Source: Candidatus Taylorbacteria bacterium RIFCSPLOWO2_12_FULL_43_20
GTDB lineage: Bacteria > Patescibacteriota > Minisyncoccia > Phycocordibacterales > HO2-43-120
Length of the DNA stretch: 44,032 nucleotides
Direction: 5' to 3'
NCBI GenBank assembly: GCA_001821295.1
Contig: MHSK01000014.1
Coordinates: forward strand, 1 to 44,032
Below, in pieces: positions 1 through 44,032 of this stretch (within the stretch, counting starts at the first letter, position 1; each line of letters begins with the position of its first letter). The translations under genes were made by a program, and so were the position numbers. A model generated the notes under the pieces. That model was not told where the DNA came from, ran no database searches, and worked only from the letters and a program-made list of their open reading frames with translations.

Positions 1-2
1 TT

Positions 3-86
3 TTGGAAAAAGAGCTCGGTTTGGGTGTACGTTGCTCATGTCTTAAGCGTATCACGAAGCAAGGATGTATTAAAGGGGATTTGTGA
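3..86 (+). CDS. Possible 3' end of an upstream gene (partial)
   Basis: An open frame enters from the left edge and stops at TGA 84-86, overlapping the GTG start of the next gene in a GTGA-type junction. The 27 visible residues begin LEKELGLGV, which resembles the tail of a NUDIX box (REUxEExGU), but only about 18 residues follow. That is much shorter than the part of a NUDIX fold normally found after the box. It could be the end of a truncated NUDIX gene or of another protein. The tight overlap suggests translational coupling to the NUDIX gene at 83. The reading is weak because so little is visible. Confidence 0.3.
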   Translation: MEKELGLGVRCSCLKRITKQGCIKGDL

Positions 87-619
87 GGATCAGTAGATAT
101 TACTGCATATCCAGAGTAAGATATTACATATGGAAATCAAATCATCTCTTATTAACCATTCTGAATCAGAAGCTCAACCTTATTTACCGTGAAGATGATC
201 CACTGAAGGATCTTGATGACAAAATCCTACAAGTTGTTCATGCGTTTTGTTTCTGTAATGGCAAACTCGTTGTTGTTTATTCAGCAGAGAAGGAATATTG
301 GGCTCCACCGGGAGGGGGTATTGAACAAGGAGAAACATACGAAGAAGCTGTAATTCGTGAGGTAAAAGAAGAAACAAATATGAAAGTTTTGAGTCAGAAA
401 TTTATTGGTTATCAAGACATCTATGAACTAGATCGAGTAGTGCGACAAACTCGCTTCGTTTGTATAGTAGAACCATACGGACCATTTGTAAAAGATCCAG
501 ATGGTGATGTTACTGAGATCAAGTTAGTCGATCTAATTGACTACAAAAAGTATGTCGATTGGGATAAGGTAGGTGAGAGGATTATGGAGAGGGCACTTAT
601 TTTGAAGGATGAATTATAG
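83..619 (+). CDS. NUDIX hydrolase
   Basis: A 178-residue protein with a NUDIX hydrolase domain over about residues 50-165. The NUDIX box begins at GGGIEQGE and continues to REVKEETNM. The glycine normally found near the end of the box (REUxEExGU) is asparagine here, while the metal-binding glutamates of REVKEE are intact. NUDIX enzymes hydrolyse nucleoside diphosphates linked to another moiety; the substrate cannot be read from the sequence. The start is GTG 83, after AAAGGGG at 72-78; no ATG lies in frame upstream of the domain. It is followed after 11 bases by an APH-like kinase and then by a protein carrying a second NUDIX domain, so the three genes look like one operon. Confidence 0.8.
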   Translation: MRISRYYCISRVRYYIWKSNHLLLTILNQKLNLIYREDDPLKDLDDKILQVVHAFCFCNGKLVVVYSAEKEYWAPPGGGIEQGETYEEAVIREVKEETNMKVLSQKFIGYQDIYELDRVVRQTRFVCIVEPYGPFVKDPDGDVTEIKLVDLIDYKKYVDWDKVGERIMERALILKDEL

Positions 620-630
620 AATTTCAATAT

Positions 631-1635
631 ATGGCTGACCATAAAAATACAATCATAAATAAAGATGGCATAAAGTTCTTTTGTAAAGAGTTTTTTTCTA
701 GAGAGGCGTTGTTGAAAGAGTTGGGTGGGTATGAGACCATCGCAAAATACTATCCAGTTCCACGATTGATAAATAAAGATTCATGCAAGGAAGAAAACCG
801 ACTAATATTTGAATTTGACGAAAGCATTGGTTCTAATAGAGGTCTATTATTGGATGTTTTCAACAAGACTGACCATGTCATTGTGTTTGAGAAAATATTT
901 CGTATGTATTTGTCCGTTTTTGATAGCACATTAGAAAAAACTATCACCACATCAGCAGATGTGTTCTTTATGGACAGGGCTCTAAAGTTGAAAGAAAAAT
1001 ATTCAGTTATTTATGCGTCAAAAGATCAAGTTGAACTCACCTTCAATAGTTTGAATGTTTCAATAAACCTCACTGAAATTATTGATAGTATTGAATTATA
1101 TTTCATAAAAAAAGAAGGAAGTGAATTATGGTCAGTTATATCGCAGGCTGATCCATCTGATTTGAATATTGGGATTAAGCCGGTTATTTTTGATTATCTG
1201 GGCGGAGGAATGGTGCCTCTGATGGCAGAATTTGCCAACATAATTTGGGAACAGGTAGCTCAATCTGCGATGCTTGCTCCAACATATAATCCTGTAATGT
1301 ATACTGAACATGATATGGTTTATAAGAATCTTCCAAATATTACATTTCAGAATGGTACGATCACTTTCGTGCCACCTCCTGATCGTTTAATATTTTTGAG
1401 TGAGTACACTCGGCAGGTTATAATGCCGGTTATGGATCGAATTGATTATTCTGATTGGTATTACGATCTTAAAAATCATATCGCTATGAGAATACTCGGT
1501 GTTTTTGATGTTAATAATTTTTCCTCGGAGCATAAATCTTTAGCGTTTGCTTATCTTGGTCTGTTCTATAATACTTGGAATCCTAGAACTCCATCAGAAC
1601 TTATAGAGCTCATAAAAAAATATTCAAATGAATAA
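631..1635 (+). CDS. APH-like small-molecule kinase (divergent)
   Basis: A 334-residue protein with a weak aminoglycoside/choline-kinase fold signature. The N-terminal part (residues 13-47) has a lysine-bearing strand followed by a helix and YYPVPRL, as in the APH N-lobe. SQADPSDLNIG (171-181) sits where the catalytic loop HGDxxxxN is expected, and IFDYLGGG with D188 sits where the metal-binding DFE/DFG is expected. The HGD histidine is glutamine and the loop spacing is changed, so activity is uncertain. It overlaps the next gene by 8 bases (ATGAATAA), which implies coupled translation. The substrate is unknown. Resistance should not be assumed: CPR genomes carry many APH-like proteins of unknown role. 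Confidence 0.55.
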   Translation: MADHKNTIINKDGIKFFCKEFFSREALLKELGGYETIAKYYPVPRLINKDSCKEENRLIFEFDESIGSNRGLLLDVFNKTDHVIVFEKIFRMYLSVFDSTLEKTITTSADVFFMDRALKLKEKYSVIYASKDQVELTFNSLNVSINLTEIIDSIELYFIKKEGSELWSVISQADPSDLNIGIKPVIFDYLGGGMVPLMAEFANIIWEQVAQSAMLAPTYNPVMYTEHDMVYKNLPNITFQNGTITFVPPPDRLIFLSEYTRQVIMPVMDRIDYSDWYYDLKNHIAMRILGVFDVNNFSSEHKSLAFAYLGLFYNTWNPRTPSELIELIKKYSNE

Positions 1636-2722
1636 ATCTGACTATTTTGAAACAGAGAAGAATATATTTGAACTTCTGAAAAAAAGTCTTGGAACTCGCC
1701 TCCTTTTCTATTGTTTGACAGGTAGTTTGGCAAGAGGAAAACCTGTTCCGGGATGGAGCGATATTGATATTTTACTGGTTGTCGATGTTTATTCGCCAGA
1801 CTTTTTTGCGTTGTTGGAATCGGTGGCTATGATGGGAGAAATAAAAGTCGGGATGACCTTTTATTCTCTAGAAGAATTCAACGAGCGTTATTTTCGAGAC
1901 CCGAAGACTCACGCAGCTCTTGAATTGATCGAGAAAGGTATTTATATACCAAGGATAGTCAGTGATGAGATTGATCTAAATTCAATATCAATTTCTCAGA
2001 AGATTCTCGTCGATACGGTGGAGTTTTCAAATATTTTGCATTTGGCAAAGCGGTCTATTCTATCAGAGAAGGGTGGTGTTCATGATTCAATAAAAAAAGT
2101 TATAGTCCTAATGAGAATCATTTTGAAGCAGTATAATATCTGGCCAGTAATTAGTGAAGAGGTTTTCGCTGAGATGGTTCAAAAGTTTCCTGATTTTCCA
2201 GTAGTTGACAAATCGGTCGACTCAATATATTATGACGAATGGAAAGAGCGAAGTATTTTGATTTTTGAATGGATAAGAACAAATAGCACAAAAGTCTTTC
2301 CGCTTATGAAAGGAGCCAAAACTATGATCGATAGAGTCAGGTCAGTCATCGTCAAAGAGGAAAAAGTACTCCTCATAGAACGAGTCAAGTCAGGTAAGGA
2401 GACATATTATGTCTTTCCCGGTGGCGGTGTTGAGAGGTCAGATTCAAATCCTGAAGAAGCCTTGAAACGAGAGTGTCGAGAGGAACTTGGTCTGGAAGTC
2501 CAAATTGAACAGGAGGTATGCAGGACTGAATTCAATGGTCAAGTCGAAGCTTTCTACAGGTGTAGAATCATTTCAGGTGAAGTCTCTCGTGATATTGGAG
2601 GCCCTGAATCGTCTCGAACAATAGCTTTGTCAGGATCCTATCAAATTGTATGGAAAGACCTTGCTGATGTTGGGAATCTCAACATTCAACCACAAAAGGT
2701 GAAAAACCTTTTACAACAATAA
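1628..2722 (+). CDS. Nucleotidyltransferase-NUDIX fusion protein
   Basis: A 364-residue two-domain protein. Residues 1-130 are a polymerase-beta-type nucleotidyltransferase: GS at 32-33 is followed by the metal-binding D45-x-D47 in WSDIDILL. Residues 130-230 are helical, as in the helper region of such enzymes. Residues 232-364 are a NUDIX domain with VFPGGGVE, then PEEALKRECREELGLEV; the start of the box carries a small insertion. A transferase that attaches a nucleotide and a hydrolase that cleaves nucleotide conjugates on one chain suggests cyclic or proofreading chemistry on one substrate, but this is inference. It overlaps the APH-like gene and ends just before a strong bidirectional terminator. 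Confidence 0.75.
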   Translation: MNKSDYFETEKNIFELLKKSLGTRLLFYCLTGSLARGKPVPGWSDIDILLVVDVYSPDFFALLESVAMMGEIKVGMTFYSLEEFNERYFRDPKTHAALELIEKGIYIPRIVSDEIDLNSISISQKILVDTVEFSNILHLAKRSILSEKGGVHDSIKKVIVLMRIILKQYNIWPVISEEVFAEMVQKFPDFPVVDKSVDSIYYDEWKERSILIFEWIRTNSTKVFPLMKGAKTMIDRVRSVIVKEEKVLLIERVKSGKETYYVFPGGGVERSDSNPEEALKRECREELGLEVQIEQEVCRTEFNGQVEAFYRCRIISGEVSRDIGGPESSRTIALSGSYQIVWKDLADVGNLNIQPQKVKNLLQQ

Positions 2723-2726
2723 AAAG

Positions 2727-2755
2727 AGCCGGTTAGCGATAACCGGCTTTGTTTT
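2727..2755. terminator. Bidirectional intrinsic terminator
   Basis: A perfect 9-bp stem AGCCGGTTA (2727-2735) / TAACCGGCT (2740-2748) with a GCGA loop. It is flanked by AAAAAG on the left and TTGTTTT on the right, so it can terminate both the + strand operon ending at 2722 and the - strand gene ending at 2754. Confidence 0.9.
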
Positions 2756-3884
2756 ATATTGACTTGAAAACTTGGTCACAAGTCTCTTCTGGGGTATTAA
2801 GGCTTGTATCGATCACTAGATCAGCCACCAACCTAACTTTGTGTGCACCCCTACTTTCTTTGACACTTTCTTTTTGTAGGAACTTATCCAACCCTGCTTT
2901 TACTGTATCTGATACGAGTTGGTGGCGTCTGACACGCTCATCTTCCGGAGCATCAAGATATATGACAGTAGTTCTGGTTCCAAGCATTTTCTTCAGCAGT
3001 ACAGGAAGCTCAGGGTTGTGTAGACTTTCAATACTTGCCAGAGTGATGTGTGGATGTTCGTGTAGAAATCGCAGGATTTCTTCGACCAATGAAGCATTCT
3101 CCCCAAATTTTTTCGAGAAGTATCTTAGTTTAAGCCGATACGACCCATGATTAACATGGAGGTTCTGACAGAGCTGGCTTTTTCCCGATTCGCTCATACC
3201 GCCGACACAGACAAGATTTCTCAGGTTACCACACAGGCTATCAAGTTCACTTCCAGTTAACCCAGACACGATTCTTCTGATCTGGTTTTGGATATCGACT
3301 ATAGACTGGTTGGTTACTATCTTTGTAGTGTCTGAAGGGAAACATCTTTCAAGAGCAATGTGAAGATTCTTCTGATACTGTTGATAGATTTGGTTTTGAT
3401 GATCGGTGTAATGCGAAGCTCTCAACTCAATCCCAGACTCCAGCTCTCGGATAGCACTTTTGTATGCAACATCCTCAACAAGTAAGATGCTTGACTCTAC
3501 ATAAGGAGAATATGTGAGTCGTGAGAGAAACTTTTCTTTTACCACAGTTTGGATTTCATCAACACTGATCTGTCTACGGGTAGCCAATGTGGCTAAGCAT
3601 ACAGCAAGAAACATAAGTGTTCCACGCTCGTGAATAGTGACTTTCCCATCGACCTTATCAAGGTTTCGCTTGTTTATCGAATCAGTGATTACATCAAGGA
3701 AACCATCAAAATTATTTTTGCCAAACCACCACTCAAACTCATCAGCACTGTTCAGTTTGGGCCATTTGTCGCCGTAATGCTTCAATGCATTTGTGACATG
3801 TAGCCCCGGCTGATCTCGTAACAGTTGGATTTGTTGTGTTTTTCCAACACCGTCTCTACCACTGAGACTAATTATTGTATTCAT
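2754..3884 (-). CDS. Double P-loop kinase-like protein
   Basis: A 376-residue protein with two P-loop kinase domains. The first starts at once with SLSGRDGVGKTQQ (Walker A at 9-16) and has HERG at 85-88, both reminiscent of thymidylate kinase. The second has CVGGMSESGKSQ (Walker A at about 228-236), a predicted nucleotide strand TTVIYLDAPEDERVRR, and a lid-like basic segment near residues 330-350, as in small nucleoside or (d)NMP kinases. Two kinase-like modules in one chain of this kind is uncommon. It faces the NUDIX/APH/nucleotidyltransferase operon across a shared terminator, and nucleotide or sugar-nucleotide chemistry is the common theme. AGGTGG precedes the ATG by a few bases. Confidence 0.65.
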   Translation of the reverse strand: MNTIISLSGRDGVGKTQQIQLLRDQPGLHVTNALKHYGDKWPKLNSADEFEWWFGKNNFDGFLDVITDSINKRNLDKVDGKVTIHERGTLMFLAVCLATLATRRQISVDEIQTVVKEKFLSRLTYSPYVESSILLVEDVAYKSAIRELESGIELRASHYTDHQNQIYQQYQKNLHIALERCFPSDTTKIVTNQSIVDIQNQIRRIVSGLTGSELDSLCGNLRNLVCVGGMSESGKSQLCQNLHVNHGSYRLKLRYFSKKFGENASLVEEILRFLHEHPHITLASIESLHNPELPVLLKKMLGTRTTVIYLDAPEDERVRRHQLVSDTVKAGLDKFLQKESVKESRGAHKVRLVADLVIDTSLNTPEETCDQVFKSI

Positions 3885-3935
3885 ACGCCACCTAACCTTT
3901 CGTAAATTGTTTTCAAGGGTTCTTTTCTAGAGTGA

Positions 3936-3964
3936 GGTATACATTATATTTGTATATAAGTCAA
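3936..3964 (-). promoter_or_regulatory. Promoter of the double P-loop kinase gene
   Basis: Read on the - strand: TTGACT (3959-3964), 17 bp, TATACC (3936-3941). The spacing is ideal and the -35 box is strong. Initiation would give a leader of about 45 bases to the ATG at 3884. The -35 box sits just past the end of the methyltransferase gene, so the two - strand genes can be expressed independently. Confidence 0.55.
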
Positions 3965-3966
3965 GG

Positions 3967-4758
3967 CTAATTTGGTTTTGAAAGAAATATCCAGATTGAG
4001 TATCTAAAATATTTAAATATATCAAATTTATTTCTTCCCATAATCTGGGGTATTGAATAAAATATATGCGGTATAGATAATGGAATAGACTTTCTAAGCT
4101 CAAAAATTGTTGGTAGATGTGCATATCCAACAGAGGCATTTGTGACCTTGTTAGCCTTGTAGACAATATCTCCGGGTAATAATCCTGAATACTCTTTTCT
4201 AGATAATCTATTTAGAATTATTTTAAAATAACGCCACACATCACGGGATAAATTTTGTAATAGGAATAGTGGGCCACGTCCTAGATATAGATTATTAAAA
4301 CTTTCGATGAATATTTTTCCTCCCGGTCTAACAACTCGTATCATTTCGTTGATTGCCTTTTGTCTTTGAGACAATGTTGCAACTGCATTGATTGAAAAAC
4401 GTGGGCAAAAGACATAATCAAAGGTGTTGTCTTCAAATGGTATTTTTGTCATGTCACCGACAATGAAGCTTGTGTTAGATATTCCCAAATTCCCCGCTCT
4501 ATTATTGGAGGCTTCTATAGCAGATGGAGTTATATCTAGACCAGTAACGCTACCCACGAATTTTGAGGCTCCTATTGAAAATCTTCCTGATCCGCACCCT
4601 AAGTCTAGGATCTTCGAATTTGTTTTTAGTGATCTAACAATCTTTTCTTCAACTCTTCGGAAAGAGGCATTGGCATAGTAAGGAATTTCACCTGTATAGT
4701 GAGTAATATTAAGTTTCTTGATTTTGTCGTAGTAAGCTGAATCATCAAAAGTTTTCAT
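3967..4758 (-). CDS. Class I SAM-dependent methyltransferase
   Basis: A 263-residue protein with a Rossmann-type methyltransferase domain. Motif I is ILDLGCGSG (50-58), followed by the acidic end of strand 2 (GLDITPSAIE), VGDMTKIPF as motif II, FDYVFCPRF, and a motif III-like VRPGGKIFIES. This is the UbiE/Methyltransf_11 pattern. The C-terminal 90 residues are hydrophobic and basic and may dock a lipid or glycan substrate. The acceptor cannot be deduced. It lies between the double kinase gene and tRNA-Asn and appears to be part of the same accessory block. Confidence 0.8.
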   Translation of the reverse strand: MKTFDDSAYYDKIKKLNITHYTGEIPYYANASFRRVEEKIVRSLKTNSKILDLGCGSGRFSIGASKFVGSVTGLDITPSAIEASNNRAGNLGISNTSFIVGDMTKIPFEDNTFDYVFCPRFSINAVATLSQRQKAINEMIRVVRPGGKIFIESFNNLYLGRGPLFLLQNLSRDVWRYFKIILNRLSRKEYSGLLPGDIVYKANKVTNASVGYAHLPTIFELRKSIPLSIPHIFYSIPQIMGRNKFDIFKYFRYSIWIFLSKPN

Positions 4759-4768
4759 ATTACTTAGC

Positions 4769-4797
4769 AGTCTAGTTTAATTTAACTGTTAATTCAA
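4769..4797 (-). promoter_or_regulatory. Candidate promoter of the methyltransferase gene
   Basis: On the - strand: TTGAAT (4792-4797), 17 bp, TAGACT (4769-4774), giving a short leader to the ATG at 4758. Each box matches four of six consensus positions, so this is suggestive only. Confidence 0.35.
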
Positions 4798-4839
4798 GTT
4801 TTTGGGAACAGCTAGTGTTCGAACCCTACTTCAGGTAAC

Positions 4840-4871
4840 AAAAATAACCCTATATTCTTAGGGCTATTTTT
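4840..4871 (-). terminator. Terminator of tRNA-Asn
   Basis: An imperfect long hairpin with CCCTA (4848-4852) / TAGGG (4859-4863) at its core, extended by complementary A/T-rich arms so that a T-run follows the stem on the - strand. It lies directly 3' of tRNA-Asn. Confidence 0.7.
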
Positions 4872-4873
4872 GA

Positions 4874-4948
4874 TGGCTCCCCGGGTAGGATTCGAACCTA
4901 CGACCAATCGCTTAACAGGCGACTGCGCTACCGCTGCGCCACCGGGGA
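4874..4948 (-). tRNA. tRNA-Asn (GTT), CCA encoded
   Basis: The cloverleaf folds completely on the - strand: acceptor TCCCCGG/CCGGGGA, D-stem GCGC/GCGC, anticodon loop CTGTTAA (anticodon GTT) and T-arm GTAGG-TTCGAAT-CCTAC. The discriminator is G (4877) and CCA is encoded at 4874-4876. Most other tRNAs in the window lack encoded CCA. Confidence 0.95.
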
Positions 4949-4989
4949 ATATTTCCGAATTCTATCTAGCCACAAAACAATAATCGAAA

Positions 4990-5150
4990 GAAATTTAGAA
5001 ACGCACAGCCGCCTTACAGGCGACGTCACATATATTTTTCTGCTGAAAAATTATGCGACCCCGTCTCGCGCCGCCGCGCTTCGACCTTGCGAAACGGGTC
5101 CCTACCCGCTTCTCACGCCACCACTCACGCACAGGGGAGCTTAAGTGTCA
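4990..5150. other. Structured GC-rich non-coding stretch
   Basis: This is the only marked part of the 333-base gap between tRNA-Asn and the small membrane gene. It holds three hairpins in series: CGCCT/AGGCG near 5009-5021, ATTTTTC/GAAAAAT near 5034-5051, and an arm pairing GACCCCGTCTCGC (from about 5057) with GCGAAACGGGTC (about 5089-5100). No open frame with coding character crosses it. It may be a small RNA or a degenerate mobile hairpin. It shows none of the conserved marks of tmRNA, SRP RNA or RNase P RNA that I can recognise. Confidence 0.4.
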
Positions 5151-5281
5151 TTATTTGATTTTCAAAGTTCTTTTGCCGTTATGCTCTGTCATAATAACAA
5201 ATTTTGTGGACTTGTGAAGACCGAAAATGAGCTGAATCAGTGGTTGACTTTTTTGCCGATTAGAGCAGAATATCCGCAGTT

Positions 5282-5455
5282 ATGATTATCGCAAACTTCA
5301 ATATCAAGGTTATTTCCATAATCTTTCTTTTAGGGATTATCTTCTTCCTAGTTATAGGGCTAATAGACTGGGCATGGAAAGTAACGTGGGGAGACGATGA
5401 CGAATCTGGATGTGATGTCTCGGATGATCCGGGCCATAGTGACCAGCCAAAATAA
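5282..5455 (+). CDS. Small single-pass membrane protein
   Basis: A 57-residue frame starting at ATG 5282. A hydrophobic helix fills residues 8-30 (VISIIFLLGIIFFLVIGLI), followed by a Trp/Lys interface (DWAWKVTW) and an acidic tail rich in Asp and Ser. That layout (N-terminal membrane span, acidic cytosolic or external tail) is typical of real small membrane proteins. The gene is followed within 20 bases by a strong terminator, which supports transcription. No family is recognised and no good Shine-Dalgarno site is present. Confidence 0.6.
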   Translation: MIIANFNIKVISIIFLLGIIFFLVIGLIDWAWKVTWGDDDESGCDVSDDPGHSDQPK

Positions 5456-5474
5456 TAAAGCCAATGGACCAACC

Positions 5475-5506
5475 AAACTTTCGCTCACGAGCGAAAGTTT
5501 TTTCTT
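5475..5506 (+). terminator. Intrinsic terminator
   Basis: Perfect 12-bp inverted repeat AAACTTTCGCTC (5475-5486) / GAGCGAAAGTTT (5489-5500) running into TTTTTTC. It ends the transcript of the small membrane protein. Confidence 0.85.
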
Positions 5507-5594
5507 TAGGAGAACTGTGTGCCGCCGTAGCTCTTTTTGACCCGCGTAGCATTAGCCGGATAGGAGGTGTACAATAGAGGAAACAAGCACAAAT

Positions 5595-5954
5595 ATGCAA
5601 AAACACAGCGTACTGGACGAGGCCATGGTTGAGCGCTTGAAAAGCGCAAAATACACTGAAAAACAAATCAGAGATATCGAGTATTTCCTGCACAACCTGC
5701 ACAATACGGCTCGTATATGCATTGCGGCTCTACTCGTCTCCCTGGCGGCCAAGAAAAATAAAATATCCTTCCAGGAAATCATGTATCAATTGGTTTCCGT
5801 GTACAATAAAAATTGGGAGCGCGACGACTTCAAACGAAGAGGTGATCCGGACGACCTTACGGACGGCCGAGGGCTTCGCAACGCAACCCTGATCACGTCC
5901 TTGTATACAAAACTTGGTCTTCCTCCCCCTAACCGCCTGGGATTCATCAATTAG
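5595..5954 (+). CDS. Unknown 119-residue protein
   Basis: A soluble, helix-rich protein of 119 residues, starting at ATG 5595. GAGGAAAC 18-25 bases upstream and GGAGGTG further up are purine-rich but not well spaced. Residues 12-70 are amphipathic helices, one of them (ARICIAALLVSLAAKK) rather hydrophobic. The C-terminal half has RGDPDDLTDGRG. I do not recognise the family. It is preferred over the antisense frames here because it ends exactly at its own terminator (5953-5980) and has normal composition. Confidence 0.6.
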   Translation: MQKHSVLDEAMVERLKSAKYTEKQIRDIEYFLHNLHNTARICIAALLVSLAAKKNKISFQEIMYQLVSVYNKNWERDDFKRRGDPDDLTDGRGLRNATLITSLYTKLGLPPPNRLGFIN

Positions 5955-5980
5955 CCCTTCATCAATGAGGGCTTTTTTTG
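5953..5980 (+). terminator. Intrinsic terminator
   Basis: AGCCCTTCAT / ATGAGGGCT with one bulged T and a short loop, then TTTTTTTG. It overlaps the stop codon region of the unknown protein. Confidence 0.85.
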
Positions 5981-6012
5981 TAAACGTAAAACAAATAGTG
6001 TAAATTTATTAG

Positions 6013-6426
6013 ATGAAAAAAGTGCTAGCGTTTGGCGTTTTTGACGCAATACATGACGGACATAAAAATTTTCTTGAGCAAGCAAAAAAACTCGGAGACG
6101 AGCTTGTAGTTGCCGTTGCTCCCGATGAAGCCGTTATTCAGATCAAAAAACACTCGCCAAAATTCACCTTGGAGCGCAGAATAAAAGATGTCACGGACAA
6201 GACCTGCGCCAGCGCGGTTATCGCCGGAGACACGACTCCTGGCAAATGGCAAATTATTAAGAACGTGTCCCCCGACATCATAGCGCTCGGCTATGATCAA
6301 AATGATTTATTAAACACGCTTGCTGATTTTAAAAGAACATCAGCTAAGAAATTTGAAATTATAAAACTGAAACCATATAAGCCGGATATCATGCACTCCA
6401 GTATTAACGACAAACTCCGTGATTAG
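6013..6426 (+). CDS. Cytidylyltransferase-like nucleotidyltransferase
   Basis: A 137-residue protein of the HxGH nucleotidyltransferase superfamily (TagD/glycerol-3-phosphate cytidylyltransferase size class). It has GVFDAIHDGHKNFL (residues 8-21), carrying the HxGH motif, then AVAPDEAV, and IIALGYDQ as the nucleotide-binding segment. The usual C-terminal ISST.IR motif appears as MHSSINDKLRD. It transfers CMP or AMP to a phosphorylated alcohol; the acceptor is not evident. The gene stands alone between two repeat-bearing spacers. Confidence 0.8.
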   Translation: MKKVLAFGVFDAIHDGHKNFLEQAKKLGDELVVAVAPDEAVIQIKKHSPKFTLERRIKDVTDKTCASAVIAGDTTPGKWQIIKNVSPDIIALGYDQNDLLNTLADFKRTSAKKFEIIKLKPYKPDIMHSSINDKLRD

Positions 6427-6451
6427 CTGTTTGCGATGCCAATATACAACT

Positions 6452-6487
6452 CCGACGCTTCGGTCGGAGCCCCGACCGAAGCGTCGG
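6452..6487. repeat. 36-bp perfect palindrome, family A copy 1
   Basis: A 16-bp perfect stem CCGACGCTTCGGTCGG (6452-6467) / CCGACCGAAGCGTCGG (6472-6487) with an AGCC loop. Identical hairpins lie at 38471-38506 and 42808-42843. Confidence 0.9.
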
Positions 6488-6511
6488 GCATGAATACAAA
6501 TGAGAAAAGAG

Positions 6512-6561
6512 GACACCCCATCCCTCGTAAGAACGAGGACTTCCCCTCTTTAGAGGGGAAG
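6512..6561. repeat. Tandem double hairpin, family B copy 1
   Basis: Two adjacent stem-loops: CCTCG/CGAGG (6523-6538) and CTTCCCCTC/GAGGGGAAG (6540-6561), preceded by GACACCCCATC. Related copies occur at 17663, 28609, 32325, 38533 and, inverted, at 40862. Confidence 0.85.
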
Positions 6562-6659
6562 AGGGAGAGTAAGAAATTTCCAATGCCCAATTTCCAATTG
6601 ACATCGCGTTCATTTCTCTCCGCAATGAAAGCATATTATAATATATGCATTAAATTCAT

Positions 6660-8333
6660 ATGGATATTTTTATTGAACTCAGCATAATAATCGCGATCGC
6701 CGCGTTTTTTTCAATACTGATGAGAATGCTCAACCAGCCGCTCGTGGTCGGGTATATTTTGGCCGGCATTGCGACCGGACCGTATTTCTTTAACATTGCG
6801 CGAGACGTCGGATATATAGAACTGTTTTCAAAAATCGGAATAGCCATCCTGCTTTTCATTGTGGGACTGTCACTAAGCCCCAAGGTAATAAAAGAGGTAG
6901 GCAAGGTTTCTCTGATAACCGGGACCGGGCAGGTTATTTTCACAACCATTATCGGTTATATCATTGCAATCGCTTTAGGCATGCCGACGGTTCCCGCCTT
7001 GTACATCGCGACTGCGATCACATTCAGCAGTACCATAATAATTCTAAAACTTCTAAGTGATAAAGGGGACATGAACAAGCTGTATGGAAAAATATCAATC
7101 GGCTTTTTAATCGTACAGGACATTATCGCCACCCTTATTCTGATCTCCGTTTCTTCATTTGCCAGCGGTTTGGGGCCTAACCCGCAATTTATGGTGATAT
7201 CAATATTATTAAAGGCCTTGGCTATAGGAATACTGTTCTATACGATGATCAAATATATATTGCCCTACATGGGCAGATTCTTCGCTTCCTCACAGGAAAT
7301 GCTTTTCTTATTCGCCGTCGCATGGGGGTTGGGCATTTCTTCGCTTTTTTTCTCATTCGGTTTTTCCATGGAAATAGGCGCGCTCTTCGCGGGAATCATT
7401 TTGTCCCTTACTCCTTTCTCTTATGAAATTGCGGCGAAGATGAAGCCACTAAGAGACTTTTTCATTGTTTTATTTTTCATACTCCTCGGATCACAAATCG
7501 CTTTCGCCAATTGGAATGATGTCATATACCCCGCTATCATTCTCTCCTTATTCATATTGATCGGAAATCCTTTCATAATGTTCATCCTGATGAACCTGCT
7601 CGGTTATAAGAGAAAAACCGGCTTCCAAGCCGGACTTACCGTCGCTCAGATAAGCGAATTTTCCATTATCCTCGTCGCGCTCGGAGTCAGCATGGGACAC
7701 TTGGATAAGAGCTATGTGAGTTTGATTACTCTCGTAGGGTTGGTAACCATCGCTTTGTCTTCATATCTGATCCAATATTCTGATCGCATATTCGCAAAAA
7801 TTGACTGGCTCTTAAAAATGCTGGAAATTAAAAAAAATGCCAGAGATCATATGGACAAAGACAAACCATACGACATTTCGCTTTTCGGTTACGACAGAGT
7901 AGGCGGTGAATTTGTGACCGCATTCAAAAATATCAATAAAAACTTTATGGTGATTGACTTCAATCCCGACTCCGTAGAAAAACTCAAACGCGAGAACATA
8001 GAGCATGTGTACGGAGATGCCGAAGACGCGGACTTCTTGGAAGACCTTCCTCTCCATCAGTACAGAATGGTTGTATCAACAATTCCTAGCTTTGAGACAA
8101 ATCGATTTCTAGTGCGCGCAATAAGAAGAAGAAATCCTCACGCGATCATACTAATCACGTGCCACAACATGGAAGAAGCGAAGGAGCTTTACGCCAACGG
8201 AGCGACGTATGTAATTATGCCCCACCATCTTGGGGCAAAATACGCGGCCAACATGATTATGAAATACGGCTTGGACATGAAGCCGTTCTCAGACACGGCC
8301 AGAGAACATCATTATCTAGGAAGAAATTTCTAA
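6660..8333 (+). CDS. Kef-type cation:proton antiporter with TrkA-N domain
   Basis: A 557-residue CPA2 antiporter. About twelve hydrophobic helices fill residues 1-385, including GIAILLFIVGLSL, ATAITFSSTIIILKLLSDKG and the conserved acidic helix FLIVQDIIATLILI. Residues about 398-515 form an RCK/TrkA-N nucleotide-binding domain: SLFGYDRVGGEF, VIDFNPDSVEKL and VYGDAEDADFLEDL. It is missing the usual GxGxxG spacing (GYDRVGG instead). It probably exchanges K+ or Na+ for H+ across the single membrane and is gated by NAD(H) or another nucleotide. A second CPA2 protein without the regulatory domain is encoded at 11052-12425. Confidence 0.9.
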   Translation: MDIFIELSIIIAIAAFFSILMRMLNQPLVVGYILAGIATGPYFFNIARDVGYIELFSKIGIAILLFIVGLSLSPKVIKEVGKVSLITGTGQVIFTTIIGYIIAIALGMPTVPALYIATAITFSSTIIILKLLSDKGDMNKLYGKISIGFLIVQDIIATLILISVSSFASGLGPNPQFMVISILLKALAIGILFYTMIKYILPYMGRFFASSQEMLFLFAVAWGLGISSLFFSFGFSMEIGALFAGIILSLTPFSYEIAAKMKPLRDFFIVLFFILLGSQIAFANWNDVIYPAIILSLFILIGNPFIMFILMNLLGYKRKTGFQAGLTVAQISEFSIILVALGVSMGHLDKSYVSLITLVGLVTIALSSYLIQYSDRIFAKIDWLLKMLEIKKNARDHMDKDKPYDISLFGYDRVGGEFVTAFKNINKNFMVIDFNPDSVEKLKRENIEHVYGDAEDADFLEDLPLHQYRMVVSTIPSFETNRFLVRAIRRRNPHAIILITCHNMEEAKELYANGATYVIMPHHLGAKYAANMIMKYGLDMKPFSDTAREHHYLGRNF

Positions 8334-8405
8334 TTTCTCCCTCGACAAAGCTCGAGACAAGCAATTTCTAATGAAAAAAGGGACAGCCTATCTTTAGATA
8401 AGCCC

Positions 8406-8429
8406 GTTAGATCGTGGATGGGCTCTAAG
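8406..8429. repeat. Solo end of inverted-repeat family G
   Basis: GTTAGATCGTGGATGGGCTC followed by TAAG matches the right terminal inverted repeat of the element at 22971-23051. It is preceded by a small hairpin (CCTATCT/AGATAAG). No matching left end is visible, so this is a remnant. Confidence 0.6.
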
Positions 8430-8437
8430 CCATTTGA

Positions 8438-8950
8438 TTAACGAGTCACGTGTATTGAAGTCAGGAGCTCTCCGGTAGAACTGGCTGTCAGACGGCCATT
8501 TGCGTCTTCATAAACAACATACCCCGTATTGTAATCCGAAGCGTCAGTGAAATACCCTATGGTAGGATCAAAAGGTATTTCAGACAAATATGTCGGAACG
8601 ACGCATTCTCGCAGATCAATTTCCCCCGCGGCAGCTGGAGCTTTGATAAGCATCGCATTGGTGGCAATGGTGGTCGTGGCTCCGGAGCAGATAAACAATC
8701 CTTTGTTTTCCGCTACGTTTTGTCCCACAGCGTTCAAAATTGCGTTGACATTCGCCATTCTTTGCGAATCTCTGGCCTGCTTAAATTGACGGCCAGGATT
8801 TACCGCCACCAAGACAATTCCCGCGAGGACTGCAATTATGCCGATAACTACCAACACTTCAATAAGAGTAAATCCGTCTGAGGATTTTTTCTCACCGCTA
8901 ATAAAACTCCGCACAAAACGGACTTTTGTCGAATGATTTATATATTTCAT
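8438..8950 (-). CDS. Type IV pilin-like protein
   Basis: A 170-residue pilin with a 26-residue leader ending in SSDG and the processed N-terminus FTLIEVLVVIGIIAVL. Glu31, position 5 of the mature protein, is present. The hydrophobic helix is followed by NPGRQFKQARDSQRMANVNAI, common in CPR pilins, and a short globular domain with two cysteines (C63-type region and C98-type region). It would be cleaved by prepilin peptidase and assembled into a pilus or pseudopilus; none of that machinery is in this window. Type IV pili are widely thought to provide DNA uptake and attachment in these bacteria, and dprA is present here. Confidence 0.9.
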   Translation of the reverse strand: MKYINHSTKVRFVRSFISGEKKSSDGFTLIEVLVVIGIIAVLAGIVLVAVNPGRQFKQARDSQRMANVNAILNAVGQNVAENKGLFICSGATTTIATNAMLIKAPAAAGEIDLRECVVPTYLSEIPFDPTIGYFTDASDYNTGYVVYEDANGRLTASSTGELLTSIHVTR

Positions 8951-9015
8951 TTTTCTTTTTTTATTACTAATAAACTAAAGAAAAAAATTGACTGAGGAGG
9001 ATAAGCTCAGCCATA

Positions 9016-9044
9016 ATATTATCACGATGCAAAATTGTTAGCAA
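9016..9044 (-). promoter_or_regulatory. Candidate promoter of the pilin gene
   Basis: On the - strand: TTGCTA (9039-9044), 17 bp, TAATAT (9016-9021). It would give a leader of about 60 bases containing a CTGAG/CTCAG hairpin before the ATG at 8950. The rest of this 222-base spacer shows nothing else I can name. Confidence 0.4.
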
Positions 9045-9172
9045 TGGATAATGCGATGCCAATATACTAATGACAGAAAGAACATTTGACATAAACAATT
9101 GACATGTGACCGAAGAGAAGCTTCGCTAACTTTCCATGGCTTCTTAGATTTAGCTCTTGCTAAGTCGTTAGG

Positions 9173-11005
9173 TTATTTCATCATTTTTATGAAAACGTCT
9201 TGATTGATATTAACCTTACCTCTAGACTTCATTTTCTTCTTCCCTTTTTTCTGTTTTTCCAGCAATTTCATTTTTCGGGTAATGTCGCCGCCATAGAGAT
9301 AGCCCGTAACATCTTTTCTCAAAGCGGAAAGTGTTTTGGATGAAAGTATTCTACCTTCTGCCACTCCCTGAATTTTGGTAACGAACATTTGGCGGGGCAA
9401 AATATTGAAAAGTTTTTCCACGGCCTTTTCCGCTTCCTCCTGTACTTTCTTTTTGGATACCACCCGAGTAAACGCGGGAATTATTTCATCCGCGACCACG
9501 ATATCAAGCCGAGTCACATCTGCGTCGCGATAATGCCCGATATTGTAGGAAAGGGACGCAAAGCCGGAGGAAGCGCTTTTCAGCTGGTCAAAAAAATTCC
9601 TCATCATTTCCCGTAGCGGCATGAGCGATTCCACCGCCACGCGATTGGTTTCACCAAAAGACTCGCTCTCTCCCACCTCCGCCTCATGATCAAATAAAAT
9701 TTGCATTATACCGCCCAAGTATTCAGGCGGAGAAATTATTTTCAATGACACCCAAGGTTCTCTTATTTTCGCTATGTCACCATAAGGCGGAAACAATGAC
9801 GGAGAATATATCATGGCTTTCTTCCCTCTTTTGTCCTCAACTTCATAACTTATGCTGGGTGTAGTCACGATGAGATTCAATCCGAATTCGCGGCGCAGCC
9901 GCTCCGTTATTATTTCCAAATGTAACATGCCTAAAAAACCACACCTGAAACCGCGTCCCATCGTTCCCGAAGATTCTTCCTCATGCGTGAACGACGAATC
10001 TGAGAGGCGAAGCCGATCAAGCGACTGCCTCAAAGTAGTGAAATCATCCTGGCTTTCGGGATAAATGGAAGCCCAAACAACCGGACTCGGCATCAAAAAT
10101 CCTCCCAGTGCGGTCATCGGCTTGCTGAAATCTGTAATCGTATCACCGACCCGAGCAACACCCGGCTGTTTAATACCAGTTACAATGTATCCTATTTCTC
10201 CCCTCTCCAAATACTCCTTTGGCGTTTCCACGGGGGCAAATACGCCCACCTCAAGAGCAATAAATTTCTGCTTTGATGCAATAAAAGTCAGTACATCACT
10301 CTTCGATACTCTGCCGTCTGTCGGTCTCAAATATACGATAACTCCGCGATGATTTGAGTATTTAAAATCAAATATTAATCCTCGAAATTTATCAGATGTA
10401 TTTCCTTCTTTTGGCGGAGGGATCCTTTTTACAACCTCTCGAAGAAGCTCTTTCACGCCTTGTCCTGTTTTACCTGAACATTCAAGAACGTCACTTTCAT
10501 CACAAGATAAAAGCTTAACCACTTCCGCTTTGATTTCAGGAACTCTGGCCAAAGGTGAATCAATTTTACTTAAAACCGGGATAATAACGAGTCCCATATC
10601 TTTTGCCATACCTAAAGTGGTAAGAGTTTGAGCTTGTACCCCTTGAGTAGAGTCAACAAGCAGAATGCATCCTTCAACAGCTTTTAGGGCGCGAGATACC
10701 TCATAATAAAAATCAATATGTCCCGGCGTATCTATTAAATTCAAGATGTATGAATGTGAGAATTCCATATCCGAAGCACGAAATTCCAAAGAAGGTTCTT
10801 TCGTGCCGAGAGGGTTCCAAACCATGCGTACGGGCTGCATTTTGATGGTTATTCCCCTTTCGCGTTCAAGCTCCATAGAGTCAAGAAACTGCTCTTTCAT
10901 TTTTCTTTTTTCTATTGTGTTCGTGATTTCCAACATTCTGTCGGCGAGCGTGGATTTGCCGTGGTCTATGTGAGCAATGATGGAAAAATTTCTGATATTA
11001 CTCAT
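9173..11005 (-). CDS. lepA: Elongation factor 4 (LepA)
   Basis: A 610-residue translational GTPase that remodels stalled ribosomes or aids 30S biogenesis. G1 is AHIDHGKST (11-19), G2 RERGITIK (about 48-55), G3 DTPGHIDF and G4 SKID. Domains II, III and V follow, and the LepA-specific C-terminus ends with GGDITRKMKLLEKQKKGKKKMK. The segment between G2 and G3 is roughly 15 residues longer than in E. coli LepA. It lies downstream of the antiporter gene, separated by a hairpin. Confidence 0.97.
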   Translation of the reverse strand: MSNIRNFSIIAHIDHGKSTLADRMLEITNTIEKRKMKEQFLDSMELERERGITIKMQPVRMVWNPLGTKEPSLEFRASDMEFSHSYILNLIDTPGHIDFYYEVSRALKAVEGCILLVDSTQGVQAQTLTTLGMAKDMGLVIIPVLSKIDSPLARVPEIKAEVVKLLSCDESDVLECSGKTGQGVKELLREVVKRIPPPKEGNTSDKFRGLIFDFKYSNHRGVIVYLRPTDGRVSKSDVLTFIASKQKFIALEVGVFAPVETPKEYLERGEIGYIVTGIKQPGVARVGDTITDFSKPMTALGGFLMPSPVVWASIYPESQDDFTTLRQSLDRLRLSDSSFTHEEESSGTMGRGFRCGFLGMLHLEIITERLRREFGLNLIVTTPSISYEVEDKRGKKAMIYSPSLFPPYGDIAKIREPWVSLKIISPPEYLGGIMQILFDHEAEVGESESFGETNRVAVESLMPLREMMRNFFDQLKSASSGFASLSYNIGHYRDADVTRLDIVVADEIIPAFTRVVSKKKVQEEAEKAVEKLFNILPRQMFVTKIQGVAEGRILSSKTLSALRKDVTGYLYGGDITRKMKLLEKQKKGKKKMKSRGKVNINQDVFIKMMK

Positions 11006-11034
11006 AAAAATTTAAGGCAGTTAGAATTTAGAAA

Positions 11035-11057
11035 CTGTAGGAGTTAGACTCCTACAG
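11035..11057 (-). terminator. Hairpin at the end of the antiporter gene
   Basis: Perfect 10-bp stem CTGTAGGAGT (11035-11044) / ACTCCTACAG (11048-11057) with a 3-base loop. It contains the antiporter stop codon and lies 30 bases before the lepA start. On the - strand it is followed by TTTCTAAATTC, a poor T-tract, so termination may be partial. Confidence 0.5.
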
Positions 11058-12413
11058 AGTCTTTCTTTTTAGGAGCGCCGCGAGTATGGGAGGCGTCAAG
11101 AGAGTACTCAATATAACCACAATCACAATCACGGAATATACGCTGTCGGATATCACACCGAGCGCCAACCCAATAGTGGCGAAAATCAAGCCGACTTCAC
11201 CTCGCGGTATCATCCCGACTCCCACTATAAGTTTGTCCACTTTTCCCGCGGCCAAACCGGCGGCTATTTTGGTTATGAAAGCCACTACTGTTATAGCCAG
11301 AGCCACAAAAAGGATTTTTGGATCGGCTAAAGTTTCAAGTTTGACGTTTATTCCAGTCAGAACGAAAAAAATCGGAACCAGGAAATAACCTATCGGCTCA
11401 ATCAGGTTTTCAATATGCTTTTCAGAATGCGGTTCCACGGAAGCTAAAATCCGCGCCCTGTGTTCTGCCGGAACGCTCTCTACTGTCTCTTTAAGCTCCT
11501 CCGCGAATTCCGGACCTCGGAAAGATTTAAAATGCACGGGATCCAGCACCAAGCCCGCCGCAAATGCCCCGACTATCGGAGCAAGCCCTATCTCCTCGGC
11601 AAGAAAAGCGAATACAAGACAAAAGGCCAGCGCGAAAGTAAACTTCATTCCCGTCCCGGTGTTGATTTTGGAGAAAAATTTTCCGAAATTTTTTGCCGCC
11701 AGCTGGCCTATGATTATGGCGCCTGCCAAAAAAAGTATCGCTTTCAGCGTAATAATACTGACCGTGCCCGCTGATACGCTTCCCGCGGTGGCAATAGCTG
11801 AAACTACCGCCAAAATTATAAGGCCCAAAACATCATCAATAACAGCAGCGCCTAGCACAATCTGCGCTTCGGTCGTTCCCAGTTTTTTCAAATCTTTGAA
11901 AACTCTCGCGGTAATGCCAACCGACGTCGCGGTCAATGTAGCTCCTAAAAATAAATAGGCGTTTTGAGACAGACCCGGCAAGAGCCATGGTCCGACAATA
12001 TAAGCTCCGGCAATAAATGGCAACACAACCCCTATAATGGCCACCAGTCCGGCTCTAAGTCCCACTTTTTTCATCTTAGCTATGTTTGATTCCAAACCGA
12101 TCTGGAAAAGAAGAATTATGACTCCCAACTGCGCCAAAAAAGACACGACAAAATCCGTCTTGATGGGCTCAAATGTATTTATGCCAAAAAGAACGAGGTT
12201 TCCAATAAGCACGCCTATCAGCAACTCTCCCAGTACCCCGGGCTGGCCGATTTTCTCTACCAAACCGGACAGTTTAGCGGCTATCAGAATGACTGCTATC
12301 CAAAGCAATGTGATACCGGGACCATGAGACACTTCAACGGATTCCGACGCAAAGGAAAACGAATAAATCGTAAAACCGAATATAACGGCCATGAGGACAA
12401 TGTATTTTTTCAT
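11052..12413 (-). CDS. CPA2 cation:proton antiporter
   Basis: About 453 residues, starting at the MKKYIVLMAV methionine at 12413; an upstream ATG at 12425 adds only MLII. An N-terminal signal-like helix ends at SFASES, followed by about twelve transmembrane helices with the CPA2 signatures GQPGVLGELLIGVLIG, VVSFLAQLGVIILLF and ATLTATSVGITARVF. The conserved acidic helix is GAAVIDDVLGLIILA with the DD pair. The Kef/NapA family exchanges Na+ or K+ for H+. Unlike the protein at 6660 it lacks a TrkA domain. It follows the response regulator gene, so ion homeostasis may be an output of that pathway, though this is speculative. Confidence 0.88.
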   Translation of the reverse strand: MKKYIVLMAVIFGFTIYSFSFASESVEVSHGPGITLLWIAVILIAAKLSGLVEKIGQPGVLGELLIGVLIGNLVLFGINTFEPIKTDFVVSFLAQLGVIILLFQIGLESNIAKMKKVGLRAGLVAIIGVVLPFIAGAYIVGPWLLPGLSQNAYLFLGATLTATSVGITARVFKDLKKLGTTEAQIVLGAAVIDDVLGLIILAVVSAIATAGSVSAGTVSIITLKAILFLAGAIIIGQLAAKNFGKFFSKINTGTGMKFTFALAFCLVFAFLAEEIGLAPIVGAFAAGLVLDPVHFKSFRGPEFAEELKETVESVPAEHRARILASVEPHSEKHIENLIEPIGYFLVPIFFVLTGINVKLETLADPKILFVALAITVVAFITKIAAGLAAGKVDKLIVGVGMIPRGEVGLIFATIGLALGVISDSVYSVIVIVVILSTLLTPPILAALLKRKTL

Positions 12414-12436
12414 AATTATTAGCACATTAACACATT

Positions 12437-12458
12437 AGGACTTACGCACGTAAGTCCT
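12437..12458. repeat. Minimal AGGACTTA inverted repeat
   Basis: AGGACTTACG / CGTAAGTCCT, a 10-bp perfect inverted repeat with two bases between. Its arms match the ends of the 124-bp element at 42494-42617 and it may be that element with its interior lost. Confidence 0.7.
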
Positions 12459-12510
12459 ATCATAAAAGCATGGCAGAGCCGGGAAGCAAACCCTGCTCGT
12501 CAAAAGCATT

Positions 12511-13365
12511 CTACACGCTTTCTTTTAGATTTTCAATTACCCCCACTCCCCTCTTAGCGTTTGACTTTTGCTCAATCACGCGCGTAATTTCATCAATTAT
12601 TTCGTCCAGAGTAACAGTGGCTTTAATAAGAAATTTTTCAGCCCCCAAGCCAAGAGCTTTGTCTATATCTTCCTTTTGGCCAAGATTGGACAATGTGATA
12701 ACCGGTATTTGCTTTACTTTATCATTCGCTTTCAGACGCTTCAATATTTCAAACCCATCTATTCCGGACAATAAAATATCAAGCATCACTAGGTCGGGTA
12801 GTTCACGCTCAACAGTTCTGATCGCTTCCTCGCCATTAGTCTCATGGTATAGCTTACAACCCTGATTCGCCAGTTTCTTGGCGATTATTTCGCTCAAGAA
12901 AATATCATCTTCCACCCAAACAATTTTTTTGTCTTTTAGAGAAGTTATGACTCTGTGGACTGAAGAACCGCTTGTGGTTTCCGGCTCATTTCGATCTTCG
13001 TTCAACTGAAGGCGAACCTTGGCGATAACTTCTTCCGGATCAAACTGGGCCTTGATCATATAATCTTTCACTCCGAGTGAGAGCACTCTGTCGATCTCCA
13101 CCGGCTGGCCGGAATTAGATATTACGATTACCGGTATTTTTTCCAACTGAGGAGTTTTGTTTTTTTCCTCAAGAATTTCATATCCATTGAGGGAAGGCAG
13201 AATAATATCAAGCAAAACAAGGTCAGGTGACAAAGTTTTCATGTCGTTCAGACCTACCGCGCCGTCACGCGCCAAGTAAGCGTCATATCCACTGCTTTTT
13301 AATTTCTTAAGCAGTACATCGCCCAAAAAAACATCGTCCTCTATTATCAAAATTTTTTTTGCCAT
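12511..13365 (-). CDS. Double-receiver response regulator (REC-REC)
   Basis: A 284-residue protein made of two CheY-like receiver domains, residues 1-122 and 145-265. Domain 1 has the acidic pair IIEDD, phosphoacceptor D53 (LVLLDIILP) and K105 (YMIK). Domain 2 has WVEDD, D196 (LVMLDILLS) and K248 (FLIK). Both active sites look intact. There is no DNA-binding or enzymatic output domain, so signalling must go through protein contacts or phosphotransfer. It lies 150 bases downstream of a histidine kinase gene on the same strand and is its likely partner. Confidence 0.9.
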   Translation of the reverse strand: MAKKILIIEDDVFLGDVLLKKLKSSGYDAYLARDGAVGLNDMKTLSPDLVLLDIILPSLNGYEILEEKNKTPQLEKIPVIVISNSGQPVEIDRVLSLGVKDYMIKAQFDPEEVIAKVRLQLNEDRNEPETTSGSSVHRVITSLKDKKIVWVEDDIFLSEIIAKKLANQGCKLYHETNGEEAIRTVERELPDLVMLDILLSGIDGFEILKRLKANDKVKQIPVITLSNLGQKEDIDKALGLGAEKFLIKATVTLDEIIDEITRVIEQKSNAKRGVGVIENLKESV

Positions 13366-13518
13366 GATTTTTTAATAAATTCGAAATCCAAAATTCGAAA
13401 CTCGAAAAAAAATAAAATTTCAAATCCGGAAAATTTTAAACATACTTTTTTGGATTTAATGTTTTGAATTTTTTCGTATTTCGTGCTTCGTGCTTGGAAT
13501 TTTTTTCATAAGTATATT

Positions 13519-15414
13519 TTATTCGGCGACTGGTAAAGTAAAGTAAAACGTACTTCCTTTATTTTCTTCGCTTTCGAACCACACCTTGCCACCATGCTTT
13601 TCCACCAAGTTCTTTACGATAAACAAACCCAGCCCCGTGCCGTCTGTTTCCATAGCAACGGCATTCTTGCCGCGGAAAAATCTGGTAAAAATGTTTTTCT
13701 GTTGATCTTTCGGAATACCGATGCCAGTGTCGCGAACGCTTATTTCCATAAAATTTTCCTTCTTCTTCATGTTTATTTTTATGAACCCGTCCTTTATTGT
13801 ATATTTGATGGAATTTTCAATCAAGTTTTGCATTACTTGCCTGATCTTGTCGGGGTCAACATAAACTTGCGGCACATCTCCCGATTCGGATTCAAACTGG
13901 ATTTTAATATTCTTTCTCGCTCCTTCCTGCCTCATATCAAACAGAACGCCATTCAGTATTTTTTTGGCGTCTATTTTCAGAAAATTGTACTGAAATTTAC
14001 CGGACTCAATCCTGTTTGCTCCCAACATATCATTCACCAGTGTAATCATCCTTTCGTTGCTGTCATAGCATTTTTCCAAAAAAATTTTCTGGTCTGCCGA
14101 AAGTGGTCCCAAATCTCCGCTAGCTATCATGTGTATCGTCCATTTGAGGCCGGACAACGGTGTACGCAACTGATGGGCAACAACTGAAATAAACTCGCTT
14201 TTTCTCCTGTCCAACTGCTTTACTTCGGTGATATCTTCTATCCATATCAGATAATTGGCTTTCTCATCCTTCTTGTCATACAAAGCCGCGAACGACAATC
14301 TGAATATCCTCCTATCGCCGAAATCTACTTCGGGCACGACGTACATTTTACCATGACTGACCTTCTCAAAAGAGTCCGCGATCGGATACTCCGGAAATAT
14401 GCGCGCATACGCGTCAAGGATATCATTCTCAACATTATCATTAGCGTCCAAAGATAAAATCTCTCTACATTTTTTATTAACAAACACCACCTTCATTGCG
14501 CTGTTAAAAAGAATCGCGCCCTCCAACATATTTTCCGTAATGAAATCCAGCTTGTTTTTTTCTTCTTCCAGCTGTTTTGTCCTCTGCTTGACTTTCTCGT
14601 CCACTTTTTGTTTTTCCAAAGCAATGTCCAAAGTCCGTTGTTTGACCTCACCGGCCAACTGTTCTCGCGTAAGAAAAGTCAGACGCTGATTTTCCGCCTC
14701 TCCTCCGGGCAAGACCTCCAGAAATCCTGATATAATCTCATAATCGTAAGAATCTCTTACCTTCTTGAATATTTTTTCATTCAATTCATCCGCTCGCTTG
14801 TCATCTTGCTCTTTTTTTATCGCAATATAAAAAACCGCGTAAAGCGCTCGGAAAATATCTGTAACACCCTCCAGATTGACTCGCTCATTTTCGTAAATGC
14901 GAGAGTTGAATTCTGAAAAGTCCAAACCCTTGTCCGTAACTTTTAATGTTTTTGCCAACGGCTCACCGAGCAAAATCAGGCGCGTTTTTTCTATTCCTAG
15001 ATTTTTTAATGCGTATTTGGCATAATCATTGAGAAAAACTTCATAAAGGCAGAGAGCCTGGGCGATCTTGTCCAAAAAAATGAGACGGAACACGTCGGGC
15101 AGCAAAGAAACATTGACGCGATCCGCTATCTCTCTGCGGAAAGATTCCTTAGTATACGCTTTTTTCACCACAGGAGGTCTGTTCTTCAATATCAGATCTT
15201 CCAAAATAAAAACCGAACGGACCGAAGCCAACATTCGTTCCTCAAAAGGAAGATGCCTAAGCCCGTCAATTTTTTTTAAAATCGGCTCAATAATGCCACG
15301 GTCATTAACCACCCCTTCTATAAAGGAAAAAAGCATCTCCACCGCTTCTTCGGATGACTTGGCCGCCTTCCGGCCCGCGCTAATAGAAAATAATTTTTTA
15401 ACTCCTCTTATCAC
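13519..15414 (-). CDS. Cytosolic PAS sensor histidine kinase
   Basis: A 631-residue histidine kinase with no transmembrane segment. Residues 1-250 are a helical region I do not recognise. A coiled coil (QRTLDIALEKQKVDEKVKQ) leads to a PAS domain (about 295-400: GAILFNSAMKVVFVNKKC). The HisKA domain has phosphorylated H414 in VVAHQLRTPL, and the HATPase_c domain has NLIENSIKYT, DTGIGIP and GTGLGLFIV. The start is GTG 15414, with AGAGGAG unusually placed just inside the coding region. It presumably senses a cytosolic cue and phosphorylates the double receiver encoded next. Confidence 0.92.
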   Translation of the reverse strand: MIRGVKKLFSISAGRKAAKSSEEAVEMLFSFIEGVVNDRGIIEPILKKIDGLRHLPFEERMLASVRSVFILEDLILKNRPPVVKKAYTKESFRREIADRVNVSLLPDVFRLIFLDKIAQALCLYEVFLNDYAKYALKNLGIEKTRLILLGEPLAKTLKVTDKGLDFSEFNSRIYENERVNLEGVTDIFRALYAVFYIAIKKEQDDKRADELNEKIFKKVRDSYDYEIISGFLEVLPGGEAENQRLTFLTREQLAGEVKQRTLDIALEKQKVDEKVKQRTKQLEEEKNKLDFITENMLEGAILFNSAMKVVFVNKKCREILSLDANDNVENDILDAYARIFPEYPIADSFEKVSHGKMYVVPEVDFGDRRIFRLSFAALYDKKDEKANYLIWIEDITEVKQLDRRKSEFISVVAHQLRTPLSGLKWTIHMIASGDLGPLSADQKIFLEKCYDSNERMITLVNDMLGANRIESGKFQYNFLKIDAKKILNGVLFDMRQEGARKNIKIQFESESGDVPQVYVDPDKIRQVMQNLIENSIKYTIKDGFIKINMKKKENFMEISVRDTGIGIPKDQQKNIFTRFFRGKNAVAMETDGTGLGLFIVKNLVEKHGGKVWFESEENKGSTFYFTLPVAE

Positions 15415-15475
15415 AATAATGATAGTATATCATCTAGACGAGAACTCCTGCCAGTAGGAAATTATGCCGATATGT

Positions 15476-17494
15476 CTACTCGAGCGCGATGCCTTTGAGA
15501 ACTTTGAGTTCGTCGCGCAATATGGCGGCGGTTTCAAAATCCAATATTCTTACCGCTTCGCTCATTTGTTTCTCTTTTTCTTTTATAAGTTTGCCGGGGT
15601 TCTTGCTCATCAACCCTGAATCAATTTTCAATAACTCCTTCACGGCCTTACTATGCTCACTTCTCATTTGTTCCGTTATGTCTTTTATGTTTTTTTCTAT
15701 AGTTTTGGGCGTTATACCATGTTTCGCGTTGTACGCCCTTTGAAGTTTACGCCTGCGTTCCGTTTCGCTTATTGCTTTCGCCATGGATGGAGTGACCGCA
15801 TCCGCGTAAAGCGTAACTCTGCCTTTCACGTTCCTGGCTGCTCTACCGATAGTTTGGATAAGCGAGGTTTCAGAGCGCAAAAAGCCCTCCTTGTCGGCGT
15901 CTAATATTCCTATAAAAACAACTTCCGGAAGGTCCAGCCCCTCTCGTAGGAGATTAACTCCCACAAGACAGTCAAACTTACCCCTGCGAAAGTCAGTAAG
16001 TATCTCTATTCTCTCTATGGTCTTCACGCCGCTATGAAGATATTCCGCTTTGATTTTTCTCTCTTTAAGATACTCGGAAAGATCCTCGGACATTTTTTTG
16101 GTCAGAGTAGTGGCAATTACCCTACCTCCATCTTTAATAACCTTTTCCGCCTCATCTATGAAATCGCTTATTTGTCCTTTGTAACTACCTTTTTCAACCA
16201 CGCCCCTCACGTGTATTTCAGGATCAATAAGTCCGGTCGGGCGTATGATCTGCTCCACCACCTTTCCGCTGTTTTCAAATTCATACAAAGAAGGAGTGGC
16301 GGATGTGTATATAATTTGCCCGACATTTTTCATAAACTCATCAAATTTGAGCGGCCTGTTGTCGCGAGCCGACGGCAATCTGAATCCATGTTCAACCAAA
16401 GTATTTTTTCTGGAGGCGTCTCCGGCATACATACCGCGAAGCTGAGGAACGGTTACGTGTGATTCATCAATAACAGTGAGAAAATCCGCGCGCCCTTCCT
16501 TTTTAGGAAAATAATCAAGAAGTGTGAACGGCGGCTCCCCCTCCGCCTTGCCCGAGAAATGCCTGGAGTAATTTTCTATGCCGTTACAATAACCAATCTC
16601 TCTTATAAGAGCAAGATCGTAATTGGTGCGACGCTTCAGACGCTCCGCTTCCAGCAGTTTACCTTCATTTTCAAGCTCCTTGAGGCGAGAATCCAGCTCG
16701 GCCTTGATCGTGCGAAGAGCGGCGCGCGACGCGTCATCCCCGCTTATAAAGTGCTTGGCCGGAAACAGATAATAAATATCTTCATAAGAAAGCCGCGCTT
16801 GAGAAACCGGATCAACTCTGGTGATTTCACTTACGAGGTCGGCAGATAATTCCACTCTATAAAGCACTTTTTCATTGACCGGCATAATCTCAACAGAATT
16901 GGCTATCGCGCGGAACTGTCCCGGAGAAACATCTGCTGTTGTTCTTACGTAATGGCTGTCAATAAGTTTTTTTATCAGTTCTTTGCGAGCGAATTTGGCT
17001 CCCTTCTCCAATTTAATATTGACTTTTTCATATTCAACCGGACTGCCCAATCCGTAAATGCACGAAACAGTCGCGACTATAATCACGTCATTTCGAGTGA
17101 GCAGGGCCTGAGTGGAAGCATGCCTTAGCCGGTCTATCTCCTCATTAATCATCGCTTCCTTTTCAATATATGTATCGGTAACCGGCATATAAGCTTCCGG
17201 CTGATAGTAATCGTAATATGAGACGAAATAATGCACGGCGTTTGACGGGAAAAATTCGCGATACTCCTGCGCCAACTGCGCCGCCAGCGTCTTGTTATGT
17301 GCTATCACCAGCGCGGGCTTTTGGATATTATTTATGACATTAGCAACAGTAAACGTTTTTCCCGATCCGGTAACGCCTAAAAGAGTCTCCTCGCGCAGGC
17401 CATCTTTAAGGCCGCGAACCAGCTCACTAATGGCTTTCGGCTGATCTCCAGCGGGCTCAAAATGGCTCTTTAATTTGAAAATTTTTTGTGACAT
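15476..17494 (-). CDS. uvrB: UvrABC excinuclease subunit B
   Basis: A 672-residue nucleotide-excision repair helicase-like protein that loads on damaged DNA with UvrA and recruits UvrC. Walker A is GVTGSGKT (40-47). The beta-hairpin region reads VSYYDYYQPEAY. The DEAD-type motif is DESH, motif VI is QTIGRAARN, and the C-terminal UVR motif that binds UvrC is RILDFETAAILRDEL. The length equals E. coli UvrB. uvrA and uvrC are not in the window. Confidence 0.98.
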   Translation of the reverse strand: MSQKIFKLKSHFEPAGDQPKAISELVRGLKDGLREETLLGVTGSGKTFTVANVINNIQKPALVIAHNKTLAAQLAQEYREFFPSNAVHYFVSYYDYYQPEAYMPVTDTYIEKEAMINEEIDRLRHASTQALLTRNDVIIVATVSCIYGLGSPVEYEKVNIKLEKGAKFARKELIKKLIDSHYVRTTADVSPGQFRAIANSVEIMPVNEKVLYRVELSADLVSEITRVDPVSQARLSYEDIYYLFPAKHFISGDDASRAALRTIKAELDSRLKELENEGKLLEAERLKRRTNYDLALIREIGYCNGIENYSRHFSGKAEGEPPFTLLDYFPKKEGRADFLTVIDESHVTVPQLRGMYAGDASRKNTLVEHGFRLPSARDNRPLKFDEFMKNVGQIIYTSATPSLYEFENSGKVVEQIIRPTGLIDPEIHVRGVVEKGSYKGQISDFIDEAEKVIKDGGRVIATTLTKKMSEDLSEYLKERKIKAEYLHSGVKTIERIEILTDFRRGKFDCLVGVNLLREGLDLPEVVFIGILDADKEGFLRSETSLIQTIGRAARNVKGRVTLYADAVTPSMAKAISETERRRKLQRAYNAKHGITPKTIEKNIKDITEQMRSEHSKAVKELLKIDSGLMSKNPGKLIKEKEKQMSEAVRILDFETAAILRDELKVLKGIALE

Positions 17495-17861
17495 AGATTA
17501 CACTTTCCGGTATTCCATAATAGCACGAAGCACCTCAGATAAGCACCAAGCACGAAATCCTGGTTCGACCCCTTCGACTTCGCTCAGGGTAAAAGGCTCA
17601 CCATCCTGAAGAATTTGAAGGAGAAATCCGAAAAAATTGTAAATACAAAAAAAGATGAAAGGAAGACACCCCATCCCTGTAAGAACGAGGACTTCCCCTC
17701 TGAAGATGGGGAGGAGGAGGAGAAATCTGCAATTCCCAAAATCCAATTTCCAAACAAATCCTAATACTCATGTATCAATTTCAAAAAGAAGGAGCAAAAA
17801 TCCTCCGGTCTACGACCACCCCGCCTGCTCCCTTCGGAGAGCGGGCAGACTCCTTTAGGAA
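17495..17861. repeat. Repeat-filled spacer (families C and B)
   Basis: No gene is seen in these 367 bases. Positions 17561-17640 carry a family C repeat (TTCGACTTCGCTCAGGGTAA, then CTCACCATCCTGAAG). Positions 17663-17720 carry a decayed family B double hairpin. A stem-loop GCCTGCTC/GAGCGGGC near 17822-17848 lies just past the end of the surface protein gene and may mark its 3' end. Confidence 0.75.
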
Positions 17862-20273
17862 TCATGAGCAGGCTTTAAGCAATGAAAGCTTGTCTGAGAT
17901 CAATGATGGGTAAAATATGCCTCCTCGCGAGTTTTCCAGCACTGAAATCGCTTCCATTACCCTATCGTCCCTCCAAGCCGACAAGCATATTCCCGCGATA
18001 TTTGAGGCGTCTTCTCTTCTGGTTCTTCTGTCCATTTCCGCTTTCAACTCAAAAATTACTTTGTCCTTAAACTCGCCGAGAGACCGGCCGCTATTCTCAA
18101 GTTTTTTCAGCACAGCATATACCGCCTCTCTGTCATCATTGACCATAAAACGGATGAAATCAGCCACAGGCGAATTGAATTGTTCAAGTAATTCATTGAC
18201 GCGTGCTTTATTTACCGTTACCCACTCCCCCTCGGGAATATTCTCCCTTATTTTTTTCAAAGAAAAATTTAAAAAATCTTCCGCAAGTGACAAGTTTCCA
18301 TCCGCAAAGCGCGATACGGCTTCCAATCCGCCGGATGAAATAAGAGTTTCCTCCTTCCATGCCAAATCTCCAACACGGCGAGACACATCAGCGCCAGCCG
18401 AGGGCTGTGACAACCCGGCTCGGGATGAAAATTCGCTACCTCCATTATCCCGCTCTCTGGAAGCAAGATCATTTATCCGAATCAGACCCGAATTTTTACG
18501 AGACCTCTTTAAGACAAAATATCCGGCCACTACCATGCTCCAAAAAAGAAGGCCGAGAACAAATAGAGCGAATTTCGGGTAGCTGTCTATGCCAGTCTCC
18601 GGCACTTCGGTAAGATAGATAAAACCCGGCTCCAAAGGCGCTGGCTGAACATTCTGAACCAAATTTACGTCTGACCGTCTAGACGAACGTCCGCCGCCGC
18701 CACTACTTCCTCCTCCGTCGTTATCTCCTCCGACGCCTCCGGCTTGAACAATAACGGCGCAACTATCCGTGGACACGCGGTTATTCGCGTCCACAACTCG
18801 CACCGTTGCCTCCTTTGTTCCCGGATTTGAATAAGTTATAACGGACGTAGTAGCGCTACTGCTCAAACTGTCAGTCCCCGTCCATTCTATTGTAAAAGGC
18901 GCGGTTCCTCCGGAGATATTTACCATTCTTCTGACCTCATCTCCCACCAGAGCCGTGTCGCTATCCAATGAGCAAACTGCGCTGAAGCCGTCGCTAACAG
19001 CCGGTTCTATCACTATAGCGTTGCATGTCCTGGTTAAAACCTGGCCATCCGCGGACATCACGGTAACCGCCGCCGTTTTAGTTCCGGAAGTGGAATATGA
19101 AGTCGTGATTGCCGTTGACGTGCCCGATAAATTGTCACTGCCGCTCCACTCTATTGTATAGGGTTCTTCTCCACCGCTTATATTTACCCTTCTCGTCACT
19201 TGTTCGTTTATCCTAAACGGACCAGAAATATCCGGACACGATACCGCCAGATTATCCTCCGGCTCTTCCGCTTCAATCGGATCAAACGCGGCGCACACCG
19301 CTATGACGCTATTGGGACTGTGGTCATCTGGAAAAAATGCGTGCCTCGCCACAGCCGTATCCGCATCATTCGGAACAGTCAGCTTCTGGTTTACCCTATG
19401 GGTCAAAGACGGCCTTGCGACCATGTCCATAAGATCGTTTGTTATTCCGGTATCAATTATTTTTTGACCGCCTTTTGACAACCGGACGAACCATTGTTCA
19501 CGCGTCTGAGTCTGATTTTTCCTAGCATCCGTGCCGTCCGAAGCGAAATCCGTTGAGAAAAGCGTAACCTGATAATCGCCTTTAGGAATAGTCACTCCTT
19601 CGGGATCGGAAACCGCCCTTGGTTCATTACTTGAAGAAACAAGCTTTCTTGTCGTGTCAAACTCCACCACGATTCTGCCCTGAGGCGCGGGAGAGAAAAG
19701 AGGGCATTCCGGCGCTTCGGGCAAGGCCTGCTCGGCGGGTTCGCTTCCTTTTGTTTTGAAACTCTTCAATTTGCCTTTTTCAGTGAAAAGTTTATTTTTC
19801 GCGACTATTCTAAAAAAATAAGTAGTGTCCTCTTCCAAATCTTCAATTTCTACTTCAATGTTGGCCGGAGCGGGAATTCTGATTTTGTCAGTCTTGTCGC
19901 TTACGTCTTCAGTTTTACCATATTCAAAATACGCCTCCGTATCTATTGCCCCTTTTGGGTTCACATAGCCGTTCAAAGTGGCTTCCGTAAAATCAATATC
20001 ATCCGCGTCTTCTGTCCGGACGATCGGCTGGAAAGGCAAACCTATCGCCTCTTCAAAATCCGGAACCGCCGGTGTTACTCCGCTAATTATTGGAATGGGA
20101 AATCCCAGCGGATCCTTGCCTTCTTTTATGTTCTCAATGTGATTTACCGGATTTACAAAATCCAAAATATCGTCAAAAAAACCCGCACTTGCCGTTCCGG
20201 CACTCATCATAAAAAAGGAGATCGTTATATAGCCCGCGAATATCGGCAAGATGTATTTTTTCATTTTTTTCAT
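17862..20273 (-). CDS. Large surface protein, likely sortase substrate
   Basis: 803 residues. A signal peptide (1-30, SAGTASA) precedes a fibronectin-III-like domain (about 82-172), a beta-rich region with paired cysteines, and two similar PKD/SprB-like repeats (about 345-422 and 432-510) sharing VNISGG..P(Y/F)TIEW. A Gly/Ser-rich linker (511-530) leads to VPETG at 557-561, a membrane helix (566-588) and KRSRK. This order is the hallmark of a cell-wall sorting signal. Unusually, about 210 more residues follow after the positive stop, rich in charged helices. The sortase gene lies 61 bases upstream on the same strand, so the two are probably co-transcribed. Confidence 0.8.
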   Translation of the reverse strand: MKKMKKYILPIFAGYITISFFMMSAGTASAGFFDDILDFVNPVNHIENIKEGKDPLGFPIPIISGVTPAVPDFEEAIGLPFQPIVRTEDADDIDFTEATLNGYVNPKGAIDTEAYFEYGKTEDVSDKTDKIRIPAPANIEVEIEDLEEDTTYFFRIVAKNKLFTEKGKLKSFKTKGSEPAEQALPEAPECPLFSPAPQGRIVVEFDTTRKLVSSSNEPRAVSDPEGVTIPKGDYQVTLFSTDFASDGTDARKNQTQTREQWFVRLSKGGQKIIDTGITNDLMDMVARPSLTHRVNQKLTVPNDADTAVARHAFFPDDHSPNSVIAVCAAFDPIEAEEPEDNLAVSCPDISGPFRINEQVTRRVNISGGEEPYTIEWSGSDNLSGTSTAITTSYSTSGTKTAAVTVMSADGQVLTRTCNAIVIEPAVSDGFSAVCSLDSDTALVGDEVRRMVNISGGTAPFTIEWTGTDSLSSSATTSVITYSNPGTKEATVRVVDANNRVSTDSCAVIVQAGGVGGDNDGGGSSGGGGRSSRRSDVNLVQNVQPAPLEPGFIYLTEVPETGIDSYPKFALFVLGLLFWSMVVAGYFVLKRSRKNSGLIRINDLASRERDNGGSEFSSRAGLSQPSAGADVSRRVGDLAWKEETLISSGGLEAVSRFADGNLSLAEDFLNFSLKKIRENIPEGEWVTVNKARVNELLEQFNSPVADFIRFMVNDDREAVYAVLKKLENSGRSLGEFKDKVIFELKAEMDRRTRREDASNIAGICLSAWRDDRVMEAISVLENSRGGIFYPSLISDKLSLLKACS

Positions 20274-20334
20274 GTTAATTATTTTCCGCGTCTCCCCGCT
20301 TTCTCAAAAGAGTGCGTGGTGCCCCAAAGAGGAC

Positions 20335-21036
20335 TCATTCAACCATTTTTACACTTTTAATAAACTCCGCCTTGACCACATAACGATCTTCCTTGGCGCC
20401 GAAATTATCGCACGTGACTAGAGTTAGCATCGGCCTCTCCGCAATGAAGTCCACCCTACCTTCACTATTCTTCACGAGCGACACGTCTGTAACTCTGTAA
20501 GTATTAACTCGCGTATCAGTAAATATGGTAATCTCGTCTCCCTTCACAAGTTTTTCTATATCATTAAAAGACCGATAAGCGCCGTTATGCACCACTTTAA
20601 GATGACTAGAATGGCCAAGAAGCAAGATGTTGCCGTTTTCACCCACCAGTGCCGACGAAGGATGTCTCACCACTCCGTTTTTCAGAGCATCGTCCAGTAC
20701 CGACACTTCTCCCGTTTCGGGGTTTGATATGGAACTGTCAATTGCTATCTTTTTAATTATTATCCGTGTCGGTTTTTCTTGCTCCTGTAATTGCGGCTTT
20801 GACTCCGCGACCGGAAACTCAACATTTTCCTCTTTCAGAGCGGTGTTATTGGTTTCAGCCGCCAACACATCGCTGTCTATGGAGACTATCCCAGCCGGCA
20901 TAAAACCAGTAAGACCAAGAAAAGTAAAGGTCAAAAAAAATATAAAAGTCGTCAGAATTGAAAAATGAAAAAAATTGTCCCTTATGGGTGAAATTAGGGC
21001 TCTCCACCTATTTAACTTAACTTTAATTTCATTCAT
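20335..21036 (-). CDS. Sortase
   Basis: A 233-residue sortase with a cytosolic N-terminal stretch, a membrane anchor (about 25-48) and a catalytic beta-barrel. His142 lies in LLLGHSSH, Cys209 in LVTCDNF and Arg218 in KEDRYVVKAEF, the complete His-Cys-Arg triad. The substrate-like strand IIIKKIAIDSSI and the order of motifs fit class E/D-like single-domain sortases. It cleaves a sorting motif between Thr and Gly and links the protein to an amine. The neighbouring gene encodes a VPETG-bearing protein. Confidence 0.93.
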   Translation of the reverse strand: MNEIKVKLNRWRALISPIRDNFFHFSILTTFIFFLTFTFLGLTGFMPAGIVSIDSDVLAAETNNTALKEENVEFPVAESKPQLQEQEKPTRIIIKKIAIDSSISNPETGEVSVLDDALKNGVVRHPSSALVGENGNILLLGHSSHLKVVHNGAYRSFNDIEKLVKGDEITIFTDTRVNTYRVTDVSLVKNSEGRVDFIAERPMLTLVTCDNFGAKEDRYVVKAEFIKSVKMVE

Positions 21037-21061
21037 GGCTATATAGTATGTAGTTGGGACT

Positions 21062-21247
21062 AGAGTCTGTTCATAATCTAATACCTAGGCACATTTCCCA
21101 AATTTCGAGCGAAAATCACGAAGTCCGACGAGGAATAGCGAGCTATGTTGAGGAGGAATGAGTGATTTGCAGCCGAAATTTGGAAAATGTGGCGGGTAAG
21201 CGTTGTTTTTATTCATTAATTTGCGATTAGATTATGAACAGGCTCTT
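21062..21247. mobile_element. 186-bp MITE-like hairpin element, family G
   Basis: Terminal inverted repeats AGAGTCTGTTCATAATCTAA / TTAGATTATGAACAGGCTCT match at 19 of 20 positions. Inner arms pair too (CACATTTCCCAAATTTCG with CGAAATTTGGAAAATGTG), so nearly the whole unit can fold into one hairpin. There is no open frame inside. It lies directly upstream of the sortase gene. Related ends occur at 22971-23051 and 8406-8429. Confidence 0.75.
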
Positions 21248-21352
21248 AGAACCGATTTACCGCAAGATTGTCATGTAATCCAGGACGCAAACCATACCAT
21301 GATCTGTTTGGGTATACCACCGTCACATCAATATTGTCAACCCCTTCAATCG

Positions 21353-21490
21353 TAGCTCCTCACAAGGCCGAGTAATGGCCACACCACAGCCTTCTTTTCT
21401 TCTGTCATTCCCGTGAAAACGGGAATCCAGATCAAAATATGGCCTAGATTCCCGCCTTCGCGGGAATGACACCACTCGGTCTTGTGAGCA
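21353..21490. repeat. REP-like hairpin with outer inverted repeat
   Basis: An inner palindrome (about 21403-21470) built of TCATTCCCG and CGGGAATGA arms is enclosed by a second inverted repeat, CTCACAAGGCCGAGT / ACTCGGTCTTGTGAG. A similar inner palindrome is at 22861-22930. Confidence 0.7.
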
Positions 21491-21505
21491 GTTACCTTCA
21501 ATCAG

Positions 21506-21533
21506 TTGACAAAAGCCATCTCCGTTATAATGT
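21506..21533 (+). promoter_or_regulatory. Candidate promoter for the CARDB protein gene
   Basis: TTGACA is followed 16 bases later by TAATGT; an overlapping TATAAT is only 14 bases away. The gene start lies about 180 bases downstream because a hairpin element is inserted between them. Confidence 0.45.
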
Positions 21534-21561
21534 AACGTAACAATAATTAAATAATCGTGAA

Positions 21562-21687
21562 TTACGAAACTCGTCGAAGGCAGGGCTTTTGCGGAACATT
21601 GCGCAAGCCGACGGGCGAGCATAGGGATTTTTTTGCAAAAAAATACCCGTGTTCCGCAAAAGCCCTGCCGAGAAAAGAGTTTCGTAA
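21562..21687. mobile_element. 126-bp hairpin element, family E copy 1
   Basis: Outer inverted repeat TTACGAAACTC (21562-21572) / GAGTTTCGTAA (21677-21687) and a perfect 20-bp inner arm GGCAGGGCTTTTGCGGAACA (21579-21598) pairing with 21650-21669. It has no coding capacity. A 21-bp perfect direct repeat flanks it: 21536-21556 equals 21683-21703. Another full copy is at 42626-42760 in opposite orientation. Confidence 0.85.
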
Positions 21688-21715
21688 CAATAATTAAATA
21701 ATCATTAATAAAAAC

Positions 21716-22843
21716 ATGGCAAACGAAAATGAAAAAAAGGATGCTGAGAACTCAGAAAATGAGGAGAAACTGGGCCAAAAAGAAAAATACAAAGACATCT
21801 CTATCAAAACTCTCGCCGTCATCGGTCTCGCGGGAATACTCGCCCTGATCAGTCTTGTAATTGTGAAGTATTCCACGTCCGGAATGAAGTCAATCACTTC
21901 CGGCATTTCATCCGCAGTTTCCAAAATCCTGCCCTCCGAAACCCGCCTTAACCTTACCACTGACAAATACAATGTTGACTCAGGCGAAACATTCAATATC
22001 AATTGGACAGCTAAGCTCAGACATGAAGGATATTTCACGCTCACGTATGAATGCAGAGACGGACTTCATTTGGAAAAAATAGAGAAGGGCAAGAGCGAAA
22101 TATTAATATGCGGCAAGCCGTTAAGAATCAACAAAGACTTGAGGTCATTGTCGCTTGCAGCCGTGTCTGGAGAAAACAGATATCTTGACGCGACCATAGT
22201 GCTCGGCTTTATTGACGAGAGCAAAGGAATGGTCGCGGCTTCGGACGACATACTTGTGACAGTGGTCAACAGCTCCCTTTCCCAAAGCCCAAGCGCGAGA
22301 GAAGAGTCACCTTCGCCGGTCGCCACGCCTTCTTTGACATCCACCCCGAAACCTTCCGAGGCTACTTCTCCTTCACCATCTCCTAAGACACCAAGAAAGC
22401 CCATCTACCAACCCCCCGTGGAAAGATCACGGGTTATTCCCACACTTATACCTCCCGCGGAAGACGAGAATGGCCAAGCGGATCTGGCTATTGTCGCACT
22501 GGAGACTGGTACTTACAACAAGCGAACGAAATCCTTTACACGGCGGGACAATATAGACGATGATGACACTGCCGCGGTTCGATTCATCGTCGTAAACGCA
22601 GGCACCAAAAGATCGGGCTCTTGGGAATTTGAATCCGATCTGCCCACTAAAAGACGAAGACAGTTCAGTTCCGGCAGGCAGGTTTCTCTCTTGCCGAAAG
22701 ATCGGGTGGAATATATTTTGAGCTTTGATGAATTCAGAAGCGGGAGAAATCTTGATTTTGAAATAAAAGTGGACCCAGACAATAAAGTTAAGGAAATGAA
22801 TGAATCAAACAACACGGCCAGAATCAGAATTAATGTAAGATAA
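21716..22843 (+). CDS. Membrane-anchored surface protein with CARDB-like domain
   Basis: 375 residues. A charged cytosolic N-terminus (1-28) is followed by one membrane helix (about 31-52, TLAVIGLAGILALISLVIV), an external beta-rich domain with two cysteines (80-180), a Pro/Ser/Thr linker (about 182-245) and a C-terminal CARDB-like domain (about 253-375) with the typical ending FEIKVDPDNKVKEMNESNNT. CARDB domains act in cell-surface adhesion. The promoter appears separated from the gene by an inserted hairpin element, so expression may be altered by it. Confidence 0.75.
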   Translation: MANENEKKDAENSENEEKLGQKEKYKDISIKTLAVIGLAGILALISLVIVKYSTSGMKSITSGISSAVSKILPSETRLNLTTDKYNVDSGETFNINWTAKLRHEGYFTLTYECRDGLHLEKIEKGKSEILICGKPLRINKDLRSLSLAAVSGENRYLDATIVLGFIDESKGMVAASDDILVTVVNSSLSQSPSAREESPSPVATPSLTSTPKPSEATSPSPSPKTPRKPIYQPPVERSRVIPTLIPPAEDENGQADLAIVALETGTYNKRTKSFTRRDNIDDDDTAAVRFIVVNAGTKRSGSWEFESDLPTKRRRQFSSGRQVSLLPKDRVEYILSFDEFRSGRNLDFEIKVDPDNKVKEMNESNNTARIRINVR

Positions 22844-22860
22844 CTTGGGTTTAGACGGGT

Positions 22861-22930
22861 CATTCCCGCGAAAGCGGGAATCCAAGGTTTTATCTGCATA
22901 CTCTGGATTCCCGCTTACGCGGGAATGACA
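22861..22930. repeat. REP-like palindrome
   Basis: TCATTCCCGCG..AGCGGGAATCC and its inverse GGATTCCCGC..CGCGGGAATGA face each other across about 20 bases. The same unit, less perfect, lies at 21403-21470. Confidence 0.8.
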
Positions 22931-22970
22931 GATGGATTTCTAACTTAAATCTTTAATCTAACAACTTCTT

Positions 22971-23051
22971 CTAAGAGCCCATCCACGATCTAATGGCAGG
23001 CAAGCCATGTCTTGCTCATATCTGGCGGTTAGATGGTGGATGGGCTCTAAG
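22971..23051. mobile_element. 81-bp MITE-like element, family G
   Basis: Terminal inverted repeats CTAAGAGCCCATCCACGATC / GATGGTGGATGGGCTCTAAG are near-perfect and enclose about 35 bases with no open frame. Its ends resemble those of the element at 21062-21247 and equal the solo end at 8406-8429. Confidence 0.75.
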
Positions 23052-23068
23052 ATCTCTCCCGGGAACCA

Positions 23069-24094
23069 TTATTTCTCTCGCTTTTTTTTATCAAGATACT
23101 TTATTATCGCCGACGCATCTTTATTACGATCCTTGCTTTTTAATATTATAACGGCAATATTTCTTTCATCTCCGCCGTTTATAGACATACGAAAAAGAGA
23201 AACTCCGGTTTTTTCCGCTTCATCCGTAAAACCGTTCTTTCCTCCAATATAAGATTTAGTTTTCAAAAAATAGGTCGGGTTAACCCATTTATGTCCATGC
23301 GCGCTGTAGGACTGTTTCAGCGTCATATCAAAAATTTCCCTTTTCTCACCATATATATAGCGTGCTATTTTAAACAGATCATTCGCGGTAGAAATATTCT
23401 TCGGAGAGAGTCCGGAAGCGTCATTGAATTTCGTGTTGTAAGCGCCCATAGCCAAAACCGCGCTGTTCATCATCTCTAAAAACCCCCCTCTATCATCGCT
23501 TCGCGCTATAGCTTCCGCGGCGTCATTGCTGGAAACCAGAAGCAAAGGATACATAAGTGTGCCCAATGTCATCCTTTCCCCGACTTTCAATCCCCCCGTC
23601 GTGCCGAAAGTTTTGATGGCAGTTTCAGAAATGGTGATAGCAGTATTTTGATCAAGCGTATTCAAAGACACTAAAGCCGTGATCAGTTTAGTGATAGAAG
23701 CTATTGGCAATATAAGGCCGGCGTTCTTTTCCAAAATCACTTCTCCGGTATCAAGGTCGCCAACGAGGAAAGATAGCGCGGATACCTCAATGTCTTCAGC
23801 TCTCTGTTCTTCCTTTTTTTCTTCTTCTATTATTTCTTCATCTTTGGAGGCAAGCGCCGCTCCGGCTAAAGCCAATTCATAGGTTTTTTCACTTCCTCCT
23901 CCTTCCGTCAATTCGCGCATTGCCAAAACATTCTCTGACGCCGAAAATACATAAGTTTGTCCATCTTTAAATAATTCCAGGGAAAAGTTATTGATTCCGA
24001 ATACCCCACCCCAGACCAAGAATATTCCGGCAAGTACCGGAACAAAAATCCAAAAAATATAATATAAGATACCTGAACTTTTTTTATTATTCAT
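23069..24094 (-). CDS. D-alanyl-D-alanine carboxypeptidase (peptidase S11)
   Basis: About 341 residues from the ATG at 24094 (an in-frame ATG at 24130 adds 12). A membrane anchor near the N-terminus (GILYYIFWIFVPVLAGIFLVW) precedes an acidic linker and a penicillin-binding fold. Counting from the longer start, S145-x-x-K148 lies in PIASITKL and S200-x-N202 in VSSNDAAE. The third motif, normally KTG, is KNG (298-300) in GGKNGFTDEA. The enzyme trims the terminal D-Ala from peptidoglycan stem peptides. There is no C-terminal amphipathic anchor; anchoring is N-terminal. It is followed upstream by an ftsQ-like gene in the same direction. Confidence 0.88.
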   Translation of the reverse strand: MNNKKSSGILYYIFWIFVPVLAGIFLVWGGVFGINNFSLELFKDGQTYVFSASENVLAMRELTEGGGSEKTYELALAGAALASKDEEIIEEEKKEEQRAEDIEVSALSFLVGDLDTGEVILEKNAGLILPIASITKLITALVSLNTLDQNTAITISETAIKTFGTTGGLKVGERMTLGTLMYPLLLVSSNDAAEAIARSDDRGGFLEMMNSAVLAMGAYNTKFNDASGLSPKNISTANDLFKIARYIYGEKREIFDMTLKQSYSAHGHKWVNPTYFLKTKSYIGGKNGFTDEAEKTGVSLFRMSINGGDERNIAVIILKSKDRNKDASAIIKYLDKKKREK

Positions 24095-24255
24095 AGTCGG
24101 CAGGTTGTATTGTATTAGAGACCGTAGCAAAAGTGAAGCTCATCAGAGTGCTTTATTTCGCTTTCAACGAGACCTTCCGCAATAAGTCAAACTCAAGAGT
24201 AAAAAATGGCGTGGAAAGAAGGGTATTTTGTCGAGGAAACGAGACGGACCCGTTT

Positions 24256-25125
24256 TCATTTGTAAAACACTTTATTGCCGTACCGTAGATCAATGTAATC
24301 TATGGGTGAAGATGCCTTATCAATAGCAAGGTAGATATCACTTTCTAGAAAAACCCTTAGGTTTTCATATGCGTCTTTGTAATCGGAATCAATATTCAAA
24401 AAGACTCTGGAGCCATCGCCGAGATAAAGCTCATATTCGCCGTTATCCTTTCTGACAAGCTTCGTCGCGCCAATACCGTCTCGAACCATAAGCGAAATCA
24501 GCGCGCTTATGTTCGTAAAATCCGTATTGTCCGCAAAATATTCTCCGATGGGGGATTCTTTATTTATGTTGCTGAAAAGCTTAAAAAACACCGAGTCGCT
24601 GAATTGCGGCGCTTTGGAAAAAATATATCCATCGCGATCCATAAAAAAACACTCCCTCCCTCCGGACGGAGCATTTTCTTCCCCCCCGCACCACAAGTAT
24701 TCCGGTTTTTTTTCCGTTATTTTAACAGCTATGGACGTCAAAGAAGATCGTTCAATCTTCACCTCATCTATTCTTTTCCATTTTTCTTTAAGTTTCTTTT
24801 CAATATTTTCCTTGGGAAAAATCAAGACATTTTTTTTAGAAAGAATTCCCAAATATCTGCCCTCAAGCTCGGAATAAGCATCTTCTGATATCTCGCTTTT
24901 ATCAAGCGCCAGGTTTCCTTCCACACCGATGCGAGATATGGTCACTTTGTCCAAAGAAGATAAATATGAAACAAGCCACACAGCGGACGCAAACACAATA
25001 AGTAATGAACCCATCCTCAGAAGGAGTATTCTTTTTCGCCTCCTTGCGAATTTTTTTGATCTTAAATTAGATTTTTTAAACATTAATTGTCTTTTGGAAG
25101 ATTTGGAGGATATAAAAAAACTCAC
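24256..25125 (-). CDS. ftsQ: FtsQ/DivIB-like cell division protein
   Basis: Up to 289 residues. A very basic cytosolic N-terminus (KFARRRKRILL) is followed by a single membrane helix (about 35-53), a POTRA domain (about 57-125: VTISRIGVEGNLALDKSEI) and the FtsQ beta domain with ITEKKPEYLWC and FFMDRDGYIFSKAP. This order is that of FtsQ/DivIB, a divisome scaffold. The start is uncertain: GTG 25125 or ATG 25083; the latter gives MFKKSNLRSKK and I find it equally plausible. It is not in a dcw cluster here. Confidence 0.8.
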   Translation of the reverse strand: MSFFISSKSSKRQLMFKKSNLRSKKFARRRKRILLLRMGSLLIVFASAVWLVSYLSSLDKVTISRIGVEGNLALDKSEISEDAYSELEGRYLGILSKKNVLIFPKENIEKKLKEKWKRIDEVKIERSSLTSIAVKITEKKPEYLWCGGEENAPSGGRECFFMDRDGYIFSKAPQFSDSVFFKLFSNINKESPIGEYFADNTDFTNISALISLMVRDGIGATKLVRKDNGEYELYLGDGSRVFLNIDSDYKDAYENLRVFLESDIYLAIDKASSPIDYIDLRYGNKVFYK

Positions 25126-25171
25126 CCCATTTGTCGTTTGCGCTTTTCATCAAGCGTCTCTACGTGTTCTT

Positions 25172-25370
25172 CTCTTCTTTCTTTTTTTTCTTTTTTGAAT
25201 TTACAATTTTTTCGAATTTCTCCTTCAAATTCTTCAGGATGGTGAGCTTGTCGAACCAGGATTTCTCCTTCGAGTTCCTCAGGATGGTGAGCCTTTTACC
25301 CTGAGCGAAGTCGAAGGGGTCGAACCAGAATTTCGCGCTTTTTTTGTGTGCGCTTTTCGTTAAGCGGTAT
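25172..25370. repeat. Left direct repeat bracketing serS (families C and D)
   Basis: 25172-25247 is identical over 76 bases to 26658-26733 (T-rich run, then TTACAATTTTTTCGAATTTC and CAGGATGGTGAGC). 25279-25370 continues with a second family C unit and the family D hairpin GCGCTTTTCGTTAAGCG, matching 26720-26808 with few changes. The last codons and the stop of serS lie inside this repeat. Confidence 0.85.
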
Positions 25371-26631
25371 CCACTATGATTTCTCTGCCGCCCATGTATT
25401 TACGAAGAGCTTCCGGAATATTCACTGAACCGTCTTCTGTCTGGAAGTTTTCCACTATGGCGCCGATAATGCGAGGCGTGGCGACGGCGGTGGAATTGAG
25501 CGAGTACGCATAGCGTTTCTTCCCTCCACTATCATAGCGAATATTGAACCGTCTGGTCTGAAAATCGTGATAATAAGAAGCGCTGGACAATTCTCTGTAA
25601 ACTCCCTGGGCCGGAAACCACGCTTCGGTATCGTATTGTTTGACCTTGCTCGCGCCCAAATCGCCCCCACATATGACAAGACGCCTGTACGGCAAACCGA
25701 GCGATTCAATAAACTCCTCGTAATTTCTATTTATCTCTTCGTGCAACTCAACAGAATCGGCGTGGTCTGCCTTTGAAATGATGAGCTGTTCCAACTTGAA
25801 AAATTCATGCACCCTGAGCAGGCCTTTCGTATCTTTGCCATAACTTCCCGCTTCCCTCCTGAAGCATGGCGAAAAAGCAAGATAACGCCGAGGTAAATCA
25901 TTCTCATTCAAAACTTCGCCACTGTGGTACGCCATCATGGGCACTTCGGCCGTGCCGGACAAATAATCGTCGTCCCCTGTCTTATACAAATCCTCGGATT
26001 CTCTCGGAAGATGTCCCGTGCCGTAAAAAAATTCTTTCCTTACTATAACCGGCGGAATAAAAGGCGTAAAATTTTTTTTGCCGAAAAAGTCCCTGCCGTA
26101 ATTCCACAACGCCCAGCTCAATTCTGCTCCGTCTCCCGAAAGATAATAACCCCTGAATCCGTGCGCTTTCGCGCCGCGCTCAAAATCCACCATTTTCAGA
26201 TTGACCATAAGATCAACATGGTCTTTGGGCTTAAAGGAAAATTCCGGCTTATTCCCCCACTCTAGCGCCGTCTCGTTGGAACTTTCATCCACCCCCTCAG
26301 GCACAGACATATCAGGAATATTCGGAACTTCAAGCATCATGGCTTTCCATTTTAACATCACTGCTTTCATTTTTTCCTCGTCTTTTTGCAGAGCGTCCTT
26401 CAAGTATTTCATTTTCTCTATAAGCATCTTTCTTTCCGACTCATCCGTAACTTTGGTAATATGATCATTAAACGTGTTTTGCTCCGACCGTTTCTGGTCT
26501 ATGGCCATATTAAGCTCGCGCCTCGTGTCATCAAGTTTAATAAGCGCGTCAATATCCACAATTATTTGTTTTTTTCGCGCGCCCTCTTTTATTATCTCCT
26601 TGTTTTCTCGTATGAATTTAATGTCCAACAT
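25360..26631 (-). CDS. serS: Seryl-tRNA synthetase
   Basis: A 423-residue class II aminoacyl-tRNA synthetase that charges tRNA-Ser. The N-terminal two-helix coiled-coil arm covers about residues 28-105. Motif 2 is FRREAGSYGKDTKGLLRVHEF and motif 3 lies in YSLNSTAVATPRIIGAIVENFQ. The length is normal. The C-terminus DTA and stop codon are supplied by a dispersed hairpin repeat. The gene stands alone between two long direct repeats. Confidence 0.97.
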   Translation of the reverse strand: MLDIKFIRENKEIIKEGARKKQIIVDIDALIKLDDTRRELNMAIDQKRSEQNTFNDHITKVTDESERKMLIEKMKYLKDALQKDEEKMKAVMLKWKAMMLEVPNIPDMSVPEGVDESSNETALEWGNKPEFSFKPKDHVDLMVNLKMVDFERGAKAHGFRGYYLSGDGAELSWALWNYGRDFFGKKNFTPFIPPVIVRKEFFYGTGHLPRESEDLYKTGDDDYLSGTAEVPMMAYHSGEVLNENDLPRRYLAFSPCFRREAGSYGKDTKGLLRVHEFFKLEQLIISKADHADSVELHEEINRNYEEFIESLGLPYRRLVICGGDLGASKVKQYDTEAWFPAQGVYRELSSASYYHDFQTRRFNIRYDSGGKKRYAYSLNSTAVATPRIIGAIVENFQTEDGSVNIPEALRKYMGGREIIVDTA

Positions 26632-26657
26632 AACTTTGTTTTATTCTAAGTGTTATC

Positions 26658-26808
26658 CTCTTCTTTCTTTTTTTTCTTTTTTGAATTTACAATTTTTTCG
26701 AATTTCTCCTTCAAATTCTTCAGGATGGTGAGCCTTTTACCCTGAGCGAAGTCGGAGGGGTCGAACCAGAATTTCGTGCTTTATTGTATGCGCTATTCGT
26801 CAAGCGTA
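26658..26808. repeat. Right direct repeat bracketing serS (families C and D)
   Basis: Same orientation as the copy at 25172-25370, with the first 76 bases identical. It ends with the hairpin GCGCTATTCGTCAAGCG about 30 bases before the dprA start. Confidence 0.85.
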
Positions 26809-26837
26809 TTTACCATAATATCAAAACTGCTAAGATT

Positions 26838-27707
26838 ATGCTAATGGAATATCCCACTTTTACACTGGAACGCGAAAATTTTCCCGACCTCTTATCCCAG
26901 ATCCCCGATCCTCCCCGCAGATTATACGTCAAAGGATCAATACCGGATGAGAATTTCAAATTTCTCACAGTCGTCGGGTCGCGCAAATATACTAATTATG
27001 GGAAAGACGCGTGCGAGAAATTGATATGTGGTCTACGATCCTACCCCATAGTCATCGTCTCCGGTCTTGCTCTCGGCATGGACGCCATAGCGCACAGATC
27101 CGCGCTGGACACGGGGCTCCTGACTTTGGCGTTTCCTGGATCCGGGCTTGGCGACAAAGCGCTATACCCGCGATCCCACCTCGGACTGGCGCGAGAAATT
27201 CTGGATAACGGAGGAGCGTTAATTTCCGAATTTGAAGAAACATTTATCGCGACTCCGTACAGCTTTCCACAGCGCAACCGACTGATGGCGGCCATGTCCC
27301 ACGCTGTCCTTGTCGTGGAAGCGGAGGAAAAATCCGGCACGCTCATCACATCGAAATTCGCCACTGAATACAACAGAGATGTCCTGACCGTGCCCGGTTC
27401 CATCTTCTCATCCACGTCGGCGGGTCCGCATATGCTCATCCGCCTCGGCGCCACTCCCGTAACACGTTCGGAAGACATTATTGAACAGCTTGGGCTTGCT
27501 CCGAAATCCCAGCACAGCATGAATTTTGGTTACGATGATTGTTCCGCGGACGAGAAGCGGATCATTGAATTATTGAAAAGCCCCTTGCCGAGAGACGAGC
27601 TCATAACCGCGCTCGGCATGAGTACAGGAAAAGCAAATACACTTCTTTCAGTTTTGGAAATCAAAGGCATCATTACGGAAACGATGGGAGAAATACGACT
27701 TAAGTAA
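26838..27707 (+). CDS. dprA: DNA processing protein A
   Basis: 289 residues from ATG 26838 (a second ATG at 26844 is also possible). The longer frame back to 26784 is rejected because it runs through the dispersed repeat. The Rossmann-like domain has VVGSRKYTNYG, SGLALGMDAIAHRSAL, PQRNRLMAAMSHAVLVVEA and SGTLITSKFA, all DprA/Smf signatures. The C-terminal winged helix is at about 225-289. The protein binds incoming single-stranded DNA and loads RecA in natural transformation, consistent with the type IV pilin gene in this window. Confidence 0.95.
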   Translation: MLMEYPTFTLERENFPDLLSQIPDPPRRLYVKGSIPDENFKFLTVVGSRKYTNYGKDACEKLICGLRSYPIVIVSGLALGMDAIAHRSALDTGLLTLAFPGSGLGDKALYPRSHLGLAREILDNGGALISEFEETFIATPYSFPQRNRLMAAMSHAVLVVEAEEKSGTLITSKFATEYNRDVLTVPGSIFSSTSAGPHMLIRLGATPVTRSEDIIEQLGLAPKSQHSMNFGYDDCSADEKRIIELLKSPLPRDELITALGMSTGKANTLLSVLEIKGIITETMGEIRLK

Positions 27708-27720
27708 AACGATGCGCGCC

Positions 27721-27739
27721 ATCAAGGTTTAACCTTGAT
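27721..27739. terminator. Short palindrome after dprA
   Basis: ATCAAGGTT-T-AACCTTGAT is a perfect 9-bp inverted repeat just past dprA. There is no real T-tract, so its role as a terminator is doubtful. Confidence 0.4.
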
Positions 27740-27837
27740 ATTTAGATTCTCTAAAGTGAAGTGAATAAAAGTTTGACAGAACAAGTATTGGCGTGTTAAC
27801 GTTTTTTCAGATGTAAGTCAAAATTCAACCAAAAAAC

Positions 27838-27858
27838 AGCCCCGAGAAAGGAGGGGCT
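27838..27858 (+). promoter_or_regulatory. Hairpin enclosing the Shine-Dalgarno site
   Basis: AGCCCC (27838-27843) can pair with GGGGCT (27853-27858). The loop and right arm contain AAAGGAGGGG, the strongest ribosome-binding site in the window, 8 bases before the ATG at 27863. Pairing would hide part of it. Confidence 0.5.
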
Positions 27859-27862
27859 TTCC

Positions 27863-28480
27863 ATGCAAACCACAGACTATGAAGCACTCATCTACTTAGG
27901 AATCGGCCACGCCGGAGGTCACCGAAAGGACATTGAATGTCTCCGACCGGAATGGTTCGTTGAACTTGGGAAACGCGCCGCCGAAGCCGGAGCAAAAAAA
28001 CAAACGCCGAGGCCAAACACGGAACCGCCGGCATATGATTACCTTCCCGTCCCTGAGGACGGTGAAATCTTTGAGCTGACGCTTGATGGAGATGCCACCG
28101 ACCCCATCAAAATGCTGCGGAACGATATGTACATTGACGCTGATAAGTGGAAATTCAAAGGACCAAAAGTAAGAGGTATGCAGATCGGCCGTTTTAAAAT
28201 GGTCAGCGTCGGCTGGCAGCCGACCTTTGACGCGTTAACTATGGCACTTGTTGCTCTACACGGCGCGCCAGCTCTTGGGCAATGGCGCGAAGCGTTCAAG
28301 AAAAAGTACGCTCGCCCCGACAACAAAGGACCTATCGGCTTTACCGGTTCAGAGTGGGTGAACGGTCAGAACATCCGCTTCCCGTACCTTAGAGGCCAAG
28401 GTAATTCCTGGTACTCGAACTTCATATCGGTTAACGGCCCCTCCACCGACGACTGGCGTTTCGTGGTAGAGATCATTTAA
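27863..28480 (+). CDS. Unknown 205-residue protein
   Basis: A soluble protein of 205 residues that I do not recognise. It is rich in Trp, Gly and Pro, has no signal peptide, and ends in a region with several aromatic residues (NSWYSNFISVNGPSTDDW). The start is certain: AAAGGAGGGG lies 8 bases ahead of the ATG. The gene is a single cistron: a hairpin over the ribosome-binding site leads in and a strong terminator closes it. Its GC-richer codon use compared with neighbours hints at different origin or high expression. Confidence 0.7.
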   Translation: MQTTDYEALIYLGIGHAGGHRKDIECLRPEWFVELGKRAAEAGAKKQTPRPNTEPPAYDYLPVPEDGEIFELTLDGDATDPIKMLRNDMYIDADKWKFKGPKVRGMQIGRFKMVSVGWQPTFDALTMALVALHGAPALGQWREAFKKKYARPDNKGPIGFTGSEWVNGQNIRFPYLRGQGNSWYSNFISVNGPSTDDWRFVVEII

Positions 28481-28538
28481 CGAAGACTTTTTGGTCTTTG
28501 TTCCCCTGCCATTCCTTAACCATTTAAGGAAAGGCGCG

Positions 28539-28567
28539 AGGGCTTGCGTATGCAAGCTCTTTTTTTT
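28539..28567 (+). terminator. Intrinsic terminator
   Basis: AGGGCTTGC-GTAT-GCAAGCTCT (with G-T pairs) followed by eight T. A smaller hairpin CCTTAA/TTAAGG lies just before it (about 28514-28530). Confidence 0.85.
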
Positions 28568-28608
28568 GTAGGTTAGTTGTAGGATTTAGGATTAAAATTA
28601 ACAGTAGA

Positions 28609-28665
28609 GAGGAACCCCCTCCCTCGTAAGAACGAGGACTCCCCCTTTAAAAAGGGGGGGGAGGA
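28609..28665. repeat. Double hairpin, family B copy
   Basis: CCTCG/CGAGG followed by a C-run/G-run stem (CCCCCTTT/AAAGGGGG). It lies in the 251-base spacer before topA, in which no gene is seen. Confidence 0.75.
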
Positions 28666-28731
28666 AGAAGAGGCGGTTTCGCGCATTGTCGTAATTTGCA
28701 TATTTTTTGATCTCCGTGTAATACTTAGCCC

Positions 28732-30933
28732 ATGGCAAAAAAATTACTTATAGTGGAATCACCCGCTAAAGCCAAAACAATTTCAAAATACTTGGGAGAT
28801 GAATATACCGTCAAAGCGTCAGTCGGCCATATTCGCGATCTTCCGAAAAGCAATAAAAAAGCGATTGATATTGAAGCGGGATTTGTACCGCATTACGAAA
28901 TATCGCCGGGCAAGGAAAAAGTAGTGGCGGAAATAAAAATGTCCGCGGGTAAAGCTTCTGAAATATTGCTCGCGACGGACCCCGACAGGGAGGGCGAAGC
29001 GATAGCGTGGCATATTTCCAGTATCATCACCGACAAAGACGGCGATGCTAAGTCACAAGTTCCTTATTCAAAGATAAAACGCATTACTTATCACGAAATC
29101 ACCAAAGAAGCCATACATGAGGCCTTGGCCAATCCCAGGAGCATAGACGAAAACTTGCGCAAAGCCCAGGAAGCAAGAAGGGTTCTAGACCGGCTGGTGG
29201 GATATGATTTGTCCGGCCTAATCTGGAAAAAAGTGAGATACGGACTTTCCGCCGGTCGCGTCCAATCCCCCGCTCTTCGCATTCTCATGGAAAGAGAAAG
29301 AGAAATTAGAGCGTTCATTTCGCACACATTCTGGATAATCACGGCCAATACTAAGACAAAAAAAGGAGAGGATATCGCTTTTATTTGCGAAAAGGAACCG
29401 ACAGAGAAGAGTGAGGTGGACAAAATTTTGAAAGCCGGAAACAGTAACCCTTGGACGGTAAAGGAAGTGAAGGAGTCGGAAGCAAAGCGCGATCCGCGCG
29501 CTCCCTTCATTACATCCACGCTGCAGCAGGCCGCGAGTTCGCGGCTCGGATATGCTCCCGCCAGAACCATGTCTCTGGCTCAGCGTCTATACGAAGCAGG
29601 CCTTATTACATACATGAGAACTGACAGCACCAACTTAAGCCAGAACGCTCTCGGACAAATATACGCGACCATAAGCAATAAATACGGCAAAGAATTTTTA
29701 TCGCCAAGGGTATACGCTAAAAAAAGCAAAAATGCCCAAGAAGCTCATGAAGCGATAAGACCTACCACGATAAGCCGAGAATCCGCGGGCGCCAACGAAG
29801 AGCAGAAGAAGCTATATCGTCTCATTTGGCAAAGAACCGTAGCGTCGCAAATGGCGTCTGCAAAAACCTTAAGAACTAAAATTTCCGCCGGTGTTAATAC
29901 TGAAAACATACCGGACTTTGCCGCCAATGGAAGCAGAGTGCTCTTTCCGGGGTGGCTCAGCGCGGATCCGGACGCGAGAGGCGAAGACGTGGAACTGCCG
30001 AAAGTGGCAGCCGGAGACAGATTGGATCTCATTTCCCTGAGCACTGATGAGAAGGAAACCCAGCCGCCGCCGAGATATACCGAGGCCGGATTAATCAAAG
30101 AATTGGAGAAACGCGGCATCGGACGCCCATCTACTTACGCGTCAATTATAAAAACCATAGAGGATCGAGGGTATGTGGAAAAAATCAACAAATCATTAAA
30201 ACCGACCGATACCGGTGACGTTGTAAGCACTTTTCTTGAAAATAATTTCACCAAATACGTGAGTGACACTTTTACCGCTGAGATGGAAGACGAGCTGGAT
30301 GAAATAGCCGAGGGACGAAGAGAATATGTAAAGACTTTAACGGATTTCTACAAACCATTTCTGAAAGAGGTGAAGTCAAAGGAGAAAATGGAAAAGATAA
30401 CCAATCTGGGCGACGCGCCTGAGGAGTTCAAATGCCCGCTATGCGGGGGGCCCATGATAGTCAAGCTAGGAAAAACTGGTAAATTTTTGAGCTGTGCCAA
30501 ATTTCCAGAATGTACAGGCGCCAGAACATTTGAGGGAAAGGAACTTAGCGGGCCGAAAGTAACCGGCGAGCCGTGTCCGGAATGCGGCGGAAAATTGGTA
30601 GAACGTGAAGGACGGTTCGGCAAATTTATCTCATGCGACAACTATCCGAAATGCAAATTTATAAAAAAAGATGCTGAATTGGAAAGGCAAAACTCCACCG
30701 GCGTCTCCTGCCCGATATGCAAGGAAGGCGTCATGACGGAAAGAAAAGGCCGATTCGGAATTTTTTACAGCTGTTCAAATTATCCGAAATGCAAGAACGC
30801 CATAAAAGCTAAACCGACCGGAAACATATGCGACCTTTGCGGATCGCTTATGATGGAAGGCACAAAAACAATTCCCGAGAGATGCAGTAACAAAACGTGC
30901 CTCAACCATAGACCTGACAAAATCGCGAAGTGA
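28732..30933 (+). CDS. topA: DNA topoisomerase I
   Basis: A 733-residue type IA topoisomerase that relaxes negative supercoils. The TOPRIM domain opens with LLIVESPAKAKT and contains DPDREGEAIAWH. The catalytic tyrosine is Y294 in LITYMRTDSTNL. The C-terminus carries four zinc-ribbon-like modules: three canonical (CPLCGG..CAKFPEC, CPECGG..CDNYPKC, CPICKEG..CSNYPKC) and a final CDLCGS..CSNKTC. The gene has its own spacer and ends at a dispersed hairpin (family F). Confidence 0.98.
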   Translation: MAKKLLIVESPAKAKTISKYLGDEYTVKASVGHIRDLPKSNKKAIDIEAGFVPHYEISPGKEKVVAEIKMSAGKASEILLATDPDREGEAIAWHISSIITDKDGDAKSQVPYSKIKRITYHEITKEAIHEALANPRSIDENLRKAQEARRVLDRLVGYDLSGLIWKKVRYGLSAGRVQSPALRILMEREREIRAFISHTFWIITANTKTKKGEDIAFICEKEPTEKSEVDKILKAGNSNPWTVKEVKESEAKRDPRAPFITSTLQQAASSRLGYAPARTMSLAQRLYEAGLITYMRTDSTNLSQNALGQIYATISNKYGKEFLSPRVYAKKSKNAQEAHEAIRPTTISRESAGANEEQKKLYRLIWQRTVASQMASAKTLRTKISAGVNTENIPDFAANGSRVLFPGWLSADPDARGEDVELPKVAAGDRLDLISLSTDEKETQPPPRYTEAGLIKELEKRGIGRPSTYASIIKTIEDRGYVEKINKSLKPTDTGDVVSTFLENNFTKYVSDTFTAEMEDELDEIAEGRREYVKTLTDFYKPFLKEVKSKEKMEKITNLGDAPEEFKCPLCGGPMIVKLGKTGKFLSCAKFPECTGARTFEGKELSGPKVTGEPCPECGGKLVEREGRFGKFISCDNYPKCKFIKKDAELERQNSTGVSCPICKEGVMTERKGRFGIFYSCSNYPKCKNAIKAKPTGNICDLCGSLMMEGTKTIPERCSNKTCLNHRPDKIAK

Positions 30934-31006
30934 AAGAATGTCAACTCTTAGCGTTGACATTCTTGGGGTAAATTTAACCCCGCACCGGAAAACAGCCGGC
31001 GCGGGG
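30934..31006. repeat. Hairpin array after topA (family F plus two stems)
   Basis: Three stems in series: AAGAATGTCAAC (30934-30945) / GTTGACATTCTT (30953-30964); GGGGT / ACCCC (30965-30981); and CCCCGC / GCGGGG (30978-31006) with an inner CCGG/CCGG. The second and third share CCCC, so they exclude each other. The first recurs, inverted, after miaA. The rest of the spacer to 31201 shows no gene. Confidence 0.7.
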
Positions 31007-31201
31007 AGGAAGAAAAACACTTGATCAATGCCGCTTCGTCTCCAACAGAGTTGTCATTCGGTGCAGAAAACGGTCTCCTTGTCATTTACGCAAGTGTTTT
31101 TTAAGGACTGTCTATCATTATACTATAATTTTTAGTCTAGAAACACAATAAAACCCGTAACCGCTCACATGGCCGAGTAAATTCTATCTTTAATCTAAAA
31201 T

Positions 31202-32203
31202 CTAAATACTGAAATCTTTTATAGAGTAAAGATCTTCTGAATCTTCTGGGTTGCTTTTTGCGGACACCGGCCCGGAGTTGTCAGCCGGAGTATCTCCTTG
31301 ACCTGCTTCACCGCCACCCGCCAAACCGTCATGAATCGCTATATGTTTTTTAATAAGCTCATTCGGATCTCTTTTAACACTGTTGTTCAGAAGCGCGAGA
31401 AGTCCGCGCAAATCTTCGGTTGTGAAAAAATCAATAACCACTTTACCGCCAACATTCCTGCGTTCAATCTGCACTCTGGTACCGAGCGATGTGGCGAACT
31501 TCTCTTCAAGATCAAGTATTTCAGGATCGCTGGATCCTTCCTTCTTTCTGGCCCGATCGTAAGCGATCCTTCTCGAAATTGATTCAGCTTCCCTTACAGT
31601 AACTTTCTTTATCAATATTTCTCTAAAAAGAATTTTCTGCTCTTCCGGCCTGTCTTGAAGCATCATCAAAGGGCGAGTATGGCCTTCCGTGATCTTGCCC
31701 TGCGAGAGAGCATCCAGAATTTCCGAAGGAAGCATCAGGATCCTCAAGGTATTGGTCACATATTCACGGCTCTTGCCGACTTTCTCCGCGATTTGAGAAT
31801 GTTTGAACTTAAAATCGTCGGCTAAACGTTGAAACGCTCTGGCTCTTTCCACTGGATTCAAATCTTCCCTCTGCAAGTTTTCTATAATTGCCAATTCCAA
31901 TTTAACCCTATCATCATCTTCTCCGGCGCGAATAAGAGCTGGTACTTGATTGAGACCGGCGATTTTGGAAGCTCGCAAGCGCCGCTCGCCGGAGATCAGC
32001 TCATATTCCACCATAAGACCCCCATCCTCCAGAATAACCTCCTTCCTTGTGACCACGAGCGGCTGGAGGATTCCGTACATTCTTATGGAGTCAGCAAGAT
32101 CGCGCAAACGCGCCTCATCAAACTCGCGCCGCGGCTGAAGCGGGTTGGGCTTGATCTTATGAGTCTCAATCCAAAAAATGGAGTTGTTATAAAATTGCGA
32201 CAT
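31202..32203 (-). CDS. parB: Chromosome-partitioning protein ParB
   Basis: A 333-residue ParB/Spo0J-type CTPase. The N-terminal domain has the CTP-binding GERRLRA motif (72-78) and ENLQREDLNP with NPVERA. The helix-turn-helix is at about 138-160 (HSQIAEKVGKSREYVTNTLRIL), and the C-terminal dimerisation part (LRGLLALLNNSVKRDPNELI) is followed by an acidic Ser/Gly tail. It spreads on DNA from parS and is moved by ParA. No parA and no clear parS palindrome of the TGTTTCACGTGAAACA type was seen nearby. Confidence 0.95.
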   Translation of the reverse strand: MSQFYNNSIFWIETHKIKPNPLQPRREFDEARLRDLADSIRMYGILQPLVVTRKEVILEDGGLMVEYELISGERRLRASKIAGLNQVPALIRAGEDDDRVKLELAIIENLQREDLNPVERARAFQRLADDFKFKHSQIAEKVGKSREYVTNTLRILMLPSEILDALSQGKITEGHTRPLMMLQDRPEEQKILFREILIKKVTVREAESISRRIAYDRARKKEGSSDPEILDLEEKFATSLGTRVQIERRNVGGKVVIDFFTTEDLRGLLALLNNSVKRDPNELIKKHIAIHDGLAGGGEAGQGDTPADNSGPVSAKSNPEDSEDLYSIKDFSI

Positions 32204-32219
32204 GGTGATTTATGCGTCT

Positions 32220-32247
32220 ATTATACAACACAGTATTTTTTTGCCAA
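32220..32247 (-). promoter_or_regulatory. parB promoter
   Basis: On the - strand: TTGGCA (32242-32247), 16 bp, TATAAT (32220-32225). Initiation would fall about 10 bases before the ATG at 32203, leaving almost no leader and no Shine-Dalgarno site. Confidence 0.7.
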
Positions 32248-32324
32248 AATTAATTATTGGGGTTAATATCTTTATTAGCTGGGAACAGAATGGTTTTTAG
32301 CTGTTGGCTATTAGCTTTATAAGA

Positions 32325-32380
32325 GAAGACACCCCATCGCCTCGGGGCGAGGCACTTCCCCTCTAAAGAGGGGAAGTGGA
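32325..32380. repeat. Double hairpin, family B copy
   Basis: GAAGACACCCCATC, then GCCTCG/CGAGGC and CTTCCCCTC/GAGGGGAAG. It lies between parB and tRNA-Leu. Confidence 0.85.
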
Positions 32381-32421
32381 AGAAGGGGGAAATCATCCGC
32401 GTGTTCTAAATAAATTAATAA

Positions 32422-32503
32422 GCCGGGATGGCGGAATTGGTAGACGCACACGACTCAAAATCGTGCGGAGTAATCCATGAGAGTTCGATTCTCTCTCCCG
32501 GCA
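32422..32503 (+). tRNA. tRNA-Leu (CAA)
   Basis: Class II tRNA: acceptor GCCGGGA/TCCCGGC, anticodon loop CTCAAAA (anticodon CAA), long variable arm, discriminator A, CCA not encoded. It reads UUG and has A36-A37-A38, the recognition pattern of MiaA, whose gene starts 2 bases later. Confidence 0.95.
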
Positions 32504-32505
32504 CA

Positions 32506-33396
32506 ATGCAAAAAATCTTGGTTATCTTAGGCCCGACTGCCACAGGTAAAAGTGAGCTTGCTGTCACCCTTGCTAAGAAATACAAAGGTGAAGTAATTTC
32601 GGCTGATTCGAGACAAGTTTATAAAGGGCTCGATCTTGGTTCCGGAAAAATAACAAAAAATGAAATGGGGGGTATTGCTCATCATCTTTTGGACGTAGCG
32701 AACCCGAAGGAAAAATTCGGTCCGGATCGTTTCAAACAATTATGTGAAGCGTCTATTGCCCTAATTCTTTCCAAGGGTAAGGTTCCCATTTTAGCCGGGG
32801 GAACCGGTTACTATATACAGTCCATCGTCAATAACATGGTATATCCCCCTGTTCCTCCGGACATCAAGCTTAGAAAACAGCTGGAAAGAAAGACACCGGC
32901 AGAATTGTACGAAATACTAAAAAAAGCTGATAAGAAAAGATCGTCAACGATTGATAAATACAACAAAGTCAGACTCATCCGCGCCATAGAGATCGCGAGA
33001 AGCATGGGAAGCGTGCCGGATTTAATAACAATACCGCCAAAATACGCCATTTTGGAGATTGGTATTGATATTGACGACGAAGAATTGAAGAGAAGGATAT
33101 CTACCCGTCTTAATGAAAGATTGAAGAAAGGCATGATAGGCGAAGTTTCGTCCCTGCGCGCAAGCGGACTTACGTGGAAACGGCTGGAAACTCTAGGAAT
33201 TGAATATAAAAATATTTCACTTTTTCTGCGCAAAAAGATAAGCCGCGATGAGATGAAGCGGGGAATAGAAAAAGAAACATGGCATTATGTTAAAAGGCAG
33301 AGAACATGGTTCAAGCGCGACAAAAAAATCAAATGGTTTCATCCGAACGAACTTACGCAGATTTGCGGCGAAATCCAAAAATTCCTTTCCCATTAA
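32506..33396 (+). CDS. miaA: tRNA dimethylallyltransferase MiaA
   Basis: 296 residues from ATG 32506. A longer frame exists, but its first 26 codons are the tRNA-Leu gene, so it is rejected. The enzyme adds a dimethylallyl group to A37 of tRNAs that read UNN codons. The P-loop is GPTATGKS (9-16), followed by ISADSRQVYKGLD, GGTGYY and the C-terminal ETWHYVKRQRTWFKRD. Gene and tRNA are surely one transcript unless separately promoted: the start codon sits 2 bases past the discriminator base, so processing at the tRNA 3' end would produce a near-leaderless miaA message. Confidence 0.96.
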   Translation: MQKILVILGPTATGKSELAVTLAKKYKGEVISADSRQVYKGLDLGSGKITKNEMGGIAHHLLDVANPKEKFGPDRFKQLCEASIALILSKGKVPILAGGTGYYIQSIVNNMVYPPVPPDIKLRKQLERKTPAELYEILKKADKKRSSTIDKYNKVRLIRAIEIARSMGSVPDLITIPPKYAILEIGIDIDDEELKRRISTRLNERLKKGMIGEVSSLRASGLTWKRLETLGIEYKNISLFLRKKISRDEMKRGIEKETWHYVKRQRTWFKRDKKIKWFHPNELTQICGEIQKFLSH

Positions 33397-33404
33397 TACC
33401 CCAA

Positions 33405-33431
33405 GAATGTCAACGCTTAGCGTTGACATTC
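33405..33431. repeat. Family F hairpin after miaA
   Basis: GAATGTCAACGCT (33405-33417) / AGCGTTGACATTC (33419-33431), preceded by ACCCCAA. It is an inverted copy of the hairpin at 30934-30964 after topA and may serve as a terminator between miaA and the convergent tRNA-Trp. Confidence 0.8.
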
Positions 33432-33444
33432 GTAAGACTCATTG

Positions 33445-33515
33445 CGGGCGATGGAGGAATCGAACCTCCGACAGCGGTTTTGGAGACCGCTGGTATGCCA
33501 CTTACCTAATCGCCC
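33445..33515 (-). tRNA. tRNA-Trp (CCA)
   Basis: Cloverleaf on the - strand: acceptor GGGCGAT/ATCGCCC, D-stem GGTA/TACC, anticodon loop CTCCAAA (anticodon CCA), T-arm GGAGG-TTCGATT-CCTCC, discriminator G, 3' CCA not encoded. It follows rpmG, the order seen in many bacteria (rpmG-trnW). Confidence 0.95.
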
Positions 33516-33575
33516 TTGTTAATACAATAATAGCGCACTAGGCGCTCTTGTTCAAAAGTACCGATCTCAAACGGA

Positions 33576-33734
33576 TTATTTCTTCCCTTCTTTATGGTCT
33601 GTTCTTTTTCTGCAAAGTTTGCAATATTTACTAAGCTCAATTTTCTTCGTAACCAGTTTTTTATTCTTACTCGTCCAATAATTGACATTCTTGCAATCCT
33701 TACACGACAGTTTTATTAATCTATCTTGTGACAT
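33576..33734 (-). CDS. rpmG: Ribosomal protein bL33
   Basis: A 52-residue protein starting at ATG 33734 and stopping at TAA 33578-33576. The sequence begins MSQDRLIKLSCKDCKNVNYW and ends RKRTDHKEGKK. Two CxxC pairs (C11/C14 and C38/C41) form the zinc ribbon of the C+ type of L33, and the length is right for the family. AATATAATAAAATAACA precedes the ATG, giving a -10-like TATAAT and no Shine-Dalgarno site. tRNA-Trp lies 60 bases downstream on the same strand; secE and nusG, often next, are absent here. Confidence 0.93.
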   Translation of the reverse strand: MSQDRLIKLSCKDCKNVNYWTSKNKKLVTKKIELSKYCKLCRKRTDHKEGKK

Positions 33735-33780
33735 TGTTATTTTATTATATTTTCAGTAGTAAATTTGCGATAACTCCCGC

Positions 33781-33808
33781 TTACCGATGATTCAATATAG
33801 CTTATAAT
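33781..33808 (+). promoter_or_regulatory. Candidate alr promoter
   Basis: TTACCG (33781-33786), 16 bp, TATAAT (33803-33808). The -10 box is perfect and the -35 box weak. A 10-bp palindrome CGTTGCAACG lies downstream near 33850. Confidence 0.5.
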
Positions 33809-33873
33809 TGCAAAAATAACAAGGCGGCTGACGAGAAGGAAATTGTTGCGTTGCAACGAACCTTATTGTTGCT

Positions 33874-35034
33874 ATGATTATCAGAATGATCAGAGCAATT
33901 TTAAGACTGGTAAGGAGTATGCGGTCCAAATATACCCCGCTTTTGGAAATCTCCCTTTCAAGACAAAACATCATTCATAACCTTCGTGTATTCCAGAACC
34001 AATTCAAAAACGCAAAGATCGCGCCTACTTTGAAAAGCCGCGCTTACGGACACGGATTGATACCTATCGCCAAAATTCTTGACGAAGAAAATTTGCCTTT
34101 TTTCGTTATTGACTCGTACCATGAAGCACTCATCCTTCGCAACGAAGGAATAAGAACGCCGATACTCATTATCGGCTACACTAGAATTGAAAATATCAGA
34201 CACAACAAACTAAAAAATATCTCCTTTGCAATAACCAGCTTTGATCAGCTCAAGGAACTGGCGAGGTCACTTACCAAACCAGCTCGCTTTCACCTCAAAA
34301 TAGATACGGGTATGGGACGGCAAGGAATAAAAATGGACGATCTAAACGCCGCCGACTCAATGATAAAAAGCAATCCGAACATTATTCTGGAGGGAATAAT
34401 GTCTCACCTCGCGGACGCGGATAATATGAATCAAATTTATACAAAAGAACAGATAATAAAGTGGAATGGCGTAGCTAACAAATCAAAGAATTTGTTTCCC
34501 ACGTTAAAATATTTTTCTCTATCCAACAGCGCTGGATACTTTTATTCTGATTACACTGAAGCCAACTTGGCGAGAGTGGGCCTCGGGCTATATGGAATAA
34601 AACAAAACACGAAGCGCGATAAAGATCTAGACCTCCGACCAGTGCTTGAGATGAAAACAATAATCAGCGGCTTAAAAAAACATGAGAGAGGAGATAAAAT
34701 TGGATACAACGGCACGTTTGAAGTCAAAAATCCGTCCCTTCTGGCAATCTTGCCGCTCGGGTACAGCGAGGGACTGGACAGGCGATTGTCCAACCGAGGA
34801 TTCGTTAAAGTTCGAGGCAAATTCTGCCCAATAGTGGGCAATATTAGCATGAATCTTACCATCATTGACGTTACCAACGTGCCGAATGTCGCCTTCGGCG
34901 ACGAAGTCACAGTTATCAGCAGAAATCCCGATGATGAGAATTCCGTTGAAAATATTTCCATACACTCAGGCACAATTGACCACGAGTTCCTTGCTCATAT
35001 ACCGCACGAGATAAGAAGGAAAATCGTAGAATAA
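33874..35034 (+). CDS. alr: Alanine racemase
   Basis: Up to 386 residues; the family-like start is M16 (33919), which is preceded by GGTAAGGAG at very short spacing. This PLP enzyme makes D-alanine for peptidoglycan. The PLP lysine is in PTLKSRAYGHGL, where the usual KANAYGHG has become KSRAYGHG. The C-terminal domain has the catalytic tyrosine in IGYNGTF, LPLGYSEGLDRRLSN and VGNISMNLTIIDVT; the usual CMDMT is SMNLT. The D,D-carboxypeptidase at 23069 works in the same pathway. Confidence 0.93.
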   Translation: MIIRMIRAILRLVRSMRSKYTPLLEISLSRQNIIHNLRVFQNQFKNAKIAPTLKSRAYGHGLIPIAKILDEENLPFFVIDSYHEALILRNEGIRTPILIIGYTRIENIRHNKLKNISFAITSFDQLKELARSLTKPARFHLKIDTGMGRQGIKMDDLNAADSMIKSNPNIILEGIMSHLADADNMNQIYTKEQIIKWNGVANKSKNLFPTLKYFSLSNSAGYFYSDYTEANLARVGLGLYGIKQNTKRDKDLDLRPVLEMKTIISGLKKHERGDKIGYNGTFEVKNPSLLAILPLGYSEGLDRRLSNRGFVKVRGKFCPIVGNISMNLTIIDVTNVPNVAFGDEVTVISRNPDDENSVENISIHSGTIDHEFLAHIPHEIRRKIVE

Positions 35035-35039
35035 AGAAA

Positions 35040-35105
35040 TTGTAAGAACAAAAGGTTGCGCCCCGGCGCATTTCGAAGACTCTATGCGTCGGGTAGGATT
35101 TGAAC
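35040..35105. repeat. Duplicate of the tRNA-Tyr 3' end
   Basis: 66 bases identical to 35189-35254. The copy contains the T-loop-to-acceptor 3' part of tRNA-Tyr and the downstream terminator. It lacks the rest of the tRNA. The 83 bases between copies include a hairpin ATTTTTTG/CAAAAAAT. Confidence 0.9.
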
Positions 35106-35194
35106 ATTACATGTTCAGTACCCCAATTGGATTTTTTGTTCGCTTTGCTCCAAAAAATCTCAATCGGGCTTCAAATCCTTGCTCCCTTTTGTAA

Positions 35195-35219
35195 GAACAA
35201 AAGGTTGCGCCCCGGCGCA
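35195..35219 (-). terminator. Terminator of tRNA-Tyr
   Basis: TGCGCC-CC-GGCGCA (35206-35219) followed on the - strand by ACCTTTTGTT. Confidence 0.7.
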
Positions 35220-35233
35220 TTTCGAAGACTCTA

Positions 35234-35317
35234 TGCGTCGGGTAGGATTTGAACCTACGTAGCCCATAGGGCGACAGATTTACAGTCTGTTGCGATTGAC
35301 CACTCCGCCACCGACGC
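35234..35317 (-). tRNA. tRNA-Tyr (GTA)
   Basis: Class II cloverleaf on the - strand: acceptor GCGTCGG/CCGACGC, anticodon loop CTGTAAA (GTA), long variable arm CGCCCTATGGGC, T-arm GTAGG-TTCAAAT-CCTAC, discriminator A, CCA not encoded. Confidence 0.95.
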
Positions 35318-35405
35318 GTTGACGTATATTAAAATAACATAAAAAAGACAAAACACAAACAAAAAATCGCGCGGTCGACCGCGCGATTCTTTTTTTTATT
35401 TATTA

Positions 35406-38096
35406 TTAGCGCTTGGACACGGAAGGCATGTTTGGCACAATCCCTGATCTTGAAACCACAAATCCTCTGCCGCCCTTCTTCACGTCAAACACAAACTCTC
35501 CATCCTTCATGGTAACGATTATAGTGGCGTTTTTCATTCCGCCTTTTGAAATCATAAGAGAGGCGACCGGTGTTAGCATTTTATTCTGTATCAGCCGTTT
35601 CAATGGCCGCGCTCCGTATTGAGGATTGTATCCTTCTTTTGCCAGATAAGCAATAACATCCTCTTTTATCTCAAGGTTTATCTCTTTGTGCCTCAAACGT
35701 TCTTTGACTATATCAATCTGAATCTTAACAATTTCTTCTATCGCGCTCGGCGACAATATATCAAACACGATAATGTCATCCAGACGGTTCAAAAACTCCG
35801 GCCGGAAGTGATCCTTCAGGTTTGCCAGCACTTTTTCCTTGACGTCGCTGTAAGCTTCCGTGTCTCCCCCGCCTCTGAACCCGATTTTCTGCATCTTGTC
35901 TATGAGCTGGGCGCCTACGTTTGAAGTCATAATTATGACCGTATTTTTGAAATTTACCGCTCTGCCTTTCGCGTCTGTCAGCCGGCCATTATCAAGTATC
36001 TGAAGAAGAACGTTAAAAACCTCTGGGTGAGCTTTTTCTATCTCGTCTAGAAGAACCACGGAATATGGCCTGTGTCTTATATTTTCCGTGAAAGTAGATC
36101 CTTCATCATGCCCCACATAGCCGGGAGGCGCTCCAATAATCTTAGATACTGAATGTTTTTCCATAAACTCGGACATATCCACCCTGATAAGAGCTTTCTC
36201 ATCGTCAAACATGAATTCCGCAAGAGCTTTCGTAAGCTCGGTTTTTCCCACTCCGGTAGGACCGAGGAATATGAACGAACCTATCGGCCTGTTCGGATCA
36301 GCTATGCCCGCGCGCGAACGCTTGACGGTATCAGCAATTTTTCTCACAGCTTCGTCTTGTCCCACTATGCGTCTCTTGAGCTCGTCTTCCATCCTGTTCA
36401 GCTTTCTGGCTTCCTCCTCCAGCATTTTAGCCACGGGTATTCCCGTCCAGCGCGAAACAACTTCAGCGATATCGCTCTCCACAATCTCCTCTTTCAATAT
36501 TCTCCGCGAACTCTGCAAACGTTTCAGCCGCTTGTTTTTGGTTTCCAAATCTTTTTCCAGCGCCGGAATTTTACCGTACCTTATCTCGGCGGCTTTAGAC
36601 AAGTCCGCTCTCGCCTCAGCGCCCTCAGCTTCCAAACGCGCAGATTCCAAGTCTTTTTTAATTTGTTTCAACCCTTGGAGAATTTCTTTTTCATTTTTCC
36701 ATTTCAATTCCAGCTCTGAAGTCTTTTCCTTCAAATCGGCAATTTCTTTCTCTATTTTTTTGACACGCTCTTTTGTAGCTTTCGGCGATTCAGTTTCCTT
36801 CTTTAACGCTTCTTTCTCTATCTCAAGGCGCATAACTTTCCTTCTGGTGTCTTCCAACACGGGAGGCATGTTCTCCAACGAAATCTTCAGCTGAGAAGCC
36901 GCCTCGTCTATAAGATCCACCGCTTTGTCAGGAAGAAACCTGTCGGTAATATAACGCGCGCTCAGATTCACGGCCGCCAAGATGGCGTCGTCAGAAATTT
37001 TCACGCCGTGGAACAATTCGTATTTCTCTTTCAGCCCGCGCATTATCGCGATAGCGTCCTCCGTGCCCGGCTCGCTCACATATACCGGCTGGAAACGCCT
37101 GGTCAGCGCCGGATCTTTTTCTATATGTTTCTGATATTCTCTCAATGTCGTCGCCCCTATAGCCCTAAGGTCGCCTTTCGCCAGAGCCGGTTTCAACATA
37201 TTGGACGCGTCCATTGATCCTTCAGCCGCGCCCGCGCCCACAATAGTGTGGATCTCATCAATGAACAATATAATCCTGCCTTCGGATCTCTCCACTTCCT
37301 TCATAATATTTTTCAAACGCTCTTCAAATTCTCCCCTGTATTTTGTGCCGGCAATGAGAAGTCCCAAGTCCAACGACACAAGCTCTTTATTGCGCAAAGA
37401 TTCAGGCACATCGCCATTGGCCATGCGACTGGCCAATCCTTCGGCTATAGCCGTCTTGCCGACTCCCGCCTCGCCTATCAAAATAGGGTTGTTTTTTGTG
37501 CGGCGTGAAAGTATCTGGATGATTCGCGATATTTCATTGTCTCTGCCTATAACGGGATCAAGCTTGTTTTCAGACGCCAGCTTGGTCAAACTGCGTGTAA
37601 ATTTATTTATAAATTTGTATTTTCTGGGCTGATTCAAGTCCAAGTTTTTGCCGGATTTCAACTCCTCCAAAACTTTAATAACTTGATTTTTGTCAATCTT
37701 AAATTTGATCAGAATCTCTCGCGCCGCGCCGGGAACATCAAACAACGATATGAAAAGATGCTCCGTGGACACAAACTCATCTTTCAGTTGACCGGCAATT
37801 TTGCTTGAACCTTCTATGGCTTGCGCCAATTCAGGAGTAAGGTAGAGCTGATAGGACGGCGACAAGACGTTTCCCGCCTCCGGTCCTTCAATAGCTTCCA
37901 AAAGCGAGTCAGTCAAAAGAATATTATCAACATCTAACTTATCCAAGATGGACGCCACCATGCTTTCTTCCTGCAGGATTAGCGCCGCCAGCAAATGCAA
38001 AGGATTCACATGATTTTGCCCGCGTTCAATAGCGAGCTCATGCGCTTTTCTTATGGCTTCTTTGGCTTTAGTTGTGAAATGGTTGAATGGGGGCAT
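35406..38096 (-). CDS. clpB: ClpB-type AAA+ disaggregase with an IGF motif
   Basis: An 896-residue double-ring AAA+ ATPase. The N-domain carries two Clp_N repeats (about 1-145). NBD1 has Walker A GEAGVGKT (208-215) and [10 protein letters not shown] long coiled-coil middle domain of the ClpB type (about 405-525) includes LRYGK-like [18 protein letters not shown]2 has GPTGVGKT near 610 and [11 protein letters not shown]. Between [13 protein letters not shown] and the sensor region, IGFRGGG (738-744) resembles the ClpP-docking loop of ClpA/ClpC, which ordinary ClpB lacks. The gene has a strong promoter with a palindrome at the start site. It is long for both ClpB (about 857) and ClpC (about 810). 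Confidence 0.93.
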
Positions 38097-38268
38097 ATGT
38101 ATGTATGAATTCGTAATTTAGTATGATTAAGCCGCTAAAACTCTCCGTGTTCGGTGTAATCCAAATCTCCGATGAATCTATCTTCCTTAACATCTTCCTT
38201 AATTTTAGTTAATTTAATGTGAATCGCGTACGCGCCTCAATAAATATTCATAGTTGCTGATAAACCAC

Positions 38269-38281
38269 TGCTAACTTAGCA
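38269..38281 (-). promoter_or_regulatory. Palindrome at the clpB start site
   Basis: TGCTAA-C-TTAGCA, a perfect 6+1+6 palindrome placed immediately downstream of the -10 box where transcription should begin. It is a candidate repressor operator. It is not CIRCE, although the half-sites resemble CIRCE ends. Confidence 0.45.
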
Positions 38282-38283
38282 AT

Positions 38284-38312
38284 ATTATAAACAAAAATTT
38301 ATCTTTAGTCAA
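38284..38312 (-). promoter_or_regulatory. clpB promoter
   Basis: On the - strand: TTGACT (38307-38312), 17 bp, TATAAT (38284-38289). It is the best sigma-70-type promoter in the window. The leader would be about 180 bases long. Confidence 0.75.
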
Positions 38313-38470
38313 TGTCTGAAAATTTCTCTCTTCGCGGAGTATCATCTACGCTTTAGCGCCAGAAACGATCTTATTACAGTTATGTCTAATTATATCAAAT
38401 ACAGGAAAGAAGTGAACGAACTTAAACCACAATATAATACAAATATACGAATAAATACGAATATACAACT

Positions 38471-38506
38471 CCGACGCTTCGGTCGGAGCCCCGACCGAAG
38501 CGTCGG
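38471..38506. repeat. 36-bp perfect palindrome, family A copy 2
   Basis: Identical hairpin to 6452-6487. The flank ATACAACT on the left is also shared; GGGGATGGATACGAAT on the right recurs, inverted, beside the copy at 42808. Confidence 0.9.
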
Positions 38507-38532
38507 GGATGGATACGAATGGGGGAAGATAA

Positions 38533-38677
38533 AGAAGACACCCCATCCCTCGTAACTCCTACGCTCGAAGCGAGCTTCGGCGGAGCAAGGAAGGGAGAGA
38601 GGGAACGGGGATCGCCCGTCGGCTCGCGCAATGTTCCGTTCCGTAAAAGCTCTTGCTTCGACGAGTTTCTTAATTCA
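38533..38677. repeat. Decayed family B unit and collapsed family E unit
   Basis: 38533-38575 begins like family B (GAAGACACCCCATCCCTCGTAA) but the second stem is replaced by GCTCGAAGCGAGC. 38605-38677 matches the right half of the family E element (CGCCCGTCGGC, GCGCAATGTTCCG, CTTCGACGAGTTTC, TAATTCA) with the left half lost. Apart from these repeats and the clpB promoter, the 622-base spacer 38097-38718 shows nothing. Confidence 0.7.
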
Positions 38678-38718
38678 CGATAGGTATGATGTTGATAGAG
38701 AATGCGACTTAAAAAAAT

Positions 38719-39909
38719 TTAGATGACCGTCTTTATAACTTTCAATACGTACTCGACTTGCCGCGTCGTTATATCTCTGCCAAAGGAAAACCTGACCGAG
38801 CTTTTGGCGGCATCGCCTCCCTTCCCCAGCGCCTTGACTACATATGACTCTTCTTCTCCTTGCATGCACGAGCTTTTGGTTGAGCATGCGATGCCTTTAG
38901 CGTCCAACCGCAAGACGAAATATTCATTGTCTGCGCCGGGTATGGAAACATTAACAATATAAGGCACGCCTTTTTCCTGGGAACCGTTCAACTCCGCCCT
39001 CGGCAAGATCCGCTTCAGCCCGCCAATAAAATTATCTCTAATATTTCTAAGTCGTGCCGTGTCCCTCTCCCTTCGCCTGCCGGCAATCTCCAGAGCTTTC
39101 GCCATACCGGCGACCGATCCCAAATTTTCCGTACCGGACCTCAACCCCATTTCCTGTCCCCCACCATACAATATTGGCAGTAAATTTATTCCATTTCTTT
39201 TCCACAATAAGCCGGCTCCTCTTGGACCGTATATTTTTTGGCCATCAACTGTGACAATATCCGCGCCAAGAGACCGAACATCCACATCAATAAAAAGCGG
39301 AGCTTGCGACGCGTCGATATGAAAAACCGCGTGGAAATCGCCAGCCAACCTCTTATTGTATCGCCTGATCGCGGAGCCGATTTCTCTGATCGGTTGTATG
39401 GTTCCTAACTCATTGTTGACATACATTATGGAAATTAGGAAAACAATCCTTTCCTCCGGACCCTCGTTAAGCTTGCTCTCCAGTTCATCCAAATTTACTA
39501 TACCCTCTTCATTGACTCCGATATGATCCACGGCAACACCCTTCTTCTCCAAATATTTCGCGCATTCCAACACTGACGCGTGTTCTATTTTAGAGGTTAT
39601 CATACGCAACCGCTTGGGCGATATCCCCTTCTCCAGAAGATGATTAAAATGACCAATTATTGCAAGGTTGTTTGACTCAGTGCCTCCCGAAGTGAAAAAG
39701 ATATCACTAGCTCGCGCGTGGAAAAAATCCGCTGCCGTCCGGCGCGATTCAAACAAAACTTTCTTGGCCCTTACGCCGTACGAATGTATGGACGAAGGAT
39801 TGCCATACTCCGCGCCTTCATACTTCCTCACCTCTTTTGCGACCTCCTTATCAACAGGAGTAATGGCCGCATTGTCCATATAGATCTGCTTGTGTCTTAT
39901 TGCGCTCAT
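38719..39909 (-). CDS. Cysteine desulfurase (NifS/IscS family)
   Basis: A 396-residue PLP enzyme that moves sulfur from cysteine to Fe-S clusters or tRNA thiolation. It begins IYMDNAAITP. H110 stacks on PLP (SKIEHASVLE), D199 is in FHIDASQAP and the PLP lysine is K225 (DGQKIYGPRG). RSGTEN follows. The catalytic-loop cysteine is probably C348 in CSTKSSCMQGEEES. A second cysteine at 342 is unusual, and the loop differs from SSGSACSS. No scaffold protein gene is adjacent. The start ATG lies in a 9-bp hairpin. Confidence 0.92.
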   Translation of the reverse strand: MSAIRHKQIYMDNAAITPVDKEVAKEVRKYEGAEYGNPSSIHSYGVRAKKVLFESRRTAADFFHARASDIFFTSGGTESNNLAIIGHFNHLLEKGISPKRLRMITSKIEHASVLECAKYLEKKGVAVDHIGVNEEGIVNLDELESKLNEGPEERIVFLISIMYVNNELGTIQPIREIGSAIRRYNKRLAGDFHAVFHIDASQAPLFIDVDVRSLGADIVTVDGQKIYGPRGAGLLWKRNGINLLPILYGGGQEMGLRSGTENLGSVAGMAKALEIAGRRRERDTARLRNIRDNFIGGLKRILPRAELNGSQEKGVPYIVNVSIPGADNEYFVLRLDAKGIACSTKSSCMQGEEESYVVKALGKGGDAAKSSVRFSFGRDITTRQVEYVLKVIKTVI

Positions 39910-39939
39910 GGTTGAAAAATACCACTATTGTTCAACCAT
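39908..39939 (-). promoter_or_regulatory. Start-codon hairpin of the cysteine desulfurase
   Basis: ATGGTTGAA (39908-39916) pairs with TTCAACCAT (39931-39939). On the - strand the AUG sits at the foot of the stem and there is no Shine-Dalgarno site, so the structure could hinder initiation. Confidence 0.4.
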
Positions 39940-40071
39940 ATCAACATCTCATTCATGAATTCACAACTCACAAGTTCAGCATATTAAAAACTATCCATGT
40001 TTGATAATACGCGCAATGTCGCTTTTTTAAAAAATATCATATAATTAACATAAACATATTTTCACTCTCCA

Positions 40072-40545
40072 ATGAACTTACCTACAGAATATTTAATCTA
40101 TACAATCATCACACTTACAACATTTGTGATCATATTGTTGGCATGGGCTGTCAGAATGGAAATCAAGATGCGCCGAGTCTTGCGTGGTAAAAGCGCGGCG
40201 GACCTTGAATCGTCCATATTGTCTATCTACAAGGACGCCGACGAAAATAAAAAATTCAGAAAAGATATGGAAAACTATCTCCGTCAAGTGGAAAAACGGC
40301 TTAGCCGTTCTATCCAAAGCACAGCTACGGTAAAATTTGACGCCTTTAAAGGAACAGGATCCGGAGGCAACCAAAGCTTCGCGACTGCTTATTTGAGTGA
40401 AAATGGCGGCGGTGTAATAATATCCGCTCTTGCGGCTCGCGACAGGGTTAGTATCTTTACAAGGCCGATTGAGAATTTCCAATGCAAACAAGAGCTTTCT
40501 CCGGAAGAGTCGGAAGTTCTTTTGAGGGCCAAAGAAAATTTATAG
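40072..40545 (+). CDS. DUF4446-like membrane protein
   Basis: 157 residues: an N-terminal membrane helix (about 8-27), a charged helical or coiled segment (30-95), and a compact beta domain with VKFDAFKGTGSGGNQSFATAYLSENGGGVIISAL. This arrangement matches DUF4446 proteins, which in Firmicutes often neighbour parB. Here parB is 8 kb away. Function is unknown. The conserved D-x-F..GG-x-QSF motif is present. Confidence 0.75.
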   Translation: MNLPTEYLIYTIITLTTFVIILLAWAVRMEIKMRRVLRGKSAADLESSILSIYKDADENKKFRKDMENYLRQVEKRLSRSIQSTATVKFDAFKGTGSGGNQSFATAYLSENGGGVIISALAARDRVSIFTRPIENFQCKQELSPEESEVLLRAKENL

Positions 40546-40570
40546 TTTCGGCGTTCGCATCACAAAGTGT

Positions 40571-40604
40571 ATTACAGAACTCTTTTTCGATCGAGTTTCG
40601 TAAT
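40571..40604. repeat. Collapsed family E remnant (ends only)
   Basis: ATTACAGAACTCTTTTTCGA is joined directly to TCGAGTTTCGTAAT. These are the two outer ends of the family E element with the 20-bp inner arms lost. Confidence 0.6.
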
Positions 40605-40667
40605 GCTTCGTAATGCAAAGCACTTAAAATCCGGCTATGAGCGCAGGCATTTTTTTCTAATTTCAGA

Positions 40668-40777
40668 CTAGCACCGTTACAAGTTAATTTCCTCTACATA
40701 CACCATGGATTTTCATCAATCTGCAAGCCATAAATTCACAACATGCTATAGTACATTTTAATTTGTAACGGTACTAG
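40668..40777. mobile_element. 110-bp MITE-like element, family H
   Basis: Terminal inverted repeats CTAGCACCGTTACAAGTTAA / TTAATTTGTAACGGTACTAG match at 18 of 20 positions. No open frame lies inside. Confidence 0.7.
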
Positions 40778-40861
40778 TGAATCTAATGCGAAATTGCATT
40801 AAGTTATCGGTATGTTAATGTCTAACTAACAGTAAATTTTAAGAGCGGCACCGCAGGGCAT

Positions 40862-40950
40862 CCCTCTTCCCCTCTTTAGAGGGGAAGTGCCGAGGTTTCC
40901 GAGGCGATGGGGTATTCCCCATTCGTGTGCGCTTTTCGTTAAGCGGTATC
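40862..40950. repeat. Family B (inverted) and family D repeats before infB
   Basis: 40862-40915 holds CTTCCCCTC/GAGGGGAAG then GCCGAGG..CCGAGGC and GATGGGG, an inverted family B copy. 40927-40950 is the family D hairpin GCGCTTTTCGTTAAGCGGTA, identical to the end of serS. The infB start lies 14 bases further on. Confidence 0.8.
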
Positions 40951-40963
40951 TACATAAAAACAC

Positions 40964-42487
40964 ATGGCAGACAAATTCTCAACAACAACAAAAAACACAG
41001 GCACGACAATAAAAAGGCCCCCCGTCATAGCCATCATGGGGCATATTGACCACGGCAAGTCAACGCTTCTTGATTATATCCGCAGCTCCAACGTCGCATC
41101 AAAGGAAATAGGGGGGATCACGCAACACATCGGGTCTTATGAAGCGGTACACAAGTCAAAGGACGGCACCGAAAACAGAATCACTTTCTTGGATACGCCT
41201 GGACACGAAGCTTTTACCGCGATAAGAAGCCGAGGAGCGAGAGCGGCAGACATAGCCGTACTTGTGGTATCGGGCGAGGAAGGAGTCAAGCCGCAGACGG
41301 TTGAAGCGGCAAATTGCATAAAGGAGGCGAACATACCATACATCATCGCCATAACGAAAATTGATTCACCGAAGGCGGACATTGAAAGAACCAAGCAAAG
41401 CCTGGCGGAACATGAGATATACGTGGAAGGATACGGAGGGGATGTCCCTTGGACAGCGATATCAGCTAAAACAGGCGAGGGTATTTCGGACCTGCTTGAT
41501 TTACTGCTTTTGGCATCTGATATCGCGGATATCAAGGCGGATACAGACGCAAAGCCGGAAGGTGTGGTAGTGGAAAGCCACCTTGATAAAAGAGAAGGAA
41601 TAACGGCAATGGTAATAATCAAAAACGGCACGATCAAGACCGGACAAGTGGTTGTGGCGGGAAAATCATACGCCGTTATCAGAAACTTAAAAAGTTTTGA
41701 CGGCAAAAAGATCAACCAAGCGACTTTTTCCTCTCCCGTAAGAATATATGGCTGGAGCGAACTGCCGGACGCCGGCATGCCTTTTGAAGTTCATGACGAT
41801 AAGAAAACGGCGTTAAGTCAGATCGCTCGTCGGATCGACCATACGAAACACAGCGAAACAACGGAAAAAGATCACAAGGAAAAAAAAGTTCTGAACTTGG
41901 TGATTAAGGCCGATACATTCGGTTCGCTCGAAGCTATTGTAAATGAAATTAATAAAATCGCTGATGATAGAGTATCGCTAAATATAACGCATGCTGATGT
42001 CGGAGAATTTTCGCTAAACGATGTGAAGAAAGCCGAAGGAATGAATGAGGTTCTGGTTATTGGATTCAATACCAGAATCGATCCGCAAGCTACCCGTTAC
42101 GCTGAGAGAATCAACGTGGAGATAATGTCTTTTGAAATTATTTACAAGCTCGTAGAATGGCTGAAAGCCACCGTTGAGGAACGCAAACCGAAAATAGACG
42201 TTGAGGAAACACGCAGCTCGGCTAAAGTCCTTAAGGTTTTCAGTAGGAATAGGGATAAACAGATAATCGGAGGGCGAGTAGAAGAAGGATCAGTTTTTCT
42301 GGGAGAAGACGTTAAAATCAAAAGAAGGGACGCAGAAATCGGTAAAGGGAAAATTAAAGAGCTTCAACAGCAAAAGATCAAAGCAACCGAGGCGAAAAAA
42401 GATACCGAATTTGGAGCTTTGATCCAGTGTCCCATTGAGATTGTTCCCGGCGATCGTATTGAAGGATTTAAAACAGTTGCCAAATAA
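40964..42487 (+). CDS. infB: Translation initiation factor IF-2 (short form)
   Basis: 507 residues, against about 740-890 in common bacteria. It lacks the long N-terminal domains and starts nearly at the G domain. G1 is GHIDHGKST (26-34), G2 IGGITQHIG, G3 DTPGHEAF and G4 TKID. Domains II, III (VIKADTFGSLEAI) and IV (GALIQCPIEIVPGD-type ending) are complete, so initiator tRNA binding should be retained. A short IF-2 is common in CPR genomes. rbfA follows, as in the classical nusA-infB-rbfA order. Confidence 0.97.
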   Translation: MADKFSTTTKNTGTTIKRPPVIAIMGHIDHGKSTLLDYIRSSNVASKEIGGITQHIGSYEAVHKSKDGTENRITFLDTPGHEAFTAIRSRGARAADIAVLVVSGEEGVKPQTVEAANCIKEANIPYIIAITKIDSPKADIERTKQSLAEHEIYVEGYGGDVPWTAISAKTGEGISDLLDLLLLASDIADIKADTDAKPEGVVVESHLDKREGITAMVIIKNGTIKTGQVVVAGKSYAVIRNLKSFDGKKINQATFSSPVRIYGWSELPDAGMPFEVHDDKKTALSQIARRIDHTKHSETTEKDHKEKKVLNLVIKADTFGSLEAIVNEINKIADDRVSLNITHADVGEFSLNDVKKAEGMNEVLVIGFNTRIDPQATRYAERINVEIMSFEIIYKLVEWLKATVEERKPKIDVEETRSSAKVLKVFSRNRDKQIIGGRVEEGSVFLGEDVKIKRRDAEIGKGKIKELQQQKIKATEAKKDTEFGALIQCPIEIVPGDRIEGFKTVAK

Positions 42488-42493
42488 AGGGTA

Positions 42494-42617
42494 TAGGACT
42501 TACGCAGTCGGCGCATTTCTTCTCTGCAAGCTCCGTTTGCTCCCGCAATGTATAAGCATACATTTTGGTCGCAATCCTCGCTCGCGCCTCGAACTGCATC
42601 CAACTGATTAAGTCCTA
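42494..42617. mobile_element. 124-bp MITE-like element with AGGACTTA ends
   Basis: TAGGACTTACGCAGTCGG / CCAACTGATTAAGTCCTA form imperfect terminal inverted repeats. The centre has its own hairpin CAATGTAT/ATACATTT. There is no open frame. A minimal version of the same ends is at 12437-12458. Confidence 0.65.
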
Positions 42618-42625
42618 GGATACTA

Positions 42626-42760
42626 TGAATTACGAAACTCTTTTCTCGGCAGGGCTTTTGCGGAACACGGGTATTTTTTTGCTAAAAAATCCCTATGCTC
42701 AGCCCGTCGGCTTGCGCAATGTTCCGCAAAAGCCCTGCCTTCGACGAGTTTTGTAATTCA
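42626..42760. mobile_element. 135-bp hairpin element, family E copy 2
   Basis: TGAATTACGAAACTC (42626-42640) / GAGTTTTGTAATTCA (42746-42760) outer repeats, with the same GGCAGGGCTTTTGCGGAACA arm as copy 1. It is inserted in opposite orientation relative to 21562-21687. Confidence 0.85.
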
Positions 42761-42807
42761 AGGTAGGATAACCACTGAACCATGTAGTTAACTATTCGTA
42801 TCCATCC

Positions 42808-42843
42808 CCGACGCTTCGGTCGGAGCCCCGACCGAAGCGTCGG
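42808..42843. repeat. 36-bp perfect palindrome, family A copy 3
   Basis: Identical 16-bp stem and AGCC loop as at 6452 and 38471, located 31 bases upstream of rbfA. Confidence 0.9.
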
Positions 42844-42874
42844 GTAGTATCATTAGTATATTTGCATCGATAAA

Positions 42875-43195
42875 ATGGAAAGAAGAGATGAAAAAATTAG
42901 ACACGCCATCAAGGAACTGGCGGCGAAATATGTGCAACAGGAATCAAGCGGGGCGTCTTTGATAACCATTACAGACGTGCGTATTACAAACAACGGAAAA
43001 AACGCTGATATTCTTTTTACCGTCCTTCCAGAAGACAAAGCTCACACCGTTGAAAAATTTCTTAAACGAAAGCGGTCCGATTTTCAAGAGTACGCGCGCG
43101 TTAATTCTCGCATAGGAAGAATACCTTTTTTTGATTTTGACATTGATTTAGGCGAAAAAAACAGGCAGAATATAGATAGAATTTCTAATTCTTAA
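42875..43195 (+). CDS. rbfA: Ribosome-binding factor A
   Basis: 106 residues. RbfA is a KH-like protein that helps mature 16S rRNA in the 30S subunit. It shows MERRDEKIRHAIKELAAKYV, ITITDVRITNNGKNADILFTVL with the family ITxVxxSxDL-like strand, and RIGRIPFFDFDID at the end. It has normal length and is the expected partner of infB. The 387-base spacer between them is filled by three repeat elements, so the two are unlikely to form a simple operon. Confidence 0.88.
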   Translation: MERRDEKIRHAIKELAAKYVQQESSGASLITITDVRITNNGKNADILFTVLPEDKAHTVEKFLKRKRSDFQEYARVNSRIGRIPFFDFDIDLGEKNRQNIDRISNS

Positions 43196-43199
43196 TATC

Positions 43200-43265
43200 T
43201 CCTTCGAGTCCCTCAGGATAGTGAGCTTTTTACCCTGAGCGAAGTCGAGTGGGTCGAACCATAAT
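43200..43265. repeat. Family C repeat
   Basis: TCCTTCGAGTCCCTCAGGAT, then TTTACCCTGAGCGAAGTCGA and GGGTCGAACCA: the same unit as beside serS and at 17561. Confidence 0.85.
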
Positions 43266-43323
43266 TTTTAATGAGGTTATTCGTACCGCGGTATTGATAA
43301 TGAACATTAGTATTTACATATAC

Positions 43324-43364
43324 GGCACGATGGCGAAGTGGTAACGCTTCGGTCTGTCCCGAAA
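43324..43364 (+). pseudogene. Decayed tRNA-Cys-like 5' half
   Basis: GGCACGATGGCGAAGTGGTAACGC resembles the acceptor and D-arm of the tRNA-Cys 115 bases downstream (GGCGTAGTGGTGAAGTGGAA). The anticodon arm is damaged (GGTCTGTCCCGAA) and no 3' half able to pair with GGCACGA follows. Confidence 0.55.
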
Positions 43365-43438
43365 ATGCTTGCGAGATTTATCGAGCATCGCATTTACGAG
43401 GATCCTGTTATGCTGGACCCAAAATTGATATATTATAT

Positions 43439-43510
43439 GGCGTAGTGGTGAAGTGGAAACACTGCGGTCTGCAAAACCGCCACGCGCGGGTTCGATTCCC
43501 GCCTACGCCT
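43439..43510 (+). tRNA. tRNA-Cys (GCA)
   Basis: Acceptor GGCGTAG/CTACGCC, anticodon loop CTGCAAA (GCA), T-arm GCGGG-TTCGATT-CCCGC, discriminator T (U73, an identity element of tRNA-Cys). CCA is not encoded. Confidence 0.95.
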
Positions 43511-43587
43511 CACTCTAGAAAACTGGAGACTAGAAGTTGGGAGCTGGAAGCTGAAGATTTTGATCAAAGTATTTAAAAAATTACATT

Positions 43588-43669
43588 GCCCGGGTGGCGG
43601 AATTGGTATACGCGCACGACTTAAAATCGTGTCTCGAAAGGGATGCGGGTTCGACTCCCGCCCCGGGCA
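43588..43669 (+). tRNA. tRNA-Leu (TAA)
   Basis: Class II tRNA: acceptor GCCCGGG/CCCGGGC, anticodon loop CTTAAAA (TAA), variable arm CTCGAAAGGGAT, T-arm GCGGG-TTCGACT-CCCGC, discriminator A, CCA not encoded. Confidence 0.95.
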
Positions 43670-43880
43670 TATTAGTATAAGCAAGGAAAAACTTTGTAAA
43701 ATAGATATATGTGTAGTTGAATAAAATACGAAATATTAGTATATTCCCCTATAATCCGCATAGAATTGCACCCATAGCTTCCCTTCGCTCAAATAGCATA
43801 TGAGCTACGGCAGACGAGAGTGGTCAAAAATAACCACGACTTGCCCTTCGTAGCTCCGATGTTAATCGGAGCGTAGTAGG
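43670..43880. other. Spacer with palindrome before tRNA-Lys
   Basis: No gene is seen. Near 43850-43877 CTCCGAT/ATCGGAG forms a hairpin inside larger arms GTAG..GTAG. CACCCATAGCTTC near 43768 resembles the start of the following tRNA (GCGCCCATAGCTC) but does not fold as a tRNA. Confidence 0.4.
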
Positions 43881-43956
43881 GCGCCCATAGCTCAGTTGGT
43901 AGAGCAGTCGCCTCTTAAGCGATTGGTCGAAGGTTCGAATCCTTCTGGGCGCACCA
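43881..43956 (+). tRNA. tRNA-Lys (CTT), CCA encoded
   Basis: Acceptor GCGCCCA/TGGGCGC, D-arm GCTC/GAGC, anticodon loop CTCTTAA (CTT), T-arm GAAGG-TTCGAAT-CCTTC, discriminator A, CCA encoded at 43954-43956. A 9-bp hairpin GGAAGCAAA/TTTGCTTCC follows at about 43965. Confidence 0.95.
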
Positions 43957-44032
43957 GCAACCAAGGAAGCAAACTGCTTTGCTTCCATGAAGGATTCGAA
44001 AAGGCTGAATATATTTCTTCTTAGAAATATGA

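Follow-up and report, generated by a model that had tools for sequence, protein, structure and literature searches.

The window analysed here is the whole 44,032-nucleotide stretch of contig MHSK01000014.1 from Candidatus Taylorbacteria bacterium RIFCSPLOWO2_12_FULL_43_20. A sortase gene and the gene of its putative substrate lie side by side on the minus strand, separated by 61 bp, and a CARDB-domain membrane protein is encoded divergently on the other side of the sortase. The features of the locus are as follows.

21716..22843, plus strand: divergent neighbour with an N-terminal transmembrane helix and an extracellular CARDB domain, a conserved locus partner
20335..21036, minus strand: sortase gene, 233 aa, single N-terminal transmembrane helix
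20611-20613, 20410-20412 and 20383-20385, minus strand: sortase catalytic residues H142, C209 and R218
17862..20273, minus strand: sortase substrate gene, 803 aa, downstream of the sortase gene
20184..20273, minus strand: signal peptide, about residues 1-30, by inspection and hydropathy (MKKMKK, hydrophobic core, ASA cleavage-like site)
18738..19241, minus strand: two PKD/SprB-like ectodomain repeats, about residues 345-512, by Pfam profiles
18591..18605, minus strand: VPETG, residues 557-561, predicted sortase cleavage T560/G561
18510..18572, minus strand: transmembrane helix, about residues 568-588, by hydropathy
18495..18509, minus strand: basic stop-transfer cluster KRSRK, residues 589-593, read from the sequence
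18186..18380, minus strand: tail module T1 (about residues 632-696), resembling an AAA+ lid (fold of DnaX domain II / RuvB lid) and lacking the sensor-2 arginine
17868..18167, minus strand: tail module T2 (about residues 703-802), a helical domain resembling the clamp-loader collar (DnaX domain III)

The 233-aa protein matched PF04203 (Sortase) with 74 bits, against a cut-off of 26.6. The residues H142, C209 and R218 are invariant in 14 linked sortases. None of the NCBIfam class cut-offs (C, D, E, F) was reached, the best being class E with 47.4 bits against 160; the general sortase model TIGR01076 was the only NCBIfam model above its cut-off. No second sortase was found in the 1.0-Mb genome. 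According to the passages of one account, CPR sortases (fam000526) are common and widespread but patchy in distribution (PMC6744442), and those passages do not mention this substrate type or its tail.

The substrate contains the parts of a sorting signal in order: a signal peptide, judged by inspection, a PxTG motif, a hydrophobic helix and a basic cluster. Its ectodomain has an FnIII-like stretch (about residues 136-174), followed by the two repeats, which fell just under the Pfam cut-offs (SprB, 2.9e-6; PKD_4, 2.5e-5; 27.3 versus 28 and 24.7 versus 27 bits). An assignment to CPR_pilus_PamR (NCBIfam) was rejected, with 25.7 bits against a cut-off of 300 and only the repeat-like residues 441-501 covered. 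VPETG is the sole [LVI]PxTG in the protein, and the best 19-residue hydrophobic windows after it begin at residues 564-572. Because of the signal peptide and KRSRK, the motif is placed outside the cell by rule. The catalytic residues, the 61-base gap, the motif, the helix, the basic cluster and the approximately 210 residues that follow it had all been described in the original prediction, and all were confirmed.

In proteins with known sorting signals, the chain stops at the basic cluster, which thus lies at the extreme C-terminus (PMC5148588, PMC12445088); this placement was not found in the substrate. The protein resembles the canonical Gram-positive LPXTG proteins in its signal peptide, PxTG, hydrophobic segment, basic cluster and adjacent cognate sortase; unlike them, it has a domain of about 180 residues, predicted to be folded, behind the signal. 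Since 242 residues follow VPETG, the substrate is an internal-signal variant rather than a canonical LPXTG member. This position might suggest that VPETG is incidental and that the gene product is a membrane protein of the ordinary single-pass kind, and the motif also departs from the family consensus, [IVLT]PYTG, of which it is a variant. Against such a reading, L19, P23, T25 and G26 are invariant across 20 diverged sorting regions. Moreover, a profile of the family's signals detected one sorting signal in this genome, the substrate's own, so that the single sortase is matched by a single detectable signal. The comparisons with relatives bear on the same question.

Relatives of the whole substrate protein were found in 107 of 197 genomes of the same order, and most of these matches were to the ectodomain repeats. 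The loci read among them contain [IVL]PxTG, then a helix, usually a basic cluster, and a tail of 31-369 residues. When 397 genomes of its Paceibacteria order were searched with a profile of T1 and T2, a related tail was identified in about 74 (83 matches minus nine genomes with DnaX as the sole match), nearly always after [IVLT]PYTG and a transmembrane helix. No match to the tail profile was obtained outside this order in a 380-genome sample across the phylum. The 72 tail genes examined carry both modules (33), T2 only (20) or T1 only (19). A PxTG motif precedes the tail in 62 of the 72, as VPYTG (27), IPYTG (27), LPYTG (4) and others singly or in pairs; the conservation of the motif-helix-tail order that the original prediction had proposed to check was thus borne out. 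In the congener G001, the order at the syntenic locus is identical, but the tail consists of T1 only. A third, short tail type was observed in six loci (L013, L015, L022, L026, L027 and L029), where 54-57 residues follow the motif behind a PxTG and helix and end in a common pattern like F-K-x-x-N-x-x-x-K-G-[IL].

A similar picture was obtained starting from the sortase. The profile of the linked sortase identified 80 loci over the named genomes (Kaiser-, Taylor-, Nomura-, Adler- and Wolfebacteria, Parcubacteria/Paceibacterota). As linkage counts need contigs that are long enough, the 59 loci with at least 4 kb downstream were assessed. A substrate with PxTG and a helix lies downstream in 54 of the 59, and T1 and/or T2 were found in its tail in 46; in the remaining 5 no substrate was detected despite the downstream space. 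[IVTL]P[YQ]TG precedes all 50 T1/T2 tails of this sortase-led set. Judging from these sequence comparisons, the order of motif, helix and tail is not due to chance, as it recurs in most relatives and is shared by many families. The presence of an adjoining sortase in most relatives also speaks against an incidental motif.

Natural losses of the sortase were then compared. Six tail-bearing genomes without a linked sortase (G100, G117, G126, G133, G176 and G184), belonging to five families, were defined after a second, more sensitive sortase search; these calls rest on genomes that are 90-99% complete. G161 and G387, which had also appeared sortase-less, were false negatives of the first search. 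All six genomes are without the motif and yet keep tail modules. The sequences read are APYIG in G100 and LPEVG and LPETS in G133 and G176, and no motif is present in G117, G126 and G184. G100 retains a 94-aa sortase remnant in the opposite orientation, with the Cys region only. G117 has one distant sortase and retains the helix and T2; G126 encodes a 353-aa protein of helix, T1 and T2, with no room for an ectodomain or a sortase before the CARDB gene, which still adjoins the tail gene. Both are thus helix-tail proteins without an ectodomain, and G184 retains T2 without the helix. Congeners of G100, G117 and G184 (G020, G048 and G245) keep both sortase and motif. In 13 sortase-less genomes (G002, G005, G010 and others), the sorting-signal profiles gave no match.

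Among genomes with a judgeable gene start, 60 have both sortase and motif, one has the sortase without the motif (G041), none has the motif without the sortase, and six have neither; G321, G357, G394 and G269, in which the gene lies at a contig end, were left out. The Fisher P value is 7e-8, or 4e-6 when three contig-edge genomes are counted, and both values overstate independence because the genomes are related. Three motif-bearing genomes are without a visible sortase, and in each of them the gene lies at a contig end. In the exception, G041 (L170, 1348-2358 and 2330-3031), an intact sortase is directly followed by a protein of helix, T1 and T2, while the ectodomain and motif have been lost; one weak sorting-signal match was found elsewhere in that genome (C10:50091).

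That the motif disappears together with the sortase while the tail remains is an argument for use of the motif by the sortase, and for some other reason behind the retention of the tail. The VPxTG motif is therefore very probably a working sortase signal, and the tail probably has its own role. The internal, functional-looking signal of the original prediction is supported by motif conservation and by this co-loss. Homologues without PETG had been named there as evidence against the idea. Such homologues do exist, but in genomes without a linked sortase, with the exception of G041, and so they strengthen the sortase reading. Taken with the adjoining sortases, the invariant residues and the single matching signal, the co-loss makes it most improbable that VPETG is incidental.

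Sequence profiles were compared to identify the tail. T1 has a consensus of about 65 residues, '..AR....ISxDA......N...A...L........W..LNkeKv', and T2 one of about 100 residues, 'F...l..gD...v...LR.l...g.....F...v...LD..YR.R'. Neither single tails nor the 31 members of set A6 had a significant match in Pfam scans, and a PDB sequence search with the tail profile gave nothing significant either. By hhalign, T1 and T2 are colinear with domains II-III of DnaX from the same order (probability 88.7, P 2.9e-7 with five rows; probability 91.7, P 7.8e-7 for the first 131 columns of a deeper tail alignment), these being single-comparison statistics whose probability of 88-92% is not certain by itself. 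As controls, 20 column shuffles gave P values of at least 0.045, and the reversed DnaX C-terminal part, the DnaX ATPase part and a sortase alignment gave at least 0.14. When the tail HMM was run over whole genomes, the only matches outside the family were genuine DnaX proteins. These matches were weak; on reading, the frames (320-401 aa) had YRKYRP-type N-termini and, in most cases, Walker A and LEEP.

The AF2 model of residues 624-803, built from 31 rows, had a pLDDT of 90.5 and a pTM of 0.72. A single-sequence model (pLDDT 45) was discarded, and a misaligned set of 96 tail fragments was kept out of the folding. In the Foldseek search against the PDB, the best 50 matches were all clamp-loader subunits, the first being E. 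coli gamma (E 6.5e-5), followed by RFC and YqeN. VIA-align matched the tail to E. coli gamma residues 177-358, which comprise the lid and collar, with a Z score of 14.2 over 170 residues; the overall rmsd was 10-14 A, which is compatible with two domains that are oriented differently to each other. By itself, T1 can be superimposed on the lids of RuvB with 1.6-2.1 A for 71-74 residues (1.8 A over 73). The structure prediction that had been suggested for the tail thus gave a folded lid and collar, an identity that the original prediction had not recognised.

Profile, HMM and fold agree that the tail and the non-catalytic part of DnaX are paralogues, the tail comprising domains II (lid) and III (collar) without the ATPase domain. 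The two share a colinear profile alignment, the predicted fold and the domain order, and the tail ends where the DnaX of this order, about 350 aa long, ends. Unlike DnaX (gamma/tau), the tail is fused to an exported membrane protein, and the AAA+ ATPase domain I with Walker A is absent from it, as judged from the sequence and profile controls. The sensor-2 arginine, present in 29 of 29 DnaX sequences, is replaced in the tails, mostly by E, A, K, S or T. The genome also has a normal DnaX, encoded at another site. The substrate therefore combines an internal sorting signal with a folded cytosolic arm; it is neither a canonical LPXTG protein nor a clamp loader, since one defining feature of each was tested and is lacking.

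The locus probably encodes a dedicated sortase-substrate pair with a bipartite substrate, in which the ATPase-free lid-collar tail of the stub serves as a docking or oligomerisation module. Judging from established families, the FnIII/PKD-like ectodomain would be exported by Sec. The transmembrane helix would halt export and leave the tail in the cytosol, according to the positive-inside rule. The adjacent sortase would cut VPET|G and attach the ectodomain to the envelope or some other acceptor, as suggested by the motif-sortase co-loss and the intact triad, and G561, the helix and the tail would stay behind as a membrane protein. Before cleavage the tail may gather substrate molecules at one membrane site, where it may persist afterwards; the CARDB membrane partner might be gathered too. 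The most likely product of cleavage would be a membrane-tethered ATPase-free lid-collar domain for non-catalytic docking or oligomerisation in the cytosol. In clamp-loader subunits, the collar ring is built from domain III, and the ATPase interface belongs to domains I-II (PMC11253446). This role is proposed because the collar is the ring-forming part and the lid has lost the sensor-2 arginine; the idea of oligomerisation comes from the fold. ATP hydrolysis by the tail seems unlikely because domain I and the sensor-2 arginine are missing, and what the tail preserves is its protein-contact surfaces. The first candidate partner would be the CARDB protein: no neighbour is more constant, as 73 of 77 assessable relatives have it divergently upstream of the sortase, and in G126 it still adjoins the tail gene. 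G041 was counted against this explanation, since the ectodomain and motif were lost there with a sortase next door.

The original prediction had proposed that the stub left by cleavage signals that the surface protein has been processed. The uncut tail and the cleaved stub would then differ in state or partner, and the stub would report anchoring. As a precedent, the passages available on Streptococcus gordonii describe a C-peptide, left by sortase A, that is sensed by a histidine kinase (PMC11502775, PMC11326707). The SGO_1180-1181 circuit, as those passages present it, is alike in that a membrane remnant could function after cleavage; there, a short transmembrane peptide is sensed in the membrane by the kinase, whereas here a folded, conserved cytosolic domain would remain and no kinase is consistently linked. 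In this genus, a histidine kinase and response regulators do lie near the locus, and a linked two-component sensor was therefore considered as a general feature. It was rejected, as a kinase-like H-box was found within 7 kb in just 1 of 80 relatives. Tail modules also persist in genomes without sortase or motif, where sortase cleavage is impossible, so the role of the tail cannot be only to report cleavage. A processing sensor is accordingly rather doubtful.

The separate role that had been offered as the other possibility fared better: retention in six sortase-less genomes indicates that the tail has a role independent of anchoring. Since relatives occur with T1 alone, with T2 alone or with a short tail of 31-60 aa, neither module is essential to sorting. 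The same variation (31-369 aa; T1, T2, both or neither) would suit a simple retention or timing device, as if bulk sufficed in some lineages to stop slippage through the membrane or to slow exit until the sortase acts. Bulk alone leaves the conservation of sequence and fold unexplained, and helix-tail proteins without an exported domain are retained in G126, G117 and G041; this explanation is considered unlikely. A bolder idea, to which we give very little weight, is that the cleaved stubs form a membrane-tethered collar ring, possibly with DnaX or other clamp-loader subunits. Sortase processing would then alter a clamp-loader-like assembly and link the cell surface to the replication machinery; in an episymbiont, this would tie host contact to replication.

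In the textbook sortase substrate, the sorting signal stands at the very C-terminus and nothing folded lies behind it. In that position, a large group of mostly uncultured Patescibacteria retains a folded domain descended from clamp loaders, which is present in about a fifth of the genomes searched. If this is confirmed, sortase anchoring would gain a cytosolic arm, and a replication-factor domain would have been recruited to the cell envelope. It would also give a testable handle on how the surface is built or monitored in these ultrasmall, mostly host-dependent bacteria, and the natural losses, in which the motif is gone with the sortase and the tail is kept, are ready-made genetic tests. 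This internal-signal class will escape any substrate search in which a C-terminal motif is required. The open-access literature contained no description of this substrate type in Parcubacteria and no paper joining sortase substrates with a clamp-loader domain, an absence that is no proof of novelty.

Several further observations concern the neighbourhood of the locus. A search of a plasmid collection gave no match. A GyrB signature was present in 64 of the 80 fetched sortase loci. In one congener (L035, 13351-16734), the gyrB frame has a long insertion resembling an intein with an HNH-type homing endonuclease. Between the sortase and CARDB genes of the window lies a palindromic MITE-like element of about 185 bp (21062-21246); its 21-nt terminal inverted repeats are 95% complementary, and a further inverted repeat of 37 nt lies inside it. 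Four more long copies, of 140-189 bp and 76-94% identity, occur elsewhere in the genome together with many fragments. Just past this element, at 21403-21471, is a REP-like 28-nt hairpin, formed by TGTCATTCCCGTGAAAACGGGAATCCAG and its inverse, which are 86% complementary.

Follow-up and report, generated by a model that had tools for sequence, protein, structure and literature searches.

A candidate family of small non-coding elements at tRNA gene 3′ ends within a single patescibacterial order

The window analysed here, a stretch of 44,032 nt, is contig 14 of a draft genome of 1.0 Mb. It carries an intact tRNA-Tyr gene, and the 3′ end of this gene is found a second time further downstream. Sequence comparison confirmed what an earlier note on this DNA had reported, an exact direct repeat of 66 nt with 149 nt from start to start and 83 nt between the copies. 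Chance origin of a 66-nt exact repeat within 44 kb is ruled out. The repeat comprises the last 21 nt of the tRNA and 45 nt 3′ of the gene, so that it spans the tRNA 3′ end onward, again as had been noted. The features of the locus are collected in Table 1.

Table 1. Features of the tRNA-Tyr locus in the window.
Feature	Position	Strand	Basis
tRNA-Tyr (GTA), intact, host gene of the element	35234..35317	-	Rfam tRNA, 63.8 bits, and tRNA gene call
D1, functional tRNA 3′ end, T-loop to discriminator base	35234..35254	-	tRNA call and sequence
Proximal 66-nt repeat copy (D1 and 45 nt downstream)	35189..35254	-	sequence comparison
Short terminator-like GC hairpin	35206..35219	-	sequence
Acceptor complement, first 9 nt of this hairpin; pairs with the tRNA acceptor 3′ strand with one mismatch	35211..35219	-	read from sequence
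Small hairpin (hp) between acceptor complement and T-arm complement	35185..35204	-	fold prediction
I, inverted T-arm; complements T-loop and start of T-stem 3′ strand	35170..35180	-	sequence; R1 match
Core hairpin P2/P2b	35122..35168	-	fold; covariation in relatives
Outer stem of core, P2	35161..35168 with 35122..35129	-	fold
Inner stem and tip of core, P2b	35131..35158	-	fold
P3 hairpin, conserved TGTAA-like loop, ends in T-loop of D2	35102..35116	-	covariation in relatives; sequence
D2, displaced repeat of the tRNA 3′ end	35085..35105	-	sequence
Distal 66-nt copy (D2 and the same 45 nt as after D1)	35040..35105	-	sequence

On the tRNA strand the order of the elements is D1, a short hairpin, the inverted T-arm (I), a palindromic core, a second hairpin and D2, and the inverted T-arm copy sits inside the 83-nt spacer. 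As single-stranded DNA, the spacer with a few flanking bases has a fold z of -5.3, and 0 of 200 shuffles were equally good. In a sequence search of its own genome the 278-nt locus matched only itself; the spacer alone gave one further, weak match of 14 nt (E 0.99). The distal 66-nt copy reads as the beginning of a second unit that would be truncated. Similar truncated second units lie 3′ of D2 at the tRNA-Ile of another genome (G042, L007) and at the tRNA-Thr and tRNA-Gly of the window's genome. The earlier note had suggested that the 83 bases might be what an excised element left behind. This is not supported: the 83 bases make up the greater part of a structured element, of a type that is complete and widespread, rather than the scar of a lost one.

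Relatives of the element were collected by pattern and by covariance model. Among 84,980 species-level genomes searched, the exact core pattern gave 80 matches in 78 stretches; as these were chosen by exact pattern, conservation of their P2 stem is by construction. Where the title of a match gives a group, it is a lineage of Patescibacteria type (Paceibacterota, Parcubacteria, Taylor-, Kaiser-, Nomura-, Zambryski-, Lloyd- and Vogelbacteria and others), with one Gottesmanbacteria and one Elulimicrobium, the latter not placed; some say merely 'bacterium'. A covariance model built from 53 sequences (the core alignment holds 52 of 65 collected sequences plus the window) matched 141 of 297 genomes of the window's order, with at most 13 candidates scored per genome, so that copy numbers are lower bounds. 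Phylum-wide, 5 of 286 genomes matched, all five from the window's order. As far as searched, the family is limited to one patescibacterial order. The locus matched 126 of 148 genomes by BLAST, mostly via the tRNA; the core part was matched in as many as several places in a genome, and some of these lie next to other tRNAs. The unit is non-coding and roughly 110-170 nt long, and tandem units are present in the family. Some tails end in GGGGTCG...hairpin...GTGACC in place of the TACTG/P3 core and have the same inverted T-arm, for example at the tRNA-Val of the window's genome and the tRNA-Leu of G031; the arrangement is thus broader than the covariance model used. Contigs were seen to end at or beside tRNA genes or tails (G504:C13, G504:C20, G117:C66). 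The repeats of the element probably break assemblies and thereby lower the counts.

The core is bound closely to tRNA genes. Sixty-eight of the 80 exact core matches lie at most 300 nt downstream of a tRNA gene on the same strand; one more stands 513 nt downstream. For 5 the contig edge is reached, and for 6 no tRNA was found. Among the seven comprising the 513-nt match and the six without a tRNA, L102 and L115 have the same tRNA 3′ end just upstream, and ARAGORN calls no gene at either end. The upstream sequence of L102 looks like a group I intron within the tRNA, so that ARAGORN may have missed the gene. Rfam places group I introns elsewhere, in L099 and L109. With covariance model hits chosen irrespective of tRNAs, 30 of 37 were within 300 nt downstream of a same-strand tRNA, 2 were at contig edges and 5 lay elsewhere. 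Of these five, L162 and L164 look like tails with a lost tRNA, no explanation was found for L183, and L163 and L168, both from G044, have the core, but their arms resemble no tRNA and no tRNA gene lies close to them. From the last two it appears that the core may have targets besides tRNAs.

The converse surveys proceeded from the tRNAs. A displaced 3′ fragment in the same orientation was found downstream of 31 of 104 tRNAs, a set partly picked by BLAST hits, and in none of the upstream controls. When I or D2 was sought within 350 nt downstream, tRNA by tRNA, one or the other was present at 18 of 40 tRNAs in G041, 20 of 35 in G113, 12 of 23 in G504 (23 of its 29 tRNAs being counted), 18 of 39 in G031 and 14 of 37 in G108, that is, at 38-57%. 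Inverted arms upstream, as a control, numbered 0, 0, 0, 1 and 0 respectively. Of the 36 tRNA genes in the window's genome, 9 have I or D2; counted apart, I and D2 are each at 7 of 36 and I is upstream of none. Which tRNAs bear the element differs between neighbouring species. At 28 tRNA-Tyr loci, I was found in 15 and D2 in 14, and the cores differ. An identical, unvaried spacer in distant relatives, which the earlier note held would refute its reading, did not turn up: the spacer varies, and many tRNA-Tyr loci lack it. An encoded CCA was seen in 0 of 19 element-bearing versus 7 of 14 element-free tRNAs among loci L001-L030 (p 0.0008); in the other four sets the CCA difference did not reach significance (p 0.65, 0.25, 1.0 and 0.07).

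The arms of the element go with the tRNA, whereas its cores go with the genome. At 49 of 64 loci the inverted T-arm matches the tRNA beside it, compared with 8.5% of 3,892 pairs with other tRNAs. The acceptor complement does so at 25 of 64 loci (5.6% for other tRNAs) and D2 at 41 of 64 (1.6%). Core similarity between different tRNAs of one genome is 0.696, compared with 0.514 for all pairs, and 0 of 2,000 permutations were as high; for the same isoacceptor across genomes it is 0.550, below the within-genome value. The P3 hairpin behaves alike (0.760 within genomes, 0.647 for all pairs; 3 of 2,000 permutations). This pattern fits a spread among the tRNAs inside a genome, with the arms taken from the target. 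Gene conversion could be an alternative source of the within-genome similarity of the cores. In many D2 copies (L083-L160) the T-loop is, by eye, some two nucleotides (AT or AC) longer than in the tRNA, and the additional bases would bulge from an I:D2 helix.

A filled and an empty site could be compared at the base level at tRNA-Val (GAC) of G108 and G031, two genomes of the same genus. In G108 the tRNA is element-free and runs directly into its flank. In G031 the last 19 nt of the tRNA are present twice, with 111 nt separating the copies, and the distal one is followed directly by the flank orthologous to that of G108 (89% over 1,889 nt). The break point is the T-loop, with a 19-nt duplication of the tRNA end. 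This difference could also be import by homologous recombination. A case at tRNA-Cys is consistent, and older, its distal copy being decayed. tRNA-Val is the only clean base-level pair, the other pairs being too rearranged or diverged. Genus g41 (three genomes) had no clean filled/empty pair, and at the tRNA-Tyr locus itself G001, of the same genus as the window, is 72% identical in the neighbouring gene and too diverged for a base-level comparison.

The recurrent architecture, the concentration at tRNA 3′ ends, the tRNA-matched arms, the within-genome similarity of the cores and the one filled/empty site lead us to favour, with moderate confidence, the following reading: the tRNA-Tyr locus is one unit plus a truncated second unit of a family of non-coding tRNA elements that insert at the T-loop and are moved in trans. 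The tRNA gene would be cut in its T-loop, and the sequence downstream of the new junction would restore the full tRNA 3′ end as D1, which would be either brought in by the element or duplicated from the target. The old 3′ end would be pushed away as D2, as in tRNA-targeted islands. The palindromic core and inverted arm would be the structure that is recognised, probably in the form of a cruciform or of folded single-stranded DNA, and a recombinase or transposase acting in trans would do the moving. A bolder reading, to which we give a low probability, is that these are a mobile-element class of their own: gene-free cassettes of 110-170 nt that enter, as folded single strands, the T-loop of almost any tRNA, copy the target end into their arms, depend for their movement on a recombinase of the host, perhaps the lone Xer, and now stand at about half of the tRNA genes in some Patescibacteria.

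An unlikely alternative is that the tail is a structured RNA: transcription of the tRNA would continue through the tail, and pairing of I with D1 or D2 would control tRNA 3′ processing, stability or decay. By eye, I is exactly complementary to D1 at many loci, even where D2 is decayed, and, its acceptor part included, it often fits D1 better than D2, as functional RNA pairing would also predict. The helices covary strongly, with 187 cells changed on both sides compared with 70 +/- 6 after shuffling in one alignment, and 669 compared with 180 +/- 11 in a later test. Set A2 was fitted to its own model, and 78 loci, part of those collected, were taken into one step behind the recognition of the element type. 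The tRNA strand folds better than the opposite strand (z -5.35 versus -3.67), and the presence of the tail on so many tRNAs of the five surveyed genomes also speaks for an RNA. The test of strandedness by G-U and A-C pairs had a mixed outcome. The G-U:A-C counts in P1 (73:42) and P2 (26:9) lean to a single strand; those in P2b and P3 (15:12) are near balance, against 33:1 in the tRNA acceptor stems of the same contigs, a weak comparison because both sets were selected for pairing. Against an RNA stand the same tRNA having a tail in one species and none in the next, and the result with Rfam 15, in which nothing over the element exceeded the gathering score and only tRNA, rRNA and group I intron passed the cut-off; a known RNA family is thereby rejected. 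In addition, a hairpin followed by TTTT stands between the tRNA and I at 28 of 64 loci. Much of the element may thus lie past the tRNA terminator, which inclines us to a DNA element while the RNA alternative retains some weight.

Local events might also be proposed, in which sequence is duplicated in tandem or replication slips at hairpins and quasi-palindrome correction then copies the tRNA end in inverted form, with no true mobility. Direct repeats of the tRNA end and its downstream sequence, tandem arrays, truncated distal units and arms that remain matched to the local tRNA are all in keeping with such a process. Such a process alone, however, does not bring in a core common to genera and tRNAs, nor does it give a clean empty site, and we regard this explanation as improbable. 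In its plain form, a simple tandem duplication, which the earlier note had offered as its alternative, it is rejected, as it leaves the inverted arm, the core shared with other tRNAs and the empty site unexplained.

Returning to a T-loop-inserting element moved in trans, its enzyme was sought in 22 genomes, 12 of them element-rich and 10 without model hits in the order survey or its sample. A PF00589 protein is present in 21 of the 22, and so also in element-free genomes. The element-rich genomes have one such protein in 9 of 12 cases, two in 2 and none in 1, the last genome being 89% complete. In the window's genome the sole PF00589 protein scores best with XerD, XerC and XerA models (XerD 249 bits, cut-off 329.6; XerA_Arch 236 bits, cut-off 220); with integrase_gron it reaches 137 bits, below the cut-off of 265, and is not called IntI. 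Reverse transcriptase PF00078, present in 7 of 22 genomes, does not track the element. Y1 transposase genes were found in 9 of the 12 element-rich genomes, G031 being among those with none, and in 4 of the 10 that are element-free. No dedicated integrase or mobilising gene was found for the element in this survey. The earlier note had called the locus attachment-site-like and thought of a tyrosine recombinase. The outline is supported: the same arrangement recurs at many tRNAs, and in the one clean filled/empty pair the insertion is in the T-loop and the distal copy leads into the orthologous flank. A tyrosine recombinase would be a candidate at most; the element-rich genomes mostly have one PF00589 protein, Xer-like in the window's genome. 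That reading was right in kind, as to the attachment-site signature at a tRNA, and wrong in detail, as to the scar.

The element resembles integron cassette arrays and CALIN, as far as these are outlined in PMC8618304, in its structure-conserved folded site, tandem units and the lack of an evident cognate integrase nearby; unlike them, it targets the tRNA T-loop. By analogy, the host Xer might insert element circles at tRNA T-loops as a folded-cassette system, with which the folded palindromic site, the tandem units, the repeated T-loop junction sequence and the single PF00589 protein of most element-rich genomes would agree. The attC boxes have the consensus RYYYAAC ... GTTRRRY. These R boxes were found in 0 of 53 rows of alignment A1, and attC identity is rejected. 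There are also no cassette ORFs, the spacer holding no 80-aa ORF and the copies lying at most 329 nt from the tRNA; this, and the PF00589 proteins of element-free genomes, make such a system quite improbable.

A tRNA with its displaced 3′ fragment behind it, correctly oriented, would suit a conventional integrase-bearing island or prophage excised from tRNA-Tyr, yet such a remnant is very unlikely indeed and largely refuted, for the spacer is a recurrent element type and not a random residue, copies of a tRNA's own end lie at most 329 nt downstream in the searched stretches, which reach 20 kb (not counting weaker cross-matches to a tRNA next to it), and no gene-bearing long version was seen there, the one tyrosine recombinase of the window's genome is Xer-like, and no match was found in phages, plasmids or viral contigs, by which a phage or plasmid origin is rejected.

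The likeness to tRNA-targeted genomic islands is nonetheless one of arrangement, as outlined in PMC4383910: behind an intact tRNA comes a displaced 3′ fragment that is oriented like the gene, and the T loop is given there as one of three crossover subsites. Insertion into the tRNA gene is likewise seen here from the empty site, in the T-loop and at tRNA-Val only. The element differs from the islands in its size (100-170 nt versus at least 2 kb, PMC4383910), in having no integrase or genes and in bearing an inverted copy of the tRNA end. The Islander filters described in that source reject candidates that lack an integrase or are shorter than 2 kb, so that such elements would be missed.

Other small elements were also compared. 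REP/BIME palindromes, mobilised by the Y1 transposase RAYT, are short, intergenic, hairpin-forming and numerous in a genome. The element shares these traits, and RAYT-like genes exist in many of its host genomes; unlike REP/BIME, it stands at tRNA ends with tRNA-matched arms, and the palindromes read beside RAYT-like genes differ. At 20 RAYT-like Y1 loci, read by eye where the flanks were readable, no flanking palindrome like the element was seen. MITEs are small and non-autonomous, with inverted termini and flanking direct repeats. The element is of this description too, but its termini copy the target tRNA rather than being fixed transposon ends, and no parent element was found for it. It belongs to none of the described families tested, and in kind it is a tRNA-targeted insertion. 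The core pattern was not found in IMG/VR, and no description of the element was found in the PMC literature as judged by titles and abstract openings, bioRxiv preprints being outside this scope.

If the favoured reading is true, some 40-57% of the tRNA genes in several very small genomes bear a tail that island finders discard, a tRNA-targeting mobile element has shrunk to a hairpin with arms that are fitted to every new target, and the gene-less movement of so small an element becomes testable. If the tail is RNA instead, the control of tRNA genes in Patescibacteria would have a layer not described before.

Some further observations were made in the same genomes. At L275-L294, RAYT-like Y1 genes of about 170-250 aa were seen, many between copies of their own perfect palindromes; they form a separate short-palindrome system in the same order. 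At L247, 3′ of tRNA-Thr (TGT) of G108, about 435 nt are absent from G031 and hold, by eye, an apparent small ORF of HNH type. In the window, a lone inverted T-arm with one mismatch is present on the minus strand at 4817-4829, 48 nt after tRNA-Asn (4874-4948) and with no core; it is probably a decayed element.
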